Source of the DNA: Anaerolineae bacterium
GTDB lineage: Bacteria; Chloroflexota; Anaerolineae; Aggregatilineales; Phototrophicaceae
DNA: 64,000 nucleotides
Reading direction: 5' to 3'
Assembly: GCA_023382675.1 (NCBI GenBank)
Contig: JAHDWN010000005.1
Coordinates: 55,407-119,406, forward strand
Made by a program: the position numbers and the translations under genes. Shown here piece after piece: positions 1-64,000 of this stretch. Each line of letters opens with the position of its first letter. Position 1 is the stretch's first letter. The notes under the pieces are model-generated. The model searched no databases and was not told the DNA's origin. It saw only the letters and a program-made list of their open reading frames with translations.

Positions 1-564
1 GGCAACTGCCGCGATTTCACGGTCATGCTGTGCGCGCTGCTCCAGCATCAGGGCATCCCGACGCGGGCGCGCTGCGGTTTCGGCACCTACTTCATGCCCG
101 GCCACTACGAGGATCACTGGGTCTGTGAATATTGGAATGCCGAGCAGGGGCGCTGGGTGATGGTCGATGCGCAGCTCGACGACTTCCAGCAGATCGCCCT
201 CGGCATCCGCTTCGACACGCTCGACCTGCCGCCCGGCCAATTCGTCACCGGCGGGCAGGCCTGGCAGATGATCCGGCGCGGCGAGGCCAACCCGGACGAC
301 TTCGGCATCTTCGAGTGGCACGGCGTGGCCTTCATCCGCGGCGACCTGGTGCGCGATTTCATGGCGCTCAATAAGATCGAAATCCTGCCCTGGGATGAGT
401 GGGGGCTGATCGCGCACAACGACGCGGACGCCGCCAGCCACGACGTCGAACTAATCGACCGGATGGCCGCGCTCACGCTGGGCGGCGATGACGTGTTCGG
501 CGAGCTTCGGGCGCTCTATGAGGCTGAAGACCGGCTGCATCCCGCGCTGAATTGGCAGCCGTAG
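1..564 (+). CDS. Transglutaminase-like domain protein, 5'-truncated by window edge
   Basis: The frame is open from base 1, so the start lies upstream and the first ATG (base 25) is internal. The visible 187 residues carry a transglutaminase-like core: GNCRDFT at the left edge supplies the putative catalytic Cys, EDHWVCEYW the His and WVMVDAQLDD the Asp. The order Cys, His, Asp fits the bacterial transglutaminase/protease-like superfamily. No signal peptide can be judged because the N-terminus is missing. Substrate is unknown. It may be a cysteine protease-like or peptide-modifying enzyme rather than a true cross-linker. Confidence 0.8.
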   Translation, partial: GNCRDFTVMLCALLQHQGIPTRARCGFGTYFMPGHYEDHWVCEYWNAEQGRWVMVDAQLDDFQQIALGIRFDTLDLPPGQFVTGGQAWQMIRRGEANPDDFGIFEWHGVAFIRGDLVRDFMALNKIEILPWDEWGLIAHNDADAASHDVELIDRMAALTLGGDDVFGELRALYEAEDRLHPALNWQP

Positions 565-617
565 CCAACAGCGCCGCTCGGTCATCTAGAGATCGGGCGG
601 CGCTGCATGTCTGGTGA

Positions 618-821
618 TCACTGGCCGTGGGCGGCGTCGTGAATCGCCGGCACCGCATCCAGCCTGCCGATGGCCGCGGCTGCGTCGCCGTCGATCTGAA
701 TCGCGACGGTCGCTGTCTGCCCCGCTTCCAGCACATCCTCAAGCCAGCGCTGCACATTCTTCAGGTCAAATGCGTCGTCAATGCGCAACATGATTGTCGA
801 ACCATCATGGATGGGCTTCAT
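618..821 (-). CDS. Small hypothetical protein (67 aa)
   Basis: A short acidic protein beginning MKPIHDG. I chose the ATG at 821 over the in-frame start at 854 because a purine-rich ribosome site (AGAGGGGGA) sits about 8 bases before it. The sequence is Asp- and Ala-rich (VAIQIDGDAAAAIG) with no membrane segment, cysteine cluster or motif I recognise. It lies between the transglutaminase-like gene and the aminotransferase and points away from the latter. Function unknown; the coding call rests on the ribosome site and an ordinary composition. Confidence 0.5.
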   Translation of the reverse strand: MKPIHDGSTIMLRIDDAFDLKNVQRWLEDVLEAGQTATVAIQIDGDAAAAIGRLDAVPAIHDAAHGQ

Positions 822-1012
822 CGGACTATCCCCCTCTGTATACGTCTCTTCCATTGCATTTAGCCTATGAGAATCGCGCTCGAATAGCCTGTAACCAAGG
901 TTTATTCTTGAGATTATTTCGTCTCACCCCGGCGATTTTGGCGTTGTGGGCCGATCCTGCACTACAATGCATAGACGCATATGTCCGCAAACGACGATTG
1001 GTCTACATACTC

Positions 1013-2191
1013 ATGCCAACTCCAGCCGCACGTTTGAACAACCTGCCTGCCTACCCGTTCGCCGTCCTCGGCCAGCGCATCATCGAGATGGCGCGCCAGG
1101 GGACGGATGTCATCCGGCTCGACATCGGCAGCCCGGACATGCCGCCGCCGCCTGCCGTCATCGACGCGCTCGATGCGAATGCCCACCGCGACGACGTCCA
1201 CGGTTACGCGGGCTACAAGGGCACGCCGCGCTTCCGGCAGGCCGTCGCGGGGTATTACAGGCGGCGCTTTGGCGTCGAACTCCACCCCGACCGCGAGGTG
1301 CTGCCGCTGCTGGGCAGCAAAGAGGGCATCGTCAACCTGGCGCTGGCCTACCTCGACCACGGCGACATCGCTCTCGTGCCGACCATTAGCTATCCCGCCT
1401 ACTCGATGGGCACACTCATGGCGGGCGCGGAGATCTACTGGCTGCCGGTCAACGCAGCGGGCGGCTACCTGCCGGATCTGGAGTCGATCCCCGCTGACGT
1501 GCTGCGTCGCGCTAAACTGCTCTGGCTCAACTACCCGAACAACCCGACCGGTGCGACCGTTGACCTCGACGTTTACCACCGCGCCGTCGATTTCTGCGCG
1601 CAGCACGACATCCTGCTGGCGTCGGATAACCCCTACGTCGATGTGACGTTCGATGGCTATGTCGCGCCGAGCGCCCTGCAAGCGGAGGGCGCGCGCACGT
1701 GTACGGTCGAGTTCATGTCGCTGTCGAAATCACACAACATGGCGGGCTGGCGGCTCGGCGCGGCGGTCGGCAATGGCGAGGCGCTCAACAGCCTGCTCCA
1801 GGTCAAGAGCAACTTCGACAGTGGTCATTTTCAGGCAGTCTACGAGGCGGGCAGCGTCGCGCTCGACGACACGCCGCGCGACTGGATCGACGCGCGCAAC
1901 GACATCTACCGCCTGCGCCGCGACCGCATCATGACCGTGCTGCCGCAGATTGGCCTGGAGGCGGCCTGCCCGAAAGGTTCGCTCTACATCTGGGCGCGTG
2001 TGACCGATGGCCAGGGCGGCGCGAACTACTGCGCCCGCGCCCTCGATGGCGCGCACGTCTCACTCGCGCCGGGCAACATCTACGGGCCGGATGGCGATGA
2101 TTACGTGCGTATCAGCCTCGGCATGGGTGACGCGCGCATCGACGAAGCGCTGGAACGGCTCAAGGCGTGGTGGGCGGAGACTGGCGGATAA
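1013..2191 (+). CDS. Class I/II PLP-dependent aminotransferase (DapL/AspC-like)
   Basis: A 392-residue fold-type I aminotransferase. The PLP lysine lies in SLSKSHNMAGWRLG. LNYPNNPTGA is the conserved cofactor/substrate loop, SDNPYVDVTF holds the Asp that contacts the pyridine nitrogen, and the late arginine in YVRISLGMGD would bind the substrate carboxylate. Overall it resembles the LL-diaminopimelate, succinyldiaminopimelate or aspartate aminotransferase branch; the exact substrate cannot be fixed by eye. The start at 1013 gives the normal family length, whereas an upstream extension in the same frame has no family character. A strong palindrome follows the stop. Confidence 0.88.
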   Translation: MPTPAARLNNLPAYPFAVLGQRIIEMARQGTDVIRLDIGSPDMPPPPAVIDALDANAHRDDVHGYAGYKGTPRFRQAVAGYYRRRFGVELHPDREVLPLLGSKEGIVNLALAYLDHGDIALVPTISYPAYSMGTLMAGAEIYWLPVNAAGGYLPDLESIPADVLRRAKLLWLNYPNNPTGATVDLDVYHRAVDFCAQHDILLASDNPYVDVTFDGYVAPSALQAEGARTCTVEFMSLSKSHNMAGWRLGAAVGNGEALNSLLQVKSNFDSGHFQAVYEAGSVALDDTPRDWIDARNDIYRLRRDRIMTVLPQIGLEAACPKGSLYIWARVTDGQGGANYCARALDGAHVSLAPGNIYGPDGDDYVRISLGMGDARIDEALERLKAWWAETGG

Positions 2192-2220
2192 GATAATAGC
2201 GATCTGGATCTGCTTTTGGT

Positions 2221-2244
2221 CGCCGACGGGTTGACCCGTCGGCG
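2221..2244. repeat. Short palindrome, TTGA-apex hairpin family (possible terminator)
   Basis: Perfect 11-base arms (CGCCGACGGGT and its complement) around a central TG. It lies between the convergent aminotransferase and feoC genes, so it could terminate both, although no long T-run follows. The reverse complement of its 22-base core occurs at 22283-22304. Confidence 0.75.
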
Positions 2245-2272
2245 CCGAGTCTTCACATTTTCTCGCTAGAAA

Positions 2273-2575
2273 TCACTGCTCTTTGCCATGCCCGCAGGCA
2301 CAGTTGATGACCGGCAATTCGTTCTCCCGCACCAACTCATACGTGCGCGGCATCGGCACGACGAACGGACACGAGTCGGAAATACCGCAGCGAGCGCAGC
2401 CCGCGCCGGAACTCATGGCGAAGACCTCGCGCAGCTTGCCTTTGCGCACCCAGTAGGCGATCATGCCTTCGAGGATGCCCGGCTCAAGCTGGAGGCGCTG
2501 CGCCATCTCCGCCAGCGACACCGGGCCGGATGCCGCCGCAAATCCATCGAGCACCGCGCGCAGTTGTGTCGCCAT
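2273..2575 (-). CDS. feoC: FeoC-like Fe-S/winged-helix regulator of ferrous iron uptake
   Basis: A 100-residue protein with an N-terminal helix-turn-helix-like half (VSLAEMAQRLQLEPGILEGMIAYWVRKGKL) and a C-terminal cysteine cluster: CARCGISDSC, then CACGHG. This is the layout of FeoC-type proteins, which can bind an Fe-S cluster and act on FeoB or on transcription. It is the last gene of a leftward feoA-feoB-feoC group, 3 bases after feoB. The assignment rests on context plus the HTH and Cys pattern. Confidence 0.75.
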   Translation of the reverse strand: MATQLRAVLDGFAAASGPVSLAEMAQRLQLEPGILEGMIAYWVRKGKLREVFAMSSGAGCARCGISDSCPFVVPMPRTYELVRENELPVINCACGHGKEQ

Positions 2576-2578
2576 GAC

Positions 2579-4816
2579 TCAGCCTCCCAATCCCAGCAAG
2601 CGGCCACCCTGGAAAATCAGCACGGCGACTGCCCAGGCGACGACCAGCGCATAGACCACCTGGTAGAGCGCCCAGCGCGTGCCGAATTCCTGGCGCATGG
2701 CCGCGACCGTCGTCATACATGGGGTGTAGAGCAGCACAAACGACGTGAACGCCAGCGCCGACAGCGGCGTGAACAGGCGCGCGAGCGAGGCTTCCAGCGC
2801 GGTCGTGTCGTCTGCCGCGCCGGTATCGAGCAAGGTCACTTCCGGCACGCCAAGACCGGGGATGAGATTGAGCGTGCGCGGCACGATGTTGATCGTCTCC
2901 TGCACTGTCAAGACAGCGGTCTCCACCAACGACGTTCCGATCTCGCCAAGATCATCGAGCAGCGATGGCGCGTCGGCTTCGGCTGCCGTCGCCCCTGCTT
3001 GCAGACTCTCCCCGATCATGATCTGGTTCATGGTGCTGACGACGACCTCTTTGGCGACGACACCGCTGACGAGCGCGCCGGTCGCCTGCCAGTTGCCGAA
3101 GCCTGCCGGGGCGAAAATGGGCGCTACGGCCTGGCTGAGCGCGCCGAAAGCGCTTTGCTCCGGGGCGACGTCGTCAAAGGCGCTCTGACCATCGACCGGC
3201 AGCGCCAGCAGCAGCCAGATCACGACCGAGGTCGCCAGGATGATCGTCCCGGCCTCGCGGATGAAACTGCCAGTGCGGTTGCTCATCTGCCGCCAGATGT
3301 CACGCAGGCGCGGCGCGCGGTACGGCGGCAGTTCCATGACGAACGGCTGCGGCGGCTGATCGCGATAGACGCCGCGCTTGAGCACGAAGCCCGTCACCAA
3401 CGCCACGACGATGCCGAGGATGTACATGGCGAAGATCAGATTGCCCGCCTGCGCGCCGAAGATGGCCGAGCCGACGACGACGTAGACCGGCAGCCGCGCG
3501 CCACAGCTCATGAAGGTGACGAGAAAGCCGGTGACTTTGCGATCGATTTCGTGTTCGAGCGTGCGCGTGGCATAGACGGCGGGCACGTTGCAGCCAAAAC
3601 CGACCAGCATCGGCAGGAAGCTCTTGCCGTGCAGGCCAACCACCCGCATCGCCCGATCCATGACGAAAGCCGCACGCGCCATGTAGCCGGAGTCTTCCAG
3701 CACGCCGATGGCAAAATACAGCGCCATCAAGACCGGCACGAACACGAGCACGCCGCCGACGCCCGCAAGCACGCCGCCAACCAGCAGCGATTCCACCCAG
3801 GTGCCGCTCAGACCGGTCACACTGAGCAGCGCAGCCACCCAGCGCCCGAAGATGCCGTTGACGACGCCGTCCATCCAATCGACCAGCGGCGCGCTGACGT
3901 TGGCCGTCAACTGGAACACGCCCCACATCATCAGCAGGAAGATCGGCAGACCGAGCAGCCGGTGCGTCAGCACGTGATCGAGCCGCTCGCTGGCGGTGCG
4001 CCCGACAATCGAGCGTGTCAGCACGCCGTCAGACAGGCGCATGATGAACTGGTACCGCCCATCGGTCAACAGCGTCTCGGCGTCCTCGCCGGTGGCCGCT
4101 TCGATGCGCGCCATCGCCGCCTGTGCCGCCGCGACCAGCGCGCCGCCGCCGTTCTGCGCGACCTGATCCATCACCTGGAGATCGCCTTCGAGCAGCTTGA
4201 TCGCCATCCAGCGCGGGCGCGCGAAACCGGCGTTACCTACGGCTTGTTCGAGCGCGGGCAGCTCTGCCTCGACGGCCTCGTCATAGGGGATATGCACCGA
4301 TCCGGCGAAATCGCGGCGAACAATGCTGCGGATGGCTTCCTTGAGCGACTCGATGCCGATGCCAGAGTTACCGACCACCTCGACCACGGGGATACCGCCC
4401 AGCCGCGCCGAAAGCAGGCGCACGTCGATGTGCATGCCGCGCTGGCGGGCCAGGTCGAGCATATTGAGCGCCAGCACGAGCGGGATGTCGAGTTCCATCA
4501 ACTGCGTGACGAGATACAGATTGCGTTCGAGGTTGGCGGCATCGACAACAACGACGACCGCGCCCGGTTTTTCCAGCAGGATGAAATCGCGCGAGATGAT
4601 CTCTTCAATCGAGTAGGCGGTCAGGCTGTAGGTGCCGGGCAGATCGACGACGATGATGTCGTCGCCGCCGATGCGCAGGCTGCCCTCTTTCTTCTCGACC
4701 GTCTTGCCCGGCCAGTTGCCGACATGCTGGTGCGAGCCGGTCAGCGCGTTGAAGAGTGTGCTTTTGCCGACGTTGGGATTGCCAGCCAGGGCAATCGTCA
4801 GCGCATGTGCGACCAC
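2579..4816 (-). CDS. feoB: Ferrous iron transporter FeoB (GTPase-permease)
   Basis: An Fe(II) importer with an N-terminal G protein and a polytopic membrane domain. The G1 loop is GNPNVGKST (residues 12-20), G3 is DLPGTYSL and G4 is LNMLD. Gate-type segments follow ([14 protein letters not shown] and [10 protein letters not shown]), with several hydrophobic spans to the end. About 745 residues is normal for the family. I set the start at the GTG at 4816, just after the feoA stop; a TTG at 4834 would overlap feoA by 14 bases. It lies between feoA and feoC on the same strand, clearly one transcription unit. Confidence 0.95.
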
Positions 4817-4820
4817 GGAA

Positions 4821-5045
4821 CTAGGCGACCTCAATCTCGATCAGCCGCGCTTCGGATTTGCGCAGCGACAGTTGGTAGCCGAGCACGTTGTAAGCCACCG
4901 GGTCGCCAAGGGGAGCGACCTTGATCATGCTGATCGTGACACCGCGTCCCAGGCCCATATCCATCAGACGACGCCGCAGCGCACCGCTGCCGCCGACGCG
5001 GCGGATCACGGCGGATTGTCCGGCAGTGAGGAGATCGAGGGTCAT
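4821..5045 (-). CDS. feoA: FeoA, SH3-like ferrous iron transport accessory protein
   Basis: A 74-residue FeoA domain ([17 protein letters not shown], then [20 protein letters not shown] and ending in ARLIEIEVA), the small SH3-like fold that modulates FeoB. The ATG at 5045 is preceded by CAGGAG at good spacing; an in-frame upstream start would add 17 residues of no family character. It is first in the feoABC unit. The upstream region should hold an iron-responsive operator, but I saw no clear dyad. Confidence 0.92.
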
Positions 5046-5548
5046 GAAACGCACTCCTGAGTATGTACGTGTTGCCGCCTTGACTTTACACTGCAAGTTT
5101 ACCGGCTAGAAGAGTCGATTTTGAGTGCAGATTAACACACCGTCACACGACGAACCTCACTTTAGTTCACGTGTAAATCTGATCAGACATCGAGTGCGCA
5201 AGCGCGAAGAAGCATATTACCAATGGTTAATTTTTCAGTTCCGCCAGCGCCGAATCGAATGAAACCAGCACTCATTTGATTGCTCTATAATCACCGTATG
5301 TACGGGCGGGATATAGCCGACCGGCGGATGGTCAACCATCCGGCTAGAGCTGCGTCCCGTAAACGGGACTACCTAAGCGTGATCGTGGCTGAATAGCCCG
5401 GTTCACCGGGCGCACTCTTAGCCAGGGACTTGAGTCCCTGGCGCGGCGGCCTTGGCCGGAGGCGCACCCTGTCGTTTGCCGGGGCTTGTGATAGGATTGA
5501 TGCATCTGAAACCGACTGTATTGCGATGGGATTTGGCAGCCGCGCTGT
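5046..5548. other. Gene-free region between feoA and hflX
   Basis: About 500 bases without a convincing gene. It holds the feoA promoter region on the left, a TATAAT hexamer at 5285-5290 that could be a -10 box for rightward transcription, and the tandem hairpin cluster at 5325-5442. The last 100 bases lead into hflX. Confidence 0.6.
5325..5442. repeat. Tandem cluster of four short hairpins
   Basis: Four consecutive perfect inverted repeats with unrelated arms but the same design: left arm ends in T, two unpaired bases, right arm begins with A. They are GGATGGT/ACCATCC (5326-5341, loop CA), GTCCCGT/ACGGGAC (5354-5369, loop AA), GCCCGGT/ACCGGGC (5396-5411, loop TC) and GCCAGGGACT/AGTCCCTGGC (5421-5442, loop TG). 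They fall just before hflX, possibly in its leader. Confidence 0.8.
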
Positions 5549-6874
5549 ATGCACGAAAACAACCTCACTACCCCACTGCCTGAACGCGCATTCCTGGTCG
5601 GAATCGCCGAGAAAGGCAGCCACCCGCTACTCAGCATCGAAGAATCCCTGCAAGAACTGGCGCTGCTGGCGCGCACGGCAGGCATGGACGTGGTCGGCCA
5701 GACCTACCAGAACGTCAGCCGCATCGACCCGGCAACGCTGATCGGCAAGGGCAAGGTGGAAGAAGTCCAGGAGATGCTGGTCGCTTCCGACGCGCAGGCG
5801 GTGGTCTTCGACGAGGAACTCAACCCGCGCCACCAGCGCGAACTCGAACAACGCTTCGGCGAGGGCATCAAAGTGCTGGATCGCTCGGCGGTGATCCTGG
5901 ATATTTTCGCGCAGCACGCCAGCACGCGTGAAGGCGCGCTCCAGGTCGAACTGGCCCAGTACGAGTACCGCCTGCCACGCCTGACCCGTGCCTGGACACA
6001 CCTGTCGCGCCAGACCGGCGGCGGCGGCGGGCGCAGTGGCACAGGTGGCGTCGGCTTGCGCGGCCCCGGCGAGACGCAGCTCGAAGTTGACCGCCGCGAC
6101 ATCATCCGCCGCATCAGCAAGCTCAAGGACGAACTTGAGCACGTGCGCGAGCATCGCGCCCAGCACCGCCGCCAGCGTGAGCGTGCCGGGATTCCGCTGG
6201 TGGCGCTCGTCGGCTATACCAACGCGGGCAAATCATCGCTGCTGCACGCCATCTCCGGCGCAGATGTTTATATCGCCGACCAGCTTTTCGCCACGCTCGA
6301 CCCGACGACGCGCCGAATAAGCCTGCCCTCCGGGCGGCAGACGCTGCTGACCGATACCGTCGGCTTCATCCAGAAGCTGCCGACGACACTGGTCGCTGCT
6401 TTCCGCGCCACGCTCGAAGAGATCGCCGAGGCCGACCTGATCCTGAACGTCGTCGATGTGACACATCCCAACGTCGAACAGCACATCGAGACGGTCGAAG
6501 ACACGCTCGCCGAAATCGAGGTGCCGCCGATCCCGCGCGTCCTCGTCTGGAACAAGATCGATCTGCTGGATGACGCGGCGAGGCTGGCCGCGCTGCAAGA
6601 GTCGCAATCCACCAACACCCATGCGGCACAGGTCGCCGTCTCTGCGCGCACTCATGAAGGCCTGCCGGATCTGCTGGCGGCGATTGAGCGCATCCTGAGC
6701 GAGACACAGCACTCGGTGCGCTTGCTGCTGCCCTACGAACGTGGCGATCTGGTGGCGCTGCTGCACGAGCAGGCAACAGTCGAGCACCAGGAGCACGGCG
6801 CGGATGGTGTCATCCTTGTCGCGCGGATTCCGCCGTGGCTCGTCGCCCGTTTTGAGCCGTTCCAGTTGGCGTAG
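5549..6874 (+). CDS. hflX: HflX, ribosome-splitting GTPase
   Basis: A 441-residue HflX. The N-terminal domain contains LIGKGKVEEV and VVFDEELNPRHQRELE. The glycine-rich linker RQTGGGGGRSGTGGVGLRGPGETQLE is a hallmark, followed by a helical hairpin. The G domain has G1 GYTNAGKSS, the switch region FATLDPTTRR, G3 DTVGFI and G4 WNKIDLL. HflX binds stalled or hibernating 70S ribosomes and splits them with GTP, often under heat or antibiotic stress. It appears monocistronic, followed by a miniature inverted-repeat element. Confidence 0.96.
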   Translation: MHENNLTTPLPERAFLVGIAEKGSHPLLSIEESLQELALLARTAGMDVVGQTYQNVSRIDPATLIGKGKVEEVQEMLVASDAQAVVFDEELNPRHQRELEQRFGEGIKVLDRSAVILDIFAQHASTREGALQVELAQYEYRLPRLTRAWTHLSRQTGGGGGRSGTGGVGLRGPGETQLEVDRRDIIRRISKLKDELEHVREHRAQHRRQRERAGIPLVALVGYTNAGKSSLLHAISGADVYIADQLFATLDPTTRRISLPSGRQTLLTDTVGFIQKLPTTLVAAFRATLEEIAEADLILNVVDVTHPNVEQHIETVEDTLAEIEVPPIPRVLVWNKIDLLDDAARLAALQESQSTNTHAAQVAVSARTHEGLPDLLAAIERILSETQHSVRLLLPYERGDLVALLHEQATVEHQEHGADGVILVARIPPWLVARFEPFQLA

Positions 6875-6895
6875 CCTGTCATCGAATTCAAGACC

Positions 6896-7001
6896 CAGGG
6901 CAATTGTAGGAAATAGGATTCACGGGTTATAAGGGGTGTCTGTAGTAGGGGCGCATCATGATGCGCCCCTACACCGCGAGGATTTTGATGCGATTGTCCT
7001 G
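6896..7001. mobile_element. MITE of the CAGGGCAAT family, copy 1 (106 bp)
   Basis: Ends are CAGGGCAATTG on the left and CGATTGTCCTG on the right (imperfect terminal inverted repeats). The element is flanked by a perfect 10-base direct repeat ATTCAAGACC at 6886-6895 and 7002-7011, which reads as a target-site duplication. It carries the 28-base palindrome at 6945-6972 and no coding sequence. It shares ends and interior stretches (CGGGTTATAA, AGGATTTTGATGCGATTG), inverted, with the copy at 16133-16285. Confidence 0.85.
6945..6972. repeat. 28-base perfect palindrome inside the MITE
   Basis: Arms GTAGGGGCGCATCA and TGATGCGCCCCTAC meet with no spacer. The identical palindrome recurs at 16205-16232, and a sibling with a different interior occurs at 23796-23823. 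Confidence 0.9.
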
Positions 7002-7082
7002 ATTCAAGACCTTTTTCGCTTTACGCGAGAAACTGGCGCACAATACGATCATTCCCCTTTGTCAACGGCCCGGAGATGACCT

Positions 7083-7331
7083 ATGTTCCGCTGGATCGAC
7101 CGCTCACCGCTGCTCGCGCGCCTGTTCGAACGCATCACCGCCACACTCGCACGGCAGACCGGCCTGCTCGCCGTGATCGGGCTGCTGCTCATCATCGTTA
7201 GCTTCGTCATCCACCTGATCAGCCTGGCGCTGCCACACCCGGCGCTCGACCTGGCCTGGTCGATCACGCATCACCTGGGTATCATCATCGCCATCATCGG
7301 TATTCTGCTCGTCGAGCCACTGGGCCGCTGA
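7083..7331 (+). CDS. Small membrane protein, two predicted TM helices
   Basis: 82 residues. A charged N-terminus (MFRWIDRSPLLARLFERI) is followed by two hydrophobic spans, roughly residues 27-50 (GLLAVIGLLLIIVSFVIHLISLAL) and 64-80 (LGIIIAIIGILLVEPLG). No enzymatic motif. It is 22 bases upstream of the acetyltransferase/GIY-YIG gene on the same strand and may be co-transcribed with it. Function unknown. Confidence 0.65.
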   Translation: MFRWIDRSPLLARLFERITATLARQTGLLAVIGLLLIIVSFVIHLISLALPHPALDLAWSITHHLGIIIAIIGILLVEPLGR

Positions 7332-7353
7332 CACGCCCGGCACAAACATCACT

Positions 7354-8457
7354 ATGGCTGATCACCCCACCATCGAGATTCGCACCGTCCATACCATGGA
7401 CGAACTTAACACCATCAGCCGGATCGAGATGGATGTCTGGGGGATGCCCGCGGAAGAAGCTGCGCCCGGCAACATCATGAAAGCGATCATCATCAATGGT
7501 GGCATCGCCCACGGCGCGTTCGACGGCGCGCGCATGATCGGCATGTCGCTCGCCTTCCCCGGCGTGCGCGCGGGCAGGCGCTACCTGTGGTCGCACATGG
7601 CGGGCGTGCTCAAAGCGTACCAGCGCCAGGGCATCGGCCTGAACATCAAGCTGGCGCAGCGTGAGTGGGCGCTGGCACAGAGCTACGACGAAATGCGCTG
7701 GACGTTCGACCCGATCCAGCGCGGCAACGCCCGCTTCAATCTGCACCTGCTCGGCTGCTACACGCACACCTACTACGAGAATCACTACGGGCAGATGAAC
7801 GACTCGATCAATGTGCCCGCGCCAACCGACCGCCTGGAAGCCGTCTGGCGGCTGAAAGACGCGCGCGTCAAGGCACTGGCCGCGGGCGGCGCGCCGAAGC
7901 CATACGGCGGTGACATTGCGGACGAGGCGCTGATCCTGCGCATGGGCGACGCCAGCACCCCGCTCACGGCCTCAGATGTCTTTGCAGCCTTGCAAGACGA
8001 TCCGCTCTTCATCGAAATCCCGGCGGGCGGGCTGAGTTCGCTGCCACGCGATCAGGTGCTCAACTGGCGGCTGGCGCTGCGGGCAGCCCTGCAGCGCGCC
8101 TTTGCCCAGGGCTACCGCGCCGTCGATCTGGTCGAACGCGATGGGCGCGCCTTCTACCTGCTGCGCCCGCAAGATCGCTATTTCCTCTACGTGCTGGAAT
8201 GCGCGGATCACTCGCTCTACACCGGCATCGCCGCCGACATCCGCAAGCGGCTGGCGCAGCACAACGCCGGGCGCGGCGCGGCCTACACCTCCACGCGGCG
8301 GCCGCTCCGGCTGCTGGCGGCCTGGCAGTTCACGAGCCGGGGCGCGGCGCTCAAGGCAGAGGCGGCCTTCAAAGGGCAATCACGCGCGCAAAAGCTGGCC
8401 GTGATCGAGTCTAGCGCACCCTTCCGCGAAGGCACACGCGTCGAAACGGCCACGTGA
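7354..8457 (+). CDS. Acetyltransferase (COG3375-like) fused to a C-terminal GIY-YIG domain
   Basis: 367 residues in two parts. Residues 1 to about 250 resemble the predicted acetyltransferase family COG3375, a GNAT-like fold: LKAYQRQGIGLNIKLAQREWAL fits an acetyl-CoA loop and helix, then MRWTFDPIQRGNARFNLHLLG. Residues from about 268 form a GIY-YIG domain of the short UPF0213/YhbQ type: FLYVLECADHSLYTGIA, RKRLAQHNAG, AYTSTRRPLRLL, then a Glu in ALKAEAAFKGQSRAQK. The usual GIY/YIG residues are YVL and YTG, normal for this branch. The frame is open with no stop or frameshift between the halves. Function of the fusion is unknown. Confidence 0.8.
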   Translation: MADHPTIEIRTVHTMDELNTISRIEMDVWGMPAEEAAPGNIMKAIIINGGIAHGAFDGARMIGMSLAFPGVRAGRRYLWSHMAGVLKAYQRQGIGLNIKLAQREWALAQSYDEMRWTFDPIQRGNARFNLHLLGCYTHTYYENHYGQMNDSINVPAPTDRLEAVWRLKDARVKALAAGGAPKPYGGDIADEALILRMGDASTPLTASDVFAALQDDPLFIEIPAGGLSSLPRDQVLNWRLALRAALQRAFAQGYRAVDLVERDGRAFYLLRPQDRYFLYVLECADHSLYTGIAADIRKRLAQHNAGRGAAYTSTRRPLRLLAAWQFTSRGAALKAEAAFKGQSRAQKLAVIESSAPFREGTRVETAT

Positions 8458-8508
8458 GCAATAATCCAGGCTACAATAGCAGATGATGACGGAATGAGGA
8501 GGCGACGC

Positions 8509-8913
8509 ATGAGCCGCCAATCAATCGTGTTGGAACTGCCCGACGAGCTTTACGACCGTGTCCGTGAAATTGCAGCGGCACACCAGATCGATATTGAATC
8601 GGTCCTTCTGGATAGTATCGCCTTGATGTTTGGCGAACTCGAGGGCAAGGCCATTGAGCCGGGTAATCTGAACACATACACGGACGAGCAATTGTGGGCG
8701 CTTGTCCATCGCCATCTGGCCTATCCCCAGGATGCACGTCTGCGCGAACTGAGCCTTCGCGCTCAGGAGGGCGCGCTCGGTGAGAACGAACGAGAAGAAA
8801 TGACGCGGCTGGTGGCTCAGGTGGATCGCTATGTGCTCCTGCGCTCACAGGCTTTGCTTCTGCTCAAACAACGCGGATATGATGTCGAACAACGTCTCCG
8901 TCTGGGCGCGTAA
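8509..8913 (+). CDS. Hypothetical protein with antitoxin-like N-terminus, coupled to HNH gene
   Basis: 134 residues starting MSRQSIVLELPDELYDRV. The N-terminus (beta strand, helix, then IDIESVLLDSI) looks like a ribbon-helix-helix or small antitoxin-type DNA-binding segment; the rest is mainly helical (LRELSLRAQEGALGENEREEM). The start at 8509 follows GAGGAGG; an in-frame ATG at 8494 overlaps that ribosome site and is less likely. Its stop TAA shares one base with the ATG of the HNH gene, so the two are probably translationally coupled. The partner function is inferred, not shown. Confidence 0.7.
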   Translation: MSRQSIVLELPDELYDRVREIAAAHQIDIESVLLDSIALMFGELEGKAIEPGNLNTYTDEQLWALVHRHLAYPQDARLRELSLRAQEGALGENEREEMTRLVAQVDRYVLLRSQALLLLKQRGYDVEQRLRLGA

Positions 8914-9350
8914 TGGCGCAAATCGATGATGCCCTGCGCAAACTTGTCACCGAACGCGCTGCCGGATTGTGCGAATACTGCCAGGCTGCGCAGTTGATCG
9001 TCGTCTACATGGAAATCGATCACATTATTCCACGCTCACAGGGCGGAAGCTCGGAGCCCGATAATCTCTGTTTCAGTTGTCGGGGCTGCAATGGTTATAA
9101 GCAAGACTACGTAAGCGGCATCGATGCTCAAACCAACACCGAGCATCCACTGTTCAACCCACGTACCCAGGCCTGGAACGACCATTTCGAATGGGCAGAC
9201 GACGGTATTCTGCTCAAAGCAAAGACTGCCGTCGGACGTGTCACCATCGAACGTCTACGTATGAACAGAGATGATGTGTTATCGGCTCGAAATCTGTGGG
9301 TTCAGGCGGGTTGGCATCCACCAATTCGCGGAAGATTCCCAACGAGATAA
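8913..9350 (+). CDS. HNH endonuclease
   Basis: 145 residues with a complete HNH core: CEYC (first metal pair), MEIDHIIPRSQGGSSEPDNLCFSC with the catalytic His and Asn, then CRGCNGYK. The four cysteines suggest a structural zinc. C-terminal to the core is a 70-residue segment (HPLFNPRTQAWNDHFEW and VGRVTIERLRMNR) typical of stand-alone HNH proteins in cyanobacteria and Chloroflexota. It overlaps the preceding gene by one base (TAATG). It could be a nuclease of a mobile or defence module; no methylase or integrase is nearby. Confidence 0.88.
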   Translation: MAQIDDALRKLVTERAAGLCEYCQAAQLIVVYMEIDHIIPRSQGGSSEPDNLCFSCRGCNGYKQDYVSGIDAQTNTEHPLFNPRTQAWNDHFEWADDGILLKAKTAVGRVTIERLRMNRDDVLSARNLWVQAGWHPPIRGRFPTR

Positions 9351-9396
9351 GAATTCACGGCGCTCGCCGGTCTTCAGCCGTCGGCGATCCTTCACT

Positions 9397-9843
9397 TTAA
9401 TTCTCTACCAGCACCAGCGGCAGCGCGCCGAGCTGTTCCAACAGCGATGCCTCATCCTGGCGCGTCAGCCATTCCTCGATGCGCCCGTCGCGGATGCGCA
9501 CAACCGTCTCGCCCTCCCAGCGCAGCTTGCGTCCGACCGGCACGATCACACCTTTCTTGCCGATCACCCCGCCCGGATGCGACGCCTCGGCCACCCAGCG
9601 GATGGTAACGCGGTCGTCCTTGACGATGCAGTTTGTCCAGGTGTAGCGGAGGTCGTAGTAGCAGCAAAACGTGATCGTCAGCGCGCGCTTGAAGCCCTCG
9701 GCGTCGCAGGACGTTCCAGGCAGCGGCGTGCGGTTGATAAAATCCGGCGCTAGAAAGCCATCGAGGGGCACGAGATCGTGCGCGTTCAAGACATGTGTGA
9801 AGAAGTCTGCCAGCAGTTTTCGATTGCGTTCGGCGACGCACAT
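9397..9843 (-). CDS. SnoaL-like/ester cyclase family protein
   Basis: 148 residues of the NTF2-like SnoaL type: RNRKLLADFFTHVLNAHDLVPLDGFLAPDFINRTP, then GFKRALTITFCCYYDLRYTWTNCIVKDDRVTIRW and IRDGRIEEWLTRQDEASLLEQLGAL. The fold is a cone-shaped barrel used by polyketide cyclases and many uncharacterised small-molecule enzymes. The start at 9843 follows GGGAGA at proper spacing; a longer in-frame start at 9891 is less supported. It is a single gene facing the HNH gene. Confidence 0.8.
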   Translation of the reverse strand: MCVAERNRKLLADFFTHVLNAHDLVPLDGFLAPDFINRTPLPGTSCDAEGFKRALTITFCCYYDLRYTWTNCIVKDDRVTIRWVAEASHPGGVIGKKGVIVPVGRKLRWEGETVVRIRDGRIEEWLTRQDEASLLEQLGALPLVLVEN

Positions 9844-10060
9844 AAGCGATCTCCCATCGGCAACATGGTGCCGTATAGAGACATTATGCAACGAAATGCT
9901 GTTCGTTCTACATTATGAAAAACGTTTATGTGTAGATTGGGATGGCTGTTGATGTATCGGTGACCGGCACATCGGTGGACGCGCCGTTGCGCGTCGCTAC
10001 GGAATGGGCAACCCGGCGGGCTGCCCACTCACTTCACCGGATTTCGCGGCGGAACAGTGG

Positions 10061-11296
10061 TCAGTGGCTCTTCTCAGTCGCGCCCGCAGTCACAGGCAGC
10101 TTTTCCAATCCGCGCAGGAACAGACTCTTGCGGTAGCGCAGACTGTCCGGCGCGACCGCCAGATGGATGTCCGGCAGCCGCTGCACGAGCGCACGCATGG
10201 CGATCTCGCCTTCCAACCGCGCCAGCGGTGCGCCGACGCAGTAGTGGATCCCCTGTCCGAAGGCGACATGCGGGTTCGGATCGCGCGTGATGTCCAGCGT
10301 GTCGGGATTCTCGAAGCGGCGCTCATCGCGGTTGGCCGAGCCAAGCACCGCCATCACCAGCGCACCTTTCGGCAGCGGCTCACCGCCCAACTCGCAATCT
10401 TCGACCGCCACGTAGCGATCCGTCGCGATCTCAATCGGGCTGTAGTAGCGCAGGAGCTCTTCGACCGCCGTGCGCGTCAATTCGGGCTGATCGTGCAAAA
10501 GCTGCATCTGCTCCGGGTTTTCGATCAGCGCCAGCGTGCCGTTCGTGATCAGGTTGACGGTCGTCTCGTGCCCGGCGATCAAGAGCAGCAACCCCATCGC
10601 CAGCAGCTCGTCTTCGTCCAGGCGTTCGCCCTCAGCCTCGGCCTCGACCAGCGCCGTCAGCAGATCATCCTTGGGATTGCGGCGGCGATCACGATAGAGG
10701 TCACGCAGGTAAATGGCGAAGCGCATGATCGGCAGCACCATGCTCAGGTTGCCGTTGTTGGTGTCCACCGAGATGATCTTCTCGCTCAGGCTGCGAAATC
10801 TTGCCCGGTCTTTCTCCGGCACGCCGAGCATCTCGGCAATGACGGTCATCGGGATCGGCAGCGCGTAGTCTTCGAGCAGGTCGAAGGTACCGCTGGCCTC
10901 GGCGCGGTCGAGCAGCTCGTCCGCCAGCGTTTCGATGCGCGTCCGCATACTCTCGACCATGCGCGGGGTGAAGGCCTTGTGTACCAGATTGCGCAGCCGC
11001 GTGTGATCCGGCTGGTCAACGTAGAGCATGTTGCTGCCCATAGCGCGGAACATGCGCGGCAGCCAGGGGATGTTCGTGCGCGAGCGCAGCCCGGCGTTCT
11101 CCGGCTGTTTGACAAAGCGGCGGTTATCTTTGACCAGCGTCATCACGTCGTCGTAGCGCGTCACCAGGTACAACTGCTGTTTGCTGGGCAGCATCACCGG
11201 GCAAACAGGGGCTGCATCGCGTAGTTCACGGTAGACCGCGTGCGAGTTCGCCCTGAAAGCGCCGCTGCTAAGATCAAACCTGCGAAATTCAGTCAT
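10061..11296 (-). CDS. Cytochrome P450 (CYP107/CYP102-like bacterial class)
   Basis: 411 residues. The heme-binding loop is AFGQGIHYCVGAPLAR, with the Cys as axial ligand. The I-helix oxygen-activation motif is LLIAGHETTVN, and the K-helix ExxR is in AVEELLRYYSP. PERF-type residues follow in RDERRFENPDTLDI. It is a soluble bacterial P450 without a fused reductase. No ferredoxin or reductase gene adjoins it, so electron partners must lie elsewhere. The start at 11296 (MTEFRRF) is chosen over an upstream ATG at 11326 because it gives the usual N-terminus. Substrate unknown. Confidence 0.93.
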   Translation of the reverse strand: MTEFRRFDLSSGAFRANSHAVYRELRDAAPVCPVMLPSKQQLYLVTRYDDVMTLVKDNRRFVKQPENAGLRSRTNIPWLPRMFRAMGSNMLYVDQPDHTRLRNLVHKAFTPRMVESMRTRIETLADELLDRAEASGTFDLLEDYALPIPMTVIAEMLGVPEKDRARFRSLSEKIISVDTNNGNLSMVLPIMRFAIYLRDLYRDRRRNPKDDLLTALVEAEAEGERLDEDELLAMGLLLLIAGHETTVNLITNGTLALIENPEQMQLLHDQPELTRTAVEELLRYYSPIEIATDRYVAVEDCELGGEPLPKGALVMAVLGSANRDERRFENPDTLDITRDPNPHVAFGQGIHYCVGAPLARLEGEIAMRALVQRLPDIHLAVAPDSLRYRKSLFLRGLEKLPVTAGATEKSH

Positions 11297-11522
11297 CACC
11301 AGATCCTGTATCCCTCTAACCGGCATTTGCGAAAGTTATCACAATCAAACTCCTATTATGCACACGCGCATGCAATCTGAATATACATATCTCGTGAGTA
11401 TTGCATGAGCGCGGTGGCTGTAATGTCAGACACATTCGCTCGAACTGTATCGACACAATTGCTTGCACGTCCCCGCACGGCTTGTTAATCTCTGCCAAAT
11501 CTAGCCACCTCAGGAGGAAAAT

Positions 11523-12992
11523 ATGCGCCTTCGTCTGGGTCTACTGTTCGTTTTACTCGCCATTGTGCTGCCGACAGCCGCATTCGCCCAGGATGCGCTG
11601 CCCGATCTCGGTGGCCGCACAGTGACCGTCGCGGTTGAGAATGCCTACCCGCCCTTCAACATGATTGATGAGACCTCCGGCGAAGGTGTCGGTTGGGATT
11701 ACGACACGATCAACGAAATCTGCGCGCGCCTCAACTGCACGCCGGAATACATTCAGACATCCTGGGACAGTATGCTGCTATCGGTCGCCAATGGTGAGTT
11801 CGACATTGCCGCCGACGGCATCACCATCACCGAGGAACGCGCTCAGAGCGTCGACTTCTCGATCGGCTATGTCGCTGTCAGCCAGGTACTGCTGACCAAG
11901 ATCGGCGAAGCACGTTTCGACACGGTCGCCGAGTTCGTCGCCAACCCCGATCTCGTCATCGGCACGCAGATCGGCACGACCAACTACAACACCGCCACCC
12001 AACTTGTGGATGAGAGCCGTATCCAGGCCTTCGATCAATTCGGCGTGGCTGTCCAGGCGCTGATCAATGGCGACGTGGACGCGGTTATCATCGACAGCAC
12101 CGCCGGTCAGGGCTACGTCGGCGAGAACGCCGATCAGGTCGTCGCGATGAACGAGAGCATCCAGTCGGATGAACTCGGCTTCGCCTTCCCCAAGGGCAGC
12201 GATCTGGTTGAGCCTTGGAACGCCGCCCTGCAGAGCATGATGGCGGACGATACGCTGACGCTGATCAATGCCAGGTGGTTCGCGCCGGTGCTGCCCGATC
12301 TCGGTGGCCGCACAGTGACCGTCGCGGTTGAGAACGCCTACCCGCCCTTCAACATGATTGATGAGACCTCCGGCGAAGGTGTCGGTTGGGACTACGACAC
12401 GATCAACGAAATCTGCGCGCGCCTCAACTGCACGCCGGAATACGTCCAGACATCCTGGGACAGCATGCTGCTCTCGGTCGCCAACGGTGAGTTCGACGTC
12501 GCGGCTGACGGCATCACCATCACCGAGGAACGCGCTCAAAGCGTCGACTTCTCGATGGGCTACATCTCGGTCGATCAGGTGCTGCTGACCAAGATCGGTG
12601 AAGATCGCTTCTCGACCGTGCAGGAATTCGTTGACAATCCCGAACTCGTCATCGGCACGCAGATCGGCACGACCAACTACAACACCGCCACCCAACTTGT
12701 GGATGAGAGCCGTATCCAGGCCTTCGATCAATTCGGCGTGGCTGTCCAGGCGCTGATCAATGGCGACGTGGACGCGGTTATCATCGACAGCACCGCCGGT
12801 CAGGGCTACGTCGGCGAGAACGCCGATCAGGTCGTCGCGATGAACGAGAGCATCCAGTCGGATCTGCTTGGCTTCGCCTTCCCCAAGGGCAGTGACCTGG
12901 TAGCAGGATTCAACGCCGCGCTCCAGTCGATGATCCAGGACGGCACACTCGAAAAAATCAACGGCACGTGGTTCGCGCCGGCAGGCATGTAA
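11523..12992 (+). CDS. Secreted solute-binding protein with two near-identical family 3 domains
   Basis: 489 residues: a signal peptide ending AFA|QD, then two complete extracellular solute-binding family 3 domains (polar amino acid type). Domain 1 runs about residues 26-256 and domain 2 about 257-489; both begin LPDLGGRTVTVAVENAYPPF. The DNA repeats with a 693-base period, and 219 bases (11952-12170 and 12645-12863) are identical. ATG at 11523 follows CAGGAGGAA. A strong terminator follows the stop, and the likely partner permease starts 257 bases on. Ordinary family members have one domain. It probably delivers amino acids to an ABC importer. Confidence 0.93.
   Translation: MRLRLGLLFVLLAIVLPTAAFAQDALPDLGGRTVTVAVENAYPPFNMIDETSGEGVGWDYDTINEICARLNCTPEYIQTSWDSMLLSVANGEFDIAADGITITEERAQSVDFSIGYVAVSQVLLTKIGEARFDTVAEFVANPDLVIGTQIGTTNYNTATQLVDESRIQAFDQFGVAVQALINGDVDAVIIDSTAGQGYVGENADQVVAMNESIQSDELGFAFPKGSDLVEPWNAALQSMMADDTLTLINARWFAPVLPDLGGRTVTVAVENAYPPFNMIDETSGEGVGWDYDTINEICARLNCTPEYVQTSWDSMLLSVANGEFDVAADGITITEERAQSVDFSMGYISVDQVLLTKIGEDRFSTVQEFVDNPELVIGTQIGTTNYNTATQLVDESRIQAFDQFGVAVQALINGDVDAVIIDSTAGQGYVGENADQVVAMNESIQSDLLGFAFPKGSDLVAGFNAALQSMIQDGTLEKINGTWFAPAGM
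11598..12980 (+). repeat. In-frame 693-bp tandem duplication
   Basis: Unit 1 starts at 11598 and unit 2 at 12291, both coding LPDLGG. The middle-to-late part is identical over 219 bases, while both ends carry scattered substitutions. That pattern fits recent duplication or ongoing gene conversion. Confidence 0.9.
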
Positions 12993-13011
12993 CTGCGAGA
13001 AAGTAGCTTGA

Positions 13012-13048
13012 AGAGGGCATGGTATTGACCGTGCCCTCTCTTTTTTCT
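13012..13048 (+). terminator. Rho-independent terminator after the binding protein
   Basis: Stem AGAGGGCATGGT paired with ACCGTGCCCTCT (one G-T pair), loop ATTG, followed by CTTTTTTCT. It should end most binding-protein transcripts before the permease. Confidence 0.9.
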
Positions 13049-13052
13049 AGTC

Positions 13053-13211
13053 TCAGTGAATCACGAAAGTCGTGCCCTGGCCCTCATCCCCCGGCCCCTT
13101 CTCCCGACCGCTGCGCTGGGAGAAGGGGAACAAAGTCCCTCGCCCAGGCGCGCAGCGCCGTTCGGGAGAGGGATGTAGGGTGAGGGCAACTGCAAATTTG
13201 CGATTCGCTGA
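13053..13211. mobile_element. 159-bp inverted-repeat element, copy A
   Basis: Begins TCAGTGAATCACGAAAG and ends in a decayed complement (GCGATTCGCTGA). Interior has two hairpins: CCCTTCTCCC/GGGAGAAGGG and CCCTCGCCCAGGCG with its partner. Copy B at 60358-60516 is the same length, inverted, and differs at roughly eight positions by eye. It sits between the binding-protein terminator and the permease. Translation of its interior gives a spurious N-terminal extension to the permease frame. Confidence 0.85.
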
Positions 13212-13248
13212 ATCTCTTGTACGCAATATAGACCAGACGGTTAGCAGC

Positions 13249-14124
13249 ATGGCAACGACGACGGCCGACCAAACGATTGACGAGCGATCAACGCCTTTTG
13301 GGCGTCAGGCGTTTCCACGCTTTCTGTTTTCGGTGCCCTGGTGGCTGCTGCTCGTCTTGCTGGCCGGCATCGCGCTGATCGGCCTGGTGCGCTCGGACGA
13401 AGATTACTCACGCACGTTCAATTACGTTCGCGACGGCATCGGCGTCACGCTGCTGGTGACGGGTGTCGCCTACCCGATTGCGCTCGTGATCGGGCTGCTC
13501 GTTGGCGCAATTCGCGCTTACCCACCCAAACCTGGCAGCGGAACACTCGGCTTCGTCATCAGCCTCCTGCGGCTCGCCGTCTACCAGCTCGCCACGCTTT
13601 ACGTCAGCGTCGTTCGCGGCCTGCCGATGATCGTGAACCTGCTGATCGTCGGCTTCGTCATCGTCCCGGCGGCGCGTGAATTTCTGAGCACCAACCTGGG
13701 CATCGCGATTCCCCAGCGCATCTTCCTGGAAACAGGCATCGTCGCGCTGGCGGTTGCTTACGGTGCGTTCCTCTCCGAGACGTTCCGCGCGGGCATCCAG
13801 TCGATTGAGAAGGGTCAGCTCGAAGCCGCGCGCTCGCTCGGCATGACCTTCCGGCAAGTGATGATGCTGATCGTGCTGCCGCAGGCCGTGCGCCGCATCC
13901 TTCCCCCGCTCGGCAACGACTTCATCGCCATGATCAAAGACTCGTCGCTGGTGGCCTTCCTCGCCGTTCAGGACGTGACCTATCTCGCCCGGCAGTGGGC
14001 CAGCAACCAGTTCCAATTCGTCGAAGCCTATTTCATCCTGGCGATGATCTACCTGACGCTGACCATCACCGGCTCGCTGCTGGTGCGCTGGATCGAAAGC
14101 TGGCTCGCCATCCCGGAACGCTAG
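13249..14124 (+). CDS. ABC transporter permease, polar amino acid type (HisM/GlnP family)
   Basis: 291 residues with an N-terminal membrane span (FLFSVPWWLLLVLLAGIALIGLV) and the BPD_transp_1 permease core. The EAA loop is IEKGQLEAARSLGMTFRQVMMLIVLPQAVRRILPPLGNDFIAMIKDSSL, classic for amino acid permeases. The start at 13249 (MATTTADQT) is used because an upstream in-frame ATG falls inside the 159-bp repeat. It is probably the partner of the double binding protein. No ATP-binding subunit is present nearby, so one must be supplied from elsewhere. Confidence 0.92.
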   Translation: MATTTADQTIDERSTPFGRQAFPRFLFSVPWWLLLVLLAGIALIGLVRSDEDYSRTFNYVRDGIGVTLLVTGVAYPIALVIGLLVGAIRAYPPKPGSGTLGFVISLLRLAVYQLATLYVSVVRGLPMIVNLLIVGFVIVPAAREFLSTNLGIAIPQRIFLETGIVALAVAYGAFLSETFRAGIQSIEKGQLEAARSLGMTFRQVMMLIVLPQAVRRILPPLGNDFIAMIKDSSLVAFLAVQDVTYLARQWASNQFQFVEAYFILAMIYLTLTITGSLLVRWIESWLAIPER

Positions 14125-14129
14125 CGCCG

Positions 14130-14879
14130 ATGATCCCGCGCGCCATCCGACTGCTCGAAGAACTGACGATCAACGCGCTGCCCGCTCTGCACACCATCAT
14201 CTATGACGGCTGGATTCTGCGCTTCGCTGGCGGCTACACCCGGCGCGCCAATTCGGTGAGTGCGCTCTATGCCGGCGACCTATCGCCCGAAGCCAAGATT
14301 GCGGGCTGTGAGACGGCCTATGCGCGCAGCGGGCTGCCGACCATCTTCAAGCTGACACCCACCCCGATGCACCAGGAGATTGACGCGCTGCTGGATGCGC
14401 GTGGCTATGCCAACGAGAGCGGCGCGAGCGTTCAGGTGCTTGAGCTTGACAACGACCAGCTGCCGCAGCCGCCCGGGCAGGCCGTCCTCGAAACGACACT
14501 CAGGAATGAATGGCTGGCGGCGTATTTCCGGCTCAATCAGGTGGCGGCGCACAACCAGACGCTGCTGGCGCAGATGCTGCGCATGATCCAACCGGCGCTC
14601 TGCCAGGCAGCGGTCTATGAGGGCGATGCGGTGGCGGCAGTTGCGCTCGGCGTGCTGGAAACTGGACACCTGGGAATCTATGATGTCGTCACCGATCCCC
14701 AACAGCGCGGGCGTGGCTTCGCGCGGGCGCTGATGCTGCACCTGCTCCACTGGGGCAAAGCGCAGGGCGCGCACACGGCCTATCTCCAGGTCGTCGAGGC
14801 AAACACCCCGGCGATCAGGCTCTACGCCGGGCTGGGCTTCACGCCGCGCTACGCCTATTGGTATCGCGCGCGGCGGTGA
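14130..14879 (+). CDS. GNAT family N-acetyltransferase
   Basis: 249 residues, only 5 bases after the permease stop, so likely co-translated. The C-terminal half is a clear GNAT domain: GIYDVVTDPQQRGRGFARALMLHLL holds the acetyl-CoA loop, then AYLQVVEANTPAIRLYAGLGFTPRYAYWYRAR. The N-terminal 110 residues (INALPALHTIIYDGWILRFAGGYTRRANSV) match the pattern seen in two-part GNATs that act on small molecules. Being coupled to an amino-acid permease hints at an amino-acid or amine substrate, which is inference only. Confidence 0.88.
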   Translation: MIPRAIRLLEELTINALPALHTIIYDGWILRFAGGYTRRANSVSALYAGDLSPEAKIAGCETAYARSGLPTIFKLTPTPMHQEIDALLDARGYANESGASVQVLELDNDQLPQPPGQAVLETTLRNEWLAAYFRLNQVAAHNQTLLAQMLRMIQPALCQAAVYEGDAVAAVALGVLETGHLGIYDVVTDPQQRGRGFARALMLHLLHWGKAQGAHTAYLQVVEANTPAIRLYAGLGFTPRYAYWYRARR

Positions 14880-14919
14880 TTCTCACGCTGCGAATCGCAC
14901 GGACGCGGCACGCCTCGTC

Positions 14920-15909
14920 CTACGGCAATTGCACCCAATAAATATCCGGCGCGAACATGGTGTGGACGTATAAACGATTATCCGGCGTGATCGTCAGTCC
15001 GGCCAGCGGCGCGGATAGCTCGGTGAAGAGCACCACCTCGACCTCGGAGTTGCCGCAGCCGCCCTGCTCGATACACGCTTGCGGATCGACCCGCCCGATC
15101 ACCCCGCGCGTGCCCAGCGCATAGGCGAAATAGAGCTGCCCGTCCGCGTCGAGCGCCAAACCGGTGACGTTCTGCACCCCGCTTACAATCGTACCCCCCG
15201 CCTCGCTGACCGGCGTCTCGGCATCCGCCGTCTCGCGCGGATACCACTCGATAGCGCGGCGCGTGCTGCCGTTGTTGCCGACGTAGATCAGATCGCCAGC
15301 GACGACTATGCCAGTCGGGTTGGCGAGGTTATCGACGACGGTGCGCAAATCGCCCTCGCGCGTGACAGCGACCAGCGTATTGCCGAGCAGATTGGTGATC
15401 AGAAACGCATCGTCGCTGACGGGGGCGATGCCCCATGGCCCTTCGAGGCCGCCCGCAATCGTCTGCGTGTTCCCCGGCCTGACGCGCACAAGCTGGTTCA
15501 TCTGGAAATCCGGTGCCCAGAGCACGGCGCGTTCGTCTTCGCCCATTTCCGCGTAGATCATATGCGCGTTGCGGATGCCGCCCGCATAGGTGATCGTGCG
15601 CCCGGTCTCGGCTTCGATCTGGTAGATGGTGAAATCGCCGGAACAGGCCGTGTAGAGCAGCCCCTCCAGGAAGGTGATCCCGTTCGGGCGCTGGACGTTG
15701 CCCGTCAGCACGGTCAGATCGGACTGCGTGCTCGGCTGCGCTTGCGCGCGCTGTGGCCGCGCGGTCGCGGTCGGGGATGGCGCGACGGTGGGTGTCTTGC
15801 TCGGCGCGGGTGTCGGCGTGGCGTCATCCTGCGCGAAAGCAACGGCAGACAGCATCAGGCTCGCAGACAGCGCGAGCATCACGAACAAACCACGAAAGCT
15901 CAGGTTCAT
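14920..15909 (-). CDS. Secreted NHL/SMP-30-like beta-propeller protein
   Basis: 329 residues. Signal peptide ends AFA|QDD, followed by a Pro/Thr linker (ATPTPAPSKTPTVAPSPTATA), then repeated propeller blades: RPNGITFLEGLLYTACSG, GPWGIAPVSDDAFLITN, NPTGIVVAGDLIYVGNNG, VTGLALDADGQLYFAY, LAGLTITPDNRLYVHT. Five to six blades fit an NHL or gluconolactonase-like propeller. No catalytic metal site is obvious, so it may be a binding or scaffold protein. ATG at 15909 is favoured for the compact signal peptide. It faces the GNAT gene. Confidence 0.8.
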   Translation of the reverse strand: MNLSFRGLFVMLALSASLMLSAVAFAQDDATPTPAPSKTPTVAPSPTATARPQRAQAQPSTQSDLTVLTGNVQRPNGITFLEGLLYTACSGDFTIYQIEAETGRTITYAGGIRNAHMIYAEMGEDERAVLWAPDFQMNQLVRVRPGNTQTIAGGLEGPWGIAPVSDDAFLITNLLGNTLVAVTREGDLRTVVDNLANPTGIVVAGDLIYVGNNGSTRRAIEWYPRETADAETPVSEAGGTIVSGVQNVTGLALDADGQLYFAYALGTRGVIGRVDPQACIEQGGCGNSEVEVVLFTELSAPLAGLTITPDNRLYVHTMFAPDIYWVQLP

Positions 15910-16051
15910 AGAAGCACTACTCAAGGTACAGACACAATTGCCAGCGTATCTTATCCCGTTTTGACGCGGCGGGGCGTTTTATCACCAAACTTTCAGGTGA
16001 GATAACGCCGGCCACGTGCTCGAAGCATCGGGCTGACCACATCTACGTCAC

Positions 16052-16378
16052 CAGGGCAATTGCATCAAATCTCGCCGAATTGTCACAACAGACCAAGACA
16101 GGCCTGTAACGGCGCCCAACGGGGCTGCCACCCAGGGCAAACGCATCAAAATCCTCGATGGGTTCTTAATGGTTCATAGTGTATCGCAAAGGGTGATTTC
16201 TTCGTAGGGGCGCATCATGATGCGCCCCTACAGACACCCAGAGACCCTTTATAACCCGTGGTTCCTGTTTCATGCGATTGCCCTGGGCTGCCACCGTGCC
16301 GGACACGCCGCTGCGGGTCCCTACAACATCGTTGTGACATTTTATGAGCCAGTAAATGATTTTGATACGTTTGCTCTG
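16052..16378. mobile_element. Degenerate CAGGGCAAT-family element hosting a nested copy
   Basis: Left end CAGGGCAATTGCATCAAA and right end GATTTTGATACGTTTGCTCTG are imperfect complements and resemble the ends of the 16133-16285 copy. No flanking duplication is visible, consistent with age. Without the nested 153-bp insertion and its 10-base duplication it would be about 164 bp. Confidence 0.55.
16133..16285. mobile_element. MITE of the CAGGGCAAT family, copy 2 (153 bp)
   Basis: Ends CAGGGCAAACGCATC and GATGCGATTGCCCTG-type complement (observed right end CATGCGATTGCCCTG). Flanked by a perfect 10-base duplication GGCTGCCACC at 16123-16132 and 16286-16295. Contains the same 28-base palindrome as copy 1, at 16205-16232. 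Non-coding. Confidence 0.88.
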
Positions 16379-16400
16379 AAATATTCCTACGAATTTTGTT

Positions 16401-16655
16401 AGGGCTGTTGCAAAGTCGCCCGCCAGTGGCTCGAAGCCGCTGGCTACCGAGGCAAAGCCTGCTGAAAGCAGGCTGCCAGAGCGTATGTGTTTGACCAGCC
16501 ACCTTCCAGGTGGCTTCCCGTGTGCCAGCCCGACCGTTCGACGGTCGGGCGCTGCGCTTGAAAGCCCTTCTCCACGTAACCGAAGGTCGCCGAAGGCTGG
16601 GAGAAGGATTGAGAATGTGGGTTTCACAGCGCAATCCTGACTTTGCAACAGCCCT
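16401..16655. mobile_element. 255-bp MITE with 17-bp perfect inverted repeats and 12-bp target duplication
   Basis: Left end AGGGCTGTTGCAAAGTC (16401-16417) and its exact complement at 16639-16655. Perfect direct repeat ACGAATTTTGTT at 16389-16400 and 16656-16667. The interior has no gene but four short hairpins in a row. The end sequence resembles the CTGTTGCAAA core of IS6-family ends, but that family makes 8-base duplications, so the mobilising transposase is uncertain. Confidence 0.9.
16422..16550. repeat. Second tandem hairpin cluster (inside the 255-bp MITE)
   Basis: Four hairpins with three-base loops, each closed by T and A: GCCAGTGGCT/AGCCGCTGGC (16422-16444, loop CGA, one G-T pair), GCCTGCT/AGCAGGC (16457-16473, loop GAA), AGCCACCT/AGGTGGCT (16497-16515, loop TCC), GCCCGACCGT/ACGGTCGGGC (16528-16550, loop TCG). 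Design echoes the 5325-5442 cluster. Confidence 0.8.
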
Positions 16656-16738
16656 ACGAATTTTGTTGATTTTCTTGAGATTCGCTACACTTCATTACGA
16701 AGTATTCCACAGGCACCCCACTGTTCGAGGAGTAAATC

Positions 16739-18319
16739 ATGCGTTCGCGTCTCTTGGCACTTGGTTTCGTGTTCCTTGTCTGCCTGGTGCTGTCCATCTC
16801 GATGGTCAGTGCCCAGGACCCCAGCGTGCTCCGCATCCTAAGCTATCCAGATATTCGTACGGCAGACCCCCACGTTGCCTATGAAACGGAAACGTGGCCG
16901 ACAGCCGCCCTTTTCTATATCGGGCTTGTCCGCTGGTCGGACGACAACACCGAAATCGTTCCGGCGTTGGCAGACGAGTACTCGATCAGCGATGACGGGC
17001 TGGTCTACACCTTCCACCTGCGCGATGGGGTGAAATTCTCCAACGGACGCGACATCACGCCTGAAGATGTGAAATACTCCTTCGAGCGTATGTTCCGCCC
17101 GGAAACAACGTCGCCCACCGCCTACATGTTTGAAGCGATCAGTGGCGCGGCCGCATTCGTCGATGGCAGCGCAGATTCGATTAGTGGCATCCAGGTCGTG
17201 GACGACCGCACAGTCACCTTCACACTCGATTTCCCGGTGTGGTCGCTGATCCAGCGCTTTGCCCTGCCGCCTGGTTTCATCGTGCCGCCGGAAGCAGACG
17301 AGGTTGCCGCCGCCGCGGGCACGACCATCGCCCAGATGCCATTAGGGGCAGGCCCATTCGCCCTCGAAAGCTGGCAGTCAGGCGTCATGATCACCGGCTC
17401 GCGCAATCCTTACTACTACCTGCCGGATCGTCCGATTTTCGACCGCTTCGAATTGGAACTTGGCCTCGAACCTTCCGTTGGCATCCTGCGCATGGAAGCC
17501 GGTGAAGCCGATATCGCGCTCGATTTCGTGCCGAACTCGGAATATCCGCGTATCAGCACCGATCCCGTGCTCTCTGAACAACTGCTGCCGACGGCGGGTT
17601 TCCCGAACGTCGATTACATGATCTTCAACACCAACATCGAACCGTTTAACAATGTCGATGTGCGCCACGCGATGAATCTGGCGATTGATCATCAGCGGCT
17701 CGTTCAGATCCTCAATGGCCGCGCGGTGCCTTCGGAAGGCCCCATTCCGCCGTCGGTTTTGGGCAACAATCCCGATCTGCCGCCGCTCCCTTATGATCCG
17801 GATGCCGCACGTGCATTGCTGGCCAGCGCGGGTTACGCCGATGGCTTCACAGCCGAACTGCTGACCAACAATGACCCGACCAACCTGTCGGTTGCGCAGG
17901 CATTGACAGCAGATTACGCTGCAATTGGAATCACCATCAATTTGACCTCGGTCGATAATTCGGTTTTCCTCGATACCGTGATCAACCAACCCGATTCCCT
18001 GCAACTGGTGCTGACCAACTGGTATCTAGACTACCCTGATCCGTCGAACATCTGGGAACCGCTTCTGGCCTGTGGTGGCTCTTATAACTGGGGTGGATAC
18101 TGCAACGAAGACCTGGAAGCCCAGTTTGCGGAAGCCAACGCCAACCCGCCGGGCGATGCGCGTTGGGCGGCCTTCAACGCCTTTGAGGCGTCGATTGCGG
18201 CGGATTATCCGTGGGCATTCCTCGTCCATCAGATCAACTACTACTTCACCAGCACGCGCGTGAATATACCCACCGATCCGGCCATTCTGCTGCGCTGGGA
18301 TGCTGCGTCCTTGAAGTAA
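16739..18319 (+). CDS. Peptide/oligosaccharide ABC transporter substrate-binding protein (SBP family 5)
   Basis: 526 residues, signal peptide ending VSA|QDP, then a full family 5 binding protein: ALADEYSISDDGLVYTFHLRDGVKFSNGRDITPEDVKYSFERM is the characteristic N-lobe, followed by MIFNTNIEPFNNVDVRHAMNLAIDHQRLV. It should bind peptides, or possibly sugars or opines, and present them to the two permeases that follow. ATG at 16739 follows GAGGAG. First gene of a five-gene operon running to 22204. The 255-bp MITE ends only 83 bases upstream and may bear on its promoter. Confidence 0.93.
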   Translation: MRSRLLALGFVFLVCLVLSISMVSAQDPSVLRILSYPDIRTADPHVAYETETWPTAALFYIGLVRWSDDNTEIVPALADEYSISDDGLVYTFHLRDGVKFSNGRDITPEDVKYSFERMFRPETTSPTAYMFEAISGAAAFVDGSADSISGIQVVDDRTVTFTLDFPVWSLIQRFALPPGFIVPPEADEVAAAAGTTIAQMPLGAGPFALESWQSGVMITGSRNPYYYLPDRPIFDRFELELGLEPSVGILRMEAGEADIALDFVPNSEYPRISTDPVLSEQLLPTAGFPNVDYMIFNTNIEPFNNVDVRHAMNLAIDHQRLVQILNGRAVPSEGPIPPSVLGNNPDLPPLPYDPDAARALLASAGYADGFTAELLTNNDPTNLSVAQALTADYAAIGITINLTSVDNSVFLDTVINQPDSLQLVLTNWYLDYPDPSNIWEPLLACGGSYNWGGYCNEDLEAQFAEANANPPGDARWAAFNAFEASIAADYPWAFLVHQINYYFTSTRVNIPTDPAILLRWDAASLK

Positions 18320-18332
18320 GCCTGTTTGCCTG

Positions 18333-18361
18333 CGAGGGATGCGGCTGGCCCGCATCCCTCG
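18333..18361 (+). repeat. Intercistronic hairpin between binding-protein and permease genes
   Basis: Stem CGAGGGATGCGG with its complement and a short CTGGC loop. No T-run follows, so it is more likely an mRNA-stabilising or attenuating stem that lets the binding protein be made in excess of the permeases. Confidence 0.7.
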
Positions 18362-18398
18362 ACGCCATCTCTCTCGGCGCATTGTTAGGTCAACACCG

Positions 18399-19319
18399 AT
18401 GATCGCGTATATCTTCAAACGACTCCTCGGAGCGATTGTGGTGATCTGGGGCGTCGCGACGATTAGTTTTGTCCTCGTGTTTCTGATGCCGAGTGACGCC
18501 GCCCGTATGTATGCCGGCCCCCGTGCCCCTGAAGAAGTCGTCGAGCGCATCCGTGAGGAGTGGGGACTCAACGATCCGCTGCCTGTCCAGTATGTCCGCT
18601 ATCTGGGGCGAGCGCTCCAGGGGGATCTGGGCAATTCGACACGTGACAACCGCCCGGTGATCCGGGCCGTCGCCGAACGCATCCCGGCAACCGCACAACT
18701 GGCGCTCGCAGGGCTGCTGGTCGAACTCGCCATCGGCGTCCCGTTGGGGTTGATTGCGGCGCTGCGCCCCGGCACCTGGATCGATCAGTTCGCCACCATT
18801 TTCAGCTTGCTCGGCGTGTCGATACCGCAGTTTGCCGTCGGCCTGGTGGCGCTGTACCTGTTCGGCTTCGTCATCCCGATCTTTCCCCTGGGCGGCTCCG
18901 GCACCATCGCCCACCTGATTCTGCCGGCATTCATCCTCGGCATCGGCGGCGCTGCCTTCTATGCGCGTGTCCTGCGCAGCAGTGTGCTGGAAGTCACCAA
19001 TGAGGATTACATCCGCACAGCGCACGCCAAGGGTCTGTCGTCCCGGCGCGTTCTGTCGCACCACATCGTGCGCAATGCCTTGCTGCCCATCGTCACGCTG
19101 ATGGGTTTGGATCTGGCGCTGCTGCTGGGTGGCGTCGTCGTCATCGAAGCCGTATTCGGCTGGCCGGGGGTCGGTCTCCAGGCGTGGACGGCGATTCGCA
19201 ACCAGGATACGCCCATGATCATGGGCACCGTGATCTTTGCGGCCATCGCCGTCGTCCTCTTTAACCTGATCAGCGATTTCCTTTACGTTGCCCTTGATCC
19301 GCGTGTGCGCCTGACCTAG
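18399..19319 (+). CDS. Peptide ABC transporter permease, DppB/OppB type
   Basis: 306 residues. Starts MIAYIFKRLLGAIVVIWGVATISFVLVFLMPSD, the standard first helix of DppB proteins, with GPRAPEEVVERIREEWGLNDPLPVQYVRYL as the periplasmic loop. The EAA loop is DYIRTAHAKGLSSRRVLSHHIVRNALLPIVTLMG. Six membrane spans are expected. The start at 18399 is chosen for this canonical N-terminus; an ATG at 18339 lies inside the hairpin region. Confidence 0.94.
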   Translation: MIAYIFKRLLGAIVVIWGVATISFVLVFLMPSDAARMYAGPRAPEEVVERIREEWGLNDPLPVQYVRYLGRALQGDLGNSTRDNRPVIRAVAERIPATAQLALAGLLVELAIGVPLGLIAALRPGTWIDQFATIFSLLGVSIPQFAVGLVALYLFGFVIPIFPLGGSGTIAHLILPAFILGIGGAAFYARVLRSSVLEVTNEDYIRTAHAKGLSSRRVLSHHIVRNALLPIVTLMGLDLALLLGGVVVIEAVFGWPGVGLQAWTAIRNQDTPMIMGTVIFAAIAVVLFNLISDFLYVALDPRVRLT

Positions 19320-19334
19320 CCAGGTTGTGAACCG

Positions 19335-20210
19335 ATGCAAAAGCTGAAACGTAGCCAACGTCGTGGTTTCTGGTACATCCTTTCGCACATGCCGCGCGCG
19401 TGGATCGGTGCATCGTTGGTCGCACTGGTGTTGTTTGCGACGATCTTCGCGCCGTTGATCACCCCGGTCGATCCGCTCACACAGTACCGCGACGGCTTAT
19501 CGCCCACGGGTACGCCGCTGCCACCGGATGCGCGCTTTCTGCTGGGCACCGATTACCTGGGGCGCGATATGCTCAGCCGCACCCTCTATGGTGGGCGGGT
19601 CTCGCTGCTGATCAGCTTTATCGCCAACAGCACCGCGGCAGTCATCGGCGTGCTCACCGGCCTGATCGCCGGCTACTATTCGGGCATCATCGATACCCTG
19701 CTCATGCGGTTTACCGATATGATCCTGGCGTTCCCGGCGGTGCTGCTGGCGTTAGGCATCGGGGCGGTGCTGCGTCCCAGTATCCCCGTCGTCATCGGCA
19801 TCCTCACGTTCATTACCTGGGCACCGCTGGCACGCCTGACCCGCAGCCAGGTGCTGAGCGTCCGCGAGCGCACGTTCGTCGAAAGCGCCCGCTGCATTGG
19901 CGCGAGTGACCTGCGCATCCTTTTTTTCCACATCCTGCCGCAGATCATCTCGATTGCGGTCGTCTGGGCCACGGTCAACCTGGCTAGCGTGGTCCTGATT
20001 GAATCCTCGCTCAGCTTTCTCGGTGTGGGCGTGCCGCTGCCGACGCCGAGTTGGGGCAATATGATCTTTGAGGGGCAAACGCGCTACCGCATCGCCCCGT
20101 GGATGATCGTGGTGCCGTCGTTCGCTATTCTGATCACGACCTTTGGATTCAACCTGTTGGGCGATGCTTTGCGTGACGCTCTCGATCCACGCACTTCGCA
20201 GCGCCTGTAA
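19335..20210 (+). CDS. Peptide ABC transporter permease, DppC/OppC type
   Basis: 291 residues, 15 bases after the DppB-type gene. N-terminal cytoplasmic segment and first helix (RAWIGASLVALVLFATIFAPLI), then HPLGTDxxGRD-like RFLLGTDYLGRDMLSRTLYGGRVSL, a DppC hallmark. EAA loop: FVESARCIGASDLRILFFHILPQI. Ends SFGFNLLGDALRDALDPR-like (TFGFNLLGDALRDALDPRTSQRL), also typical. Together with the DppB-type protein it forms the membrane channel. No DppD/DppF ATPases follow. Confidence 0.94.
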   Translation: MQKLKRSQRRGFWYILSHMPRAWIGASLVALVLFATIFAPLITPVDPLTQYRDGLSPTGTPLPPDARFLLGTDYLGRDMLSRTLYGGRVSLLISFIANSTAAVIGVLTGLIAGYYSGIIDTLLMRFTDMILAFPAVLLALGIGAVLRPSIPVVIGILTFITWAPLARLTRSQVLSVRERTFVESARCIGASDLRILFFHILPQIISIAVVWATVNLASVVLIESSLSFLGVGVPLPTPSWGNMIFEGQTRYRIAPWMIVVPSFAILITTFGFNLLGDALRDALDPRTSQRL

Positions 20211-20241
20211 CCGGGCTGAACCTGGACTGAGAGCAACTGTT

Positions 20242-21138
20242 ATGACCTATTCCATTCAGGAACTGACCATCCCCTTCAAGGGCTACCACACCTGGGTGCG
20301 CATCGTCGGTGATGGCGAAGAACCGGGCAAACTCCCCCTGCTCTGCCTGCATGGCGGCCCCGGCGCAACGCACGATTATCTGGAGTCGCTGGATGCCATG
20401 GCCGCGACCGGGCGGCGCGTCATCTACTACGATCAGCTTGGCTGTGGGCGTTCCGAGATCCCGGAAAGCCGTCCCGACATGTGGACGGTTCAACTCTATG
20501 TCGAGGAAGTCGATGTTGTGCGCCGCGCGCTTGGCCTGGATCGTATCCATCTGCTCGGCCAGTCGTGGGGCGGCATGTTAGCCATGGAATACATGCTGAC
20601 ACAGCCGCAGGGCGTCGCCAGCCTGACCATCGCCAGTTCGCCCGCCAGCATGATCCAGTGGGTGCAGGAAGCCAACCGCCTCCGCGAAGAACTGCCGCCG
20701 GACGTGCAGGCAACCCTGCTCAAACATGAGGCGGCTGGCACAACCAGCGATCCCGAATACATCGCCGCCATGCAGGTCTTCTATGACCGGCATGTCATGC
20801 GCCTGCTGCCCTACCCGGATTACGTCAAGCGTTCGTTCGATTATCTGGCTGAGGGTGGCGAGGTCTATAACACCATGAACGGCCCCAGCGAATTTCACGT
20901 CATTGGCACACTTAAGGGCTGGGACATTCGCCACCGGCTGCCGGAGATCAACGCGCCCACGCTGGTCACGTCTGGCCGCTACGATGAAGCGACGCCGCTG
21001 ATCGCCGAGACGGTCAAGAACGGTATCCCCGGCGCGCGCTGGGTCATCTTTGAAAACAGTTCGCATTCCTCGCACGTCGAGGAAGCGGAACGGTATATGC
21101 AGGTGCTGTCTGACTTCATTCGCCAGCACGAGGGATGA
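20242..21138 (+). CDS. Proline iminopeptidase-type alpha/beta hydrolase (peptidase S33)
   Basis: 298 residues, cytoplasmic. The nucleophile elbow is GQSWGG (Ser108), the oxyanion motif LCLHGGPGATHDYL, the conserved YYDQLGCGRSEIP follows, the acidic residue is in SGRYDEATP and the His in ENSSHSSHVEE. This is the S33 prolyl aminopeptidase family, which frees N-terminal proline or other residues from short peptides. Location directly after the peptide permeases suggests it processes imported peptides. Start at 20242 is set by the family N-terminus and operon spacing. Confidence 0.92.
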   Translation: MTYSIQELTIPFKGYHTWVRIVGDGEEPGKLPLLCLHGGPGATHDYLESLDAMAATGRRVIYYDQLGCGRSEIPESRPDMWTVQLYVEEVDVVRRALGLDRIHLLGQSWGGMLAMEYMLTQPQGVASLTIASSPASMIQWVQEANRLREELPPDVQATLLKHEAAGTTSDPEYIAAMQVFYDRHVMRLLPYPDYVKRSFDYLAEGGEVYNTMNGPSEFHVIGTLKGWDIRHRLPEINAPTLVTSGRYDEATPLIAETVKNGIPGARWVIFENSSHSSHVEEAERYMQVLSDFIRQHEG

Positions 21139-21177
21139 GCGCCGGAGGCATTTCCAGAACGACATGGTTGAATGTGT

Positions 21178-21242
21178 CCCCTCCCCTCAATCCCCTCCCC
21201 ATCGCGATGGGGAGGGGACGAACCGCAGGTTCAGGGGTGGGG
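21178..21242. repeat. Intergenic palindromic element in the peptide operon
   Basis: Centre is a 26-base perfect palindrome (arms CCCCTCCCCATCG, 21192-21204, and complement to 21217), followed by AACC-GCA-GGTT (21221-21231). Flanking CCCCTCAA and TTCAGGGG extend the symmetry. It resembles the G/C-rich interiors of the 159-bp elements and lies between the peptidase and amidase genes. Confidence 0.75.
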
Positions 21243-21334
21243 ATAAAGACGACTCAAGCCATTTACACTGCGGCTGCCCCAGGGCGAACGCAAGCACAAT
21301 TCCGTTGTTCGATCACCATTGATGAGGAGTTCTC

Positions 21335-22204
21335 ATGGCAACCTATTCCCTGACCAAGGATCAGAAGGCTTTCGCGCTCGATGCATCGCTGCCCCCGGTG
21401 CTCACCATCGAACCGGGTGACACCGTCACGTTTGAGACGGGCGATGTCGCCTACGAACGGCTGTCGCTCGGCGAGACCGTCGAGGCGATTGGTCTGGAAA
21501 ATTTCAACGCCGTAACCGGGCCGGTCTTCGTCAAGGGCGCGCAGCCGGGCGACGCGCTCAGAATCGAGATTCTGGATGTGCAGGTACGCCGTGCCTGGTC
21601 GGTCTGGCTGCCGGATTTTGGCGGGCTGGGCAAATTCACGAAAACCGTGCAGGTGCGCGAGATCCCCATGCGCGATGGCCGCGCCTACATCACTGATACG
21701 CTCAGCGTGCCGGTGCGCCCCATGATCGGCTGCATCGCCGTCGCTCCGGCAGAAGGCAAGGGTTCGACCTATATGCCCGCCTACCCATACGGCGGCAATA
21801 TGGACTTGCGCGAGATGGAAGCGGGCGCGACGCTCTATCTGCCGGTGCAGGTGGCGGGCGGCCTATTGTCACTCGGCGATCTGCACGCCGCTATGGGCAT
21901 CGCCGAACCGACCTGGGTCAGCCTGGAAGCCGCCGGGCAGGTGACACTGCGCGCTCACGTTGAGAAGGGCATGGGCATCACGATGCCGCGCCTGCGCATC
22001 GGTACCAGCACCTACTGCCTGGGCATGGGCGAGACGCTGGAAAAAGCCCATCAGGCGGCGCTGGACGACGCATTTGCCTTGCTCAAGAGCCAACACAACA
22101 TGAGCGATTTCGACGCGTACGCCTATGCCAGCGCCTGTGTCGATATGCGTCTGGGCGGCCCGGCCACGGGTATCGTCATGGCGGTCGTGCCCGATCCATC
22201 ATAG
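21335..22204 (+). CDS. Acetamidase/formamidase family protein
   Basis: 289 residues of the acetamidase/formamidase fold: TIEPGDTVTFETGDV, then NAVTGPVFVKGAQPGDALRIEILDV, MIGCIAVAP, the metal/substrate motif YGGNMDLREM and SLGDLHAAMGIAEPTWV, which is strongly conserved. Members hydrolyse short-chain amides to ammonia and acid. ATG at 21335 follows GAGGAG. It ends the operon, so the unit may import nitrogenous compounds (peptides or amides) and release amino acids and ammonia. Confidence 0.92.
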   Translation: MATYSLTKDQKAFALDASLPPVLTIEPGDTVTFETGDVAYERLSLGETVEAIGLENFNAVTGPVFVKGAQPGDALRIEILDVQVRRAWSVWLPDFGGLGKFTKTVQVREIPMRDGRAYITDTLSVPVRPMIGCIAVAPAEGKGSTYMPAYPYGGNMDLREMEAGATLYLPVQVAGGLLSLGDLHAAMGIAEPTWVSLEAAGQVTLRAHVEKGMGITMPRLRIGTSTYCLGMGETLEKAHQAALDDAFALLKSQHNMSDFDAYAYASACVDMRLGGPATGIVMAVVPDPS

Positions 22205-22661
22205 GCACAGGTGGCGCCGCAGCGCCCGCCGATACAGAAAGCAAAGCGCCGTTTCACGGCGACATGATTCGCAATTTCGTTCGCCGACGGGTCAACCCGT
22301 CGGCTGGACAAAATCAAGCATACTGAAGATGCTTCTCTTGGTCGTTCCTGGTGTCAGATCTAGCACCTCAGTGTGCTGGATGACCTCTAGCCGTGCTCAG
22401 GGGTCGGCGCGATGTGCCGACGAAAGCAGCAGAGCTGCGCCCGCGCAGATTGATCGTCGGCGACGAAAACAATCCAGCCCGGCTACCGCCTACGCCGCAC
22501 GTTCTATCAGTTGTCGCCACATGATTCGTTTGCACCCACCGTCTACAAAATGCGTTACCTTACGAGAGCATCGTAGTCGATCCATCTTGCCGGTGCTCGC
22601 CTGTTGACGCATTAGAACTTGCGTGCTACAACTTCATCGACCGCACACGGAGTCAACCCCA
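22205..22661. other. Gene-free region after the peptide operon
   Basis: 457 bases. Holds the palindrome at 22283-22304 and a smaller stem GTCGGC/GCCGAC around 22401-22420. A frame crossing 22125-22607 has no family character and I judge it non-coding. I see nothing else. Confidence 0.6.
22283..22304. repeat. Short palindrome, TTGA-apex hairpin family (complement of the 2222 copy)
   Basis: Arms GCCGACGGGT and ACCCGTCGGC with CA between. This is the exact reverse complement of 2222-2243. It lies about 80 bases past the amidase stop and could act as a terminator. Confidence 0.8.
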
Positions 22662-23762
22662 ATGGCCGACCGCATCCTGACACTGCGCGAATTGAACCGG
22701 ACAACACTCACCCGCCAGATGCTGCTGGCGCGGGAAACCCTGAGCGTCGAGGCGGCGGTCGCGCGGTTGGTCGGGATGCAGGCACAGCTTGCCAGCGCGC
22801 CGTTCGTCGGCCTGTGGACACGCCTGGCTGATTTCCGGCGTGACGACCTGGCGCGCGCCATCGAACAGCGCACGATCATCAAAGCCACGCTGATGCGCGC
22901 CACACTCCACCTGTTCGCCGCCGAGGACTATCTGCGCCTGCGCCAGACGATCCAGCCCGCGCTGGAGGCCGCCTTCGCGGGCATCGCCAAACAGCGCGGC
23001 GGCCTGCCGGAAATCCCCAAAATCCTCACCTTCGCCAGGGACTACATCACTGAGCAGCCGCGCTCGTTCGCCGACATCAGCGCCCACTTCGCCGACCTCA
23101 TGTCCGACGACGACATCGGCACGATCCGCTATGCGATCCGCACGCACCTGCCGCTGATCCAGGTGCCGGTCGCCAAGGGCTGGTGCTATCCGGGCAACCC
23201 GGAGTTCACACTGGCGGAAACGTGGCTCGGCCAAACCCCGGCGGAGACGGATCAGTTTCCCGAATTGATCTTGCGCTATCTGGCGGCGTTCGGCCCGGCG
23301 TCGATCACCGACATGCAGAAATGGTCGGGCATGGTCAAGCTCAAGGACAGGATCGAAGCGCTGCGCCCACAGCTGGCCGTCTACCGCGACGAAGGCAAGC
23401 GCGAACTCTTCGACCTGCCGGATCTGCCGGTGCTCGACGGCGACACACCTGCGCCCATCCGCTTCCTGCCGGAGTACGACAATCTGCTGCTCGCCCATGA
23501 CAAGCGCACGCGCGTCGTGGCGGATGCCTATCGCAAGGGGGTCTATCTGCCCGGCTTGCGCGTGGCGGCAACCTTCCTGGTCGATGGCTTTGTGCGCGGC
23601 GCGTGGAAGATCGAGAAGGCCAAAGGCACGGTCACGCTCGTGCTCGATCCGTTCGAACCACTAGCAAAGTCCGATCTTCAGGCGCTGACCGATGAAGGCG
23701 AACGACTCGTCCGCTTCGTCGAGGCCGATGCCAAGGCGTATGCCGTGCGCGTCGAAGGGTGA
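22662..23762 (+). CDS. Winged-helix AlkZ/YcaQ-like protein (HTH_42 family)
   Basis: 366 residues of the winged-helix family that includes AlkZ and YcaQ DNA glycosylases. The N-terminal GMQAQLASAPFVGLWTRL carries a QxQ-type motif used for catalysis in AlkZ. IKATLMRATLHLFAAEDYLRLR follows, and the late half has FLPEYDNLLLAHDKRTRVV and KGVYLPGLRVAATFLVDGFVRGAWK, all conserved. AlkZ unhooks interstrand cross-links and protects producers of DNA-alkylating antibiotics; the YcaQ branch is broader. Which branch this belongs to is not decidable here. The start at 22662 (MADRIL) is chosen over an upstream in-frame start. Confidence 0.85.
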   Translation: MADRILTLRELNRTTLTRQMLLARETLSVEAAVARLVGMQAQLASAPFVGLWTRLADFRRDDLARAIEQRTIIKATLMRATLHLFAAEDYLRLRQTIQPALEAAFAGIAKQRGGLPEIPKILTFARDYITEQPRSFADISAHFADLMSDDDIGTIRYAIRTHLPLIQVPVAKGWCYPGNPEFTLAETWLGQTPAETDQFPELILRYLAAFGPASITDMQKWSGMVKLKDRIEALRPQLAVYRDEGKRELFDLPDLPVLDGDTPAPIRFLPEYDNLLLAHDKRTRVVADAYRKGVYLPGLRVAATFLVDGFVRGAWKIEKAKGTVTLVLDPFEPLAKSDLQALTDEGERLVRFVEADAKAYAVRVEG

Positions 23763-23795
23763 AATCCCGTCCTCACGAAAAATCACGGGGCGACC

Positions 23796-23823
23796 GTAGG
23801 GGTTTGATGCATCAAACCCCTAC
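23796..23823. repeat. 28-base palindrome between convergent genes
   Basis: Arms GTAGGGGTTTGATG and CATCAAACCCCTAC with no spacer. The stop codon of the leftward histidine kinase (TAG, 23820-23822) lies inside it. Same outer arms as the palindromes at 6945 and 16205, with a different interior. Plausible bidirectional terminator. Confidence 0.85.
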
Positions 23824-26075
23824 TCCGGTCGTGACGCCCCAACCGCCCCGTTCGTCCCACCGCCCGCAGGCAGTTCGACGTAGAAGGTCGTGCCTGTGCC
23901 GGGCGTGCTCTCCAGCCAGATCGTGCCCTTGTGATTCTCGACAATCGTCTTGACCAGGCTCAGGCCCAGGCCGCTGCCGCTGACGTGCTCTGTCCCAGCC
24001 TGATTGACGCGGAAGAAGCGGTCGAAAACGCGCGGCTGGGCCTCGACCGGAATGCCGACGCCGGAATCCTCGATGGCGAAGCGAACACTGCCCTTGCTGG
24101 CTTTCGCCATGAAGCGGACGCGCCCGCCTACGGGGGTGAACTTGAAGGCGTTCTCGACCAGGTTGACCAGCGCGCGTTTGAGCTGGTCGGTGTCACAGGC
24201 GATCAGCGGCAGATTGGGCGCGATGTCGAGGTCGAAGGCGATCTTGCCCTCGTCGATGAAATGGCGCAGTTCGTCTACCGTCTCATCCATCAGTCGCGAC
24301 GCCTCGATCGTCTCGATTTTGAGGTTGCCGCTGCGCGCGCGTTCGAGGTCGAGGATGCCGCGAATGATCCGATTCATGCGCATTAACTGCCGCTCGATCA
24401 CGTCAAGCGTGCGCGCTGTCTCTGAGCCGTCCGCCGCTTCCAGATCATCCCGCAGCAGGTCGAGGTTGACCATCGCCGCTTGCAGTGGGTTCTTGAGATC
24501 ATGGCTGGTCATGCGCATCATCTCGCTCTTGATCCGGTCAAGCTCCTTGAGATGGGTGATGTCGTTGAGGATGGCGACCCAGCCATCGGTATCCTCGTGG
24601 CGGAGCGCGGTGACGTAACACAGATAGACTGTGTCTTCGACATCCAGCTCGAACTTGTAGTCCTTGCGGCGGTGTAATGTATCCACAATCGACTTGGTGT
24701 TAGCGTCCAGGGGTAGCTGCGGCTGGCCCAGAAACAGGCGGTAGATCAGCCGGGGCTGATTACTGCCGCTGTCGTGCTCGCGGCTCATCAGTTCCTGGGC
24801 GACAGGGTTGGCGAAGATGACGCTCAGCTTGCGGTTGACGGCGATGACCGGGTTTTGCGTACTTTTAAGCACCGTCTCCAACTGACTACGCGAAAATTCT
24901 AGCTCCTCAGCCAATTGGCGCTGTTCGGCGAACGAATGGCTGTTAGCGATGGCGACCGCTGCCTGCGCGCCCAGAAGTTCGAGCAAGTGGACGTCGTCTT
25001 TGTCGAACCAGCGCCCATCGCGGGCGGCGATCACCATCAGCGCGCCGATGGCAGCCTGCCCGTAGGTCAGCGGCGCGGCAATGACCGAGCCGAACGTCTC
25101 GCGCGCCACCGGCAGATCCGGCGCGCCGCCCCAATCGCGGCGGTAATCCTCCAGGTGCATCGCCTGGCGCGCCTGCGCCACTGTGCCGATCACCCCCTGC
25201 CCTAACGCCAGCCGCCGGTGCAGATATTCTTCCGGCAGGTTGTGTACGGTCGTCAGCTCAAGCTGGCCTTCGTCATAGAGCCAGATGCCGACCGCCTCCG
25301 CCCGCAGCCACTGCGCCGCCTGCGTCGCGATCTGTTCGAGCACGGTGTCGAGCGCGATCTGGCTGGTCATCGCCAGCGATACCCGGTGGATCGTCTCGAC
25401 CTGCGACATGCGCTCTGCCAGCGGATTGAGAATCTCCAGCTTGAGGATGGCGAAGCTGGTCACGAGCGCCGCCACCGAACTGACGATGGTCGAAAGCGCG
25501 TAGGGGCGCAGATCCGGGTTCAGGAAGCTAATGCTCTGGCCGATGATGAACAGGCTGACGCCGGTGACGATTTCCTGCGCGCGGATCTTGTGGCGATGCC
25601 GCCAGATCAGGTAGAGTGTCGCGCCGTCGAACAACAGATAGAAGACCAGCAGCAGCGGCTGCTCCTGGAAATTGAACAGCAGCTCGCTTTCCGCCGGCAA
25701 ATCGACCTCAGCGCCAAGGCTGATCACCGCGCGGTAGACCAGGATGACGGCCAGCGAAGCGAACGCCAGCATCCGAAACGACCGGCTCTGCGCGCGTGCA
25801 AGCGCCGCCGTAAGGGCAAAAACAGCCACGCTCGCCCCGCTGAAGCCAAGCTCCATCATGATCAACGCCGGGCGGCGCATCCAGGAGTCGGCATTCAGCA
25901 GCGCAAACATCTGCGTCATCAGCGCGCCGGCATTCCAGAGCATGACCATGATCAAAAAGACAGCGAAATACTGGTGCTGCTCCTTGCGTACGTCGTGCCA
26001 GAGCACGATCAACAGCAGCCCGGCGGCCAGCGCCAGCGTGATGCCGTTGATGAGGATGGCAAGGGTATCAAACAT
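23820..26075 (-). CDS. Membrane sensor histidine kinase with GAF and PAS domains
   Basis: 751 residues. About seven hydrophobic spans fill residues 1-215, then GAF (about 225-385, SLAMTSQIALDTVLEQIATQA onward), PAS (about 395-505, QLETVLKSTQNPVIAVNRKLSVIFANP), HisKA (MMRMTSHDLKNPLQAAMVNLDLL, phospho-His in SHDLKNPL) and HATPase_c (LVNLVENAFKFTP, IEDSGVGIPVE, GSGLGLSLVKTIV). It probably signals to the response regulator at 26758-27453, which lies upstream on the same strand. An AT-rich gene lies between them. Signal sensed is unknown. Confidence 0.94.
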   Translation of the reverse strand: MFDTLAILINGITLALAAGLLLIVLWHDVRKEQHQYFAVFLIMVMLWNAGALMTQMFALLNADSWMRRPALIMMELGFSGASVAVFALTAALARAQSRSFRMLAFASLAVILVYRAVISLGAEVDLPAESELLFNFQEQPLLLVFYLLFDGATLYLIWRHRHKIRAQEIVTGVSLFIIGQSISFLNPDLRPYALSTIVSSVAALVTSFAILKLEILNPLAERMSQVETIHRVSLAMTSQIALDTVLEQIATQAAQWLRAEAVGIWLYDEGQLELTTVHNLPEEYLHRRLALGQGVIGTVAQARQAMHLEDYRRDWGGAPDLPVARETFGSVIAAPLTYGQAAIGALMVIAARDGRWFDKDDVHLLELLGAQAAVAIANSHSFAEQRQLAEELEFSRSQLETVLKSTQNPVIAVNRKLSVIFANPVAQELMSREHDSGSNQPRLIYRLFLGQPQLPLDANTKSIVDTLHRRKDYKFELDVEDTVYLCYVTALRHEDTDGWVAILNDITHLKELDRIKSEMMRMTSHDLKNPLQAAMVNLDLLRDDLEAADGSETARTLDVIERQLMRMNRIIRGILDLERARSGNLKIETIEASRLMDETVDELRHFIDEGKIAFDLDIAPNLPLIACDTDQLKRALVNLVENAFKFTPVGGRVRFMAKASKGSVRFAIEDSGVGIPVEAQPRVFDRFFRVNQAGTEHVSGSGLGLSLVKTIVENHKGTIWLESTPGTGTTFYVELPAGGGTNGAVGASRPE

Positions 26076-26278
26076 CGTTCAGGCTCTTGGCTGTTGGATA
26101 TTGGCAGTTAGCTTTGGGCCCCATGCTCATAACCGATGCCCTTGTGTGCGCATTTAAAGTCTAGGAACGATCAACCAGCGGCCAAATCCGAACAATGAAC
26201 ACCTGTAGCAAACTCATCAGACCATTGGAATCAGTCTTGAACCGCTAGCCCGCAAGGGACTCCAAGATCGTTTGAATA

Positions 26279-26653
26279 TCACAGAAGGGTCCAATCGGTT
26301 CGTCTCAGACGAATCCAATATAGCCCATTCTTCTCATTATCTTGACGTAATTCAAAGTCAGCCGGATAGTCTGCAAACAACTTAAGTAGGCTCTTGTACC
26401 TCTTGTTTGGCTGCCCAATTTGTTTGGGGTCAAGTTTTCCGAAAATTTCAAAAAGGTGCTGGCATACACGGCTGAAGTTCACCCAATCCTCATCACGCTC
26501 CTCAATATAGGCACTCGCTTCTTCGAGGATACTATCCAAATCGTGATCATATTCTTCGTCATCTTCTATCCAGATAAGCCCCTGCGATAATAAACCTGCA
26601 AAGACGGCATCATCGTCTGTATCCAGGTTATATGGATTCACTATATGGGCCAT
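26279..26653 (-). CDS. Hypothetical AT-rich gene, possible OST-HTH/LOTUS-like domain
   Basis: 124 residues starting MAHIVNPYNLDTDDDAVFAG, preceded by GGGAGCG. The N-terminal half is strongly acidic (IEDDEEYDHDLDSILEEA). The C-terminal half (DEDWVNFSRVCQHLFEIFGKL, then RYKSLLKLFADYPADFELRQD and GLYWIRLRR) recalls an OST-HTH/LOTUS domain, an RNA-binding winged helix often linked to NYN nucleases, but this is a weak by-eye match. Base composition is clearly more AT-rich than the flanking kinase and regulator genes, suggesting transfer. It separates the two-component pair. Confidence 0.65.
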   Translation of the reverse strand: MAHIVNPYNLDTDDDAVFAGLLSQGLIWIEDDEEYDHDLDSILEEASAYIEERDEDWVNFSRVCQHLFEIFGKLDPKQIGQPNKRYKSLLKLFADYPADFELRQDNEKNGLYWIRLRRTDWTLL

Positions 26654-26757
26654 GCTTCGCTCCCAATGGAACCACATTCAATAGAATAACGGCTGCATTG
26701 ATCGTTCTATCATCGGATCGAGGCAGTTTGATGCAATCACTACCAACAAACGCCCCA

Positions 26758-27453
26758 TCAATCCTGCTTCTCGAAGCGGTAGCCGACGCGATGCTCGGTG
26801 AGGATGTACTCCGGGTTGGCGGCGTCGCGCTCGATCTTGCGGCGAAGCTGGCTGATGTAGACACGCGGATAGTAGATGTCATCCAGGTACTCGCGCCCCC
26901 AGACCTGCTCCAGCAAATCCGTTTGCTGCACGACGCGCCCGGCGTTTTCCATCAGCACCGCCAACAGCTTGAACTCCGTCGGCGTCAGATGAACTTTACG
27001 CCCTTCGACGTAAACGTGACGCCGATGGAGATCGACGCTCAGATAGCCGTCATCGTAGCGCTGCGGCATGTCGCCCTGCACAATCTGCGTGCGCCGCAGC
27101 AGCGCCCGGACGCGCGCCGCGAACTCGTTCAGGCGAATCGGTTTGATCAGGTACTCGTCCGCGCCCGCGCTCAAACCCTCGATCACGTCCTCTTCGGAGA
27201 TCGCCTGCGCCGAGAGCATCATCACCGGCGTATCGGCGACCTCGCGCACGCGGCGGCAAACGGTCAGGCCGTCGATGCCGTCGGGCATAACAATGTCGAG
27301 GATCATCAAGTCCGGTCGCTGCTCATGGAAGGTGAGCAGCGCCTCACGGCCATTTTCGCAGAGGAAAACCTCGTAGCCGTCTCGTGTGAGCTTGCGACCC
27401 AAGGCCTCGCGGATCGCCTGCTCGTCATCGACAATCATGATTTTTGCGCTCAT
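26758..27453 (-). CDS. OmpR-family response regulator
   Basis: 231 residues. Receiver domain: acidic pocket VDDE (Asp9, Asp10), phospho-acceptor Asp53 in ILDIVMPDG, Ser81 in MLSAQ and Lys104 in YLIKPIRL. C-terminal winged helix (Trans_reg_C): VHLTPTEFKLLAVLMENAGRVV and YPRVYISQLRRKIERDAANPEYILTEHRVGYRFE. A DNA-binding transcription factor, presumably phosphorylated by the kinase at 23820-26075. Target genes unknown. Confidence 0.95.
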   Translation of the reverse strand: MSAKIMIVDDEQAIREALGRKLTRDGYEVFLCENGREALLTFHEQRPDLMILDIVMPDGIDGLTVCRRVREVADTPVMMLSAQAISEEDVIEGLSAGADEYLIKPIRLNEFAARVRALLRRTQIVQGDMPQRYDDGYLSVDLHRRHVYVEGRKVHLTPTEFKLLAVLMENAGRVVQQTDLLEQVWGREYLDDIYYPRVYISQLRRKIERDAANPEYILTEHRVGYRFEKQD

Positions 27454-27716
27454 AAGTCCGCACCATACATTCTCATATCATTCGCAATCAAGCATAAACG
27501 CAGCCAACCGCCGTTAGCTCAAGTCCACTCATCACTCATTGCCCATCACGCATCACTCATCCCACATCACTTCCCCCAGCTTAACTTATTATGCGTCACA
27601 TTCCCCAGCCAGACATTGGTGATCTCGTCCCAGTGGGACGGATTGCCTTTTTGATAGCAAAGGTGTTAATTTAGGCGCATTCGCGCAGATACTCGCCTTC
27701 ACACTGAGGAGGCATT

Positions 27717-28649
27717 ATGCCAACAGCAGCCCGCGAGACACTCCCATGGCGAGCGCGTGTCCCCCAAATTGCCCACGGTATCCGCAGACGTGTGCTTGAA
27801 CACACCATCGCCCAGAACGGCGGCTACTTGAGCCAGGCGTGCTCGTCCGCCGAAGTCCTGGCGCTCCTTTATGGCCATCTGATGAAGCTCGGCCCCAGCC
27901 AGGGCCCGCCCACCCCGCCGCCCTTTCCTGGCGTGCCCGGCGGCGCGCACGAGCACTTCAACGGCGGCGTCTACAACGGGCCGAAAGCGCCAGACCTGGA
28001 TCGCTTCATCCTGTCGCCCGCCCATTACGCCCTGGCGCTCTACGCCGCGCTGATCGAGGTCGGTCGGCTTGCGCCGGAGGGGCTGGCGCATTTCAACCAG
28101 GATGGCAGCTCGGTCGAGATGATCGGCGCGGAGCACTCGCCCGGCATTGAAGTCAGCGGCGGCTCATTCGGGCAGGCGCTGGCGCAGGCCGCCGGGATCG
28201 CTGCCGCCCGCAAATTGCGCGGCGATACCGGCCTCGTCTGGGTCTTCATGTCCGACGGCGAGTTCCAGGAGGGTCAGAGCTGGGAGACGCTGATGACGAG
28301 CGCCTTCCACAAGCTGGACAACCTGCGCGTGATCGTGGACGTGAACGGCCAGCAGGTCGATGGGCGTATGGCCGAGACGATGAATATCGAGCCGTTCGCG
28401 CAGAAGATCGATGCGTTTGGCTGGCAGGTCTGCCCGGTCGATGGGCACGACATCGAGGCGCTGGCCGCCGCCGCGCACAGCCCGACCGACAGGCCACTGC
28501 TCGTGCTGGCCTACACCTGCCCCTATCAGGGCATCGACATCATGCAGGAACGCGGCGCGAAGCTCCACTACATCCGCTTCAAAGACGAGGCAGAGCGGCA
28601 GCAGTATCGTGAAGTCCTGGCGGCAATGCAGGCGGGCGAGGAGGCCTGA
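27717..28649 (+). CDS. Transketolase, N-terminal (TPP-binding) subunit
   Basis: 310 residues: the thiamine-diphosphate-binding half of a split transketolase. RRRVLEHTIAQNGGYLSQACSSAEVLALLY at the start, substrate His region GAEHSPGIEVSGGSFGQALAQAAGIA, and the TPP/Mg motif SDGEFQEGQSWETLM (about 179-193) followed by VDVNGQQVDG. The 28653-29660 gene supplies the other half. Heterodimeric transketolases occur in archaea, Firmicutes and Chloroflexota and in apiose-degrading clusters. ATG at 27717 follows GAGGAGG. Confidence 0.93.
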   Translation: MPTAARETLPWRARVPQIAHGIRRRVLEHTIAQNGGYLSQACSSAEVLALLYGHLMKLGPSQGPPTPPPFPGVPGGAHEHFNGGVYNGPKAPDLDRFILSPAHYALALYAALIEVGRLAPEGLAHFNQDGSSVEMIGAEHSPGIEVSGGSFGQALAQAAGIAAARKLRGDTGLVWVFMSDGEFQEGQSWETLMTSAFHKLDNLRVIVDVNGQQVDGRMAETMNIEPFAQKIDAFGWQVCPVDGHDIEALAAAAHSPTDRPLLVLAYTCPYQGIDIMQERGAKLHYIRFKDEAERQQYREVLAAMQAGEEA

Positions 28650-28652
28650 ATC

Positions 28653-29660
28653 ATGGAAGTTCTGTCACGTGTCCACGAAAAAAACCTCGTCCGCTGGGCG
28701 GAAAAGCGCCCGGAAGTCGTCGTCATGTCCGGCGATCTGACCGGCTCGACCGAGATCCAACTGTTCAAAGACACCTACCCGGATCGCTTCTTCTCGATGG
28801 GGTTGACCGAGCAGACGATGATGAGCTGGGCGGCGGGCATGGCGCGCGAAGGTTTCACGCCGTTCGTACATACCTTTGCCGTCTTCATGTACCGGCGCGC
28901 GCTCGATCAGATCGCGATCTCGATTGCCTACCCCAATCTGCCGGTGCGCATGTTCGGCTTCCTGCCGGGCGTGACCACGCCGGGCGGCGTTACCCATCAG
29001 GCCATCGACGACGTAGCCGTGCTGCGCGGCATCCCGAACCTGACGATTTTGGAGACGGGCGACGCAACCGACGTCGAAAGCGTGCTCGATGTGACGCTAG
29101 ACATCCCAGGCCCGATCTACATCCGCATGATCCGTGGCGAGATCCCGCGCCTGTTCGCCGCCGACGAATCGATGCGCCTGGGCAAGGCGCGCGTCCTCAG
29201 CCAGGGCGACGACATCGCGCTGCTCTCGACCGGCATCTGCACGGAAGAAGCCATGCGCGCGACCCAGGCGCTGCGCGCGCGCGGCGTCTCGATCCAGCAT
29301 TTGCACATCTCGACGCTCAAGCCGTTCGATGATCCGCAGGTGGCGGAGGCCATCGCCGGGGCACGTTACGGCGTGATCACGATGGAGAACCACACCATCA
29401 TCGGCGGGCTGGCCAGCGCGACCGCCGAAGTCATCGCCCGTCACGGCCTGGGCAAGAAGTTGATCCCGATTGGCCTGCGCGACACCTTCATCCACGGCGC
29501 GAGCCGTCCCTACCTGATGCGCGAATACGGCCTGGACGCGGCAGCGCTGGTGCGCACGGTCGAGGATCTCACACGCACGGCCCTGCAGATCGGCGAGGAT
29601 GACCTGGCGGTTGTGCGCCTGAACCCGATCCACAGCGCGGCCAAGACCGAAGCGCTGTAG
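28653..29660 (+). CDS. Transketolase, C-terminal (pyrimidine-binding plus C) subunit
   Basis: 335 residues, 3 bases after the first subunit. Pyr domain: RWAEKRPEVVVMSGDLTGSTEIQLFKDTYPDRFFSMGLTEQTMMSWAAGMA, where the Glu of GLTEQ activates TPP; then GVTTPGGVTHQAIDDVAVLRGIPNLTILE. C domain: DDIALLSTGICTEEAMRATQALRARGVS and MENHTIIGGLASATAEVIARHGLGKKL. With the preceding gene it forms an alpha2beta2-type enzyme for two-carbon transfer between sugar phosphates. Confidence 0.93.
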   Translation: MEVLSRVHEKNLVRWAEKRPEVVVMSGDLTGSTEIQLFKDTYPDRFFSMGLTEQTMMSWAAGMAREGFTPFVHTFAVFMYRRALDQIAISIAYPNLPVRMFGFLPGVTTPGGVTHQAIDDVAVLRGIPNLTILETGDATDVESVLDVTLDIPGPIYIRMIRGEIPRLFAADESMRLGKARVLSQGDDIALLSTGICTEEAMRATQALRARGVSIQHLHISTLKPFDDPQVAEAIAGARYGVITMENHTIIGGLASATAEVIARHGLGKKLIPIGLRDTFIHGASRPYLMREYGLDAAALVRTVEDLTRTALQIGEDDLAVVRLNPIHSAAKTEAL

Positions 29661-29801
29661 GGGGTACCTGGTACTCAGTGCTCGGTTGTGGGGTTCACGG
29701 TTCACAGTGCGGAGACAAGATGTTCTGAGTTCTGGGTTCAGAAAGATAGGAAGCAAGAGAACACCTTATCTGTATCATTGAGAAATCTGGCGCAATTGTA
29801 G

Positions 29802-29822
29802 GGGCAAGCCGGTGGCTTGCCC
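29802..29822. repeat. Short hairpin, GGGCAAGCC class
   Basis: Arms GGGCAAGCC and GGCTTGCCC around GGT, preceded by TAG. Sibling hairpins occur at 52616-52636 (loop GAT) and 61041-61061 (arms GGGCAATCC/GGATTGCCC). It lies between the transketolase and FGGY kinase genes. Confidence 0.8.
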
Positions 29823-29885
29823 TCGGCGACCCGTCGGCGGCGAATTTGAATTGTTTTCTTCATTGCACAAAGAGAGATTGCCATA

Positions 29886-31385
29886 ATGTCCCCTTATTTC
29901 ATCGGCATCGACGTCAGCACCACCAGCAGCAAAGCCCTGGCGATTGACGAGCAAGGCAGCATCGTCAACGGTGACGCCTTCCCGCACGATCTGTCAACAC
30001 CGCGCCCGCTGTGGGCGGAGCAAGACCCGGAGCAGTGGTGGAGCGCCACCGTCGCCAGCCTGCGCAGCCTGCTCGAAAAAATCCCGGCAGACGCCGTGAA
30101 AGCCATCGGCCTGACCGGGCAGATGCTCGGCCTGACGCCGCTCGACAAAGATAACCGCGTCCTCCGCCCCGCCATCCTCTGGAACGACCTGCGCAGCGGC
30201 GCGCAGTGCGACGCCATCACCGAGGCCTTCGGCGCGCAGCGGCTCTACGAGCACATCGGCTCGATGCTGCTGCCGGGCATGACGCTGCCCAAGATCGTCT
30301 GGATGCGCGAACACGAGCCAGAGCTCTACGACCAGATCGCGCGTGTCATGCTGCCCAAGGATTACGTCCGCTTCCGCTTGAGCGGCGCGCACATGACCGA
30401 CGTGTCGGATGGCTCTGGCTTCGGCCTGCTCGATGTCGGCGCACGGCGCTGGTCGGATGACATGCTGGCGCTGACGGGTATCCCGCGCGCCTGGCTGCCG
30501 GAACTGTGTGAATCGCCGGAGGTCTGCGCGCCCGTCAGCGCGGAGGCCGCCGCGCTCACGGGCCTGAAAGCCGGGACGCCGATCGTCGGCGGCGCGGGGG
30601 ATCAACCGGCGCAGGCAGTCGGCAGTGGCATTGTCGCCAACGGGCAGACGAGCCTGACCGTCGGCACGTCCGGCGTGCTCTTTACGTCGGCGGATCGCTA
30701 TTTGCCGGATGAAGATGGGCGGCTGCACACCTTCTGCCATGCCATCCCGGATCGCTGGTGTTACCTGGGCGTGATGCAGAGCGCCGCCGGCAGCCTGCGC
30801 TGGCTGCACGACGAGATGCTGCCCGGCCAATCGTATGACGCGCTCAACGAGATGGTCGCCAGCGTGCCGCGCGGCGCGAACGGCCTGCTGTTCGCCCCGT
30901 ATCTCAGCGGCGAGCGCCACCCCTACCCCGACCCGTTGGCGCGCGGCGCGTTCGTCGGCTTCACGCTGCGCCATGGACGCGCGCAGATGGTGCGTGCCAC
31001 CATGGAAGGCGTCGCCTTCGGCATGCGCGATCTGGTCGAGATCGCGCGCGACAAGGACATCCACCCGCCCTCGGCGGCGGTCAGCGGCGGCGCGGCCAAC
31101 AGCCCGATCTGGCGGCAGATCATGACCGACATCATGAACTTCCCGCTCTACACGGTCAATACGACGGCGGGCGGCGCATTCGGCGCGGCGATCCTGGCCG
31201 GGGTTGGCGCGGGCGCATGGCCAGACGTGCCGAGCGCTTGCGGCGCGCTGATTCACCAGGTCGATACCACCGCGCCAGACGCCGACGGCGTCGCAGCCTA
31301 CGAGCGCATTTATGCCGCCTTTCGCGAGTTATATCCGGCGCTGCGCGGCCTGTTCGCGACGCTCTCAACCCTGGACGAAGATTGA
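29886..31385 (+). CDS. FGGY-family sugar kinase, xylulokinase-like
   Basis: 499 residues. N-terminal phosphate loop FIGIDVSTTSSKALAID. GLTGQMLGLTPLDKDNRVLRPAILWNDLRS closely follows XylB, as do VSDGSGFGLLDVGARRWS and VGGAGDQPAQAVGSGIV, whose Asp239 is the catalytic base. VGTSGVLF and SGGAANSPIWRQIMTDIMNFPL complete the ATP site. Expected reaction: ATP-dependent phosphorylation of a ketopentose, feeding the split transketolase upstream. D-xylulose is the default guess; D-apulose is an alternative because kinase plus split transketolase is the apiose-pathway arrangement. No isomerase is adjacent. Confidence 0.88.
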   Translation: MSPYFIGIDVSTTSSKALAIDEQGSIVNGDAFPHDLSTPRPLWAEQDPEQWWSATVASLRSLLEKIPADAVKAIGLTGQMLGLTPLDKDNRVLRPAILWNDLRSGAQCDAITEAFGAQRLYEHIGSMLLPGMTLPKIVWMREHEPELYDQIARVMLPKDYVRFRLSGAHMTDVSDGSGFGLLDVGARRWSDDMLALTGIPRAWLPELCESPEVCAPVSAEAAALTGLKAGTPIVGGAGDQPAQAVGSGIVANGQTSLTVGTSGVLFTSADRYLPDEDGRLHTFCHAIPDRWCYLGVMQSAAGSLRWLHDEMLPGQSYDALNEMVASVPRGANGLLFAPYLSGERHPYPDPLARGAFVGFTLRHGRAQMVRATMEGVAFGMRDLVEIARDKDIHPPSAAVSGGAANSPIWRQIMTDIMNFPLYTVNTTAGGAFGAAILAGVGAGAWPDVPSACGALIHQVDTTAPDADGVAAYERIYAAFRELYPALRGLFATLSTLDED

Positions 31386-31508
31386 CGGCAACGCTCGGGC
31401 GACGGTTCACCAGCCTATACCCACCTATAGCCCAACGGGAGGATGTCGTTCGCGTTCAGATCGTGCATAATTAATGGTGGAGACTCAAAATCCTAAGAGA
31501 GGCGCGCT

Positions 31509-34500
31509 ATGACATCCTTCATTCGAACTCCCCGCCTCGTCATGATACTGGCGCTGGTGCTGGTGGCGTTACTCGCCGCTGGCTGCAACCTGAGCGGCGG
31601 AGATGTGACGAGCGAAACCATCGACACAACGCCCAGTCTGGCGTTCACGCTGCCGCCGACGCGGACACCGCAATCGACCAGCGGCGTGCCGACGCCGTTG
31701 CCGGGCGTGACCGTGCCTGCCGGGCAGCCAACGGTCATCGGCTCCGTGCCGACCTCCGTACGGCCACCTGTGGTACAACTTCCGCCCAGCCCGACGCCGC
31801 TGCCGATCAGCATCGTCATCCTGTCGCCGGTGCCGGGCAACGTCATCGCTGGCAACGTCCAGGTGATCGGCGCGGCGGTGCATCCGAACTTCCTGCAATA
31901 TCAGGTCGAGTTTGGCCCTGACCCGAACCCCGGCAACCTGTGGTTCCCGGCGACCGCCGCCGTGCAAACGCCGGTCGTCAACGGCTTGCTCGGCATCTGG
32001 AACACGACCAACATCAACGACGGCACCTATCAGGTGCGCCTGCGCGTTTACCTGCGCGACGGCACGACGCTGACGACCGTCGTCAACAACATCCGCGTGC
32101 AGAACCGCATCCCGACGCCGCAGCCCTCGCCGACACCGAACATCCCGCGCCCCATCGCCGCGTTCACGCTCGACCGCGTGAGCGGGCAGGTGCCGCTGAC
32201 AGTGCGCTTCACTAACCAATCCAGCGGCCAGATCACAGGCTACCAGTGGAACTTCGGCGACAGCTCATCGAGCACCGAGATCAACCCGGTACACACCTTC
32301 AACGCGCCCGGTCTTTACACCGTGACGCTGACTGTGGCCGGCCCCGGTGGGTCATCCAATGTCTCGCAGCAGATCAACGTGCAAGCGCCGAACGCGCCGA
32401 ATGCGGGGTTCACGGCCAATCCAACCACGGGCAACATGCCGCTGACAGTGCAGTTCACGAACACGTCAACCGGCGCGATCAATACTTACGCCTGGAACTT
32501 CAGTGATGGCGGCACGAGCGACCAGCCGAATCCGGTACACACCTTCGTGGCGGCGGGCACCTACAACGTCTTCCTGACGGTGACTGGCCCTGGCGGTTCG
32601 TCAACAGTGACGCTCCCGATCACGGTCATCAACCCGGCACAGCCAACCAACACGCCGGTGCCGCCATCACTCACGCCGATCCCGGCGACGAACACGCCCG
32701 AAAACACGGCGACGCGGATTGTCGTCGTTCCGACCAACACGCCGGAGCCACCGACTCTGACTCCGGAACCGCCAACGCTGACACCGACGGAAATCCCACC
32801 GACACAGACGCCGATCCCCGCCCCGGTGCCCGCGTTCAGTTATGCGACTGATCCGAACAATCCGCTGACGATCAACTTCACCAACGCCTCGACGGGCGAC
32901 ATCAGCGGTTACGAATGGGATTTTGGTGACGGCGCAACCAGCACCGAGGCCAACCCGACACACACCTATACCGGCGGCGGCGCATATTCCGTCCGGTTGG
33001 TCGTCTTTGGCCCAGGCGGCAGCGCCGAACTGACGCAGCCCGTGTTCGTCGCTCAGCCGGTCTCGGCCTACTTCACCTGGGCGGCTGACCCGAACAACCC
33101 GATGGCGATCAACTTCACCAACCAGTCATCCGGCGACATCGATAGCTACGGCTGGGACTTCGGCGATGGCACGACCAGCAACGAGGCCAGCCCGCAGCAC
33201 GTCTATGGCGGCAGCGGCAGCTACACCGTCAGCCTGTCGGTGAGCGGGCCTGGCGGAGCGACCAACTACGTCGACACTGTCACGGTCGCCACGCCGGTGA
33301 ACGCGTCCTTCAGCTTCGCCGCCGATCCGAACAACCCGCTGGCGATCAACTTCACCAACGGTTCGACCGGCGACATCGACACCTACCTGTGGGATTTCGG
33401 CGATGGCGCGTCCAGCACTGAGATCAACCCGCAGCATATCTTTGCCAGCGGCGGCAGCTACACCGTCACACTGAACATCAGCGGCCCCGGCGGCACCGAT
33501 ATCTACAGCGAGACAATTGGTGTCGCCACGCCGGTGAGCGCGTCGTTCACTTACGCCGCTGATCCAAACAATCCGCTGGCCTACCAGTTCACGAACACCT
33601 CGACCGGCAGCATCGACAGCTACAGTTGGGACTTTGGCGACGGCGCGACCAGCACCGACGCGAATCCTGCCCACGCCTTCGCCGCCGCTGCCGATTACGA
33701 AGTCCGGCTGACGGTGTCTGGCGCGGGCGGCAGCGACACCTACAGCGAGGTCATCAGCGTGCAGCCCCCGGCGGTCGCGCCGACGGCCTCCTTCACCTGG
33801 GCAGCCGATCTAGGCAACCCGCTGGCGATCAACTTCACCAACGGCTCGACCGGCGACTACGACACCATCGCCTGGGACTTTGGCGATGGCGCGACCAGCA
33901 GCGAGGCTAACCCACAGCACGTTTACGGCGCGGGCGGCAGCTACACCGTGTCGCTGACCGTGACCAACTCCGGCAACGGCTTGTCCGGCAACTACAGCGA
34001 GACGATCAACGTCCAGCAGCCCGCCGTGCCGCCGGATGCGTTCTTCACCTGGGCAGCCGACCTGGGCAACCCGCTGGCGATCAATTTCACCAACGCCTCG
34101 ACCGGCGACATCACCAGCTATGGCTGGGACTTTGGCGACGGCACAAGCAGTACCGAGATCAGCCCGCAGCACGTTTACGGCGCGGGTGGCAGCTACACAG
34201 TCAGTCTGTCAGTGAGCGGCCCTGGCGGCGACGACAACTACGTCGAGACGATCAACGTCCAACCGCCCGCTGTGCCGCCGGATGCCTTCTTCACCTGGGC
34301 AGCCGATCCAGGCAACCCGCTGGCGATCCAGTTCACCAACACCTCGACGGGTGACTATGACACCTTCGCCTGGGACTTCGGCGACGGCAACTTCAGCAAC
34401 GAGGCCAACCTCGTTCATACGTATGGCACGGGGGGTGGCTACACTGTTTCGTTGACCGTGACCAACTCCGCCAACGCACTGCTCGACTCCTACAGTGAGG

Positions 34501-36080
34501 CGATTACCGTGCAGCAGCCGGGAACGCCGCCGACGGCCAGCTTCAAATGGCTACCCAGCCCAAGCGATCCGTTGACGATCCAGTTCCTGGATCAATCGAC
34601 GGGTGACTACGACACCTATGCCTGGGACTTCGGCGACGGCATGACCAGCAGCGAAGCCAATCCCACCCACACCTATGGCGCGGGTGGCAGCTACACCGTC
34701 TCGCTGACCGTGACCAATTCCGGCAATGGGCAGACGAGTAACTACAGCGAGACGATCAGCGTCCAGCAGCCGGCGCAGCCCGCCAACGCGTTGTTCAGCG
34801 CCACGGTGGTCGATCCGGTCAATGACCCGCTGACCGTGCAGTTCACGAATGACTCGACCGGTGACATCGTCGGCTACCAGTGGAACTTCGGCGATGGCAT
34901 CACCAGCAGCGACTTCGCGCCGCTGCACACCTACGGCGCGGGCGGCACCTATACGGTGGTGTTGACGGCGACCGGCACAGACGGCATTCCGAGCAACTAC
35001 TCGCTCGATGTGACCGTGCAGGCCGCCGCACAGCCGCCGACAGCGTCGTTCACCTACAGCGCCGACCCGAACGACCCGCTGACGATCCAGTTCACGGATG
35101 CGTCAACGGGCGATTACGATACCTATGCCTGGGACTTCGGCGATGGCAATTTCAGCAACGAAGCCGACCCCGCGCACACCTATGCCGGTGGCGGCAGCTA
35201 CCCCGTGTCGCTGACAGTGTCCAACTCTGGCAACGGCCAGTCGAACATGTACAGCGAGACGATCACGGTTGAAGAGGCGCAGCAGCAGCCGACCATCGTC
35301 GATACGACGCCGATTCAGCCAGACGTGACCTCGCAAGCGCTCGCGCCGACCATCAGCAACACGATCAATCTGGGCATCCAGAGCGGGAACAACCCCTACG
35401 TGTTTGCACGAGCGGGCGACCAGTACCTGCGCAGCAGCAACATTCTGTATCCGTTCGCGCCGGGCGGCACCAACACTGTGCCGGACGCCGCTTACCAGCA
35501 GACGGTTGCTTCCTTCAACGCGGACGACCTGGGCGGCTTCACCAGCTTCAATTATGCGAGTGGTGCGACCTTCGACCAGGGCACGGCAGCCATCCTGCTC
35601 GACCCGGCCAACGCCAACCCGAACTGCAATCCGGGTGAGAACCCCGTGCAGTGCGAGATCAATACGCTGCATCCGAGCGTGATCTTCATCGATGTCGGGT
35701 CGGTCGATGCCGCCAATGGCACGGACGCGAACACCTTCCGCACACAGCTTCAGCAGATCGTCGATACGGCGAAGGCTGCCAGCGTCGTGCCGGTGCTGAT
35801 CACCGTGCCGCCGCGCGCGGATGTCTCTGCCGACCGCATCCTCGCCATCAACGAGCAGATCATCGACGTGGCGAACAACAACAATGTGCCGGTGCTCAAC
35901 CTGTGGCTGCTGCTGACGCAGTTGCCCAACAACGGCTTGAGCGACGGCGTCAACCTGAGCGTCTCGCCCAACGGCGCAGGCGACCTGAACGCAGCGGAGA
36001 CGAGCCAGTACGGCGCGAACGCCATCAACGAGGCGCTGATCGCCCTGCTGACCGACATCCGGCTCAACTATCTGCCGTAG
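31509..36080 (+). CDS. Giant lipoprotein: 12 PKD domains plus C-terminal SGNH-like domain
   Basis: 1523 residues. Lipobox LLAAGC (Cys26). An Ig-like domain follows (about 90-200, VPGNVIAGNVQVIGAAVHPNF to NNIRVQN). PKD domains 1-2 lie at about 214-375, then a Pro/Thr linker, then PKD 3-12 up to about 1255; each has the WDFGDG or WNFGDG signature and a HTY/HVY strand. The last 240 residues (VIFIDVGSVDAANGTD, VPVLITVPPRADVSADRILAINEQI, VPVLNLWLLL) resemble an SGNH/GDSL-like hydrolase fold. Likely a surface stalk carrying an enzyme or binding head. Domains 7-10 and 12 are nearly alike, suggesting recent expansion. Confidence 0.9.
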   Translation: MTSFIRTPRLVMILALVLVALLAAGCNLSGGDVTSETIDTTPSLAFTLPPTRTPQSTSGVPTPLPGVTVPAGQPTVIGSVPTSVRPPVVQLPPSPTPLPISIVILSPVPGNVIAGNVQVIGAAVHPNFLQYQVEFGPDPNPGNLWFPATAAVQTPVVNGLLGIWNTTNINDGTYQVRLRVYLRDGTTLTTVVNNIRVQNRIPTPQPSPTPNIPRPIAAFTLDRVSGQVPLTVRFTNQSSGQITGYQWNFGDSSSSTEINPVHTFNAPGLYTVTLTVAGPGGSSNVSQQINVQAPNAPNAGFTANPTTGNMPLTVQFTNTSTGAINTYAWNFSDGGTSDQPNPVHTFVAAGTYNVFLTVTGPGGSSTVTLPITVINPAQPTNTPVPPSLTPIPATNTPENTATRIVVVPTNTPEPPTLTPEPPTLTPTEIPPTQTPIPAPVPAFSYATDPNNPLTINFTNASTGDISGYEWDFGDGATSTEANPTHTYTGGGAYSVRLVVFGPGGSAELTQPVFVAQPVSAYFTWAADPNNPMAINFTNQSSGDIDSYGWDFGDGTTSNEASPQHVYGGSGSYTVSLSVSGPGGATNYVDTVTVATPVNASFSFAADPNNPLAINFTNGSTGDIDTYLWDFGDGASSTEINPQHIFASGGSYTVTLNISGPGGTDIYSETIGVATPVSASFTYAADPNNPLAYQFTNTSTGSIDSYSWDFGDGATSTDANPAHAFAAAADYEVRLTVSGAGGSDTYSEVISVQPPAVAPTASFTWAADLGNPLAINFTNGSTGDYDTIAWDFGDGATSSEANPQHVYGAGGSYTVSLTVTNSGNGLSGNYSETINVQQPAVPPDAFFTWAADLGNPLAINFTNASTGDITSYGWDFGDGTSSTEISPQHVYGAGGSYTVSLSVSGPGGDDNYVETINVQPPAVPPDAFFTWAADPGNPLAIQFTNTSTGDYDTFAWDFGDGNFSNEANLVHTYGTGGGYTVSLTVTNSANALLDSYSEAITVQQPGTPPTASFKWLPSPSDPLTIQFLDQSTGDYDTYAWDFGDGMTSSEANPTHTYGAGGSYTVSLTVTNSGNGQTSNYSETISVQQPAQPANALFSATVVDPVNDPLTVQFTNDSTGDIVGYQWNFGDGITSSDFAPLHTYGAGGTYTVVLTATGTDGIPSNYSLDVTVQAAAQPPTASFTYSADPNDPLTIQFTDASTGDYDTYAWDFGDGNFSNEADPAHTYAGGGSYPVSLTVSNSGNGQSNMYSETITVEEAQQQPTIVDTTPIQPDVTSQALAPTISNTINLGIQSGNNPYVFARAGDQYLRSSNILYPFAPGGTNTVPDAAYQQTVASFNADDLGGFTSFNYASGATFDQGTAAILLDPANANPNCNPGENPVQCEINTLHPSVIFIDVGSVDAANGTDANTFRTQLQQIVDTAKAASVVPVLITVPPRADVSADRILAINEQIIDVANNNNVPVLNLWLLLTQLPNNGLSDGVNLSVSPNGAGDLNAAETSQYGANAINEALIALLTDIRLNYLP
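32150..35272 (+). repeat. Twelve PKD-coding repeats
   Basis: Unit length about 230-255 bases. Conserved phrases such as TGGGACTTCGGCGATGGC and the AACCCGCTGGC lead-in recur, with the linker at about 32640-32825 splitting two divergent units from ten closer ones. Confidence 0.85.
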
Positions 36081-36139
36081 GTGGCAGTCGGCTAACAGCT
36101 AAAGGCCACAAGCCGATAGCCGTTAGCCATTAGCATGAG

Positions 36140-36171
36140 AAAGGGCGGCCTGATGATAGGTCGCCCTTTTT
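36140..36171 (+). terminator. Rho-independent terminator after the PKD lipoprotein gene
   Basis: Stem AAAGGGCGGCCT paired with AGGTCGCCCTTT (one G-T pair), loop GATGAT, with the T-run continuing to 36171. Confidence 0.9.
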
Positions 36172-36337
36172 GCATCGCTAGCCGCCAGTGCAGTTTCGGC
36201 CACTCAAATAACCGACACAAGTTATTGCGAGAGCAAAACCGGGAAGCATACGCTCGCCCCACGGCTGCCTGACGCTGCAAAGAGCAGCACTACAATGCTC
36301 ATAAAACAGTTCTTCTGACACGTGCAGGAGGGATGAG

Positions 36338-37720
36338 ATGTTGAAGTATCGTCCTGTTCTGATCCTCATTTTGCTCTTTTTCGGCCTATCGACGGTTTCC
36401 GCGCAGTCTACGCCGCGCATCATCGAATTCAACAGCGATTTGACCACCATCACACCCGATCAGGCCGAATCAGGCACGACGCAGGTCACACTGCACTGGC
36501 GCACGCAGAATATCCAGGTCAGTGAGCAGATCCGCATGGAAGTGCTCGTGCTCGACGAATGGCACGAGGCCGTGCCCGGCGCGACCTACCCTCCGGAAGG
36601 CACGTTGACACACGCCGTGCCGCACACCCTCAGTTTTGCGCCGCCGCTCTTCCGCCTCGCCATTTATGATGCCGATGGACATCTCACCGACGCGAAATCG
36701 CTCGTGATTCCCTATCAGGCCGATGGCTATGAACCGCAGATCGTGCGCTTCGCCAGCAGTGTCGATGCCGTGCGCCAGTCGGCGCTCCAGGCTGGGCGGC
36801 TGAGCATCCCGGTGACGTGGGAGGTGGTGAATCGCCCGCCGAACGCGAATCTGGTCTTTGAGCAGGTGCTGGATGGCGACTCGATCAATATCGAAGCGCC
36901 GCGCCCCTTCGCGTGGGTGCGTTCGCATGGTGATGGCAGCATCTACCCGGCGCTCACGAGCGGCGACACGATCCGGCTGCGCCTGCGCCTCGTCGATCTG
37001 ACCGACAGCACGGTCTATGCCAGCCAGGAACTCACGCTCCCGATTTTGCGAGACGTGGTCACGCGTCCGGTGGCAACTCCCCCACCAGCGTCCGGCCCGC
37101 AGGTGCTCAGCTTCCAGGCCAACCCGGCGAGCGCCTTCGTTGGCGATCCGATCACGCTGACTTGGCAGACACGTGGGGCTGCCTCGGTCAGGCTTGAGAT
37201 CTGGGGCTGGACATCGGCGAGAGCGCCGCAAACAGGTGTCAAGCTCGAACTGCGCGATCTGCCGCCCACAGGCACGCAGACCATCACCATGGAGAGCAAC
37301 CTGACCAGCGCCTATCTGATTGTGGACGCCGCGCGTCCCGCCTATGAAGCGCCCAACGCCAGCATCCAGCTCATCCCCATGTACTACCGCCCCGACGTGC
37401 GCCACTACACCATCAGCCAGGGCGCGGCCTGTCCAGGCGACACGGTCACACTCAGTTGGGGCGTTGACTCGTCCTTCCCGCTGTCCATCCGCAGCGAGAT
37501 CGTGGTGCAAACGGAAAACAGCATCAGCGTCGTCCCAGACAGTCCGCTCAATCAGCGCTTTGACGGCCTGAGCGCCGAAGGTACGCTGAGCGCGACCGTC
37601 CCGACCGGCGAGCCAGGGCTTCAGAGCGTCGTCTACAATCTGCACGTCGAACGCAGCTACATCTCCACCTTGCTCGGCCAGCAGCGCGTCGAAATCGGTG
37701 CGGAGTGCGGCTCTGGCTGA
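36338..37720 (+). CDS. Secreted protein of Ig-like beta domains, function unknown
   Basis: 460 residues. Signal peptide ends VSA|QST. The rest is beta-rich and appears as three or four Ig-like units: ITPDQAESGTTQVTLHWRTQNI, then SALQAGRLSIPVTWEVVN, then ANPASAFVGDPITLTWQTRGAASVRLEIWGW, and ISQGAACPGDTVTLSWGVDSS. Each has a W/T-rich strand like those of adhesin or CARDB-type modules. No catalytic motif. It probably sits outside the membrane near the PKD lipoprotein. ATG at 36338 follows CAGGAGGGA. Confidence 0.8.
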   Translation: MLKYRPVLILILLFFGLSTVSAQSTPRIIEFNSDLTTITPDQAESGTTQVTLHWRTQNIQVSEQIRMEVLVLDEWHEAVPGATYPPEGTLTHAVPHTLSFAPPLFRLAIYDADGHLTDAKSLVIPYQADGYEPQIVRFASSVDAVRQSALQAGRLSIPVTWEVVNRPPNANLVFEQVLDGDSINIEAPRPFAWVRSHGDGSIYPALTSGDTIRLRLRLVDLTDSTVYASQELTLPILRDVVTRPVATPPPASGPQVLSFQANPASAFVGDPITLTWQTRGAASVRLEIWGWTSARAPQTGVKLELRDLPPTGTQTITMESNLTSAYLIVDAARPAYEAPNASIQLIPMYYRPDVRHYTISQGAACPGDTVTLSWGVDSSFPLSIRSEIVVQTENSISVVPDSPLNQRFDGLSAEGTLSATVPTGEPGLQSVVYNLHVERSYISTLLGQQRVEIGAECGSG

Positions 37721-37972
37721 TCCTGCGCCTCACATCCACGCAGTAGTTTGAGTTCTGCGGACAAGCCATGCTCAACCGGCACAAACGCCCGGCAGCATGG
37801 CTTGTTTTGAATAGGTTCATTTCGAATATTCGTTTCTAGATATTTTGATCGGCCTCGGATCTGTGATATATTAATAACAACAATGTTCGCACTCTATGAT
37901 ATATATGATTACCAACACGTAGAGTCATTGCGGACAATTGCTTTGGATTTCAAATCTTCTTAAGGAAAGATC
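37721..37972. other. AT-rich intergenic stretch
   Basis: 252 bases. A TGCTCAACCGGC/GGCAGCATGGCTTG-rich start gives way to AT-rich DNA (GATATATTAATAACAACAATG near 37864-37885) that likely carries the promoter for the next gene. Confidence 0.5.
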
Positions 37973-38470
37973 ATGGACTTGGTTGACTTGGTTGTGTTAA
38001 TTGCATCTATCATCACGATGCTTGCTGGTATTACACAGATAAATGACAGTAGCCCTAAAAGCCAAGAAACCATCAAAAAGATTTTTGGTTTTGCATTGGT
38101 CATTGCTCCTGCAGCATTTATCGCTTTCTTCTTCTACTTTGGCCCAAAATCTACTATTGATACCTATTTGCAGGAACTTCAGGAAGTCGATGCTGTGGGC
38201 CTCCGAAATACTATTTGCACCGATTCCCCATTATATGCAACCTACCAAAATGCTTCCCCTATGATTGGCCTCGGTGGTCTACTAGGCCTAAGCATTACAA
38301 TACAAAACTACGGTTTTAACCCATTGGAGCGTTCCGCTTCCTTTGAGTTAGTTACGGGATCGGCTTTCTCTACGCCGACAGTCTCCGGCATCGGAAAGGT
38401 ATATGCTGAGTCACGGGGTCTGACACATTTCTGCATTGCCAGGGATAATATCGAGAACGTTACACGATAA
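37973..38470 (+). CDS. AT-rich hypothetical membrane protein
   Basis: 165 residues, preceded by AAGGAAAGA. Two predicted membrane spans (about 5-23, VDLVVLIASIITMLAGIT, and 38-57, FGFALVIAPAAFIAFFFYFG) with an extracytoplasmic C-terminal part holding a YATYQNASPMIGLGGLLGL stretch and several Ser/Thr. Base composition is far more AT-rich than the neighbours, and codons such as ATT, AAA and TTT are common. This suggests acquisition from elsewhere. No family recognised. Confidence 0.7.
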   Translation: MDLVDLVVLIASIITMLAGITQINDSSPKSQETIKKIFGFALVIAPAAFIAFFFYFGPKSTIDTYLQELQEVDAVGLRNTICTDSPLYATYQNASPMIGLGGLLGLSITIQNYGFNPLERSASFELVTGSAFSTPTVSGIGKVYAESRGLTHFCIARDNIENVTR

Positions 38471-38718
38471 TACTGATTGCCCAATTATTCGCCACAAACA
38501 AGCAGACATACTCTATCAATTGCCCATACTATAGGTGCAATGATCTGCGTCACCTATATTCTGACGAACATTAGCAGGGCAACAGACCGGCGCGCTAAAG
38601 GCCTTCAGCTTGGTATTTTGCATGATACCTCGGATTCAGCCCACTATCCTCATCTTGGCTTGAGGCGCAGTTTGTGGTTCAATCTGCCGGTATGCAACCA
38701 AACAGAGACTTCGACCCC

Positions 38719-40347
38719 ATGCCGCATTTGAAAGCTGTTGCCGTTTCTCACCTGGCGCACATTGCCATGCGCGGGGTGTTGCTTAGCCTGCTGCTGGCGC
38801 TGGTGGCCGCCTGCACGCCCGCCGCCCAGACACCGGAGATCATCGTCTCGCTGATGGTGGATGGCCGCGAGCGCTCATTCACCTACGACGCGCCGATCAC
38901 GGTTGCCGAGTTCTTGCGCGATGCCGACGTGACGCTCGGCGAGATCGACGACGTGAACCCGCCGACCTACTCGCAGATTGCCGACGGAATGCGCGTGACG
39001 GTGGTGCGTGTGCGCGAGGAGAACGAGTGCGAAAACATCGACGTGCCCTATCGCCGCCAGACTGTGCCCTACGAAGGGATGCAGCCGGGCGAGGAGCGCA
39101 TCGGCCAGGCCGGGCAGAACGGCGTCACCCAGATCTGCTACCGCGTCGAGATCCGCGATGGCGTGCGCGCCGACCGCCAGGAGGTCAGCCGCACGGTCGT
39201 GTCTGCGCCGGTCGATGAGGTCGTCTTCGTCGGCCCGGCGGGGTCGCTCGACCCGGTCAGCATCCCCGGCACGCTCGCCTACATCAACAATAACAACGTC
39301 TGGGTCATGAGTGGCAGCAGCACAACGCGCCGCTTCCTGACCAACACCGGCGACGTGGACGGGCGCGTCTTCAGCCTGACGCCGGACGGCCAGCGGCTGA
39401 TCTTCTCGCGCGCGACGCCCTCGGAGACGGGCGGCTTCTCCAACCGCCTCTACCTGATCACGGATACAGACAGCGAGGCGGAACCGATTGAACTGCCGCT
39501 GACAAACGTGCTCTACGCCGAATGGGTGCCGGGGCGCGAAAACACCATCGCCTATTCGACAGCAGAGCCGCGCAGCACGCCGCCTGGCTGGCAGGCCTAT
39601 AACGACCTGTGGTTGGTGCGCATCGACCCGGCCAGCGGCGAACTGATCAACCCGCAGCGCGTGGTCGAGAACAACAGCGGCGGCTTTGCCGGCTGGTGGG
39701 GCACGGGCTTTGCCTGGTCAGAGGATGGCACACGGCTGGCCTATGCGCGTGCCAACGGCATCGGGCTGATTAACCTCGACACGGGCGAGTTCGAATCGCT
39801 CGTGACCTACACGCCGTTCAACTCGCCGCAGTCGTGGTCATGGCGCGCCAACATCTCGTGGTCGGCGGACGATCAGTTCTTGCTGACGACCGTCCACGGC
39901 AGCCCCATCGGCAGCGAGCCGCCGGAGACCAGTCCCGCCTTCCATATCGCCGTAGCCGAGGCCAGCGGCGCATTCTCGGTCGATCTTGCCAATAACGCCG
40001 GCATCTGGTCAACGCCGGAATATGCCCCGCCGACCACCGACGCGGACGGCGCAACCATCAACGAGCAAATCGCCTACCTGCGCGCCCGCAGCATCAACAA
40101 CAGCATCAGCGAGTCGGCTGAATACGACCTGGTGGTCGCCGACCGCGATGGCAGCAATGCGCAAGTCGTCTTCCCGGCGTCCAGCGCTCAGCCCGGCCTG
40201 CGCGCGCGCGAATTCGCCTGGGCACCGGATGGGCGCAGCATCAGCTTCGTCTACCAGGGCAGCCTGTGGCTGGTGGATGTCGAGAGCGGCATCGCCAACC
40301 AGCTCACTCTCGACAGCGGCGCCGCCCGCCCGGTCTGGACCCGATGA
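38719..40347 (+). CDS. Lipoprotein with DUF348/G5 module and TolB-like propeller
   Basis: About 542 residues. Lipobox LVAAC (Cys32 from this start). DUF348-like ubiquitin-type segment ITVAEFLRDADVTLGEIDDVNP, then a G5 domain (VPYRRQTVPYEGMQPGEERIGQAGQNGVTQICYRVEIRDG), both known from cell-wall-associated proteins. The rest is PD40/TolB-type propeller blades: RVFSLTPDGQRLIFSR, GFAWSEDGTRLAYAR, NISWSADDQFLLTT, FAWAPDGRSISFVYQGSLWLVDV. In-frame starts at 38674, 38692 and 38767 are alternatives; the N-terminus is uncertain. Overlaps the next gene by ATGA, so the two are coupled. Confidence 0.85.
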   Translation: MPHLKAVAVSHLAHIAMRGVLLSLLLALVAACTPAAQTPEIIVSLMVDGRERSFTYDAPITVAEFLRDADVTLGEIDDVNPPTYSQIADGMRVTVVRVREENECENIDVPYRRQTVPYEGMQPGEERIGQAGQNGVTQICYRVEIRDGVRADRQEVSRTVVSAPVDEVVFVGPAGSLDPVSIPGTLAYINNNNVWVMSGSSTTRRFLTNTGDVDGRVFSLTPDGQRLIFSRATPSETGGFSNRLYLITDTDSEAEPIELPLTNVLYAEWVPGRENTIAYSTAEPRSTPPGWQAYNDLWLVRIDPASGELINPQRVVENNSGGFAGWWGTGFAWSEDGTRLAYARANGIGLINLDTGEFESLVTYTPFNSPQSWSWRANISWSADDQFLLTTVHGSPIGSEPPETSPAFHIAVAEASGAFSVDLANNAGIWSTPEYAPPTTDADGATINEQIAYLRARSINNSISESAEYDLVVADRDGSNAQVVFPASSAQPGLRAREFAWAPDGRSISFVYQGSLWLVDVESGIANQLTLDSGAARPVWTR

Positions 40348-43300
40348 AACGCGACTGGTTCCTGATGATCGTGGCGCTCGTCGCCTGCGCGGGCGCGTTT
40401 TTTGCTGCCTGGGGTACGGCGCTCGAACGCGACGAGCGCCTGCGCGGTGTGGCTGACCCGGCCACGGACGCCGATCTGCCCTACTGGATGCCACGCCTGG
40501 GCATCAACGCCGACCTGACGTTGTATGCGCCCGATGAGATCGCTGACCAGCTTTCCTTGATGCGCGCGGCAGGTGTGACCTGGGTGCGCCAGTTCTTCCC
40601 TTGGGATATGGCAGAGGCGGAACCCGGCGTGTTCGATTGGACGCGCTACGACGCCATCGTCGCGGAAGTCGCGGAGAGTGATGGGCTGCAACTGGTGGCC
40701 GTCTTGAATGGCACACCGCCCTGGGCAGCGGTGGAGGGCAGCAGCACGACCGGCGCGATGCCGCCGAATGCCGTCGCCTTTCCCGCTGATCCGGCGGATT
40801 TCGCAGCCTATGCGCGCGCCTTTGCCGAGCGCTATGGCGACCGGATCGATGTCTACCAGATCTGGGACGAGCCGAATCTGACCGAAGCCTGGGGCATGGG
40901 CGAGCCGCGCGCCGCCGCCTATGCCGCGCTGCTGCAAGCCGCCTACGAAGCCATCCACAGCGCCGACGCCGACGCCCAGGTGATCGCCGGGGCGCTCGCG
41001 CCGACGGTCGAGACCGGGCCGAAGAACATCAGCGATCTGACGTTCCTCGACGATCTCTACCGGCTGGGGCTGGCTGATATCAGCGACGGGGTCGCGGCCA
41101 AACCCTACGGCTTCAGCTACCCGGCGGACGACCGCGCTTTCGATCCGAATGACCCGGCGGAACTCAAATTTGCCCGCGCCGCCGCCCTGCGTGAGATCAT
41201 GCTGGCGCATGACGACGGGCGCACACCGCTCTGGATCAGCGAATTCGGCTGGAATCAGCTGCCGGACGATTGGGCGGGCGCGCCGTCGATCTGGGGCGAG
41301 GTCAGCGCCGAACAGCAGGCCGCCTACACGCTCGACGCGCTGCGCATGGCCGACGACGAATGGCTGTGGGTCGGCGGCGCGATCCTGAGCGCCTGGACGC
41401 CGCCCGCAAGCTTCAGCGCCCCCGACGATCCGCGCTGGGGTTTCGCGCTGCGCACCTCCGACGACGACCCGACACCGCTCTATGACACGCTCGCTACGAG
41501 AGCAATCGCGGTTTCGGCACAGGCCGATGCCGCGCCGCCCGGCCTGCATCACCCCATGAACGCCTACACCGCCTACAGTGGCGTCTGGACGTTAAGCGAG
41601 CTGGGCGCGGATCTTGGCTGGGTCAACGACAGCCAGCTCGACTTCACCTTCGAAGGCACCGAGGTCAGCCTGCTGTTGCGCGAAGATAATTACGTCGCCT
41701 ATCTCTACGTCACCATCGACGGCCAGCCGGCGAACGCCCTGCCGACTGACGCGGCGGGCAACAGCTACATCGTGCTGACGAGCGACACGCGCCAGCCGGA
41801 TGTCTCGCTTGTGCCGGTCGCGCGCGATCTGCCGCCGGGCGTGCATAGGCTGCACCTGATCGCGGATCGCGGTTGGGATCGCTGGGCGCTGGCCGGGTTC
41901 GCCGTCGGCGCGGGCAACCCCGCCCAGCCGTTCGACCGCCAGATCGCGCTGGCGTTGATCGCCGGGGCAGTCTCTCTGGGCGCGGCGGCGGCCTTCGCCC
42001 TGCACATCGACTGGCAGGGCGCGCTGCGTCCGTTCGCCGGCCTGTGGAAACGGCTGGGCGATGCCGGGCAGCTTGCCTTGAGCGCCGCCGCCTCGATCCT
42101 GCTGCTGATCGGGATGCTCCTCACCTGGGGCGACGCAACGCCGAACCTGTTCCGCCGCGAGCCGATTCAGCTTGGCCTCGCCATCGTGACCGCCGGGCTG
42201 ATGTACGTCAATCCGGCGCTGATCGTCACGCTGGCGGCGGCGGCGGTGCTGTTGGTGATCTTCTTCCACAAGCCGCTCTACGGGCTGACGCTGACACTGT
42301 TCGCCGCGCCGTTCTTTCTGTTTCCGGTCAACCTCTACCAGTTCGCCTTCCCGCTGAGCGAGATGCTGGTGGTGATCACGGCGGCGGCCTGGATTCTGCG
42401 GCTGGCGGTCGATTGGGCGCGGCGGCATCAGGATGGGCCGGACACAGCCACACCATTCACGCTGACATCATTCGACTGGCTGCTCGTGGCCTACCTCGTC
42501 CTGGGTGTCGTCGCGGTCTTCGTGTCGACCTATCGCGATCAGGCAGTGACCGAACTGCGCACCCTGTTCATCGAGCCAGTGTTGTTCTACGCCATCCTGC
42601 GCACCATGCGCCCGACGCGCACAGACTTGCTGCGGCTGGTGGATGCGCTGGTGCTGGCGGGTGTCGCCGTCGCGCTGATCGGGCTGTGGCTGTTCCTGCG
42701 CGGTGAAGCCGTCATCACCGCCGAAGAAGGCGCGCGCCGACTGGCAAGCGTCTACGGTTCGCCGAACAACGTCGGCCTCTGGCTGGGGCGCTGCCTGCCG
42801 TTTGCGCTGGCATTCGCGCTCGCGCCGCTGGATCGCCGCCGGCGAGTCGCGGCCATCATCGCCCTGGTGATCATGTTGGTGGCAGTCGGGCTGACGCAGA
42901 GCGCGGGCGCGCTGTTCGTCGGTGTGCCCGTCGGGCTGGCGACCGTGCTGCTGTTCGTCTTTGGCCGCCGGGCGGCACTGCCGCTGGCCGGTCTGGCGGG
43001 CATGGCCGGGCTGGCGCTGCCGCTGCTGGCACGTCTGCCGCGTTTCGAGCGGCTGCTCGACCCGACCGAGGGCACGAACTTCATCCGCCTGCGCGTCTGG
43101 GAGAGCGCCCTGACCGCGATTCAGGATCACCCGCTGACCGGGTTGGGGCTGGATCAATTCCTGTATTACTACCGCGGGCGCTACATCATGCCCGACGCCT
43201 GGCTGGAGCCGGATCTCTCTCATCCGCACAACGTCGTGCTCGATTTCTGGCTGCGGTTGGGTATCCTTGGCGTCGTCGTTTTCGCCGGGCTGGTTCTGGC

Positions 43301-43538
43301 CTGCTGGCGTGCCCTGACGCGCGCACGGCGCAGATTCCTCACCGAAGATGTATGGCTGGCGGCGCTGGCGACCGGCGCGCTCGGCTGCCTTGCCAACCTG
43401 GTCGCGCACGGCCTGGTTGATAACGCTGTGTTTGTCAATGACCTCGTCTATGTCTTCGTGCTGATCGTCGGGCTGGCGCAGACATTATCCACGCGCGCAG
43501 GTGCCCTCAAGGGAACGACAAGCACTATGGACACATAA
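40344..43538 (+). CDS. Glycoside hydrolase-like domain fused to O-antigen ligase-type membrane domain
   Basis: 1064 residues. One N-terminal membrane anchor, then a GH5/GH39-like (beta/alpha)8 barrel: acid/base Glu176 in IWDEPNL and probable nucleophile Glu300 in PLWISEFGWN, with VTWVRQFFPWDMAE typical of the clan. A beta-rich segment (about 400-530) follows, then roughly a dozen hydrophobic spans with the Wzy/WaaL signature LPRFERLLDPTEGTNFIRL, HPLTGLGLDQF and HPHNVVLDFWLRLGILG. Start ATG overlaps the upstream stop (ATGA). It may cut and re-ligate or polymerise a surface glycan. The frame is intact across the junction. Confidence 0.88.
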   Translation: MKRDWFLMIVALVACAGAFFAAWGTALERDERLRGVADPATDADLPYWMPRLGINADLTLYAPDEIADQLSLMRAAGVTWVRQFFPWDMAEAEPGVFDWTRYDAIVAEVAESDGLQLVAVLNGTPPWAAVEGSSTTGAMPPNAVAFPADPADFAAYARAFAERYGDRIDVYQIWDEPNLTEAWGMGEPRAAAYAALLQAAYEAIHSADADAQVIAGALAPTVETGPKNISDLTFLDDLYRLGLADISDGVAAKPYGFSYPADDRAFDPNDPAELKFARAAALREIMLAHDDGRTPLWISEFGWNQLPDDWAGAPSIWGEVSAEQQAAYTLDALRMADDEWLWVGGAILSAWTPPASFSAPDDPRWGFALRTSDDDPTPLYDTLATRAIAVSAQADAAPPGLHHPMNAYTAYSGVWTLSELGADLGWVNDSQLDFTFEGTEVSLLLREDNYVAYLYVTIDGQPANALPTDAAGNSYIVLTSDTRQPDVSLVPVARDLPPGVHRLHLIADRGWDRWALAGFAVGAGNPAQPFDRQIALALIAGAVSLGAAAAFALHIDWQGALRPFAGLWKRLGDAGQLALSAAASILLLIGMLLTWGDATPNLFRREPIQLGLAIVTAGLMYVNPALIVTLAAAAVLLVIFFHKPLYGLTLTLFAAPFFLFPVNLYQFAFPLSEMLVVITAAAWILRLAVDWARRHQDGPDTATPFTLTSFDWLLVAYLVLGVVAVFVSTYRDQAVTELRTLFIEPVLFYAILRTMRPTRTDLLRLVDALVLAGVAVALIGLWLFLRGEAVITAEEGARRLASVYGSPNNVGLWLGRCLPFALAFALAPLDRRRRVAAIIALVIMLVAVGLTQSAGALFVGVPVGLATVLLFVFGRRAALPLAGLAGMAGLALPLLARLPRFERLLDPTEGTNFIRLRVWESALTAIQDHPLTGLGLDQFLYYYRGRYIMPDAWLEPDLSHPHNVVLDFWLRLGILGVVVFAGLVLACWRALTRARRRFLTEDVWLAALATGALGCLANLVAHGLVDNAVFVNDLVYVFVLIVGLAQTLSTRAGALKGTTSTMDT

Positions 43539-43570
43539 TAGAGATAGCATTGTGAAAGTACAGAGGCACT

Positions 43571-43990
43571 GTGAGCACACAAGTCATCTGGCGACTTGAG
43601 GGACGAATCATCTACGTGAAATTGTCCGGCGTCGTCACCATTGAAGAACTGGTCGAGACCGCAAACACCATCGCAGCCTTGATCCCGGCAGAAGACAATT
43701 ACGTCCACACGATTGCCGACATGCGGGACATGTCCGAGTTTCCAAAACAAATCAAGCATCTGGCAGCAGTCATCCCCCAACTTCGGCGCGGAAGTGGCTG
43801 GTTGTTGCTGGTGACACAAAATATCTTCTTCCGCTTCCTGGCGACGACCATCGCCACCATGGCCTCGCGCCACATGCGAGTCTTTGATGACCCGCACGCA
43901 GCGCTCGACTACCTCCAACAGGCGGACGACAGTCTGCCGCCGCTCGGCGTAGACATCATCCCCGGTGACGAGGAAGTCGCGTCCGATTGA
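43571..43990 (+). CDS. SpoIIAA/STAS-like protein, copy 1
   Basis: 139 residues starting at GTG 43571 after AGAGG. Sequence VIWRLEGRIIYVKLSGVVTIEELVETANTIAALI then VHTIADMRDMSEFP, FFRFLATTIATM and RHMRVFDDPHAALDYLQQ has the alternating strand/helix layout of SpoIIAA-like (STAS-related) proteins. No conserved phospho-serine could be assigned. About half identical to the 44129 gene, with which it arose by tandem duplication. Role unknown; such proteins often bind lipids or act in partner-switching. Confidence 0.75.
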   Translation: MSTQVIWRLEGRIIYVKLSGVVTIEELVETANTIAALIPAEDNYVHTIADMRDMSEFPKQIKHLAAVIPQLRRGSGWLLLVTQNIFFRFLATTIATMASRHMRVFDDPHAALDYLQQADDSLPPLGVDIIPGDEEVASD

Positions 43991-44013
43991 GTCCTGGGCA
44001 TGGCTCACGGCCG

Positions 44014-44075
44014 GTCTTCGTGCAGATCGTCGGGCTGGCGCAGGCGCTGTCCGCGCGCGTGACCTCAAGGGAGCA
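44014..44075 (+). pseudogene. Remnant of the 3' end of the ligase gene, left by tandem duplication
   Basis: GTCTTCGTGCAGATCGTC onward repeats 43452-43515, the last coding bases of the glycosidase-ligase gene (LIVGLAQTLSTRAG), with about ten differences. It lies just before the second SpoIIAA-like gene, so the duplicated segment included the gene plus this tail. Confidence 0.85.
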
Positions 44076-44128
44076 TCCCGCTTTGTCGGGGCATGATATA
44101 AACAGCAACATATGAGAACGGAGACGGC

Positions 44129-44575
44129 ATGAGCAACGAAGTCACGTGGCATCTTGAAGGTCAAGTCATCTATATGCGTTTGTCCGGGATGGTTACGGTC
44201 GAAGACATAAAACAGGCGTCCGAAACCGTCACAGCCATGGCACCAGCAGAAAGCACTCGCGTACACCTGATAGTGGATTTGCGCGATCTGCAAAAATTCC
44301 CCACGCAGCTCAAAGAGCTGGCGAGCGTCATCCCCAATATTCCGCGGCGAGGCAATGGTTGGCTGCTGTTCGTATCACAAAATGCTTTCGTGCGCTTCTT
44401 ATCCTCGACGCTCGCGCAGATGGCGTCGCGCCGGATGAAAGTCTTTGACGATCCGCAGGCAGCGCTCGATTTTCTCCAACTCATGGATGCCGATCTGCCG
44501 CCGCTCCACCCCTTCGGAACGACTCCAGGTGAGGATGCGACGCACGAGAGCGGCTTGCCCACAGGCGCGTCATAG
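44129..44575 (+). CDS. SpoIIAA/STAS-like protein, copy 2
   Basis: 148 residues from ATG 44129 after GGAGACGG. Shares with copy 1 the phrases HLEGQVIYMRLSGMVTVEDI, VHLIVDLRDL, WLLFVSQNAFVRFLSSTLAQMASRRMKVFDDPQAALDFLQ and LPPL. The extra C-terminal tail (HPFGTTPGEDATHESG) is unlike copy 1. Divergence of about half the residues shows the duplication is old, although the duplicated DNA boundary is still visible upstream. Confidence 0.75.
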   Translation: MSNEVTWHLEGQVIYMRLSGMVTVEDIKQASETVTAMAPAESTRVHLIVDLRDLQKFPTQLKELASVIPNIPRRGNGWLLFVSQNAFVRFLSSTLAQMASRRMKVFDDPQAALDFLQLMDADLPPLHPFGTTPGEDATHESGLPTGAS

Positions 44576-44697
44576 CTTGAGAATAGCCGGGCAGCCGCGC
44601 CGACATTGACCGAAAATGACGCTTCGAACACGCGCTCTATTGACGTAAACGCCGAATCAATGGTGTAATGATCGAAAACTGCGCGGGGAATTGTGTC

Positions 44698-45258
44698 ATG
44701 AAGGCGAAGGTCAACAAAGTAACCATCGAGACCCTCCTCGCCGACCTGTGGTCGATGCCGGTCGCAACCGCCGTCCATGCCACGGACACAGAACTCTCGC
44801 TCACCCCCGCGCTCGCAGCCAAATTTGGCACCCAGGTCATCTGGGAACTGGAATACATTGGCCACTGCCCCGTCGGCGAGGCGGTCATCACCAGCCCCGG
44901 CGAAAGCCAGTTCGAAAAGATCATCCACGCTGTGGGGCCACGCTGGGGCGAAGGCAGCGAGCGCGGTAAGCTGGCGAACGTCATCTACGAGTGCCTGCGG
45001 CTGGCCGAGGAGAACCACCTCAAATCGCTGGCGCTGCCGGCCATCAGCACCGGCGCGCTCGGCTATCCCCTTGAAAACTGCGCCACCACCATGCTCGGCA
45101 CGATCATCGACTACTCGTTCGAAGACCTAAAGCATCTGCGGCGCATCACCGTCTGCCTGCAGGACGAGCGTGCGCTGGAAGTCTTCGACCGCGAATTCGC
45201 GCGCCAACTGGCCGAGCTGCGCGACGAGGACGCGAACAGCCACCAGGCCGCCGTCTAG
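44698..45258 (+). CDS. Macro-domain-like protein
   Basis: 186 residues. The C-terminal part matches macro domains: FEKIIHAVGPRWGEGS, LANVIYECLRLAEENHLKSLALPAISTGALGYPLENCATTM. The first nucleotide-binding loop, normally NAAN followed by a Gly run, is replaced by VHATDTELSLTPALAAKFG, so ADP-ribose hydrolysis is doubtful and binding may differ. The start at 44698 follows GGGGAA; an in-frame ATG at 44668 has no ribosome site. Cytoplasmic. It may read or remove ADP-ribose, or may have lost that role. Confidence 0.75.
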   Translation: MKAKVNKVTIETLLADLWSMPVATAVHATDTELSLTPALAAKFGTQVIWELEYIGHCPVGEAVITSPGESQFEKIIHAVGPRWGEGSERGKLANVIYECLRLAEENHLKSLALPAISTGALGYPLENCATTMLGTIIDYSFEDLKHLRRITVCLQDERALEVFDREFARQLAELRDEDANSHQAAV

Positions 45259-45702
45259 AGCGGCGGGCGAACCCATCTGCGCCACGGCATGTTTTGAACC
45301 GCGAAGTCACAAAATCGCGAAGAGAATTCTCACAGTCTGGCGCACTGCGCTCACGATGAAGACGCCCATCCCATGGCGGCCAGCGCCTTTGGGGTATTCG
45401 GGATTGAGGGTAATGTATTGCTTTCGCGCAAGGGCATGAAATCCCCTTGCTAAACTTGCGCCCCCTGCGCGGGCTTATAGGCGTCGTCACGGCTCACCCA
45501 GTCCCCGCAGGGGACGCTTATTAGCCCGCCCCATTTCATGGGCGGGCGGCGTGCCCCAAAATCCGAATGCGCCAACGCCCATCCACCCATAGCCCCCGTC
45601 TCACCAGAATGGGATACACTTGGCCTGACATTCGCCTGGCAGATCGGGCACAAGTGTCTGCGGTTATTTTGTACCGGGTTACGGCCAGAAAGGAACGGGA
45701 TC
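45259..45702. other. Gene-free region with repeats and hairpins
   Basis: 444 bases. Has a TTTTGAACCGCGAAGTCAC repeat stretch near 45291 related to 54838 onward; hairpins GCAAGGG/CCCTTGC (about 45428-45450) and GTCCCC-GCA-GGGGAC (45501-45515); and GCCCGCCCC/GGGCGGGC (about 45524-45547). No gene. Confidence 0.6.
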
Positions 45703-46578
45703 GTGAAGACTTTTCGCAGATTGTTGATCGTGTTGGCTGCGCTGAGCCTGCTGGCGCTGGGCGCAGTGGCGGCGTCGGCGCAGGCTAGCCCGGCGTTCGA
45801 TGAGACCGTCGTGACCCTGGACAACGGCATCTCGGCGACACTCGTCCAACCGGCGGCCGAGGGGCCGGTGCCCGCGGTACTGATGCTGCACGGCTTCGGC
45901 AGCAGCAAGGACGAAGTCGGCAACATGTATAAGAATCTGGCGGCGGCGCTGGGCGAACAAGGCATCGCCTCGCTGCGCATCGATTTCCGCGGCTGGGGCG
46001 AAAGCGCCGGCGAGATGGTCGAGAGTACGGTTGACGGTATGGTCGAAGACGCCGCGACCGCTTATGCCTATCTCACGGCGCTCGACTTTGTCGATCCTGA
46101 ACGCATCGGCGTGATCGGCTTCAGCCTGGGCGGCTGGGTTGCCCAGTGGTCGGCTGCGGATCATCCCGATTGGTACGATTCGATGGTGCTGTGGTCGTCC
46201 GGCACCGATCTCAAAGGCACGTTCCTGGACTCGCTCGGCCAGGACAATTTCGATGCGGCGGCGGCTGATGGCCAGGTTGAGATCGATCTGGGCTGGCGTA
46301 CGGTGACGCTCGGCGAAGGCTTCTTCACCAGCCTGGAGAGCCGCGACACCGAAGCCGAATTCGTCAAGTATCCCGGCTCGTTCATGGTCGTCGCCGGGAC
46401 AGAAGACTTCTCCGGGGATTACCTGGAGTGGTTCCTGACCCATGCTCAGGGCGAACTGCGCGCCGCTTACCTCGTGCAGGGCGCAGATCACATCTACGCC
46501 GTGCTGACCGAAGATCAGACGATGGCGAACGCAGTCATCGCGCGCACCGCCGCCTGGTTCAAGATGTCGCTTGACTAA
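45703..46578 (+). CDS. Secreted alpha/beta hydrolase
   Basis: 291 residues from GTG 45703 after AAGGAACGG. Signal peptide ends ASA|QAS. Oxyanion motif LMLHGFGSSKDE, then SLRIDFRGWGESAG, the nucleophile elbow GFSLGGW, and late acidic and His residues in VVAGTEDFSGDYLEW and GADHIYAVLTEDQ. It resembles dipeptidyl-peptidase or serine aminopeptidase-type (DUF1100/S9-like) extracellular hydrolases. Substrate unknown; ester or peptide. A terminator follows the stop. Confidence 0.88.
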   Translation: MKTFRRLLIVLAALSLLALGAVAASAQASPAFDETVVTLDNGISATLVQPAAEGPVPAVLMLHGFGSSKDEVGNMYKNLAAALGEQGIASLRIDFRGWGESAGEMVESTVDGMVEDAATAYAYLTALDFVDPERIGVIGFSLGGWVAQWSAADHPDWYDSMVLWSSGTDLKGTFLDSLGQDNFDAAAADGQVEIDLGWRTVTLGEGFFTSLESRDTEAEFVKYPGSFMVVAGTEDFSGDYLEWFLTHAQGELRAAYLVQGADHIYAVLTEDQTMANAVIARTAAWFKMSLD

Positions 46579-46648
46579 AACGTGGGGGCTGCCGCGCGCG
46601 GCGCGAGGTCTGGCTGTGGGACGCGCGGCAGGCCATTGGATAGGTCTA

Positions 46649-46700
46649 CCCCCGGGCCGCCGGATGGCCGGCTTTCGTCGTCCGGCGCCGGGGGATTTTT
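46649..46700 (+). terminator. Rho-independent terminator after the hydrolase gene
   Basis: G/C-rich stem CCCCCGG...GCCGGA against TCCGGCGCCGGGGG with two bulged bases, then ATTTTT. The T-run overlaps the stop codon of the leftward gene at 46699. Confidence 0.75.
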
Positions 46701-47094
46701 ACGCGGTCTCAACGCGCGCAGGCTGCTCGTCGACCAGGAGATCGCGCACAAACGCTTCAGCTTCGTCACGCGTATCAAAATAGCGCAGTCGTGGATACTT
46801 TGTGATGCGCAAAATGACTTGCACGATGCGCTTCAATCCCAGTGTCAACCCGACGAGGATGATGATGCCACTGCGCGGATGTGTAAACCCGGGACCAGCC
46901 TTTGCCGTCAGCCAACTCTTGGGTATTTTTGCCACTCGCGACATGTCGACTATGGAATGAACGGTGTGAGGCACCGAGTCGCGCAACGTTCTTTCTTTCT
47001 GGTATGCCTCCATGAGTTCCTCAATCTCGAAGGGGTCTGAGATTTGATACACTAGTACACGCTGATCAAGGATGAATTCAATCTCAACTGGCAT
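46699..47094 (-). CDS. SpoIIAA/STAS-like protein, divergent third copy
   Basis: 131 residues starting MPVEIEFILDQRVLVYQISDPFEIEELMEAYQK. VHSIVDMSRVAKIPKSW and LRYFDTRDEAEAFVRDLL match the layout of the two copies at 43571 and 44129 but identity is low. It faces the opposite way. Probably the same fold with separate history. Start at 47094 leaves a reasonable GAGG upstream. Confidence 0.65.
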   Translation of the reverse strand: MPVEIEFILDQRVLVYQISDPFEIEELMEAYQKERTLRDSVPHTVHSIVDMSRVAKIPKSWLTAKAGPGFTHPRSGIIILVGLTLGLKRIVQVILRITKYPRLRYFDTRDEAEAFVRDLLVDEQPARVETA

Positions 47095-47171
47095 AGCTTT
47101 GTCGTGCCTCGCGCTACTCGTTTGCCTTAGCATCGCGCACATGCGCACAATGATCAATAAAGGTTACATTA

Positions 47172-47612
47172 ATGATTTCAATGAGGGGAAACAAGCTGGG
47201 GCCACAGAGCCTGTCAGGCTGGACAATGTTCCTGTTTGGCTTCCTGGCGCTCGTGCTCGGCATCATCGGCCTCGTCAGCCCGAATACGCTCATGTCGCTG
47301 ATCAATTTCGCAATTATCGACCCGTCATCACGGGTCACCGGCGATTACACGCTGGTGTTTCTCACTGCGTCGTCAATGGCTTCACTCAATATGGGCGCTT
47401 ACTACGTCCTGGCCTCGCTCGTCAACTTCAGGCCGTTCTTCTGGTGGACGGTGCCATTCCGCATCCTCACATTCATCGTGTTCTTTTTGGCGGTGAACCG
47501 GGAGATTGCGCCTGTCGGGTTCCTTGGCGTTGCCCTCTGGGAACTGATCGGCGCTTTGCTCACGGGCGCAGCCCTCGTCTGGGAGCGCCGCTCAAAATCA
47601 GCCGGTAGCTAG
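47172..47612 (+). CDS. Four-helix integral membrane protein
   Basis: 146 residues with four predicted spans: WTMFLFGFLALVLGIIGLV, LTASSMASLNMGAYYVLASLV, FRILTFIVFFLAVNREI and VALWELIGALLTGAALVW. No motif. A short in-frame ATG at 47181 is an alternative. It lies alone between the SpoIIAA-like and propeller genes. Function unknown. Confidence 0.7.
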   Translation: MISMRGNKLGPQSLSGWTMFLFGFLALVLGIIGLVSPNTLMSLINFAIIDPSSRVTGDYTLVFLTASSMASLNMGAYYVLASLVNFRPFFWWTVPFRILTFIVFFLAVNREIAPVGFLGVALWELIGALLTGAALVWERRSKSAGS

Positions 47613-47734
47613 CCTATAGGCTTTCGGTGACATCGTCTGGGAAATGGCACAAGATTGAAAATGCGGGGGGAGGTGCTGGCCTTTGCCCCCACGCATCCCG
47701 GGCAAAAGCCAGCTGTGATTCACTGCCTGGGCAG

Positions 47735-48706
47735 TTACATGCCGTTGTCGCCCATGCCCATCAAGGTCATCAACGTCACCTGGTTGATGTCATAGACTTC
47801 CTGGGCTGGATTGCCGAAGTAACCCTTGGTGTAGAAGGCCGAACCATCACGAATCGCCACCGTCGTGGCGTTGCCGTCGGTTTCCACGTGGCTCTGTTCG
47901 TAGGCCGTGGCCCAGTCGTCGTCACTGCTCAACATGACCAGTATCTGACCCGCTTCCACGGCAGCGACGGCCACCAGATCGTAGTTCGGGTCAAACGCCA
48001 TGCCATCGATGCTATAGGGCATATCCGTTGCGACCAGCGTCAGACTGTCGGGATCATCCAGCGGAATCTTGTAGATGCTGCTGGACGCGCCCACGGCTGC
48101 CAGCAAATAACCATCGGGATGAAACTCGATGCCATTCAGACCAAAGCCTTCGACCGCGAACGCCTCATTTTCCACAAACACGGAGGCTTCACCCTCGGGC
48201 GTGACCTTGTAGATGACAGGCGCCATGCTGTTGGTAACATAGGCATTGCCATCCGCATCCGTGACCACATCGTTGGCAAAGTGCGCCGGGGATTCATACA
48301 GATCGGTCATATCGACCAGGAACAGGCGCTCGCCCGTGGCCAGATCGTAGGCCGCTAACCCGGCGAACGGATTGGCTTCGCCTGGATTGAACGCAATATT
48401 GGCGTCGGTGTTGGCGACCAGCAAGCGACCGCTCGTTCTGTCGATGTGAATGCCGATGCTGGAAACTAAGTCTTCGTCTTCGATGAACGGCGAGATGGCG
48501 CCCATGTCATCAAACTGGAAAATGGTGCCCTGGGTGACGGACCCGACCAGAAAGCGCCCGCCTTCCTCATCCCACTCGATACCTTCCGGGATGATGCCCG
48601 GCTGTTCAATTTCGATGACATCCGGCAGCATCATGTCGTCCTGAGCGAAGACCGCCCCAACCGCCACCAGCAATGCAACCAGCAAAACCAATAGAATCCG
48701 GTACAC
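47735..48706 (-). CDS. Secreted SMP-30/gluconolactonase-like propeller protein
   Basis: 323 residues, signal peptide ending VFA|QDD. IIPEGIEWDEEGGRFLVGS is the SMP-30-type opening with the metal-site Glu. GIHIDRTSGRLLVANTDAN, HFANDVVTDADGNAYVTNSMAPVIYKV and GLNGIEFHPDGYLLAA follow, with the conserved N-D and G-N pairs. Unlike the 14920 protein it retains the probable metal ligands (Glu, Asn, Asp), so an exported lactonase or esterase is possible. Low complexity Met-rich tail. Confidence 0.85.
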   Translation of the reverse strand: MYRILLVLLVALLVAVGAVFAQDDMMLPDVIEIEQPGIIPEGIEWDEEGGRFLVGSVTQGTIFQFDDMGAISPFIEDEDLVSSIGIHIDRTSGRLLVANTDANIAFNPGEANPFAGLAAYDLATGERLFLVDMTDLYESPAHFANDVVTDADGNAYVTNSMAPVIYKVTPEGEASVFVENEAFAVEGFGLNGIEFHPDGYLLAAVGASSSIYKIPLDDPDSLTLVATDMPYSIDGMAFDPNYDLVAVAAVEAGQILVMLSSDDDWATAYEQSHVETDGNATTVAIRDGSAFYTKGYFGNPAQEVYDINQVTLMTLMGMGDNGM

Positions 48707-48896
48707 AACAACTCTCCTCTCGCTTACGAAGCCTATAGCCTACCACCGCACCCCATGACCAACTGTTGGCATCAGAACACTCAAGCCGCGCGCTGGCACT
48801 TGGAAATGCCATGGGATAGGCCTAATTCGTAATTCGTCGTTTAAGCACGTCTTGGATTTGCCACCCGCCAGATTATTCGACGGGCTGGCGCTCACC

Positions 48897-49682
48897 TCAG
48901 CGGAAATTCACCGCCGTGCCGCCCGCAGAGTTGCCGCCATCGACCACCAGCAGCGCCCCGGTCATGTAGCTGGATTCGTCGCTGGCGAGGAACAGGATCG
49001 CGTGCGCCAACTCGTCCGCAGAGGACACCCGCCCCAGCGCGAAGCCCTCGCCCAACTCGTCCAGATACTCGTCGAGCGTCTGGCCCGGTTTGACCTTGGC
49101 GTTCCAGCGCTCGACGTAGGTGTCGCCGGGGCAAATGGCATTGATGCGGATGCCCTGCCGCCCGTGATCGAGCGCCATGGCTTTGGTCAGCAGCGCAACC
49201 GCGCCCTTGGTCGCGCAGTAGGCCGCCGAGTCCTGGCTGCCGACGACCGAATTATCTGACCCGCAGTTGATGATGACGCCCTTGCCGCGCGCGATCATGT
49301 GCGGCAGCGCCGCCCGGCTCATGTAGAACGTGCCGCTGACGTTGGTCGCCAACACGTCCGCCCACGTCTCCAGCGTCGTCTCCAGCGCCGTGCCGACCGG
49401 GACGATCCCGGCGTTGTTGAAGAGGATGTCGAGTTGACCGAAGGCATCCAGCGTCGCCTGCACCGCGCGTTCGCAGTCCTCCGATCGGCGCACATCGCAT
49501 GGCACAAATCGCGCCACCCCGCCCGCCGCCTGGATGCGCTCGACCACTTGCTGGCTCCGTTCGGCATTGCGCGCGGCGATCACGACCTGCGCCCCCTCCT
49601 GCGCGAACAGCAGCGCCGCCGCCCGGCCAATGCCTGCGCTGCCCCCGGTGATGAGCGCTGTTTGCTTGTCCAATCGTCCCAT
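48897..49682 (-). CDS. Short-chain dehydrogenase/reductase (SDR)
   Basis: 261 residues, classical SDR. Cofactor loop TGGSAGIG near residue 13, DVRRSEDCERAV, NNAGIVP, catalytic Ser in IINCGSDNSVV and the YxxxK pair in AAYCATKGAVALLTKAM. The C-terminus has SDELAHAILFLASDESSYMTGALLVVDGG. NAD(H) or NADP(H) preference is not clear. Start ATG 49682 is favoured by spacing from AAAGG; a GTG at 49688 is possible. Substrate unknown. Confidence 0.93.
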   Translation of the reverse strand: MGRLDKQTALITGGSAGIGRAAALLFAQEGAQVVIAARNAERSQQVVERIQAAGGVARFVPCDVRRSEDCERAVQATLDAFGQLDILFNNAGIVPVGTALETTLETWADVLATNVSGTFYMSRAALPHMIARGKGVIINCGSDNSVVGSQDSAAYCATKGAVALLTKAMALDHGRQGIRINAICPGDTYVERWNAKVKPGQTLDEYLDELGEGFALGRVSSADELAHAILFLASDESSYMTGALLVVDGGNSAGGTAVNFR

Positions 49683-49763
49683 CGTCACTCGCCTTTCAGT
49701 GAATTGCGTCGGCGACGATTGTAACGCGGAGACGGTAACGGGCGGTTCAGAGCCTCAGAGACG

Positions 49764-51377
49764 CTAAAGCGGCGCAACCACCAACCGCAACCCGTAGTTG
49801 AAGTGCCTGTAGCCAGGGCCGAGGTCACCATAGGAGCGGAACGCACAGACGGCGTGATACTGATCATGGAAGAAGGAACCGCCCCGCAGCACCTTGAGTG
49901 CGCCACTACTATAGCCATCGATGACGTTTGGGTTGATATAGTCATTCAAGCACCACTCCTTCACGTTGCCCGCCATATCGAGCGCAATGCACACCGCCGC
50001 GCCCTGTGGATACATACCCACGGCAACCGGACGGCTCAGCCCAGCTTCTTCAGTGTTCGCATGTCCGGCCTGCCAGTGTCCCCAGGGATATGACCGCTCT
50101 TCTGCCCCATTCTGCGCCGCCCACTGCCACTCCCATTCGGTCGGTAGGCGCACCTCAGCATTCTTGCCGATGGTAAGAACCGGCGGCTCGGCGGCGGGCA
50201 TACCAAAGCGCGACCCTACAGGGGTGCCATGCAGGTGGTCGTTGAGCCAACGCGAGAAGGCGACGCTCTGATACCAGGACACGCCTTCACGCGGGTTGTA
50301 GCGCAGTTTGGCTCGTTGGGTCTCCATCGCCTGCGGTCGATACTTTTCAGGGAAATCCTCCCACCACTCTGGGTTCTTGAAGCCATCTTCTGCTTCCAGA
50401 AATGTCTCAAACTGGACGTAAGTGACCTGATGCTTAGCAATGTAGAACGGCTGAAGCGTGAACTCACCGTAGACCTTATCATATTGATCATTGAAGGAGA
50501 TGGGCTTGCCACGTTGGCTATCCGGCACCTCGACAGGCAGCCAGCATATATCGGGCACACCGTCGCGCACATCCATGCCATGAAATGCTGGTTCGTCGCC
50601 AATACCTATATATGACAAACGATCACCAATCTCACGGCGGCGCTGGTGGTCTGTGTTTTCATCGCACAATTCACGATACAGTCGACGCTGTTCCGACTCA
50701 ATGAAATCCTGAACCACGTCGTCAAGTTCAAGCGATTTCAGCGCGATGGTCTTGCGCACAGAACTCAGACGATTCTCTCCCCAGCGATAATCGTCGTCAC
50801 GACCATTCGCATCCCAAATCTGCGCCGATTGTCGCAATTGGCTGAGCGTCCTCACCCATGCTAAATCCAGGTCAAGCGCATTGACCAATTCGTCGAGTGA
50901 ACGGTCAAAGCCGTCGCCATCGGCAAAGCTCACGTACTGCACTTCGCTCAGGGCAAGCCAGTTCTGGCGCGTCAGCAACCGCAGGTTCGAGGCCGGCGCG
51001 GACACCACCGGCGGCAGCACTTGCTTGTCGCTGATAGCATCGATGGCAGCATCGATGGACTGGCGAGTCGCGATCTCGGTTGCATCCGCCAGGTAGAAGG
51101 CGGTGACGATCCGCTTCTGCTGCTGGAGCGCATAGGCGATTTCGGCATTGCAGTAGGGCGAAACCACTGACTCCGGGCTGATGACAAACAGGAAGTTGTC
51201 TGCATCATCAATGCCGTGCTTGATTTCATCCCACCACTTTGAGCCAGGCGGGATGCCTTCGAGCGGTTCTTTCTTCTTGTCGAACCAGACCTGCTTCCCA
51301 CGCGCCGTCAGCGCCGCGTCGATCTTCTCGATCAGCGCCAGATTGCGCCGGGAATAGGAGATGAAGATGTCAGTCAT
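49764..51377 (-). CDS. TIR domain fused to formylglycine-enzyme-like (SUMF1/CLec) domain
   Basis: 537 residues. N-terminal TIR (about 1-130): DIFISYSRRNLALIEKIDAAL and the probable NADase Glu79 in SPYCNAEIAYAL. A helical middle follows. From about 280 there is an FGE-like domain: FYIAKHQVTYVQFETFL, REGVSWYQSVAFSRWL, VRLPTEWEWQWAAQNG, YPWGHW, DMAGNVKEWCLNDY and VLRGGSFFHDQYHAVCAFRSYG to the end. The two cysteines needed for sulfatase activation are absent. TIR/FGE fusions are known targets of diversity-generating retroelements. No reverse transcriptase is in the window. Confidence 0.92.
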   Translation of the reverse strand: MTDIFISYSRRNLALIEKIDAALTARGKQVWFDKKKEPLEGIPPGSKWWDEIKHGIDDADNFLFVISPESVVSPYCNAEIAYALQQQKRIVTAFYLADATEIATRQSIDAAIDAISDKQVLPPVVSAPASNLRLLTRQNWLALSEVQYVSFADGDGFDRSLDELVNALDLDLAWVRTLSQLRQSAQIWDANGRDDDYRWGENRLSSVRKTIALKSLELDDVVQDFIESEQRRLYRELCDENTDHQRRREIGDRLSYIGIGDEPAFHGMDVRDGVPDICWLPVEVPDSQRGKPISFNDQYDKVYGEFTLQPFYIAKHQVTYVQFETFLEAEDGFKNPEWWEDFPEKYRPQAMETQRAKLRYNPREGVSWYQSVAFSRWLNDHLHGTPVGSRFGMPAAEPPVLTIGKNAEVRLPTEWEWQWAAQNGAEERSYPWGHWQAGHANTEEAGLSRPVAVGMYPQGAAVCIALDMAGNVKEWCLNDYINPNVIDGYSSGALKVLRGGSFFHDQYHAVCAFRSYGDLGPGYRHFNYGLRLVVAPL

Positions 51378-51547
51378 AATTCTTTCTACGCTTTGTGACG
51401 ATTCCCCATTGCGCGATTATATGCGGATCGTTTTCGCCACCCAAATACGCCTTACGCAGATTCACCGCACCTGATTCCCTGCCTCGCTTCGTGGTAAACT
51501 TGCCGGGATTATCGCCATCACGATTCCCACGCAGGGAGGCAGAGACT

Positions 51548-52486
<939 letters not shown>

Positions 52487-52732
52487 GGCGGTTGGCTTTT
52501 GGCTTTTGGCGGTCGGCTTTCGGCTTTTGGCCTTTAGCCATTCGTGGATCGGTCGCGAGGTGGCACGGATAATGATTAGACAGGATTCGACTCACAATAT
52601 CAACGACCGCCGTAGGGGCAAGCCGATGGCTTGCCCGCATTCCGCCAGGGACGCAACCTTAGCCGGATGGTTGACCATCCGGCGATTGGACGTCTCAGCC
52701 GTAAACATCTCACTCCCCATCGCCACCCGCCC
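52487..52732. other. Repeat-rich gap before the ligase gene
   Basis: 246 bases: runs of GGCTTTTGGC-type words (52491-52540), hairpin GGGCAAGCC-GAT-GGCTTGCCC (52616-52636) and a TTGA-apex palindrome with arms GCCGGATGGT/ACCATCCGGC (52662-52683). The second contains the complement of the first hairpin in the 5325 cluster. Confidence 0.75.
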
Positions 52733-54280
52733 ATGATCCGCCCCGCACCCCCGTCCCCCGCTCTACCCTCCCTCCCGTCGTGGTTCCACCCCCTTGGCTG
52801 GCTCGCAATCGCGATCCTCGCCGGACTGATCGTGGCCGCGCTGCCGCTGACGACGGCGGTGCTGCTGCTCGGCGGCGCGGCGCTGGTGATCGCCGCGCTG
52901 GCACACCCGGCGGCGCTGCTGGCGATCCTGCTCGTGCTCGCGCCCATGCGCACGCTGATCGCGACCGAGTTCCCGCGCGTGACCGGCGGGCCGTGGCCGC
53001 TGCCGCTCGACATCGGGCAACTGCTGGCGCTGGCGCTGGCCGCCTCGTGGCTCATGCACCGCAGTCTGCGCCGGCGCATGGCACTGCGCTGGTCGCCGGT
53101 CTACCTGCCGCTGATCATCTTCGTCATCGCGGGCGGGCTGACGGCCTTCGACGCCTTCTCGCTCGGCGCGTGGCTGACGGAATGGCTCAAGTGGCTGCTG
53201 ATGCTGGTCATTGCAGTCATCGTCTACGACCTGGGGCGCGAGATCGGCTGGCGGCCCTTCGTCTTGATGCTGGTGACGGCGGCGCTGGCGAACGCGCTCA
53301 TCGGCATTTACGAGTTCTTCGGCGGCAGCGGCGCGCTCCATCTGGTCGTCAACGAGCGCTACTTCCGCGCCTTCGGCACCTTTGGCCAGCCGAACCCGTT
53401 CGGCGGCTTCATGGGGTTGATCGCCCCGCTGGCGATCACGGCGGCACTGGCGCATCTGCTCGCGTTGTGGCGGCGCTGGCGGGCACTGCGGCGGCTGGAT
53501 GCAGGCGCGCTCGCCGGGGTGGCGTTCTACGGCGCGTCGGCAGCGATCATCTCGCTGGCGCTGTTCCTGTCGTGGAGCCGGGGCGCGTGGCTTGGCTTTG
53601 GCGTCTCGCTGGCGGTGATCGCCTTCGCGCTGCCGCGCCGTTTGAGCATCAGCCTGGGGCTGGCGGCGGCCCTGCTGATCGCGTTCGGCGGCCTCTACGT
53701 CAGCGGACGGCTGCCCGCCTCGGTCAGCGCGCGGCTGGGGACGATTGTCGAGGAGCTGTTCGCGCTGCGGGACGTGCGCGGCGTCGACATCACGCCGGAA
53801 AACTACGCCGTCATCGAACGGCTGGCGCACTGGCAGGCCGCCATCGCAATGGCGACCGATCATCCCTGGCTCGGCGTCGGGCTGGGCAATTACGAGGCCG
53901 CCTACCCCGCTTTCCGGCTGATGAACTGGAAGTTCCCGCTCGGCCACGCCCACAATTACTACTTGAATGTTCTCGGCGAGACTGGCATTATTGGCTTGAT
54001 CGCTTACCTGGCGTTCGCAGTATTTGTTTTGGCCTTCGCCTGGCGAGCGCGCCGCCATCCCGACGCGAGCGCGCGGCTGGCGGCCATCGGCGTGCTCGGC
54101 GTGTGGGTCTACATGACGATGCACAGCCTGACTGACAACTTATACGTCAATAATCTGTTTATCCATTTGAGTGTTACCATAGGCATGTTGTGTATTTTGA
54201 ATGGAGACGTGTTGGCACAGGCGCCAGCAGGTCGAGGTAGGTATGCCATAGATGACCGTGAGAAGAATGGAACTGCGTAA
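52733..54280 (+). CDS. O-antigen ligase/polymerase family protein (Wzy/WaaL)
   Basis: 515 residues with about a dozen hydrophobic spans. Wzy/WaaL-type signature: FGTFGQPNPFGGFMGLIAPLA, ITPENYAVIERLAHWQAAIAMATDHPWLGVGLGNYEAAYPAFR, and GHAHNYYLNVLGETGIIGLIAYLA, which hold the Arg and His residues used in ligation. It lacks the glycosidase domain of the 40344 homologue. Overlaps the GtrA gene by 29 bases, so co-expressed. Start at 52733 is the first ATG giving a compact N-terminus. Confidence 0.92.
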   Translation: MIRPAPPSPALPSLPSWFHPLGWLAIAILAGLIVAALPLTTAVLLLGGAALVIAALAHPAALLAILLVLAPMRTLIATEFPRVTGGPWPLPLDIGQLLALALAASWLMHRSLRRRMALRWSPVYLPLIIFVIAGGLTAFDAFSLGAWLTEWLKWLLMLVIAVIVYDLGREIGWRPFVLMLVTAALANALIGIYEFFGGSGALHLVVNERYFRAFGTFGQPNPFGGFMGLIAPLAITAALAHLLALWRRWRALRRLDAGALAGVAFYGASAAIISLALFLSWSRGAWLGFGVSLAVIAFALPRRLSISLGLAAALLIAFGGLYVSGRLPASVSARLGTIVEELFALRDVRGVDITPENYAVIERLAHWQAAIAMATDHPWLGVGLGNYEAAYPAFRLMNWKFPLGHAHNYYLNVLGETGIIGLIAYLAFAVFVLAFAWRARRHPDASARLAAIGVLGVWVYMTMHSLTDNLYVNNLFIHLSVTIGMLCILNGDVLAQAPAGRGRYAIDDREKNGTA

Positions 54281-54818
54281 CCCACTCGACGCCCCGATCG
54301 TGGCGATCGCTGGCGAAGCCAAGGCCAAAGAGGTCGAACGTTTCCTCAAGTTTGCCGTCGTCGGCGCGGTCGGCGCTGTTATCGACTTCGGGACGCTCTA
54401 CGTCCTGCAGCGGACGGTCCTTATCCCCACGCTTCAAGATCCCGACTGGAACGTGACCCTCGCCCAGACCATTGCCTTCATTGCGGCAGTCATCAGCAAC
54501 TTTATCTGGAATCGCTACTGGACCTACCCGGACTCGCGCTCGCGCTCGATCCGGCGCCAGTTGGCGCAGTTCGCCTTCATCAGCCTGGTCGGCTGGCTCG
54601 CGCGCACGATCTGGATCACCGCCGCGCACCAGCCGGTCGGCGAATTCATCACGCCGATCCTGCTGCCGGAGATCCGCCTGTTCAGCCCGGAATTCACGCC
54701 CACCGGTGAAGACATCGCCCGCTTTGGCACGATGGCCTGCTGGTTCGTCGGCGTCATCATCGTCATGATCTGGAACTTCTTCGTCAACCGCTACTGGACG
54801 TACAACGACGTCGATTAG
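54252..54818 (+). CDS. GtrA-like membrane protein
   Basis: 188 residues, overlapping the ligase gene. RFLKFAVVGAVGAVIDFGTLYVLQR is the GtrA opening; FIAAVISNFIWNRYWTYPD and FFVNRYWTYN repeat the NRxWTF-type motif. Four spans. GtrA proteins help move lipid-linked sugars or act with glycosyltransferases. It fits with the ligase and GT4 genes beside it. Confidence 0.9.
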   Translation: MTVRRMELRNPLDAPIVAIAGEAKAKEVERFLKFAVVGAVGAVIDFGTLYVLQRTVLIPTLQDPDWNVTLAQTIAFIAAVISNFIWNRYWTYPDSRSRSIRRQLAQFAFISLVGWLARTIWITAAHQPVGEFITPILLPEIRLFSPEFTPTGEDIARFGTMACWFVGVIIVMIWNFFVNRYWTYNDVD

Positions 54819-54837
54819 CGGCTGTCCGCAATTTTGG

Positions 54838-55010
54838 TTTTGAACCACAAAAGCGCAAAGTTCGCAAAGAAGATTCTCAAAAGGATTTTTCTTTGCGTCT
54901 TTGGGTTCAGCTTTTCCCCTTGTTTTTCCTCTGTGTGCTCCGTGCGCTCCGTGGTTCCTAATTCCATTCCCTTTGCGTGTTTGCGCCTTTGCGGTTCAAT
55001 TCTTTTTTAT
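54838..55010. repeat. Degenerate CAAAG-type word repeats
   Basis: TTTTGAACCACAAAAGCGCAAAG opens a stretch alternating AACCACAAAG, CTTTGCGTCTTTG and GCGCCTTTGCGGTTC words in both orientations. A shorter relative occurs at about 45291-45330. Non-coding. Confidence 0.65.
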
Positions 55011-55087
55011 TCAGAGGCGGGGTAATCTCGCCTCTTTTCGTTTACAATTCCGGCCATTGAGCCGATTTCACTGATCATCGACAGCCC

Positions 55088-56236
55088 ATGGCGCGAATTG
55101 CAATTGATTACACAGCCGCACATGAACAGGGCGGCGGCATCGGGCGCTACGTGCGCGAACTGGTCGCCGCGCTTGCCCGTGAGGAGACGCCGCATCGCTA
55201 CCCACTGTTCGTGGCTGGCGCACGTTTATCCGATCTACCTGCGCTGCCCGCGCCCGCGTTCACCTGGCATCCGACGCGCATCACGCCGCGCTGGTTCGCC
55301 CGCCTGTGGCATCGCGCCCGCCTCCCGCTGCCGGTCGAAGCCTTCACCGGCCCGGTCGATCTGTATCACGCGACCGACTTCACCCTGCCGCCAGTACTGC
55401 CGGGCACACAGACCCTGCTGACCGTTCACGATCTGTCGTTCGTGCGCGTGCCGGACAGCGCCAGCCCGCCGCTCAAAGCCTATCTCGATGTGGTCGTGCC
55501 GCGCTCAGCCCAGCGTGCCGATCACATCCTGGCTGATTCGCAGGCGACCAGAAACGACCTGATCGAACTCTACGGCATCGCGCCGGACAAGATTACGGTG
55601 CTGTTGAGCGGGGTCGACGCGCGCTTTCAGCCGGTGACAGATGCGGCTGCGCGCGCGGCGGTGCGCGAGAAATACGACCTCGGCGAGCGTCCCTACATCT
55701 TCACCATCGGCACAGTGCAGCCGCGCAAGAACTACGCCCGCCTGATGCAGGCACTCGCCCGGCTGCGCGCGGGCGGCCAGGACGTGACCCTGGTCATCGC
55801 CGGGGGCAAAGGCTGGCTGGAAGATCCGATCTACGCAGCCATGGATGAACTCAAGCTGCGCGAACACGTGTACTTCATCGGCTTTGCTGACGACGCCGAT
55901 CTCCCGGCGCTCTACAGCGAGGCGCGGGCGCTGGCCTTCCCGTCACTCTACGAGGGCTTCGGCCTGCCGATCCTGGAGGCGATGGCCTGTGGGACGCCGG
56001 TCGTGACGGCCAACGTCTCGTCGATGCCGGAAGCGGCGGGTGACGCCGCGCTGCTGATCGATCCGCACGCTGTGGACGCGCTGACGGACGCGCTCGACCG
56101 CCTGCTGCGCGATGAGTCACTGCGCACAGATCTGATCGCGCGCGGCTATGCGCAGGCGGCGCGCTTCACCTGGAAGCGGGCAGCGCAGGAATTGATCGCC
56201 ATCTACGACTCGCTGCTCAAATCCCCATCGAGTTGA
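55088..56236 (+). CDS. Glycosyltransferase family 4
   Basis: 382 residues, GT-B fold. IDYTAAHEQGGGIGRYVRELVAALA at the start, LYHATDFTLPP, then the donor half: GTVQPRKNYARLMQALARL, VIAGGKGWLEDPIYAAM, FIGFADDADLPALYSEARALAFPSLYEGFGLPILEAMACGTPVV with the E-x7-E pair, and WKRAAQELIAIYDSLL. Retaining, likely using a nucleotide sugar such as UDP-hexose. Its end overlaps the CPBP protease gene, tail to tail, by 20 bases. Confidence 0.93.
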   Translation: MARIAIDYTAAHEQGGGIGRYVRELVAALAREETPHRYPLFVAGARLSDLPALPAPAFTWHPTRITPRWFARLWHRARLPLPVEAFTGPVDLYHATDFTLPPVLPGTQTLLTVHDLSFVRVPDSASPPLKAYLDVVVPRSAQRADHILADSQATRNDLIELYGIAPDKITVLLSGVDARFQPVTDAAARAAVREKYDLGERPYIFTIGTVQPRKNYARLMQALARLRAGGQDVTLVIAGGKGWLEDPIYAAMDELKLREHVYFIGFADDADLPALYSEARALAFPSLYEGFGLPILEAMACGTPVVTANVSSMPEAAGDAALLIDPHAVDALTDALDRLLRDESLRTDLIARGYAQAARFTWKRAAQELIAIYDSLLKSPSS

Positions 56237-57137
56237 GCAGCACGTGGAAGACGGACGACGCCAATAAATTGCGCGAACGGGCGAAGATGATGCCCAAGCC
56301 CAGCCCGATCGACGCCTGGAGCATGATCGTGCTGGCAGCAGCGGCGATCACGTCATCGCTGCCGGTCGAACTGTAGCCCAGGCCGAGATGCCACAGGCCG
56401 AAGATCAGCGCCTGGAGCACGAGCGCCCAGTCGGCAGTGATGAGTTTGCGCAGGCGGGTTTGCAGCGCGCCGCGAAACAGGAACTCCTCGAAGAAGCCAT
56501 TTTGCAAGCTGTTCGAGATCAGGCGATTGAGCACCTGTCCCACTGCCAGCGATCCGCCCACGATCCCAGTGAGGATGACCAACACTGGCAGCGCACACCA
56601 GATCAACAGCACGCGCCAGACGCGGTGCCCGCGCCCGAAGCCAAGCGAGATGAAGCGCGCACGCAGCAGCAAAAGCACAATCAACGGCAAGACGAAATAC
56701 GCGACCGGGTTCTTGAGATAGTTCTCGTTACCAAGCGCCTGGCCGCTGATGTTTTCCAGCGTCTCCATGAGCGGCGACCATAAGGGGATGCGCGCATCTG
56801 CCGGCGCAAGCGCATGGAAGGCCGCCCCACTGTACGCCGTGAGCAGGATGAACACGGCTAGCGCCGCCATCTGCCACCATAGCCAGCGCCGCGCATCGGG
56901 TGCGCTTTCCGCGTCCGGCGGCGCATCGTCAGTGAAGAGCACTGTCAGACTGCCAAAGATGGCGATAACGAACAGCCAGATCACGCCATACACGACCGGC
57001 TCGGTCTGCCCGCGCAGAAGCAGATACAGTGCTGCCAGCAGCCAGACGACCGCGTAGAAGCGGGCGGCGTTCGACCGCGCGACACGACGAAACATATCGG
57101 CAAATCGTTCAGTGAATGGTTCTGGTAACCCTGCCAC
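56217..57137 (-). CDS. CPBP (CAAX-like) family intramembrane metalloprotease
   Basis: 306 residues, about seven spans. CPBP motifs are present: GFFEEFLFRGALQTRL (EExxxR), LIFGLWHLGLG (FxxxH) and ASSVFHVLLNS (HxxxN/D-type). Such proteins process membrane or bacteriocin-type peptides. Starts at GTG 57137; an ATG at 57095 is an alternative. The gene faces the glycosyltransferase and shares 20 bases with its 3' end. Confidence 0.9.
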   Translation of the reverse strand: MAGLPEPFTERFADMFRRVARSNAARFYAVVWLLAALYLLLRGQTEPVVYGVIWLFVIAIFGSLTVLFTDDAPPDAESAPDARRWLWWQMAALAVFILLTAYSGAAFHALAPADARIPLWSPLMETLENISGQALGNENYLKNPVAYFVLPLIVLLLLRARFISLGFGRGHRVWRVLLIWCALPVLVILTGIVGGSLAVGQVLNRLISNSLQNGFFEEFLFRGALQTRLRKLITADWALVLQALIFGLWHLGLGYSSTGSDDVIAAAASTIMLQASIGLGLGIIFARSRNLLASSVFHVLLNSMGI

Positions 57138-57316
57138 AGTTGCCCTATCCTGGTTTTATGTTGTCTGTCAAATTGTACGGATGATCACACATCTTGCCCC
57201 ATCCCGCGCCAGCGCGCAAGCCTTCGTGCAAACCTTCACAAAAGAGTGTACAGAACGAGCAAAAAAGCGGATAATAAGAGCAAGCGTAAGAGAAATCGTA
57301 ACGTTGGAGGTGTGCC

Positions 57317-57865
57317 ATGACACAATCGCTGTCGTTTGCGGCGCTCGACGAACTGCGCGACCTGGAAATCACGCTTGACGGCGAGCGGTTGTTCGCGGCG
57401 GAACGCGAGACCCCAGCCCAACGCATCGCCTGCGCGATCATCTGCCACGGGACACGCATTGTTGGGCTGGCGCTGCTGGTCATCGCTGCCGTGATGATCC
57501 TGCGCGAGCAGATTCTGGACGCTTTCTACACCGGGATCTTCGGTCTGACGCTCTTGATCGGCGGGTTGATGGGGCTGCGCCAGTACCAGAATGATCCGCG
57601 CAGGCTGGTGCTGGATGCAACCCGGCTGGCCTACAGCGATCCCTGGAACGATATTTACCGCGCGTTCCCACGCAGCGCCTGCCTCGAAGTCTACTGCGAA
57701 CGCGACGGTGAACGCTGCGCGCTTCATGTCACGCACCCCGATCACCGCGCGGACATCCTGATCGAGGGTCTGCCGCTCGATATCGGCCAGCAGATCGCCA
57801 GCCGCATCAATCATCGCTTGCAGCTTGCACCCAGCAGCGCCTTACTGATCCCAACCGCCGGTTGA
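57317..57865 (+). CDS. Hypothetical membrane-anchored protein
   Basis: 182 residues from ATG 57317 after GTTGGAGGTG. Cytoplasmic N-terminus, two spans (IVGLALLVIAAVMIL and YTGIFGLTLLIGGLMGL), then a soluble domain rich in charged residues (RLVLDATRLAYSDPWNDIYRAF, CLEVYCERDGERCALHV). Layout resembles a PH-like sensor with two membrane helices, but I do not recognise the family. Confidence 0.7.
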   Translation: MTQSLSFAALDELRDLEITLDGERLFAAERETPAQRIACAIICHGTRIVGLALLVIAAVMILREQILDAFYTGIFGLTLLIGGLMGLRQYQNDPRRLVLDATRLAYSDPWNDIYRAFPRSACLEVYCERDGERCALHVTHPDHRADILIEGLPLDIGQQIASRINHRLQLAPSSALLIPTAG

Positions 57866-57974
57866 GCAGAGACGCGCAGGCATACCGCAGCGGCGCATCG
57901 GCTGCGCCGAGGCGAAGGATGTAAATTCTTCTGTTCAATTTGGTTTCCTTTCGGTTCGAAACGTGAACACACGC

Positions 57975-57980
57975 TATAAT
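57975..57980 (+). promoter_or_regulatory. TATAAT, probable -10 box for the beta-flower gene
   Basis: A perfect hexamer 46 bases before ATG 58026, in otherwise ordinary DNA. A matching -35 is weak (TTTCGG or TTCGAA upstream). Confidence 0.4.
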
Positions 57981-58025
57981 CATTAACGATTCATGGTGTC
58001 TATGTTCTCATCAAGGGGCATCTAA

Positions 58026-58421
58026 ATGTTGCGTAAATTCCATATCGATCCGAACAAGCCATTCTTCATCTTTGATACCTACGGCGATTGGCAGGCGACC
58101 AAGATGGGGTCGTATCTGTTCGATAGCCGTGGCGACTACATCGGTTTTGTTCAGGGCGAAATGCACGACGTGTACACTGCCGATGGCGAATGGGTCGGCA
58201 ACCTGTTCCCGGATGGGCGCATCGTGCGCAAACGCAACTACGACCGGCCACCGCTGCACCCGAACCCACCTGCGCGCCAGGCCAAGCCGAGGAATCTGCC
58301 CGGACGTGCGCCGCTGCCCCCGCTCAGCGCCGATCTCGGCTACGACAAGGTCGATGTGCTCGATTGGGACCCGGACGTGTTCAAGCGCATCTCCGACCTG
58401 CGGAAAGACGCCGGGGAATAA
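58026..58421 (+). CDS. Beta-flower (4-fold) domain protein
   Basis: 131 residues. Repeated short beta motifs (FFIFDTYGDWQATKMGSYLFDSRGDYIGFVQGEMHDVYTADGEWVGNLFPDGRIVRKR) form a four-fold D-x-x-G pattern, consistent with the beta-flower type domain found in cyanobacteria and Chloroflexota. The C-terminal half is Pro-rich and then acidic (DVLDWDPDVFKRISDLRKDAGE). Cytoplasmic. No function known. Confidence 0.75.
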   Translation: MLRKFHIDPNKPFFIFDTYGDWQATKMGSYLFDSRGDYIGFVQGEMHDVYTADGEWVGNLFPDGRIVRKRNYDRPPLHPNPPARQAKPRNLPGRAPLPPLSADLGYDKVDVLDWDPDVFKRISDLRKDAGE

Positions 58422-58749
58422 GCAGCAGCCACCACTGCAACCTTCAAATCTCTCGCGAATGTGCGCCCGGAAGACCTGGGCGCACAGGCCGTCGCCTCTC
58501 CGGCAGCCTGCGCACGATCTTGCTCGTTTCCCCAAAAACGTACCCAGCCTTACCTTGATTCTCGGAATCTGGAACAGCATCTACAATGCAGATATGTCAA
58601 GCTCAACTTGAGCCGTTGGCAGCGTTGTTACACGCGATCCGGCGCACCCGCGAGTTCACGGTCTGTTTTCATCGGACGAAACTGCGCAGCCGTTCGCACG
58701 CCGTGAGCGCTGACGGTGACAATCGTCAACCTGCATTGAGGGAGAAACC
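58422..58749. other. Intergenic stretch with a hairpin
   Basis: 328 bases; stem GTGCGCCCGG / CCTGGGCGCAC at 58461-58485 could terminate the upstream gene. A further short frame here has no family character. The last 20 bases hold the hemerythrin ribosome site (GAGGGAGAAACC). Confidence 0.55.
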
Positions 58750-59160
58750 ATGATTATCTGGGATGATTCGATGGCCACCGGGGTCCCTGAAATTGACGGC
58801 CAACACATAGAGCTGATCGAACGATACAACGCCTTCGCCGAAACCCTGAACACTCATCAGTTCATGACTCTGGAAGCCGGGGAACTCCTCGACTTTCTCC
58901 AGTTCTACGCTGTCTGGCATTTCGAGCGTGAAGAAGAGTGTTTTGATAAATATGAGTGCCCGATAGCCGCCGCCAACAAGGAAGCGCATGCCGAGTTTAT
59001 TCACAAGTTCGGCCATTTCTATGAACAGTGGCAAACTCAGGGCATGAACCCGGAATTGATGCGCCAGACCTTCGCCGAACTCGGCATCTGGATTGCCAAC
59101 CACATTCGGAGAATCGACACCGAGCTCTATCCCTGTTACGCAACCCATGCGAGGCAGTAG
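58750..59160 (+). CDS. Bacteriohemerythrin-like protein with a substituted ligand
   Basis: 136 residues of hemerythrin type: His19 in DGQHIEL, His57 and Glu61 in WHFEREEE, His80 in KEAHAEF, His118 and Asp123 in NHIRRID. In the canonical H-x3-H pair of helix 3 the first His is Asn76 here, so the di-iron site would have one fewer His. It may bind iron differently, or bind oxygen or NO weakly. Preceded by GAGGGAGAAACC. Monocistronic. Confidence 0.88.
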   Translation: MIIWDDSMATGVPEIDGQHIELIERYNAFAETLNTHQFMTLEAGELLDFLQFYAVWHFEREEECFDKYECPIAAANKEAHAEFIHKFGHFYEQWQTQGMNPELMRQTFAELGIWIANHIRRIDTELYPCYATHARQ

Positions 59161-59325
59161 CGCCACCCGGGATCGTTCCATCTGACCGATTACCTCAAAC
59201 CGAATCCAAACTATTCCGTGCCTACGTCGTAGGGTTGGCGTCAAGTACCCGTCAAGTGTCCAACTTTCGTTACGCCTTACACTAAAGTCATAAGCACACT
59301 ACAACTTCACAAAAGGGGACTTATC

Positions 59326-60267
59326 ATGACGAGACGCCTGTACTTCATGGCGTTTATGCTTCTGCTGCTCATCGTCGGTGGCGTCAGCGCGGCCAACGCC
59401 CAGGATGGCGGCGGTTTTGGCGGCTATGGCTGCCTGCAGCCCGCGCGCCTGACGCCGAGCACCTTCGCCCGCGTGACAACTTACCCGGCCCTGCCCAACC
59501 GCATCCGCACCGACGCCTCCTACTACAGCGCCGTCATCGGCCAGATTCCAGCGGGCGCGACCTTCGAAGTGCTCAGCGGCCCGGTGTGTGATGGGCGCTC
59601 GTACTGGTGGCGCGTCAGCTACCAGGGCGTGGTCGGCTGGACGGTTGAAGGCGACGGTGCCTACACCTACTACCTGGAGCCGATCTCAGTGCCGACGCCA
59701 CCCCCGCCCGCCTGCGGTCTGCCAACCCGTCTTTATGCAGGGGGCAGCGGTCGCGTCACCCTCACGCCCAATCTGCCCAACGTCGTGCGCTCCGGGCCGG
59801 GTGTTGGCGGCACGTCACGCATGGGCACGATCCCGGCGGGCGGCGAGTTCAGCATTCTTGGCGGCCCGAACTGCGCCGGGGATGGGCGCTGGTGGTGGTA
59901 CGTCAATTACCGCGGGCTGGTCGGCTGGACGGCCGAAGGCGACGGCGCGACCTTGACCTACTGGCTGGAGCCGGTCAGCTACCCGCCCTCGCCCACCTGC
60001 CTGCTGCCGAACCGGCTGTCTGCTGGCGGCAGTGGCCGCGTGACGCCCGGCCTGCCGAACGCCCTGCGCAGTGCCCCCGGCACTCGTGCCACCGGCGCAA
60101 ACAGCGATGTGATCGGCTGGATCCCCGGCGGCGCAGTCTTCAGCGTGCTCAGTGGCCCCTCCTGTGGCAGCGATGGCCGCTGGTGGTGGCAGGTGAACTA
60201 CGCGGGCGCGGTCGGCTGGACAGCCGAAGGCGAAGGCAGCAACAACTACTGGGTCGAACCGCTCTAG
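59326..60267 (+). CDS. Secreted triple SH3b-like repeat protein
   Basis: 313 residues. Signal peptide ends ANA|QDG. Three similar 80-90-residue units open with RVTTYPALPNRIRTDASYYSAVIGQIPAG, RVTLTPNLPNVVRSGPGVGGTSRMGTIPAGG and RVTPGLPNALRSAPGTRATGANSDVIGWIPGG; each ends WWRVSYQGVVGWTVEGDG or a variant. The NxxRxxP and GWxxEG signatures match SH3b domains that bind glycan or peptides in the envelope. Paired cysteines before each unit probably stabilise it. No catalytic domain. Confidence 0.88.
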   Translation: MTRRLYFMAFMLLLLIVGGVSAANAQDGGGFGGYGCLQPARLTPSTFARVTTYPALPNRIRTDASYYSAVIGQIPAGATFEVLSGPVCDGRSYWWRVSYQGVVGWTVEGDGAYTYYLEPISVPTPPPPACGLPTRLYAGGSGRVTLTPNLPNVVRSGPGVGGTSRMGTIPAGGEFSILGGPNCAGDGRWWWYVNYRGLVGWTAEGDGATLTYWLEPVSYPPSPTCLLPNRLSAGGSGRVTPGLPNALRSAPGTRATGANSDVIGWIPGGAVFSVLSGPSCGSDGRWWWQVNYAGAVGWTAEGEGSNNYWVEPL

Positions 60268-60357
60268 GCGATTGGCTGCTGGCATTGAGCCGGATGTACG
60301 CTTTGGGATTGGCTTATGGCTGTCGGCTCAAGCAGCCATAAAGCTAATCCGCTAATT

Positions 60358-60516
60358 TCAGTGAATCACGAATTTGCAGTTGCCCTCACCCTTCATCCCT
60401 CTCCCGAACGGCGCTGCGCGCCTGGGCGAGGGACTTTGCTCCTCTTCTCCCAGCGCAGCGGTCGGGAGAAGGGGCCGGGGGATGAGGGCCAGGATACGAC
60501 TTTCGTGATTCACTGA
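60358..60516. mobile_element. 159-bp inverted-repeat element, copy B
   Basis: Ends TCAGTGAATCACGAA and its exact complement TTCGTGATTCACTGA. A three-base ATT flanks both sides, a possible target duplication. The interior is the inverse of copy A (13053-13211), with the same hairpin pairs. Non-coding, though both strands of the repeat stay open by chance. Confidence 0.88.
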
Positions 60517-60529
60517 ATTTGCCAACCTG

Positions 60530-60928
60530 CTAAACTGCTTTTGACGGTGTCGCCTGGGCGATCATCAGACTGTAACCATCGACATCTTTGACATTGAACG
60601 CGCGCTCGCCCCAATCACGGGTTTCGAGCGCGCGGGTGATGTTCGCGCCGTTGGCCTGTGCCCTGGCGTAGAGATCGTCGATACTTAGCGTCGGCGGCAA
60701 GTGTACGTAAAGCTGAATGCCGGTGCCGCGCTTGCTCAGATCGTCCGCCGAGACGTAGCCCTCGGTCACGCCGAGCATGATCTCCGCGTCGCCGAGCTTG
60801 ACACCCGCGAATTCCGTTTCGCCGCGCTCGTTCGGCGGCATCTGCCAGGCAACCTCGAAGCCAAGCTTCTCAGTGTAATAGGCGATGGCTTCCGACACAT
60901 TCGTGCAGGCCAGAATTGCAGAGAGCAT
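60530..60928 (-). CDS. VOC (glyoxalase/bleomycin resistance) family protein
   Basis: 132 residues: LSAILACTNVSEAIAYYTEKLGFEVAWQMPPNE, GDAEIMLGVTEGYVS and GIQLYVHLPPTLSIDDLYARAQANGANITRALETRDWGERAFNVKDVDGYSLMI. Two beta-alpha-beta3 units of the VOC fold. The metal ligand set appears incomplete, so it may be a binding or resistance protein. Single gene, facing the thioesterase. Confidence 0.87.
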   Translation of the reverse strand: MLSAILACTNVSEAIAYYTEKLGFEVAWQMPPNERGETEFAGVKLGDAEIMLGVTEGYVSADDLSKRGTGIQLYVHLPPTLSIDDLYARAQANGANITRALETRDWGERAFNVKDVDGYSLMIAQATPSKAV

Positions 60929-61040
60929 ACGCTATGTCCCCCCAGAACAGATGGCAACCCACCCATTATACGACCATTTGTTCGAATACACACACAGAAA
61001 TGTAATGTGAAACCCATTGGGCAGATCGCAACCACTGTCG

Positions 61041-61061
61041 GGGCAATCCGGTGGATTGCCC
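61041..61061. repeat. Short hairpin, GGGCAATCC class
   Basis: Arms GGGCAATCC and GGATTGCCC around GGT. Same plan as 29802 and 52616 with a compensated change in both arms. Confidence 0.8.
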
Positions 61062-61161
61062 TGGACATGGGGGCGCGATCCACCTACGAATGGTCTTTGC
61101 GCCCGGCGGCGGTTTGCGGTTCAATTGTGCTGATTACAGATCAAGACGAAGCAAAGACACG

Positions 61162-61638
61162 ATGGAAAGACTGAAGAAACGCATCGCCGAGTCCCGTTTT
61201 ACCCTCAGCGCGTTGATGGGGCCGCAGAACGCCAACAGCATGGGCAACGTCCACGGCGGTGTCATCATGAAGATGGTGGACGAGGCGGGCGCGCTGGTGG
61301 CGATGCGCCACGCCAACCTGCCGGTCGTCACCGTTGCCATCGACTCGATGACGTTCAACGAGCCGATCACCACGCGCAACCTCGTGCTCTGTAACGCAGA
61401 ATTGACCTATGTCGGGCGCACGTCGCTCGAAGTCTACGTCGAGGTCGTGGCCGAAGATCCGCTGACCGGCGACTCACGGGTGACGAACCGCGCTTACTGT
61501 GTCTACGTGGCGCTCAACCCGGATGGCAAACCGGCGACTGTGCCGGAGATCGCCTTCGAAACCGACGCGGAGCGGGCGCGCGCTGCCCAGGCTGCCGAGC
61601 GCCAGCAGCGGCGCAAAGCGCTGGCGGCGGGACACTAG
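61162..61638 (+). CDS. Acyl-CoA thioesterase, hotdog fold (YciA/ACOT type)
   Basis: 158 residues: SALMGPQNANSMGNVHGGVIMKMVDEAGALVAMRHANLPVVTVAIDSMTFNEPI holds the catalytic region (Asn-Gly-His-Gly and the Asp of the VDEAG helix); VGRTSLEVYVEVVAEDPLTGDSRVTNRAYCVYVAL follows. This is the single-hotdog acyl-CoA hydrolase group related to YciA. It frees CoA from short or medium acyl-CoA. Start at 61162 (MERLKKRI) fits the family; an upstream frame extension does not. Confidence 0.92.
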   Translation: MERLKKRIAESRFTLSALMGPQNANSMGNVHGGVIMKMVDEAGALVAMRHANLPVVTVAIDSMTFNEPITTRNLVLCNAELTYVGRTSLEVYVEVVAEDPLTGDSRVTNRAYCVYVALNPDGKPATVPEIAFETDAERARAAQAAERQQRRKALAAGH

Positions 61639-61733
61639 CATTCCGCACGAAATACCCCAAACGGCCCATGGGCCGCCGCCCGTCCTCTGGTTATGGTTAT
61701 CAGGCCTGTGTACGTTAACAAGGGAGAATGATG

Positions 61734-62867
61734 ATGAGACAGCACCTTCGAGTCAGGTGGATTGTCCTCCTGGCATTAGCGGTATCGCTGCTCTTAGCCA
61801 CGGGGGCGTTCGCTCAAGACGAGCCAGACCCCAACGCAGCGATCACCTGGCCGCCGCCGGTCTACCTGCTGCGCGGCGCAGTCGAGATCCGCGGCAGCGC
61901 CAATCTGCCGAACATGACCAACTATTTCCTGGAGTTCCGCGAGCTGAACGACACGCTTGAGGCCGAAGACACGCCGCCCATCCCGGCGACGCTGCCCAGA
62001 TCGACGCCGGTCATCGATGGCGTCCTCGGCGTCTGGGATACGACGCTTGCCACCGACGGCGTTTACGAGCTGTGGCTGACGGCCAACGTCAGCGGCGGCG
62101 AGGCCGTGCGCCATCGTGTCGGCCCGCTGCGCATCGAGAACAACCCGCCGCCGTTCGCCGTCCTGCCAACTCCGCCCGTGATCGCGCCCGTGGTGACGCA
62201 GGAACCCGTCGCGCCGAGCGGCCCCACGGCGACCGTCGCCGTCGCCAGCGCCAACGTCCGCACGGGCGATTCGACCGACTACCCGGTGATCACCGCCCTG
62301 CCACTCGACACTGTGCTGCCCGTGATCGGCATCAGCAACCGTGGCACCCGCTGGTATCAGGTGCGACTGCCGGACGGGCGCGCCGGCTGGGCTGCGCCGA
62401 GCGTTGTCCGCATCAGCGGCGATACGAGCGGGCTGCCCCTCGTCCAGCCGCCGCCGATCCCGGCGACACGCACGCCAACACCGGTGCCGACACCCGCCAC
62501 CAGCGCGGATCTGGTCGCGGGCATCGTTGTGCTCGACCCGGCCACCCCGACCTGCCAGCAGACGTTCACGGTCGGCTTCGACGTCGCCAACCTGGGCAGC
62601 GCGCCGACGACCGTCTCCGGCGTCGTCTCACTGGTCGATTCGCGCGCGGCGGATGGCAGTCCGCAGGGCACGACCATCGGCGGTTTCCCGATCTTGCAGC
62701 CTGGGCAGACGTTCCGCGTCAACATGCCGCTGACGATCTCGACCTGGTACAACGAAGTCCACCGGATCACGCTGACGATTGATGCCGGCTTCTCGATCCC
62801 GGATCGCGACCGTTCAAACAACACGCGCACCGTCGAATACACGCTGCAAAAAGGTGGCTGCCCGTAG
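61734..62867 (+). CDS. Secreted protein: Ig-like domain, SH3b, CARDB
   Basis: 377 residues. Three ATGs in a row start the gene; the last (61734) lies best from AAGGGAGA. Signal peptide ends AFA|QDE. Residues about 40-135 form an Ig-like domain (PPPVYLLRGAVEIRGSANLPNMTNYFLEF to VGPLRIENN) shared with the PKD lipoprotein. SH3b follows (ASANVRTGDSTDYPVITALPLDT to GRAGWAAPSVVRISG), then a Pro/Thr linker, then CARDB (LVAGIVVLDPATPTCQQTFTVGFDVANLGSAPTT to RDRSNNTRTVEYTL). Probably an extracellular glycan- or protein-binding scaffold. Confidence 0.87.
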   Translation: MRQHLRVRWIVLLALAVSLLLATGAFAQDEPDPNAAITWPPPVYLLRGAVEIRGSANLPNMTNYFLEFRELNDTLEAEDTPPIPATLPRSTPVIDGVLGVWDTTLATDGVYELWLTANVSGGEAVRHRVGPLRIENNPPPFAVLPTPPVIAPVVTQEPVAPSGPTATVAVASANVRTGDSTDYPVITALPLDTVLPVIGISNRGTRWYQVRLPDGRAGWAAPSVVRISGDTSGLPLVQPPPIPATRTPTPVPTPATSADLVAGIVVLDPATPTCQQTFTVGFDVANLGSAPTTVSGVVSLVDSRAADGSPQGTTIGGFPILQPGQTFRVNMPLTISTWYNEVHRITLTIDAGFSIPDRDRSNNTRTVEYTLQKGGCP

Positions 62868-62884
62868 CAAAGACCATCAGAATC

Positions 62885-62912
62885 AAAAGAGGCTGGGGTT
62901 GGCCCAGCCTCT
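62885..62912 (-). terminator. Terminator for the leftward DUF4397 gene
   Basis: Stem AGAGGCTGGG / CCCAGCCTCT, five-base loop, followed on the minus strand by TTTTGATTC. The stem could also serve the rightward CARDB gene, though no T-run follows there. Confidence 0.75.
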
Positions 62913-62933
62913 GCTGCTTCAGGATGATGGGCT

Positions 62934-63905
62934 TTAGCCTGACGCGGTCGGTTCAACAGTCGGTTCGGCGGTCATCGCATCCATGCCTTCCATCGCCGGG
63001 GCGGGATGGAAGCCCGCCATGTTGTTAAGCTGGTCGCCCGACACGCTCTGCACGAATGTCTGCGGATTGTCCGGCGTTCCGGCAATCACGACGAAGTAGA
63101 AGTTGTTCGGCTGAATGTCATCCAGCGAGAAGCGCGACTCGTTCGTTTCGCTGATGACGGCGTGGAGCGTCGTCGTCTCTGCAGGCACAAGAACCGTCAC
63201 ACCGCAGTTGTCGTAACGGCGCTCGGAAGACCCCACCGCGTTACACGTCACCGTGCCACCCTCCTGGTAGGCAGGCACTGCGTCGCCCTGCGCGCAGGTG
63301 TTGAACACCTCTACGTCCGGCGAGACGCGGTTGCCAGAGAGACCAATGTTCGTATCCAGCATCCCCGCATCGCCGTAGAACAGGTCGATGTCCGGGCCGT
63401 CCATCACCGTGTTGATGACCGTGACCTGAGCACAGCCAAAGGGCAGCGCACTGACCTGTTCTTTGACCGTGAAGGCTGCCAGCGTATCATCGGCTGTCGA
63501 GCCTGTGATAGCGAGCGTCGTCCACTGCGAACCGGTCGTGTTCACGGTCACAGGCCCGACCACGATCTCCTCGCTTCCATCCGGCACAAATGACACCGAC
63601 GCCCCGGCGGGAACTTCGGCCCAACCACTGATGGTTCCAGGGGCAAGCGTTTGAATGTCGCTTGGCTCACCGTTCACATACGGCACCAGGTTATTACCCT
63701 CGGACGCGAGATAGGCGATGCGCAGGTGAACCACAGCCTCCGGGCTGAGAGCCATCGGCGTTTCGATCGCCGCAGCCATGTCACCATCCGCGTCCGTTGC
63801 CTCGGCCATCGGCGCTTCCGGCGTCGCCGTCTCCTGCGCGACTGCCTGGATGGCGAGCGCCGCGACGAAGACGTAAATAATCAACAGAAGTGCATAGCGT
63901 TTCAT
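62934..63905 (-). CDS. Secreted DUF4397 domain protein
   Basis: 323 residues from ATG 63905 after CAGGAG. Signal peptide ends AVA|QET, then an acidic Ala/Met-rich linker. The domain begins AVVHLRIAYLASEGNNLVPYVNGEPS, typical of DUF4397, with GTISGWAEVPAGASVSFVPDG, then a second unit (CAQVTVINTVMDGPDIDLFYGDAG). Cysteines probably pair. The C-terminus is Pro/Thr-rich and may attach to other surface parts. DUF4397 proteins are envelope beta-sandwiches of unknown activity. Confidence 0.87.
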   Translation of the reverse strand: MKRYALLLIIYVFVAALAIQAVAQETATPEAPMAEATDADGDMAAAIETPMALSPEAVVHLRIAYLASEGNNLVPYVNGEPSDIQTLAPGTISGWAEVPAGASVSFVPDGSEEIVVGPVTVNTTGSQWTTLAITGSTADDTLAAFTVKEQVSALPFGCAQVTVINTVMDGPDIDLFYGDAGMLDTNIGLSGNRVSPDVEVFNTCAQGDAVPAYQEGGTVTCNAVGSSERRYDNCGVTVLVPAETTTLHAVISETNESRFSLDDIQPNNFYFVVIAGTPDNPQTFVQSVSGDQLNNMAGFHPAPAMEGMDAMTAEPTVEPTASG

Positions 63906-64000
63906 GAGAAACTCCTGACTAACCTCTCTGGGTGGCACAGCATCTCCTATGCGTCGTGTGTGCCAGGTGTCACTTTAGGCGCACGACGGCTGTACGTGAT

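Follow-up and report, generated by a model that had tools for sequence, protein, structure and literature searches.

Introduction

According to the excerpt of PMC3542288 that deals with bacterial type I MITEs, insertion sequences whose ends match those of the MITEs presumably mobilise them in trans. Among the matches listed in a literature search, no title or opening of an abstract describes an ISAs1-driven MITE in Chloroflexota. Here we report a candidate for such an element in an Anaerolineae bacterium. The window, i.e. the whole 64-kb stretch of DNA that was analysed (C5:55407–119406), belongs to a MAG of 6.4 Mb in 110 contigs that is 96.46% complete (the source MAG, labelled G000). It contains an element that is very probably a non-autonomous MITE of the ISAs1 family, in which 18-bp ends of the YAGGGCTGTTGCAAAGTC sub-type enclose hairpin-rich DNA devoid of coding sequence; its mobilisation in trans is presumed.

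Results

Ends, boundaries and coding content of the element

The 17-mer AGGGCTGTTGCAAAGTC occurs without mismatch at 16401–16417 (plus strand) and at 16639–16655 (minus strand), and these are the sole matches in the 64-kb window even when up to three mismatches are allowed (chance expectation 0.08). They correspond to the perfect 17-bp inverted ends described in an earlier reading of this DNA made from its letters only (hereafter the sequence-only reading), which are thereby borne out. The same reading proposed a 255-bp element with a 12-bp target duplication. While ACGAATTTTGTT is indeed present on both flanks of 16401–16655, statistics on 65 elements (see below) set the target duplication at 10 bp, and the base pair next to the 17-mer belongs to the end. 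The corrected element spans 16400–16656 (257 bp); its terminal inverted repeats are 18 bp long, and the target duplication, CGAATTTTGT, has 10 bp. Its parts, together with two further ISAs1-type elements of the window, are as follows.

6896–7001, no strand assigned: third ISAs1-type MITE, 106 bp, degenerate ends; class-common ISAs1 end
16133–16285, no strand assigned: second ISAs1-type MITE, 153 bp, ends CAGGGCAAACGCATCAAA / CAGGGCAATCGCATGAAA; class-common ISAs1 end
16390–16399, plus strand: target duplication, left copy, 10 bp, CGAATTTTGT; length set by the 65-element statistics
16400–16417, plus strand: left terminal inverted repeat, 18 bp, TAGGGCTGTTGCAAAGTC; 18/18 match with the right end
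16418–16550, plus strand: four-hairpin array, a separate dispersed repeat; recognised by copies elsewhere, stems and fold
16551–16638, plus strand: MITE right interior, common to relatives; similar to copies in G000 and G002
16639–16656, minus strand: right terminal inverted repeat, 18 bp; complement of the left end
16657–16666, plus strand: target duplication, right copy, 10 bp, CGAATTTTGT; exact copy of the left one

Of the ORFs that are 80 aa or longer, three extend into the element. As each of them crosses one edge and none of the three has a Pfam match, the statement that no coding sequence lies inside holds. The perfect ends and the perfect duplication are compatible with a possibly recent insertion, as the sequence-only reading proposed. 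For the downstream flank, the best-scoring match in the 15 genomes of the same genus (the window itself apart) was found in G007; at 68% identity it is too distant for a search for an empty site by comparison of the intergenic site.

A MITE family sharing the end

Thirteen matches to the end, at up to two mismatches, are present in the source MAG, where paired copies of 184, 185, 218 and 408 bp exist besides that of the window. Within the genus, 5 of 15 genomes carry the end at no more than one mismatch, most matches (54) being located in G008; within the order, the exact end was detected in 10 of 154 genomes. In G007, G008, G013 and G034, several of the matches are near contig ends, and longer copies are unreadable at such places. 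A family of multiple copies that has these ends in common, shows target duplications and contains no internal transposase substantiates the identification of the element as a MITE. In G013, copies at L086:5141–5511, L087 and L088 are interrupted by another repeat starting with AGGCTTGTCCGATA, and two of them (L087 and L088) are located at contig ends.

For statistics on the family, 65 distinct end pairs were gathered from the collected loci by their ends alone. The set excludes pairs with fewer than 20 bases of flank, more than five mismatches over both ends, or no end at one mismatch or less; identical flanks entered it a single time, and decayed copies on contigs C64 and C69 of the source MAG, seen by eye, lie outside it. 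Three of the 65 elements are complete insertion sequences, and the rest measure 72–408 bp. Directly outside the 17-mer, the left side has C or T in 63 of the 65 elements and the right side has G or A in all 65. The two flanks agree with an identity of 0.68–0.82 at ten positions as opposed to 0.32 and 0.35 at the adjoining ones. It follows that the ends are 18 bp and the duplication 10 bp long. Outside the 18-bp ends, an exact repeat of 10 bp is found in 26 elements, of 9 bp in six and of 8 bp in one, and one of 11 or 12 bp in none; the remaining 32 elements have no exact 8–10-bp duplication. The 33 elements that do have one compare with a mean of 0.5 and a maximum of 4 in 1000 shuffles of the flanks.

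A perfect 12-bp repeat outside the 17-bp ends occurs in two of the 65 elements, that of the window and one other. Taken alone, the window copy would thus speak for a true 12-bp duplication made by an IS4-type transposase, and the source MAG contains two DDE_Tnp_1 (PF01609) transposase-domain matches that could be called upon as well. Such an origin is nevertheless very unlikely, given the poor agreement at positions 0 and 11 across the family (the values of 0.32 and 0.35 above, against 0.68–0.82 between them) and the ISAs1 transposases encoded by complete elements with these ends. The 65-element statistics reject a 12-bp duplication. In the window element, the 18th base pair of the ends is T/A and the bases past the 10-bp repeat are A and T; the repeat appears to be 12 bp long because these match by chance.

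Complete elements with the same ends encode ISAs1 transposases

A scan of genome contigs for the exact 17-mer yielded at least 120 stretches, and counts derived from it are lower bounds. Among the matches listed, three complete elements combine the ends with a long frame. Two are from Nocardiopsis metallicus (L152 and L223; 1286 bp, 381-aa frame) and have identical 17-bp ends, matching at 17/17 positions on both sides. The third, from a Ktedonobacter MAG (L236; 1304 bp, 366-aa frame), has ends that match at 17/17 and 15/17 positions, with two mismatches at one end. NCBIfam model NF033564 (transpos_ISAs1) is matched by L152 with 194 bits and by L236 with 217 bits (cut-off 70). The search for a full transposase-bearing element with matching ends, which the sequence-only reading had recommended, hence succeeded in other species. 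Among the matches listed, 12 pattern loci have an ISAs1-like ORF, and in 11 of these the ORF lies at most 150 bp inward from an exact end; in L164 the two are far apart. Of the three proteins used as queries in this comparison, two were drawn from those same loci.

Independently of the end studied here, we also analysed 33 ISAs1 loci from the genus and the class. Strong inverted repeats (at least 16/18) are present at 16 of them and absent from 17, and AGGG occurs in both arms of 14 of the 16. When AGGG was required, ends could be paired at 24 of 45 ISAs1 loci, seven of the 24 paired elements originating from one genome (G027); exact 8–10-bp duplications flank 15 of the 24 and were not found at the other nine. 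From the AGGG arms of the strong repeats and the 8–10-bp duplications at ISAs1 loci, we read both the terminal YAGGG and the length of the duplication as ISAs1 features, with CTGTTGCAAAGTC as a putative sub-type of the inner end. In the class sample, 89 of 396 genomes have an ISAs1 match above the cut-off.

Because complete elements with the same ends encode ISAs1 transposases, the helper most likely belongs to the ISAs1 family rather than to IS6 or IS4. The IS6-like and IS4-like helpers put forward earlier find no support here, and the duplication measures 10 instead of 12 bp. The ends of the window element share a core, CTGTTGCAAA, that presumably resembles IS6-type ends, and an IS6-family derivative could be postulated on this basis. 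Insertion sequences of the IS6 family duplicate 8 bp, unlike the 10 bp measured by the family statistics, and ISAs1 is the family to which the complete elements bearing these ends belong, which makes an IS6 origin exceedingly improbable.

The helper in the source MAG and its relatives

No ISAs1 transposase was detected in the source MAG (96.46% complete), either at an E value of 0.001 or at 10. Likewise, G008 with its 54 end matches has none at E 10. In the genus (15 genomes), an ISAs1 transposase above the cut-off is present in G001 only; two fragments in G013 score below it. The G001 element was rejected as the direct helper since its end differs (CAGGGCGAACGCATGAAA). Among the ten genomes of the order with the exact end, nine (G000, G002, G007, G008, G034, G040, G057, G071 and G138) yielded no more than two weak ISAs1 matches at E 10 (E 0.22 in G071 and E 0.29 in G002), and the tenth is G013 with its two fragments. 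The complete elements L152, L223 and L236 have duplications of 8–9 bp, not 10, and none is from the class of the source MAG; they belong to other classes or phyla. Viral contigs scanned for the end yielded five stretches and no pair of ends. As no ISAs1 transposase was found in the MAG, the helper may have been lost, may lie outside the bin among unbinned sequence, may be foreign or may have been present only for a time.

Other ISAs1-type elements in the window

Two further elements of the window have the ISAs1 end that is common in the class. The second MITE (16133–16285), located 114 bp left of the first, is flanked by a perfect 10-bp duplication, GGCTGCCACC, at 16123–16132 and 16286–16295. 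The third (6896–7001) has a perfect 10-bp duplication, ATTCAAGACC, at 6886–6895 and 7002–7011; its middle, GTAGGGGCGCATCATGATGCGCCCCTACA, also occurs within the second MITE. A lone ISAs1-type end, CAGGGCAATTGCATCAAA, is present at 16052–16069, and the scan of the window revealed no duplication-bearing partner for it. Elsewhere in the window, the halves of a 489-aa ORF (11523–12992) are nearly word-for-word repeats, and the product may be a fused pair of solute-binding domains.

Interior of the element

The right interior and right end are 76–84% identical over 53–105 bases to one copy in G000 and three copies in G002, and 64–72% identical to three further G000 copies. The left interior (16418–16550) is unlike these MITE relatives and corresponds to a dispersed repeat of four hairpins, which was found, whole or in part, at 27 of the 28 places examined (the window included) and also at places in G002. 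Three hairpins with exact stems are located at 16456, 16497 and 16528, and the first hairpin contains a G-T pair in the predicted fold. The fourth hairpin was aligned for 13 of the 21 array copies, to the exclusion of L005 and of seven copies in which this hairpin is longer. Its stem reads ACCG...CGGT in three of the 13 and ATGC...GCAT in ten (L010 with a broken pair), so that three pairs differ between the two versions in both of their bases.

No gap separates the left end of the MITE from the array, and AGTCGCC spans the junction of the two. AGTCGCC also precedes the array in an unrelated copy (L004), and the window copy therefore looks like a replacement of the left half of the MITE by the hairpin array, i.e. 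like a chimera of two kinds of repeats. The route of this replacement is an inference.

One could also regard the ends and the array as a single RNA or regulatory element whose flanking repeat arose by chance. The strong predicted fold (a raw value of -137.7 kcal/mol for 257 bases) would be compatible with this, as would the position of the element, whose end lies 82 bp upstream of a gene for a family-5 solute-binding protein (SBP_bac_5). An Rfam search of 15900–17000 gave no match at the gathering score, on which ground a known RNA family was rejected. Since, moreover, array and ends each also occur without the other, and duplications exceed the shuffled control (33 of 65 against a mean of 0.5), a single RNA or regulatory element is highly improbable.

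Hairpins related to the array flank a Y1 transposase gene at one of the eight Y1 loci examined. This locus, L326:1252–1965 (from contig C32 of the source MAG), comprises a frame for a 141-aa Y1 transposase at 1441–1863 and hairpins at 1252 and 1290 on one side and at 1911 and 1943 on the other. The left pair resembles hairpins 3 and 4 of the array (85% over 61 bases), while the right side, when inverted, resembles hairpin 3 (92% over 24 bases) and has a stem of different sequence in the place of hairpin 4. At the other seven loci, similarity to the array does not extend beyond 12–13 bases. With 90.7 bits for transpos_IS200 (cut-off 55) and 26.9 bits for REP_Tyr_transpos (cut-off 80), the L326 protein is assigned by profile score to the IS200/IS605 type and falls under the REP-transposase cut-off.

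IS200-type genes at two more loci, L325 (G002, contig C54) and L330 (G000, contig C32), are bracketed by another pair of hairpins, GCCGACCGGTCAACCGGTCGGC and GCCGACGAGTTGACTCGTCGGC or a near variant. Judging from these two loci, different transposases could each have their own hairpins.

Discussion

The element is otherwise an ordinary MITE to which the chimeric interior adds some interest. We propose that a DDE transposase of the ISAs1 family, acting in trans, would bind both 18-bp ends and insert the element with a 10-bp stagger, the repair of which would leave CGAATTTTGT on each side. The left interior would have been swapped for a four-hairpin repeat related to the hairpins on either side of an IS200/IS605 transposase gene. 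A more elaborate scheme is a chimera of dual mobility, in which ISAs1-type ends moved as double-stranded DNA by a DDE transposase and an array processed as single-stranded DNA by an IS200/IS605-type HUH transposase would each spread the other; we consider this unlikely.

For a MITE family of several Chloroflexota genomes, a most likely helper family, the end length and the duplication length are now defined, and the 17-bp end of this family recurs unchanged in insertion sequences from Actinomycetota. The window copy also illustrates that a perfect-looking 12-bp repeat in a single copy can mislead where the family shows 10. The nested array and the related hairpins beside an IS200-type gene provide a lead on how hairpin repeats may spread in Chloroflexota.

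Compared with type I MITEs as portrayed in the excerpt of PMC3542288, the window element is alike in being short, non-coding and multi-copy and in having IS-matching ends and target duplications; it is unlike them in its foreign hairpin array as left interior and in that the helper was not found in the MAG. IS200/IS605 elements and REP/BIME repeats, as far as the excerpt of PMC6006769 describes them, resemble the interior only, namely by the dispersed hairpins and the bracketed Y1 frame on C32. Unlike in the REP systems of that excerpt, the bracketed transposase falls under the REP_Tyr_transpos cut-off, and mobility of the array is putative. Relative to the ISAs1 family (NF033564), the window element differs by its length of 257 bp and its lack of a transposase, and from the ISAs1 loci of the class, whose common inner end is CAATYGCATC-like, by CTGTTGCAAAGTC. 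It shares with that family the terminal YAGGG and the duplications of 8–10 bp, and its 17-bp end is that of the Nocardiopsis elements and of one end of the Ktedonobacter element.
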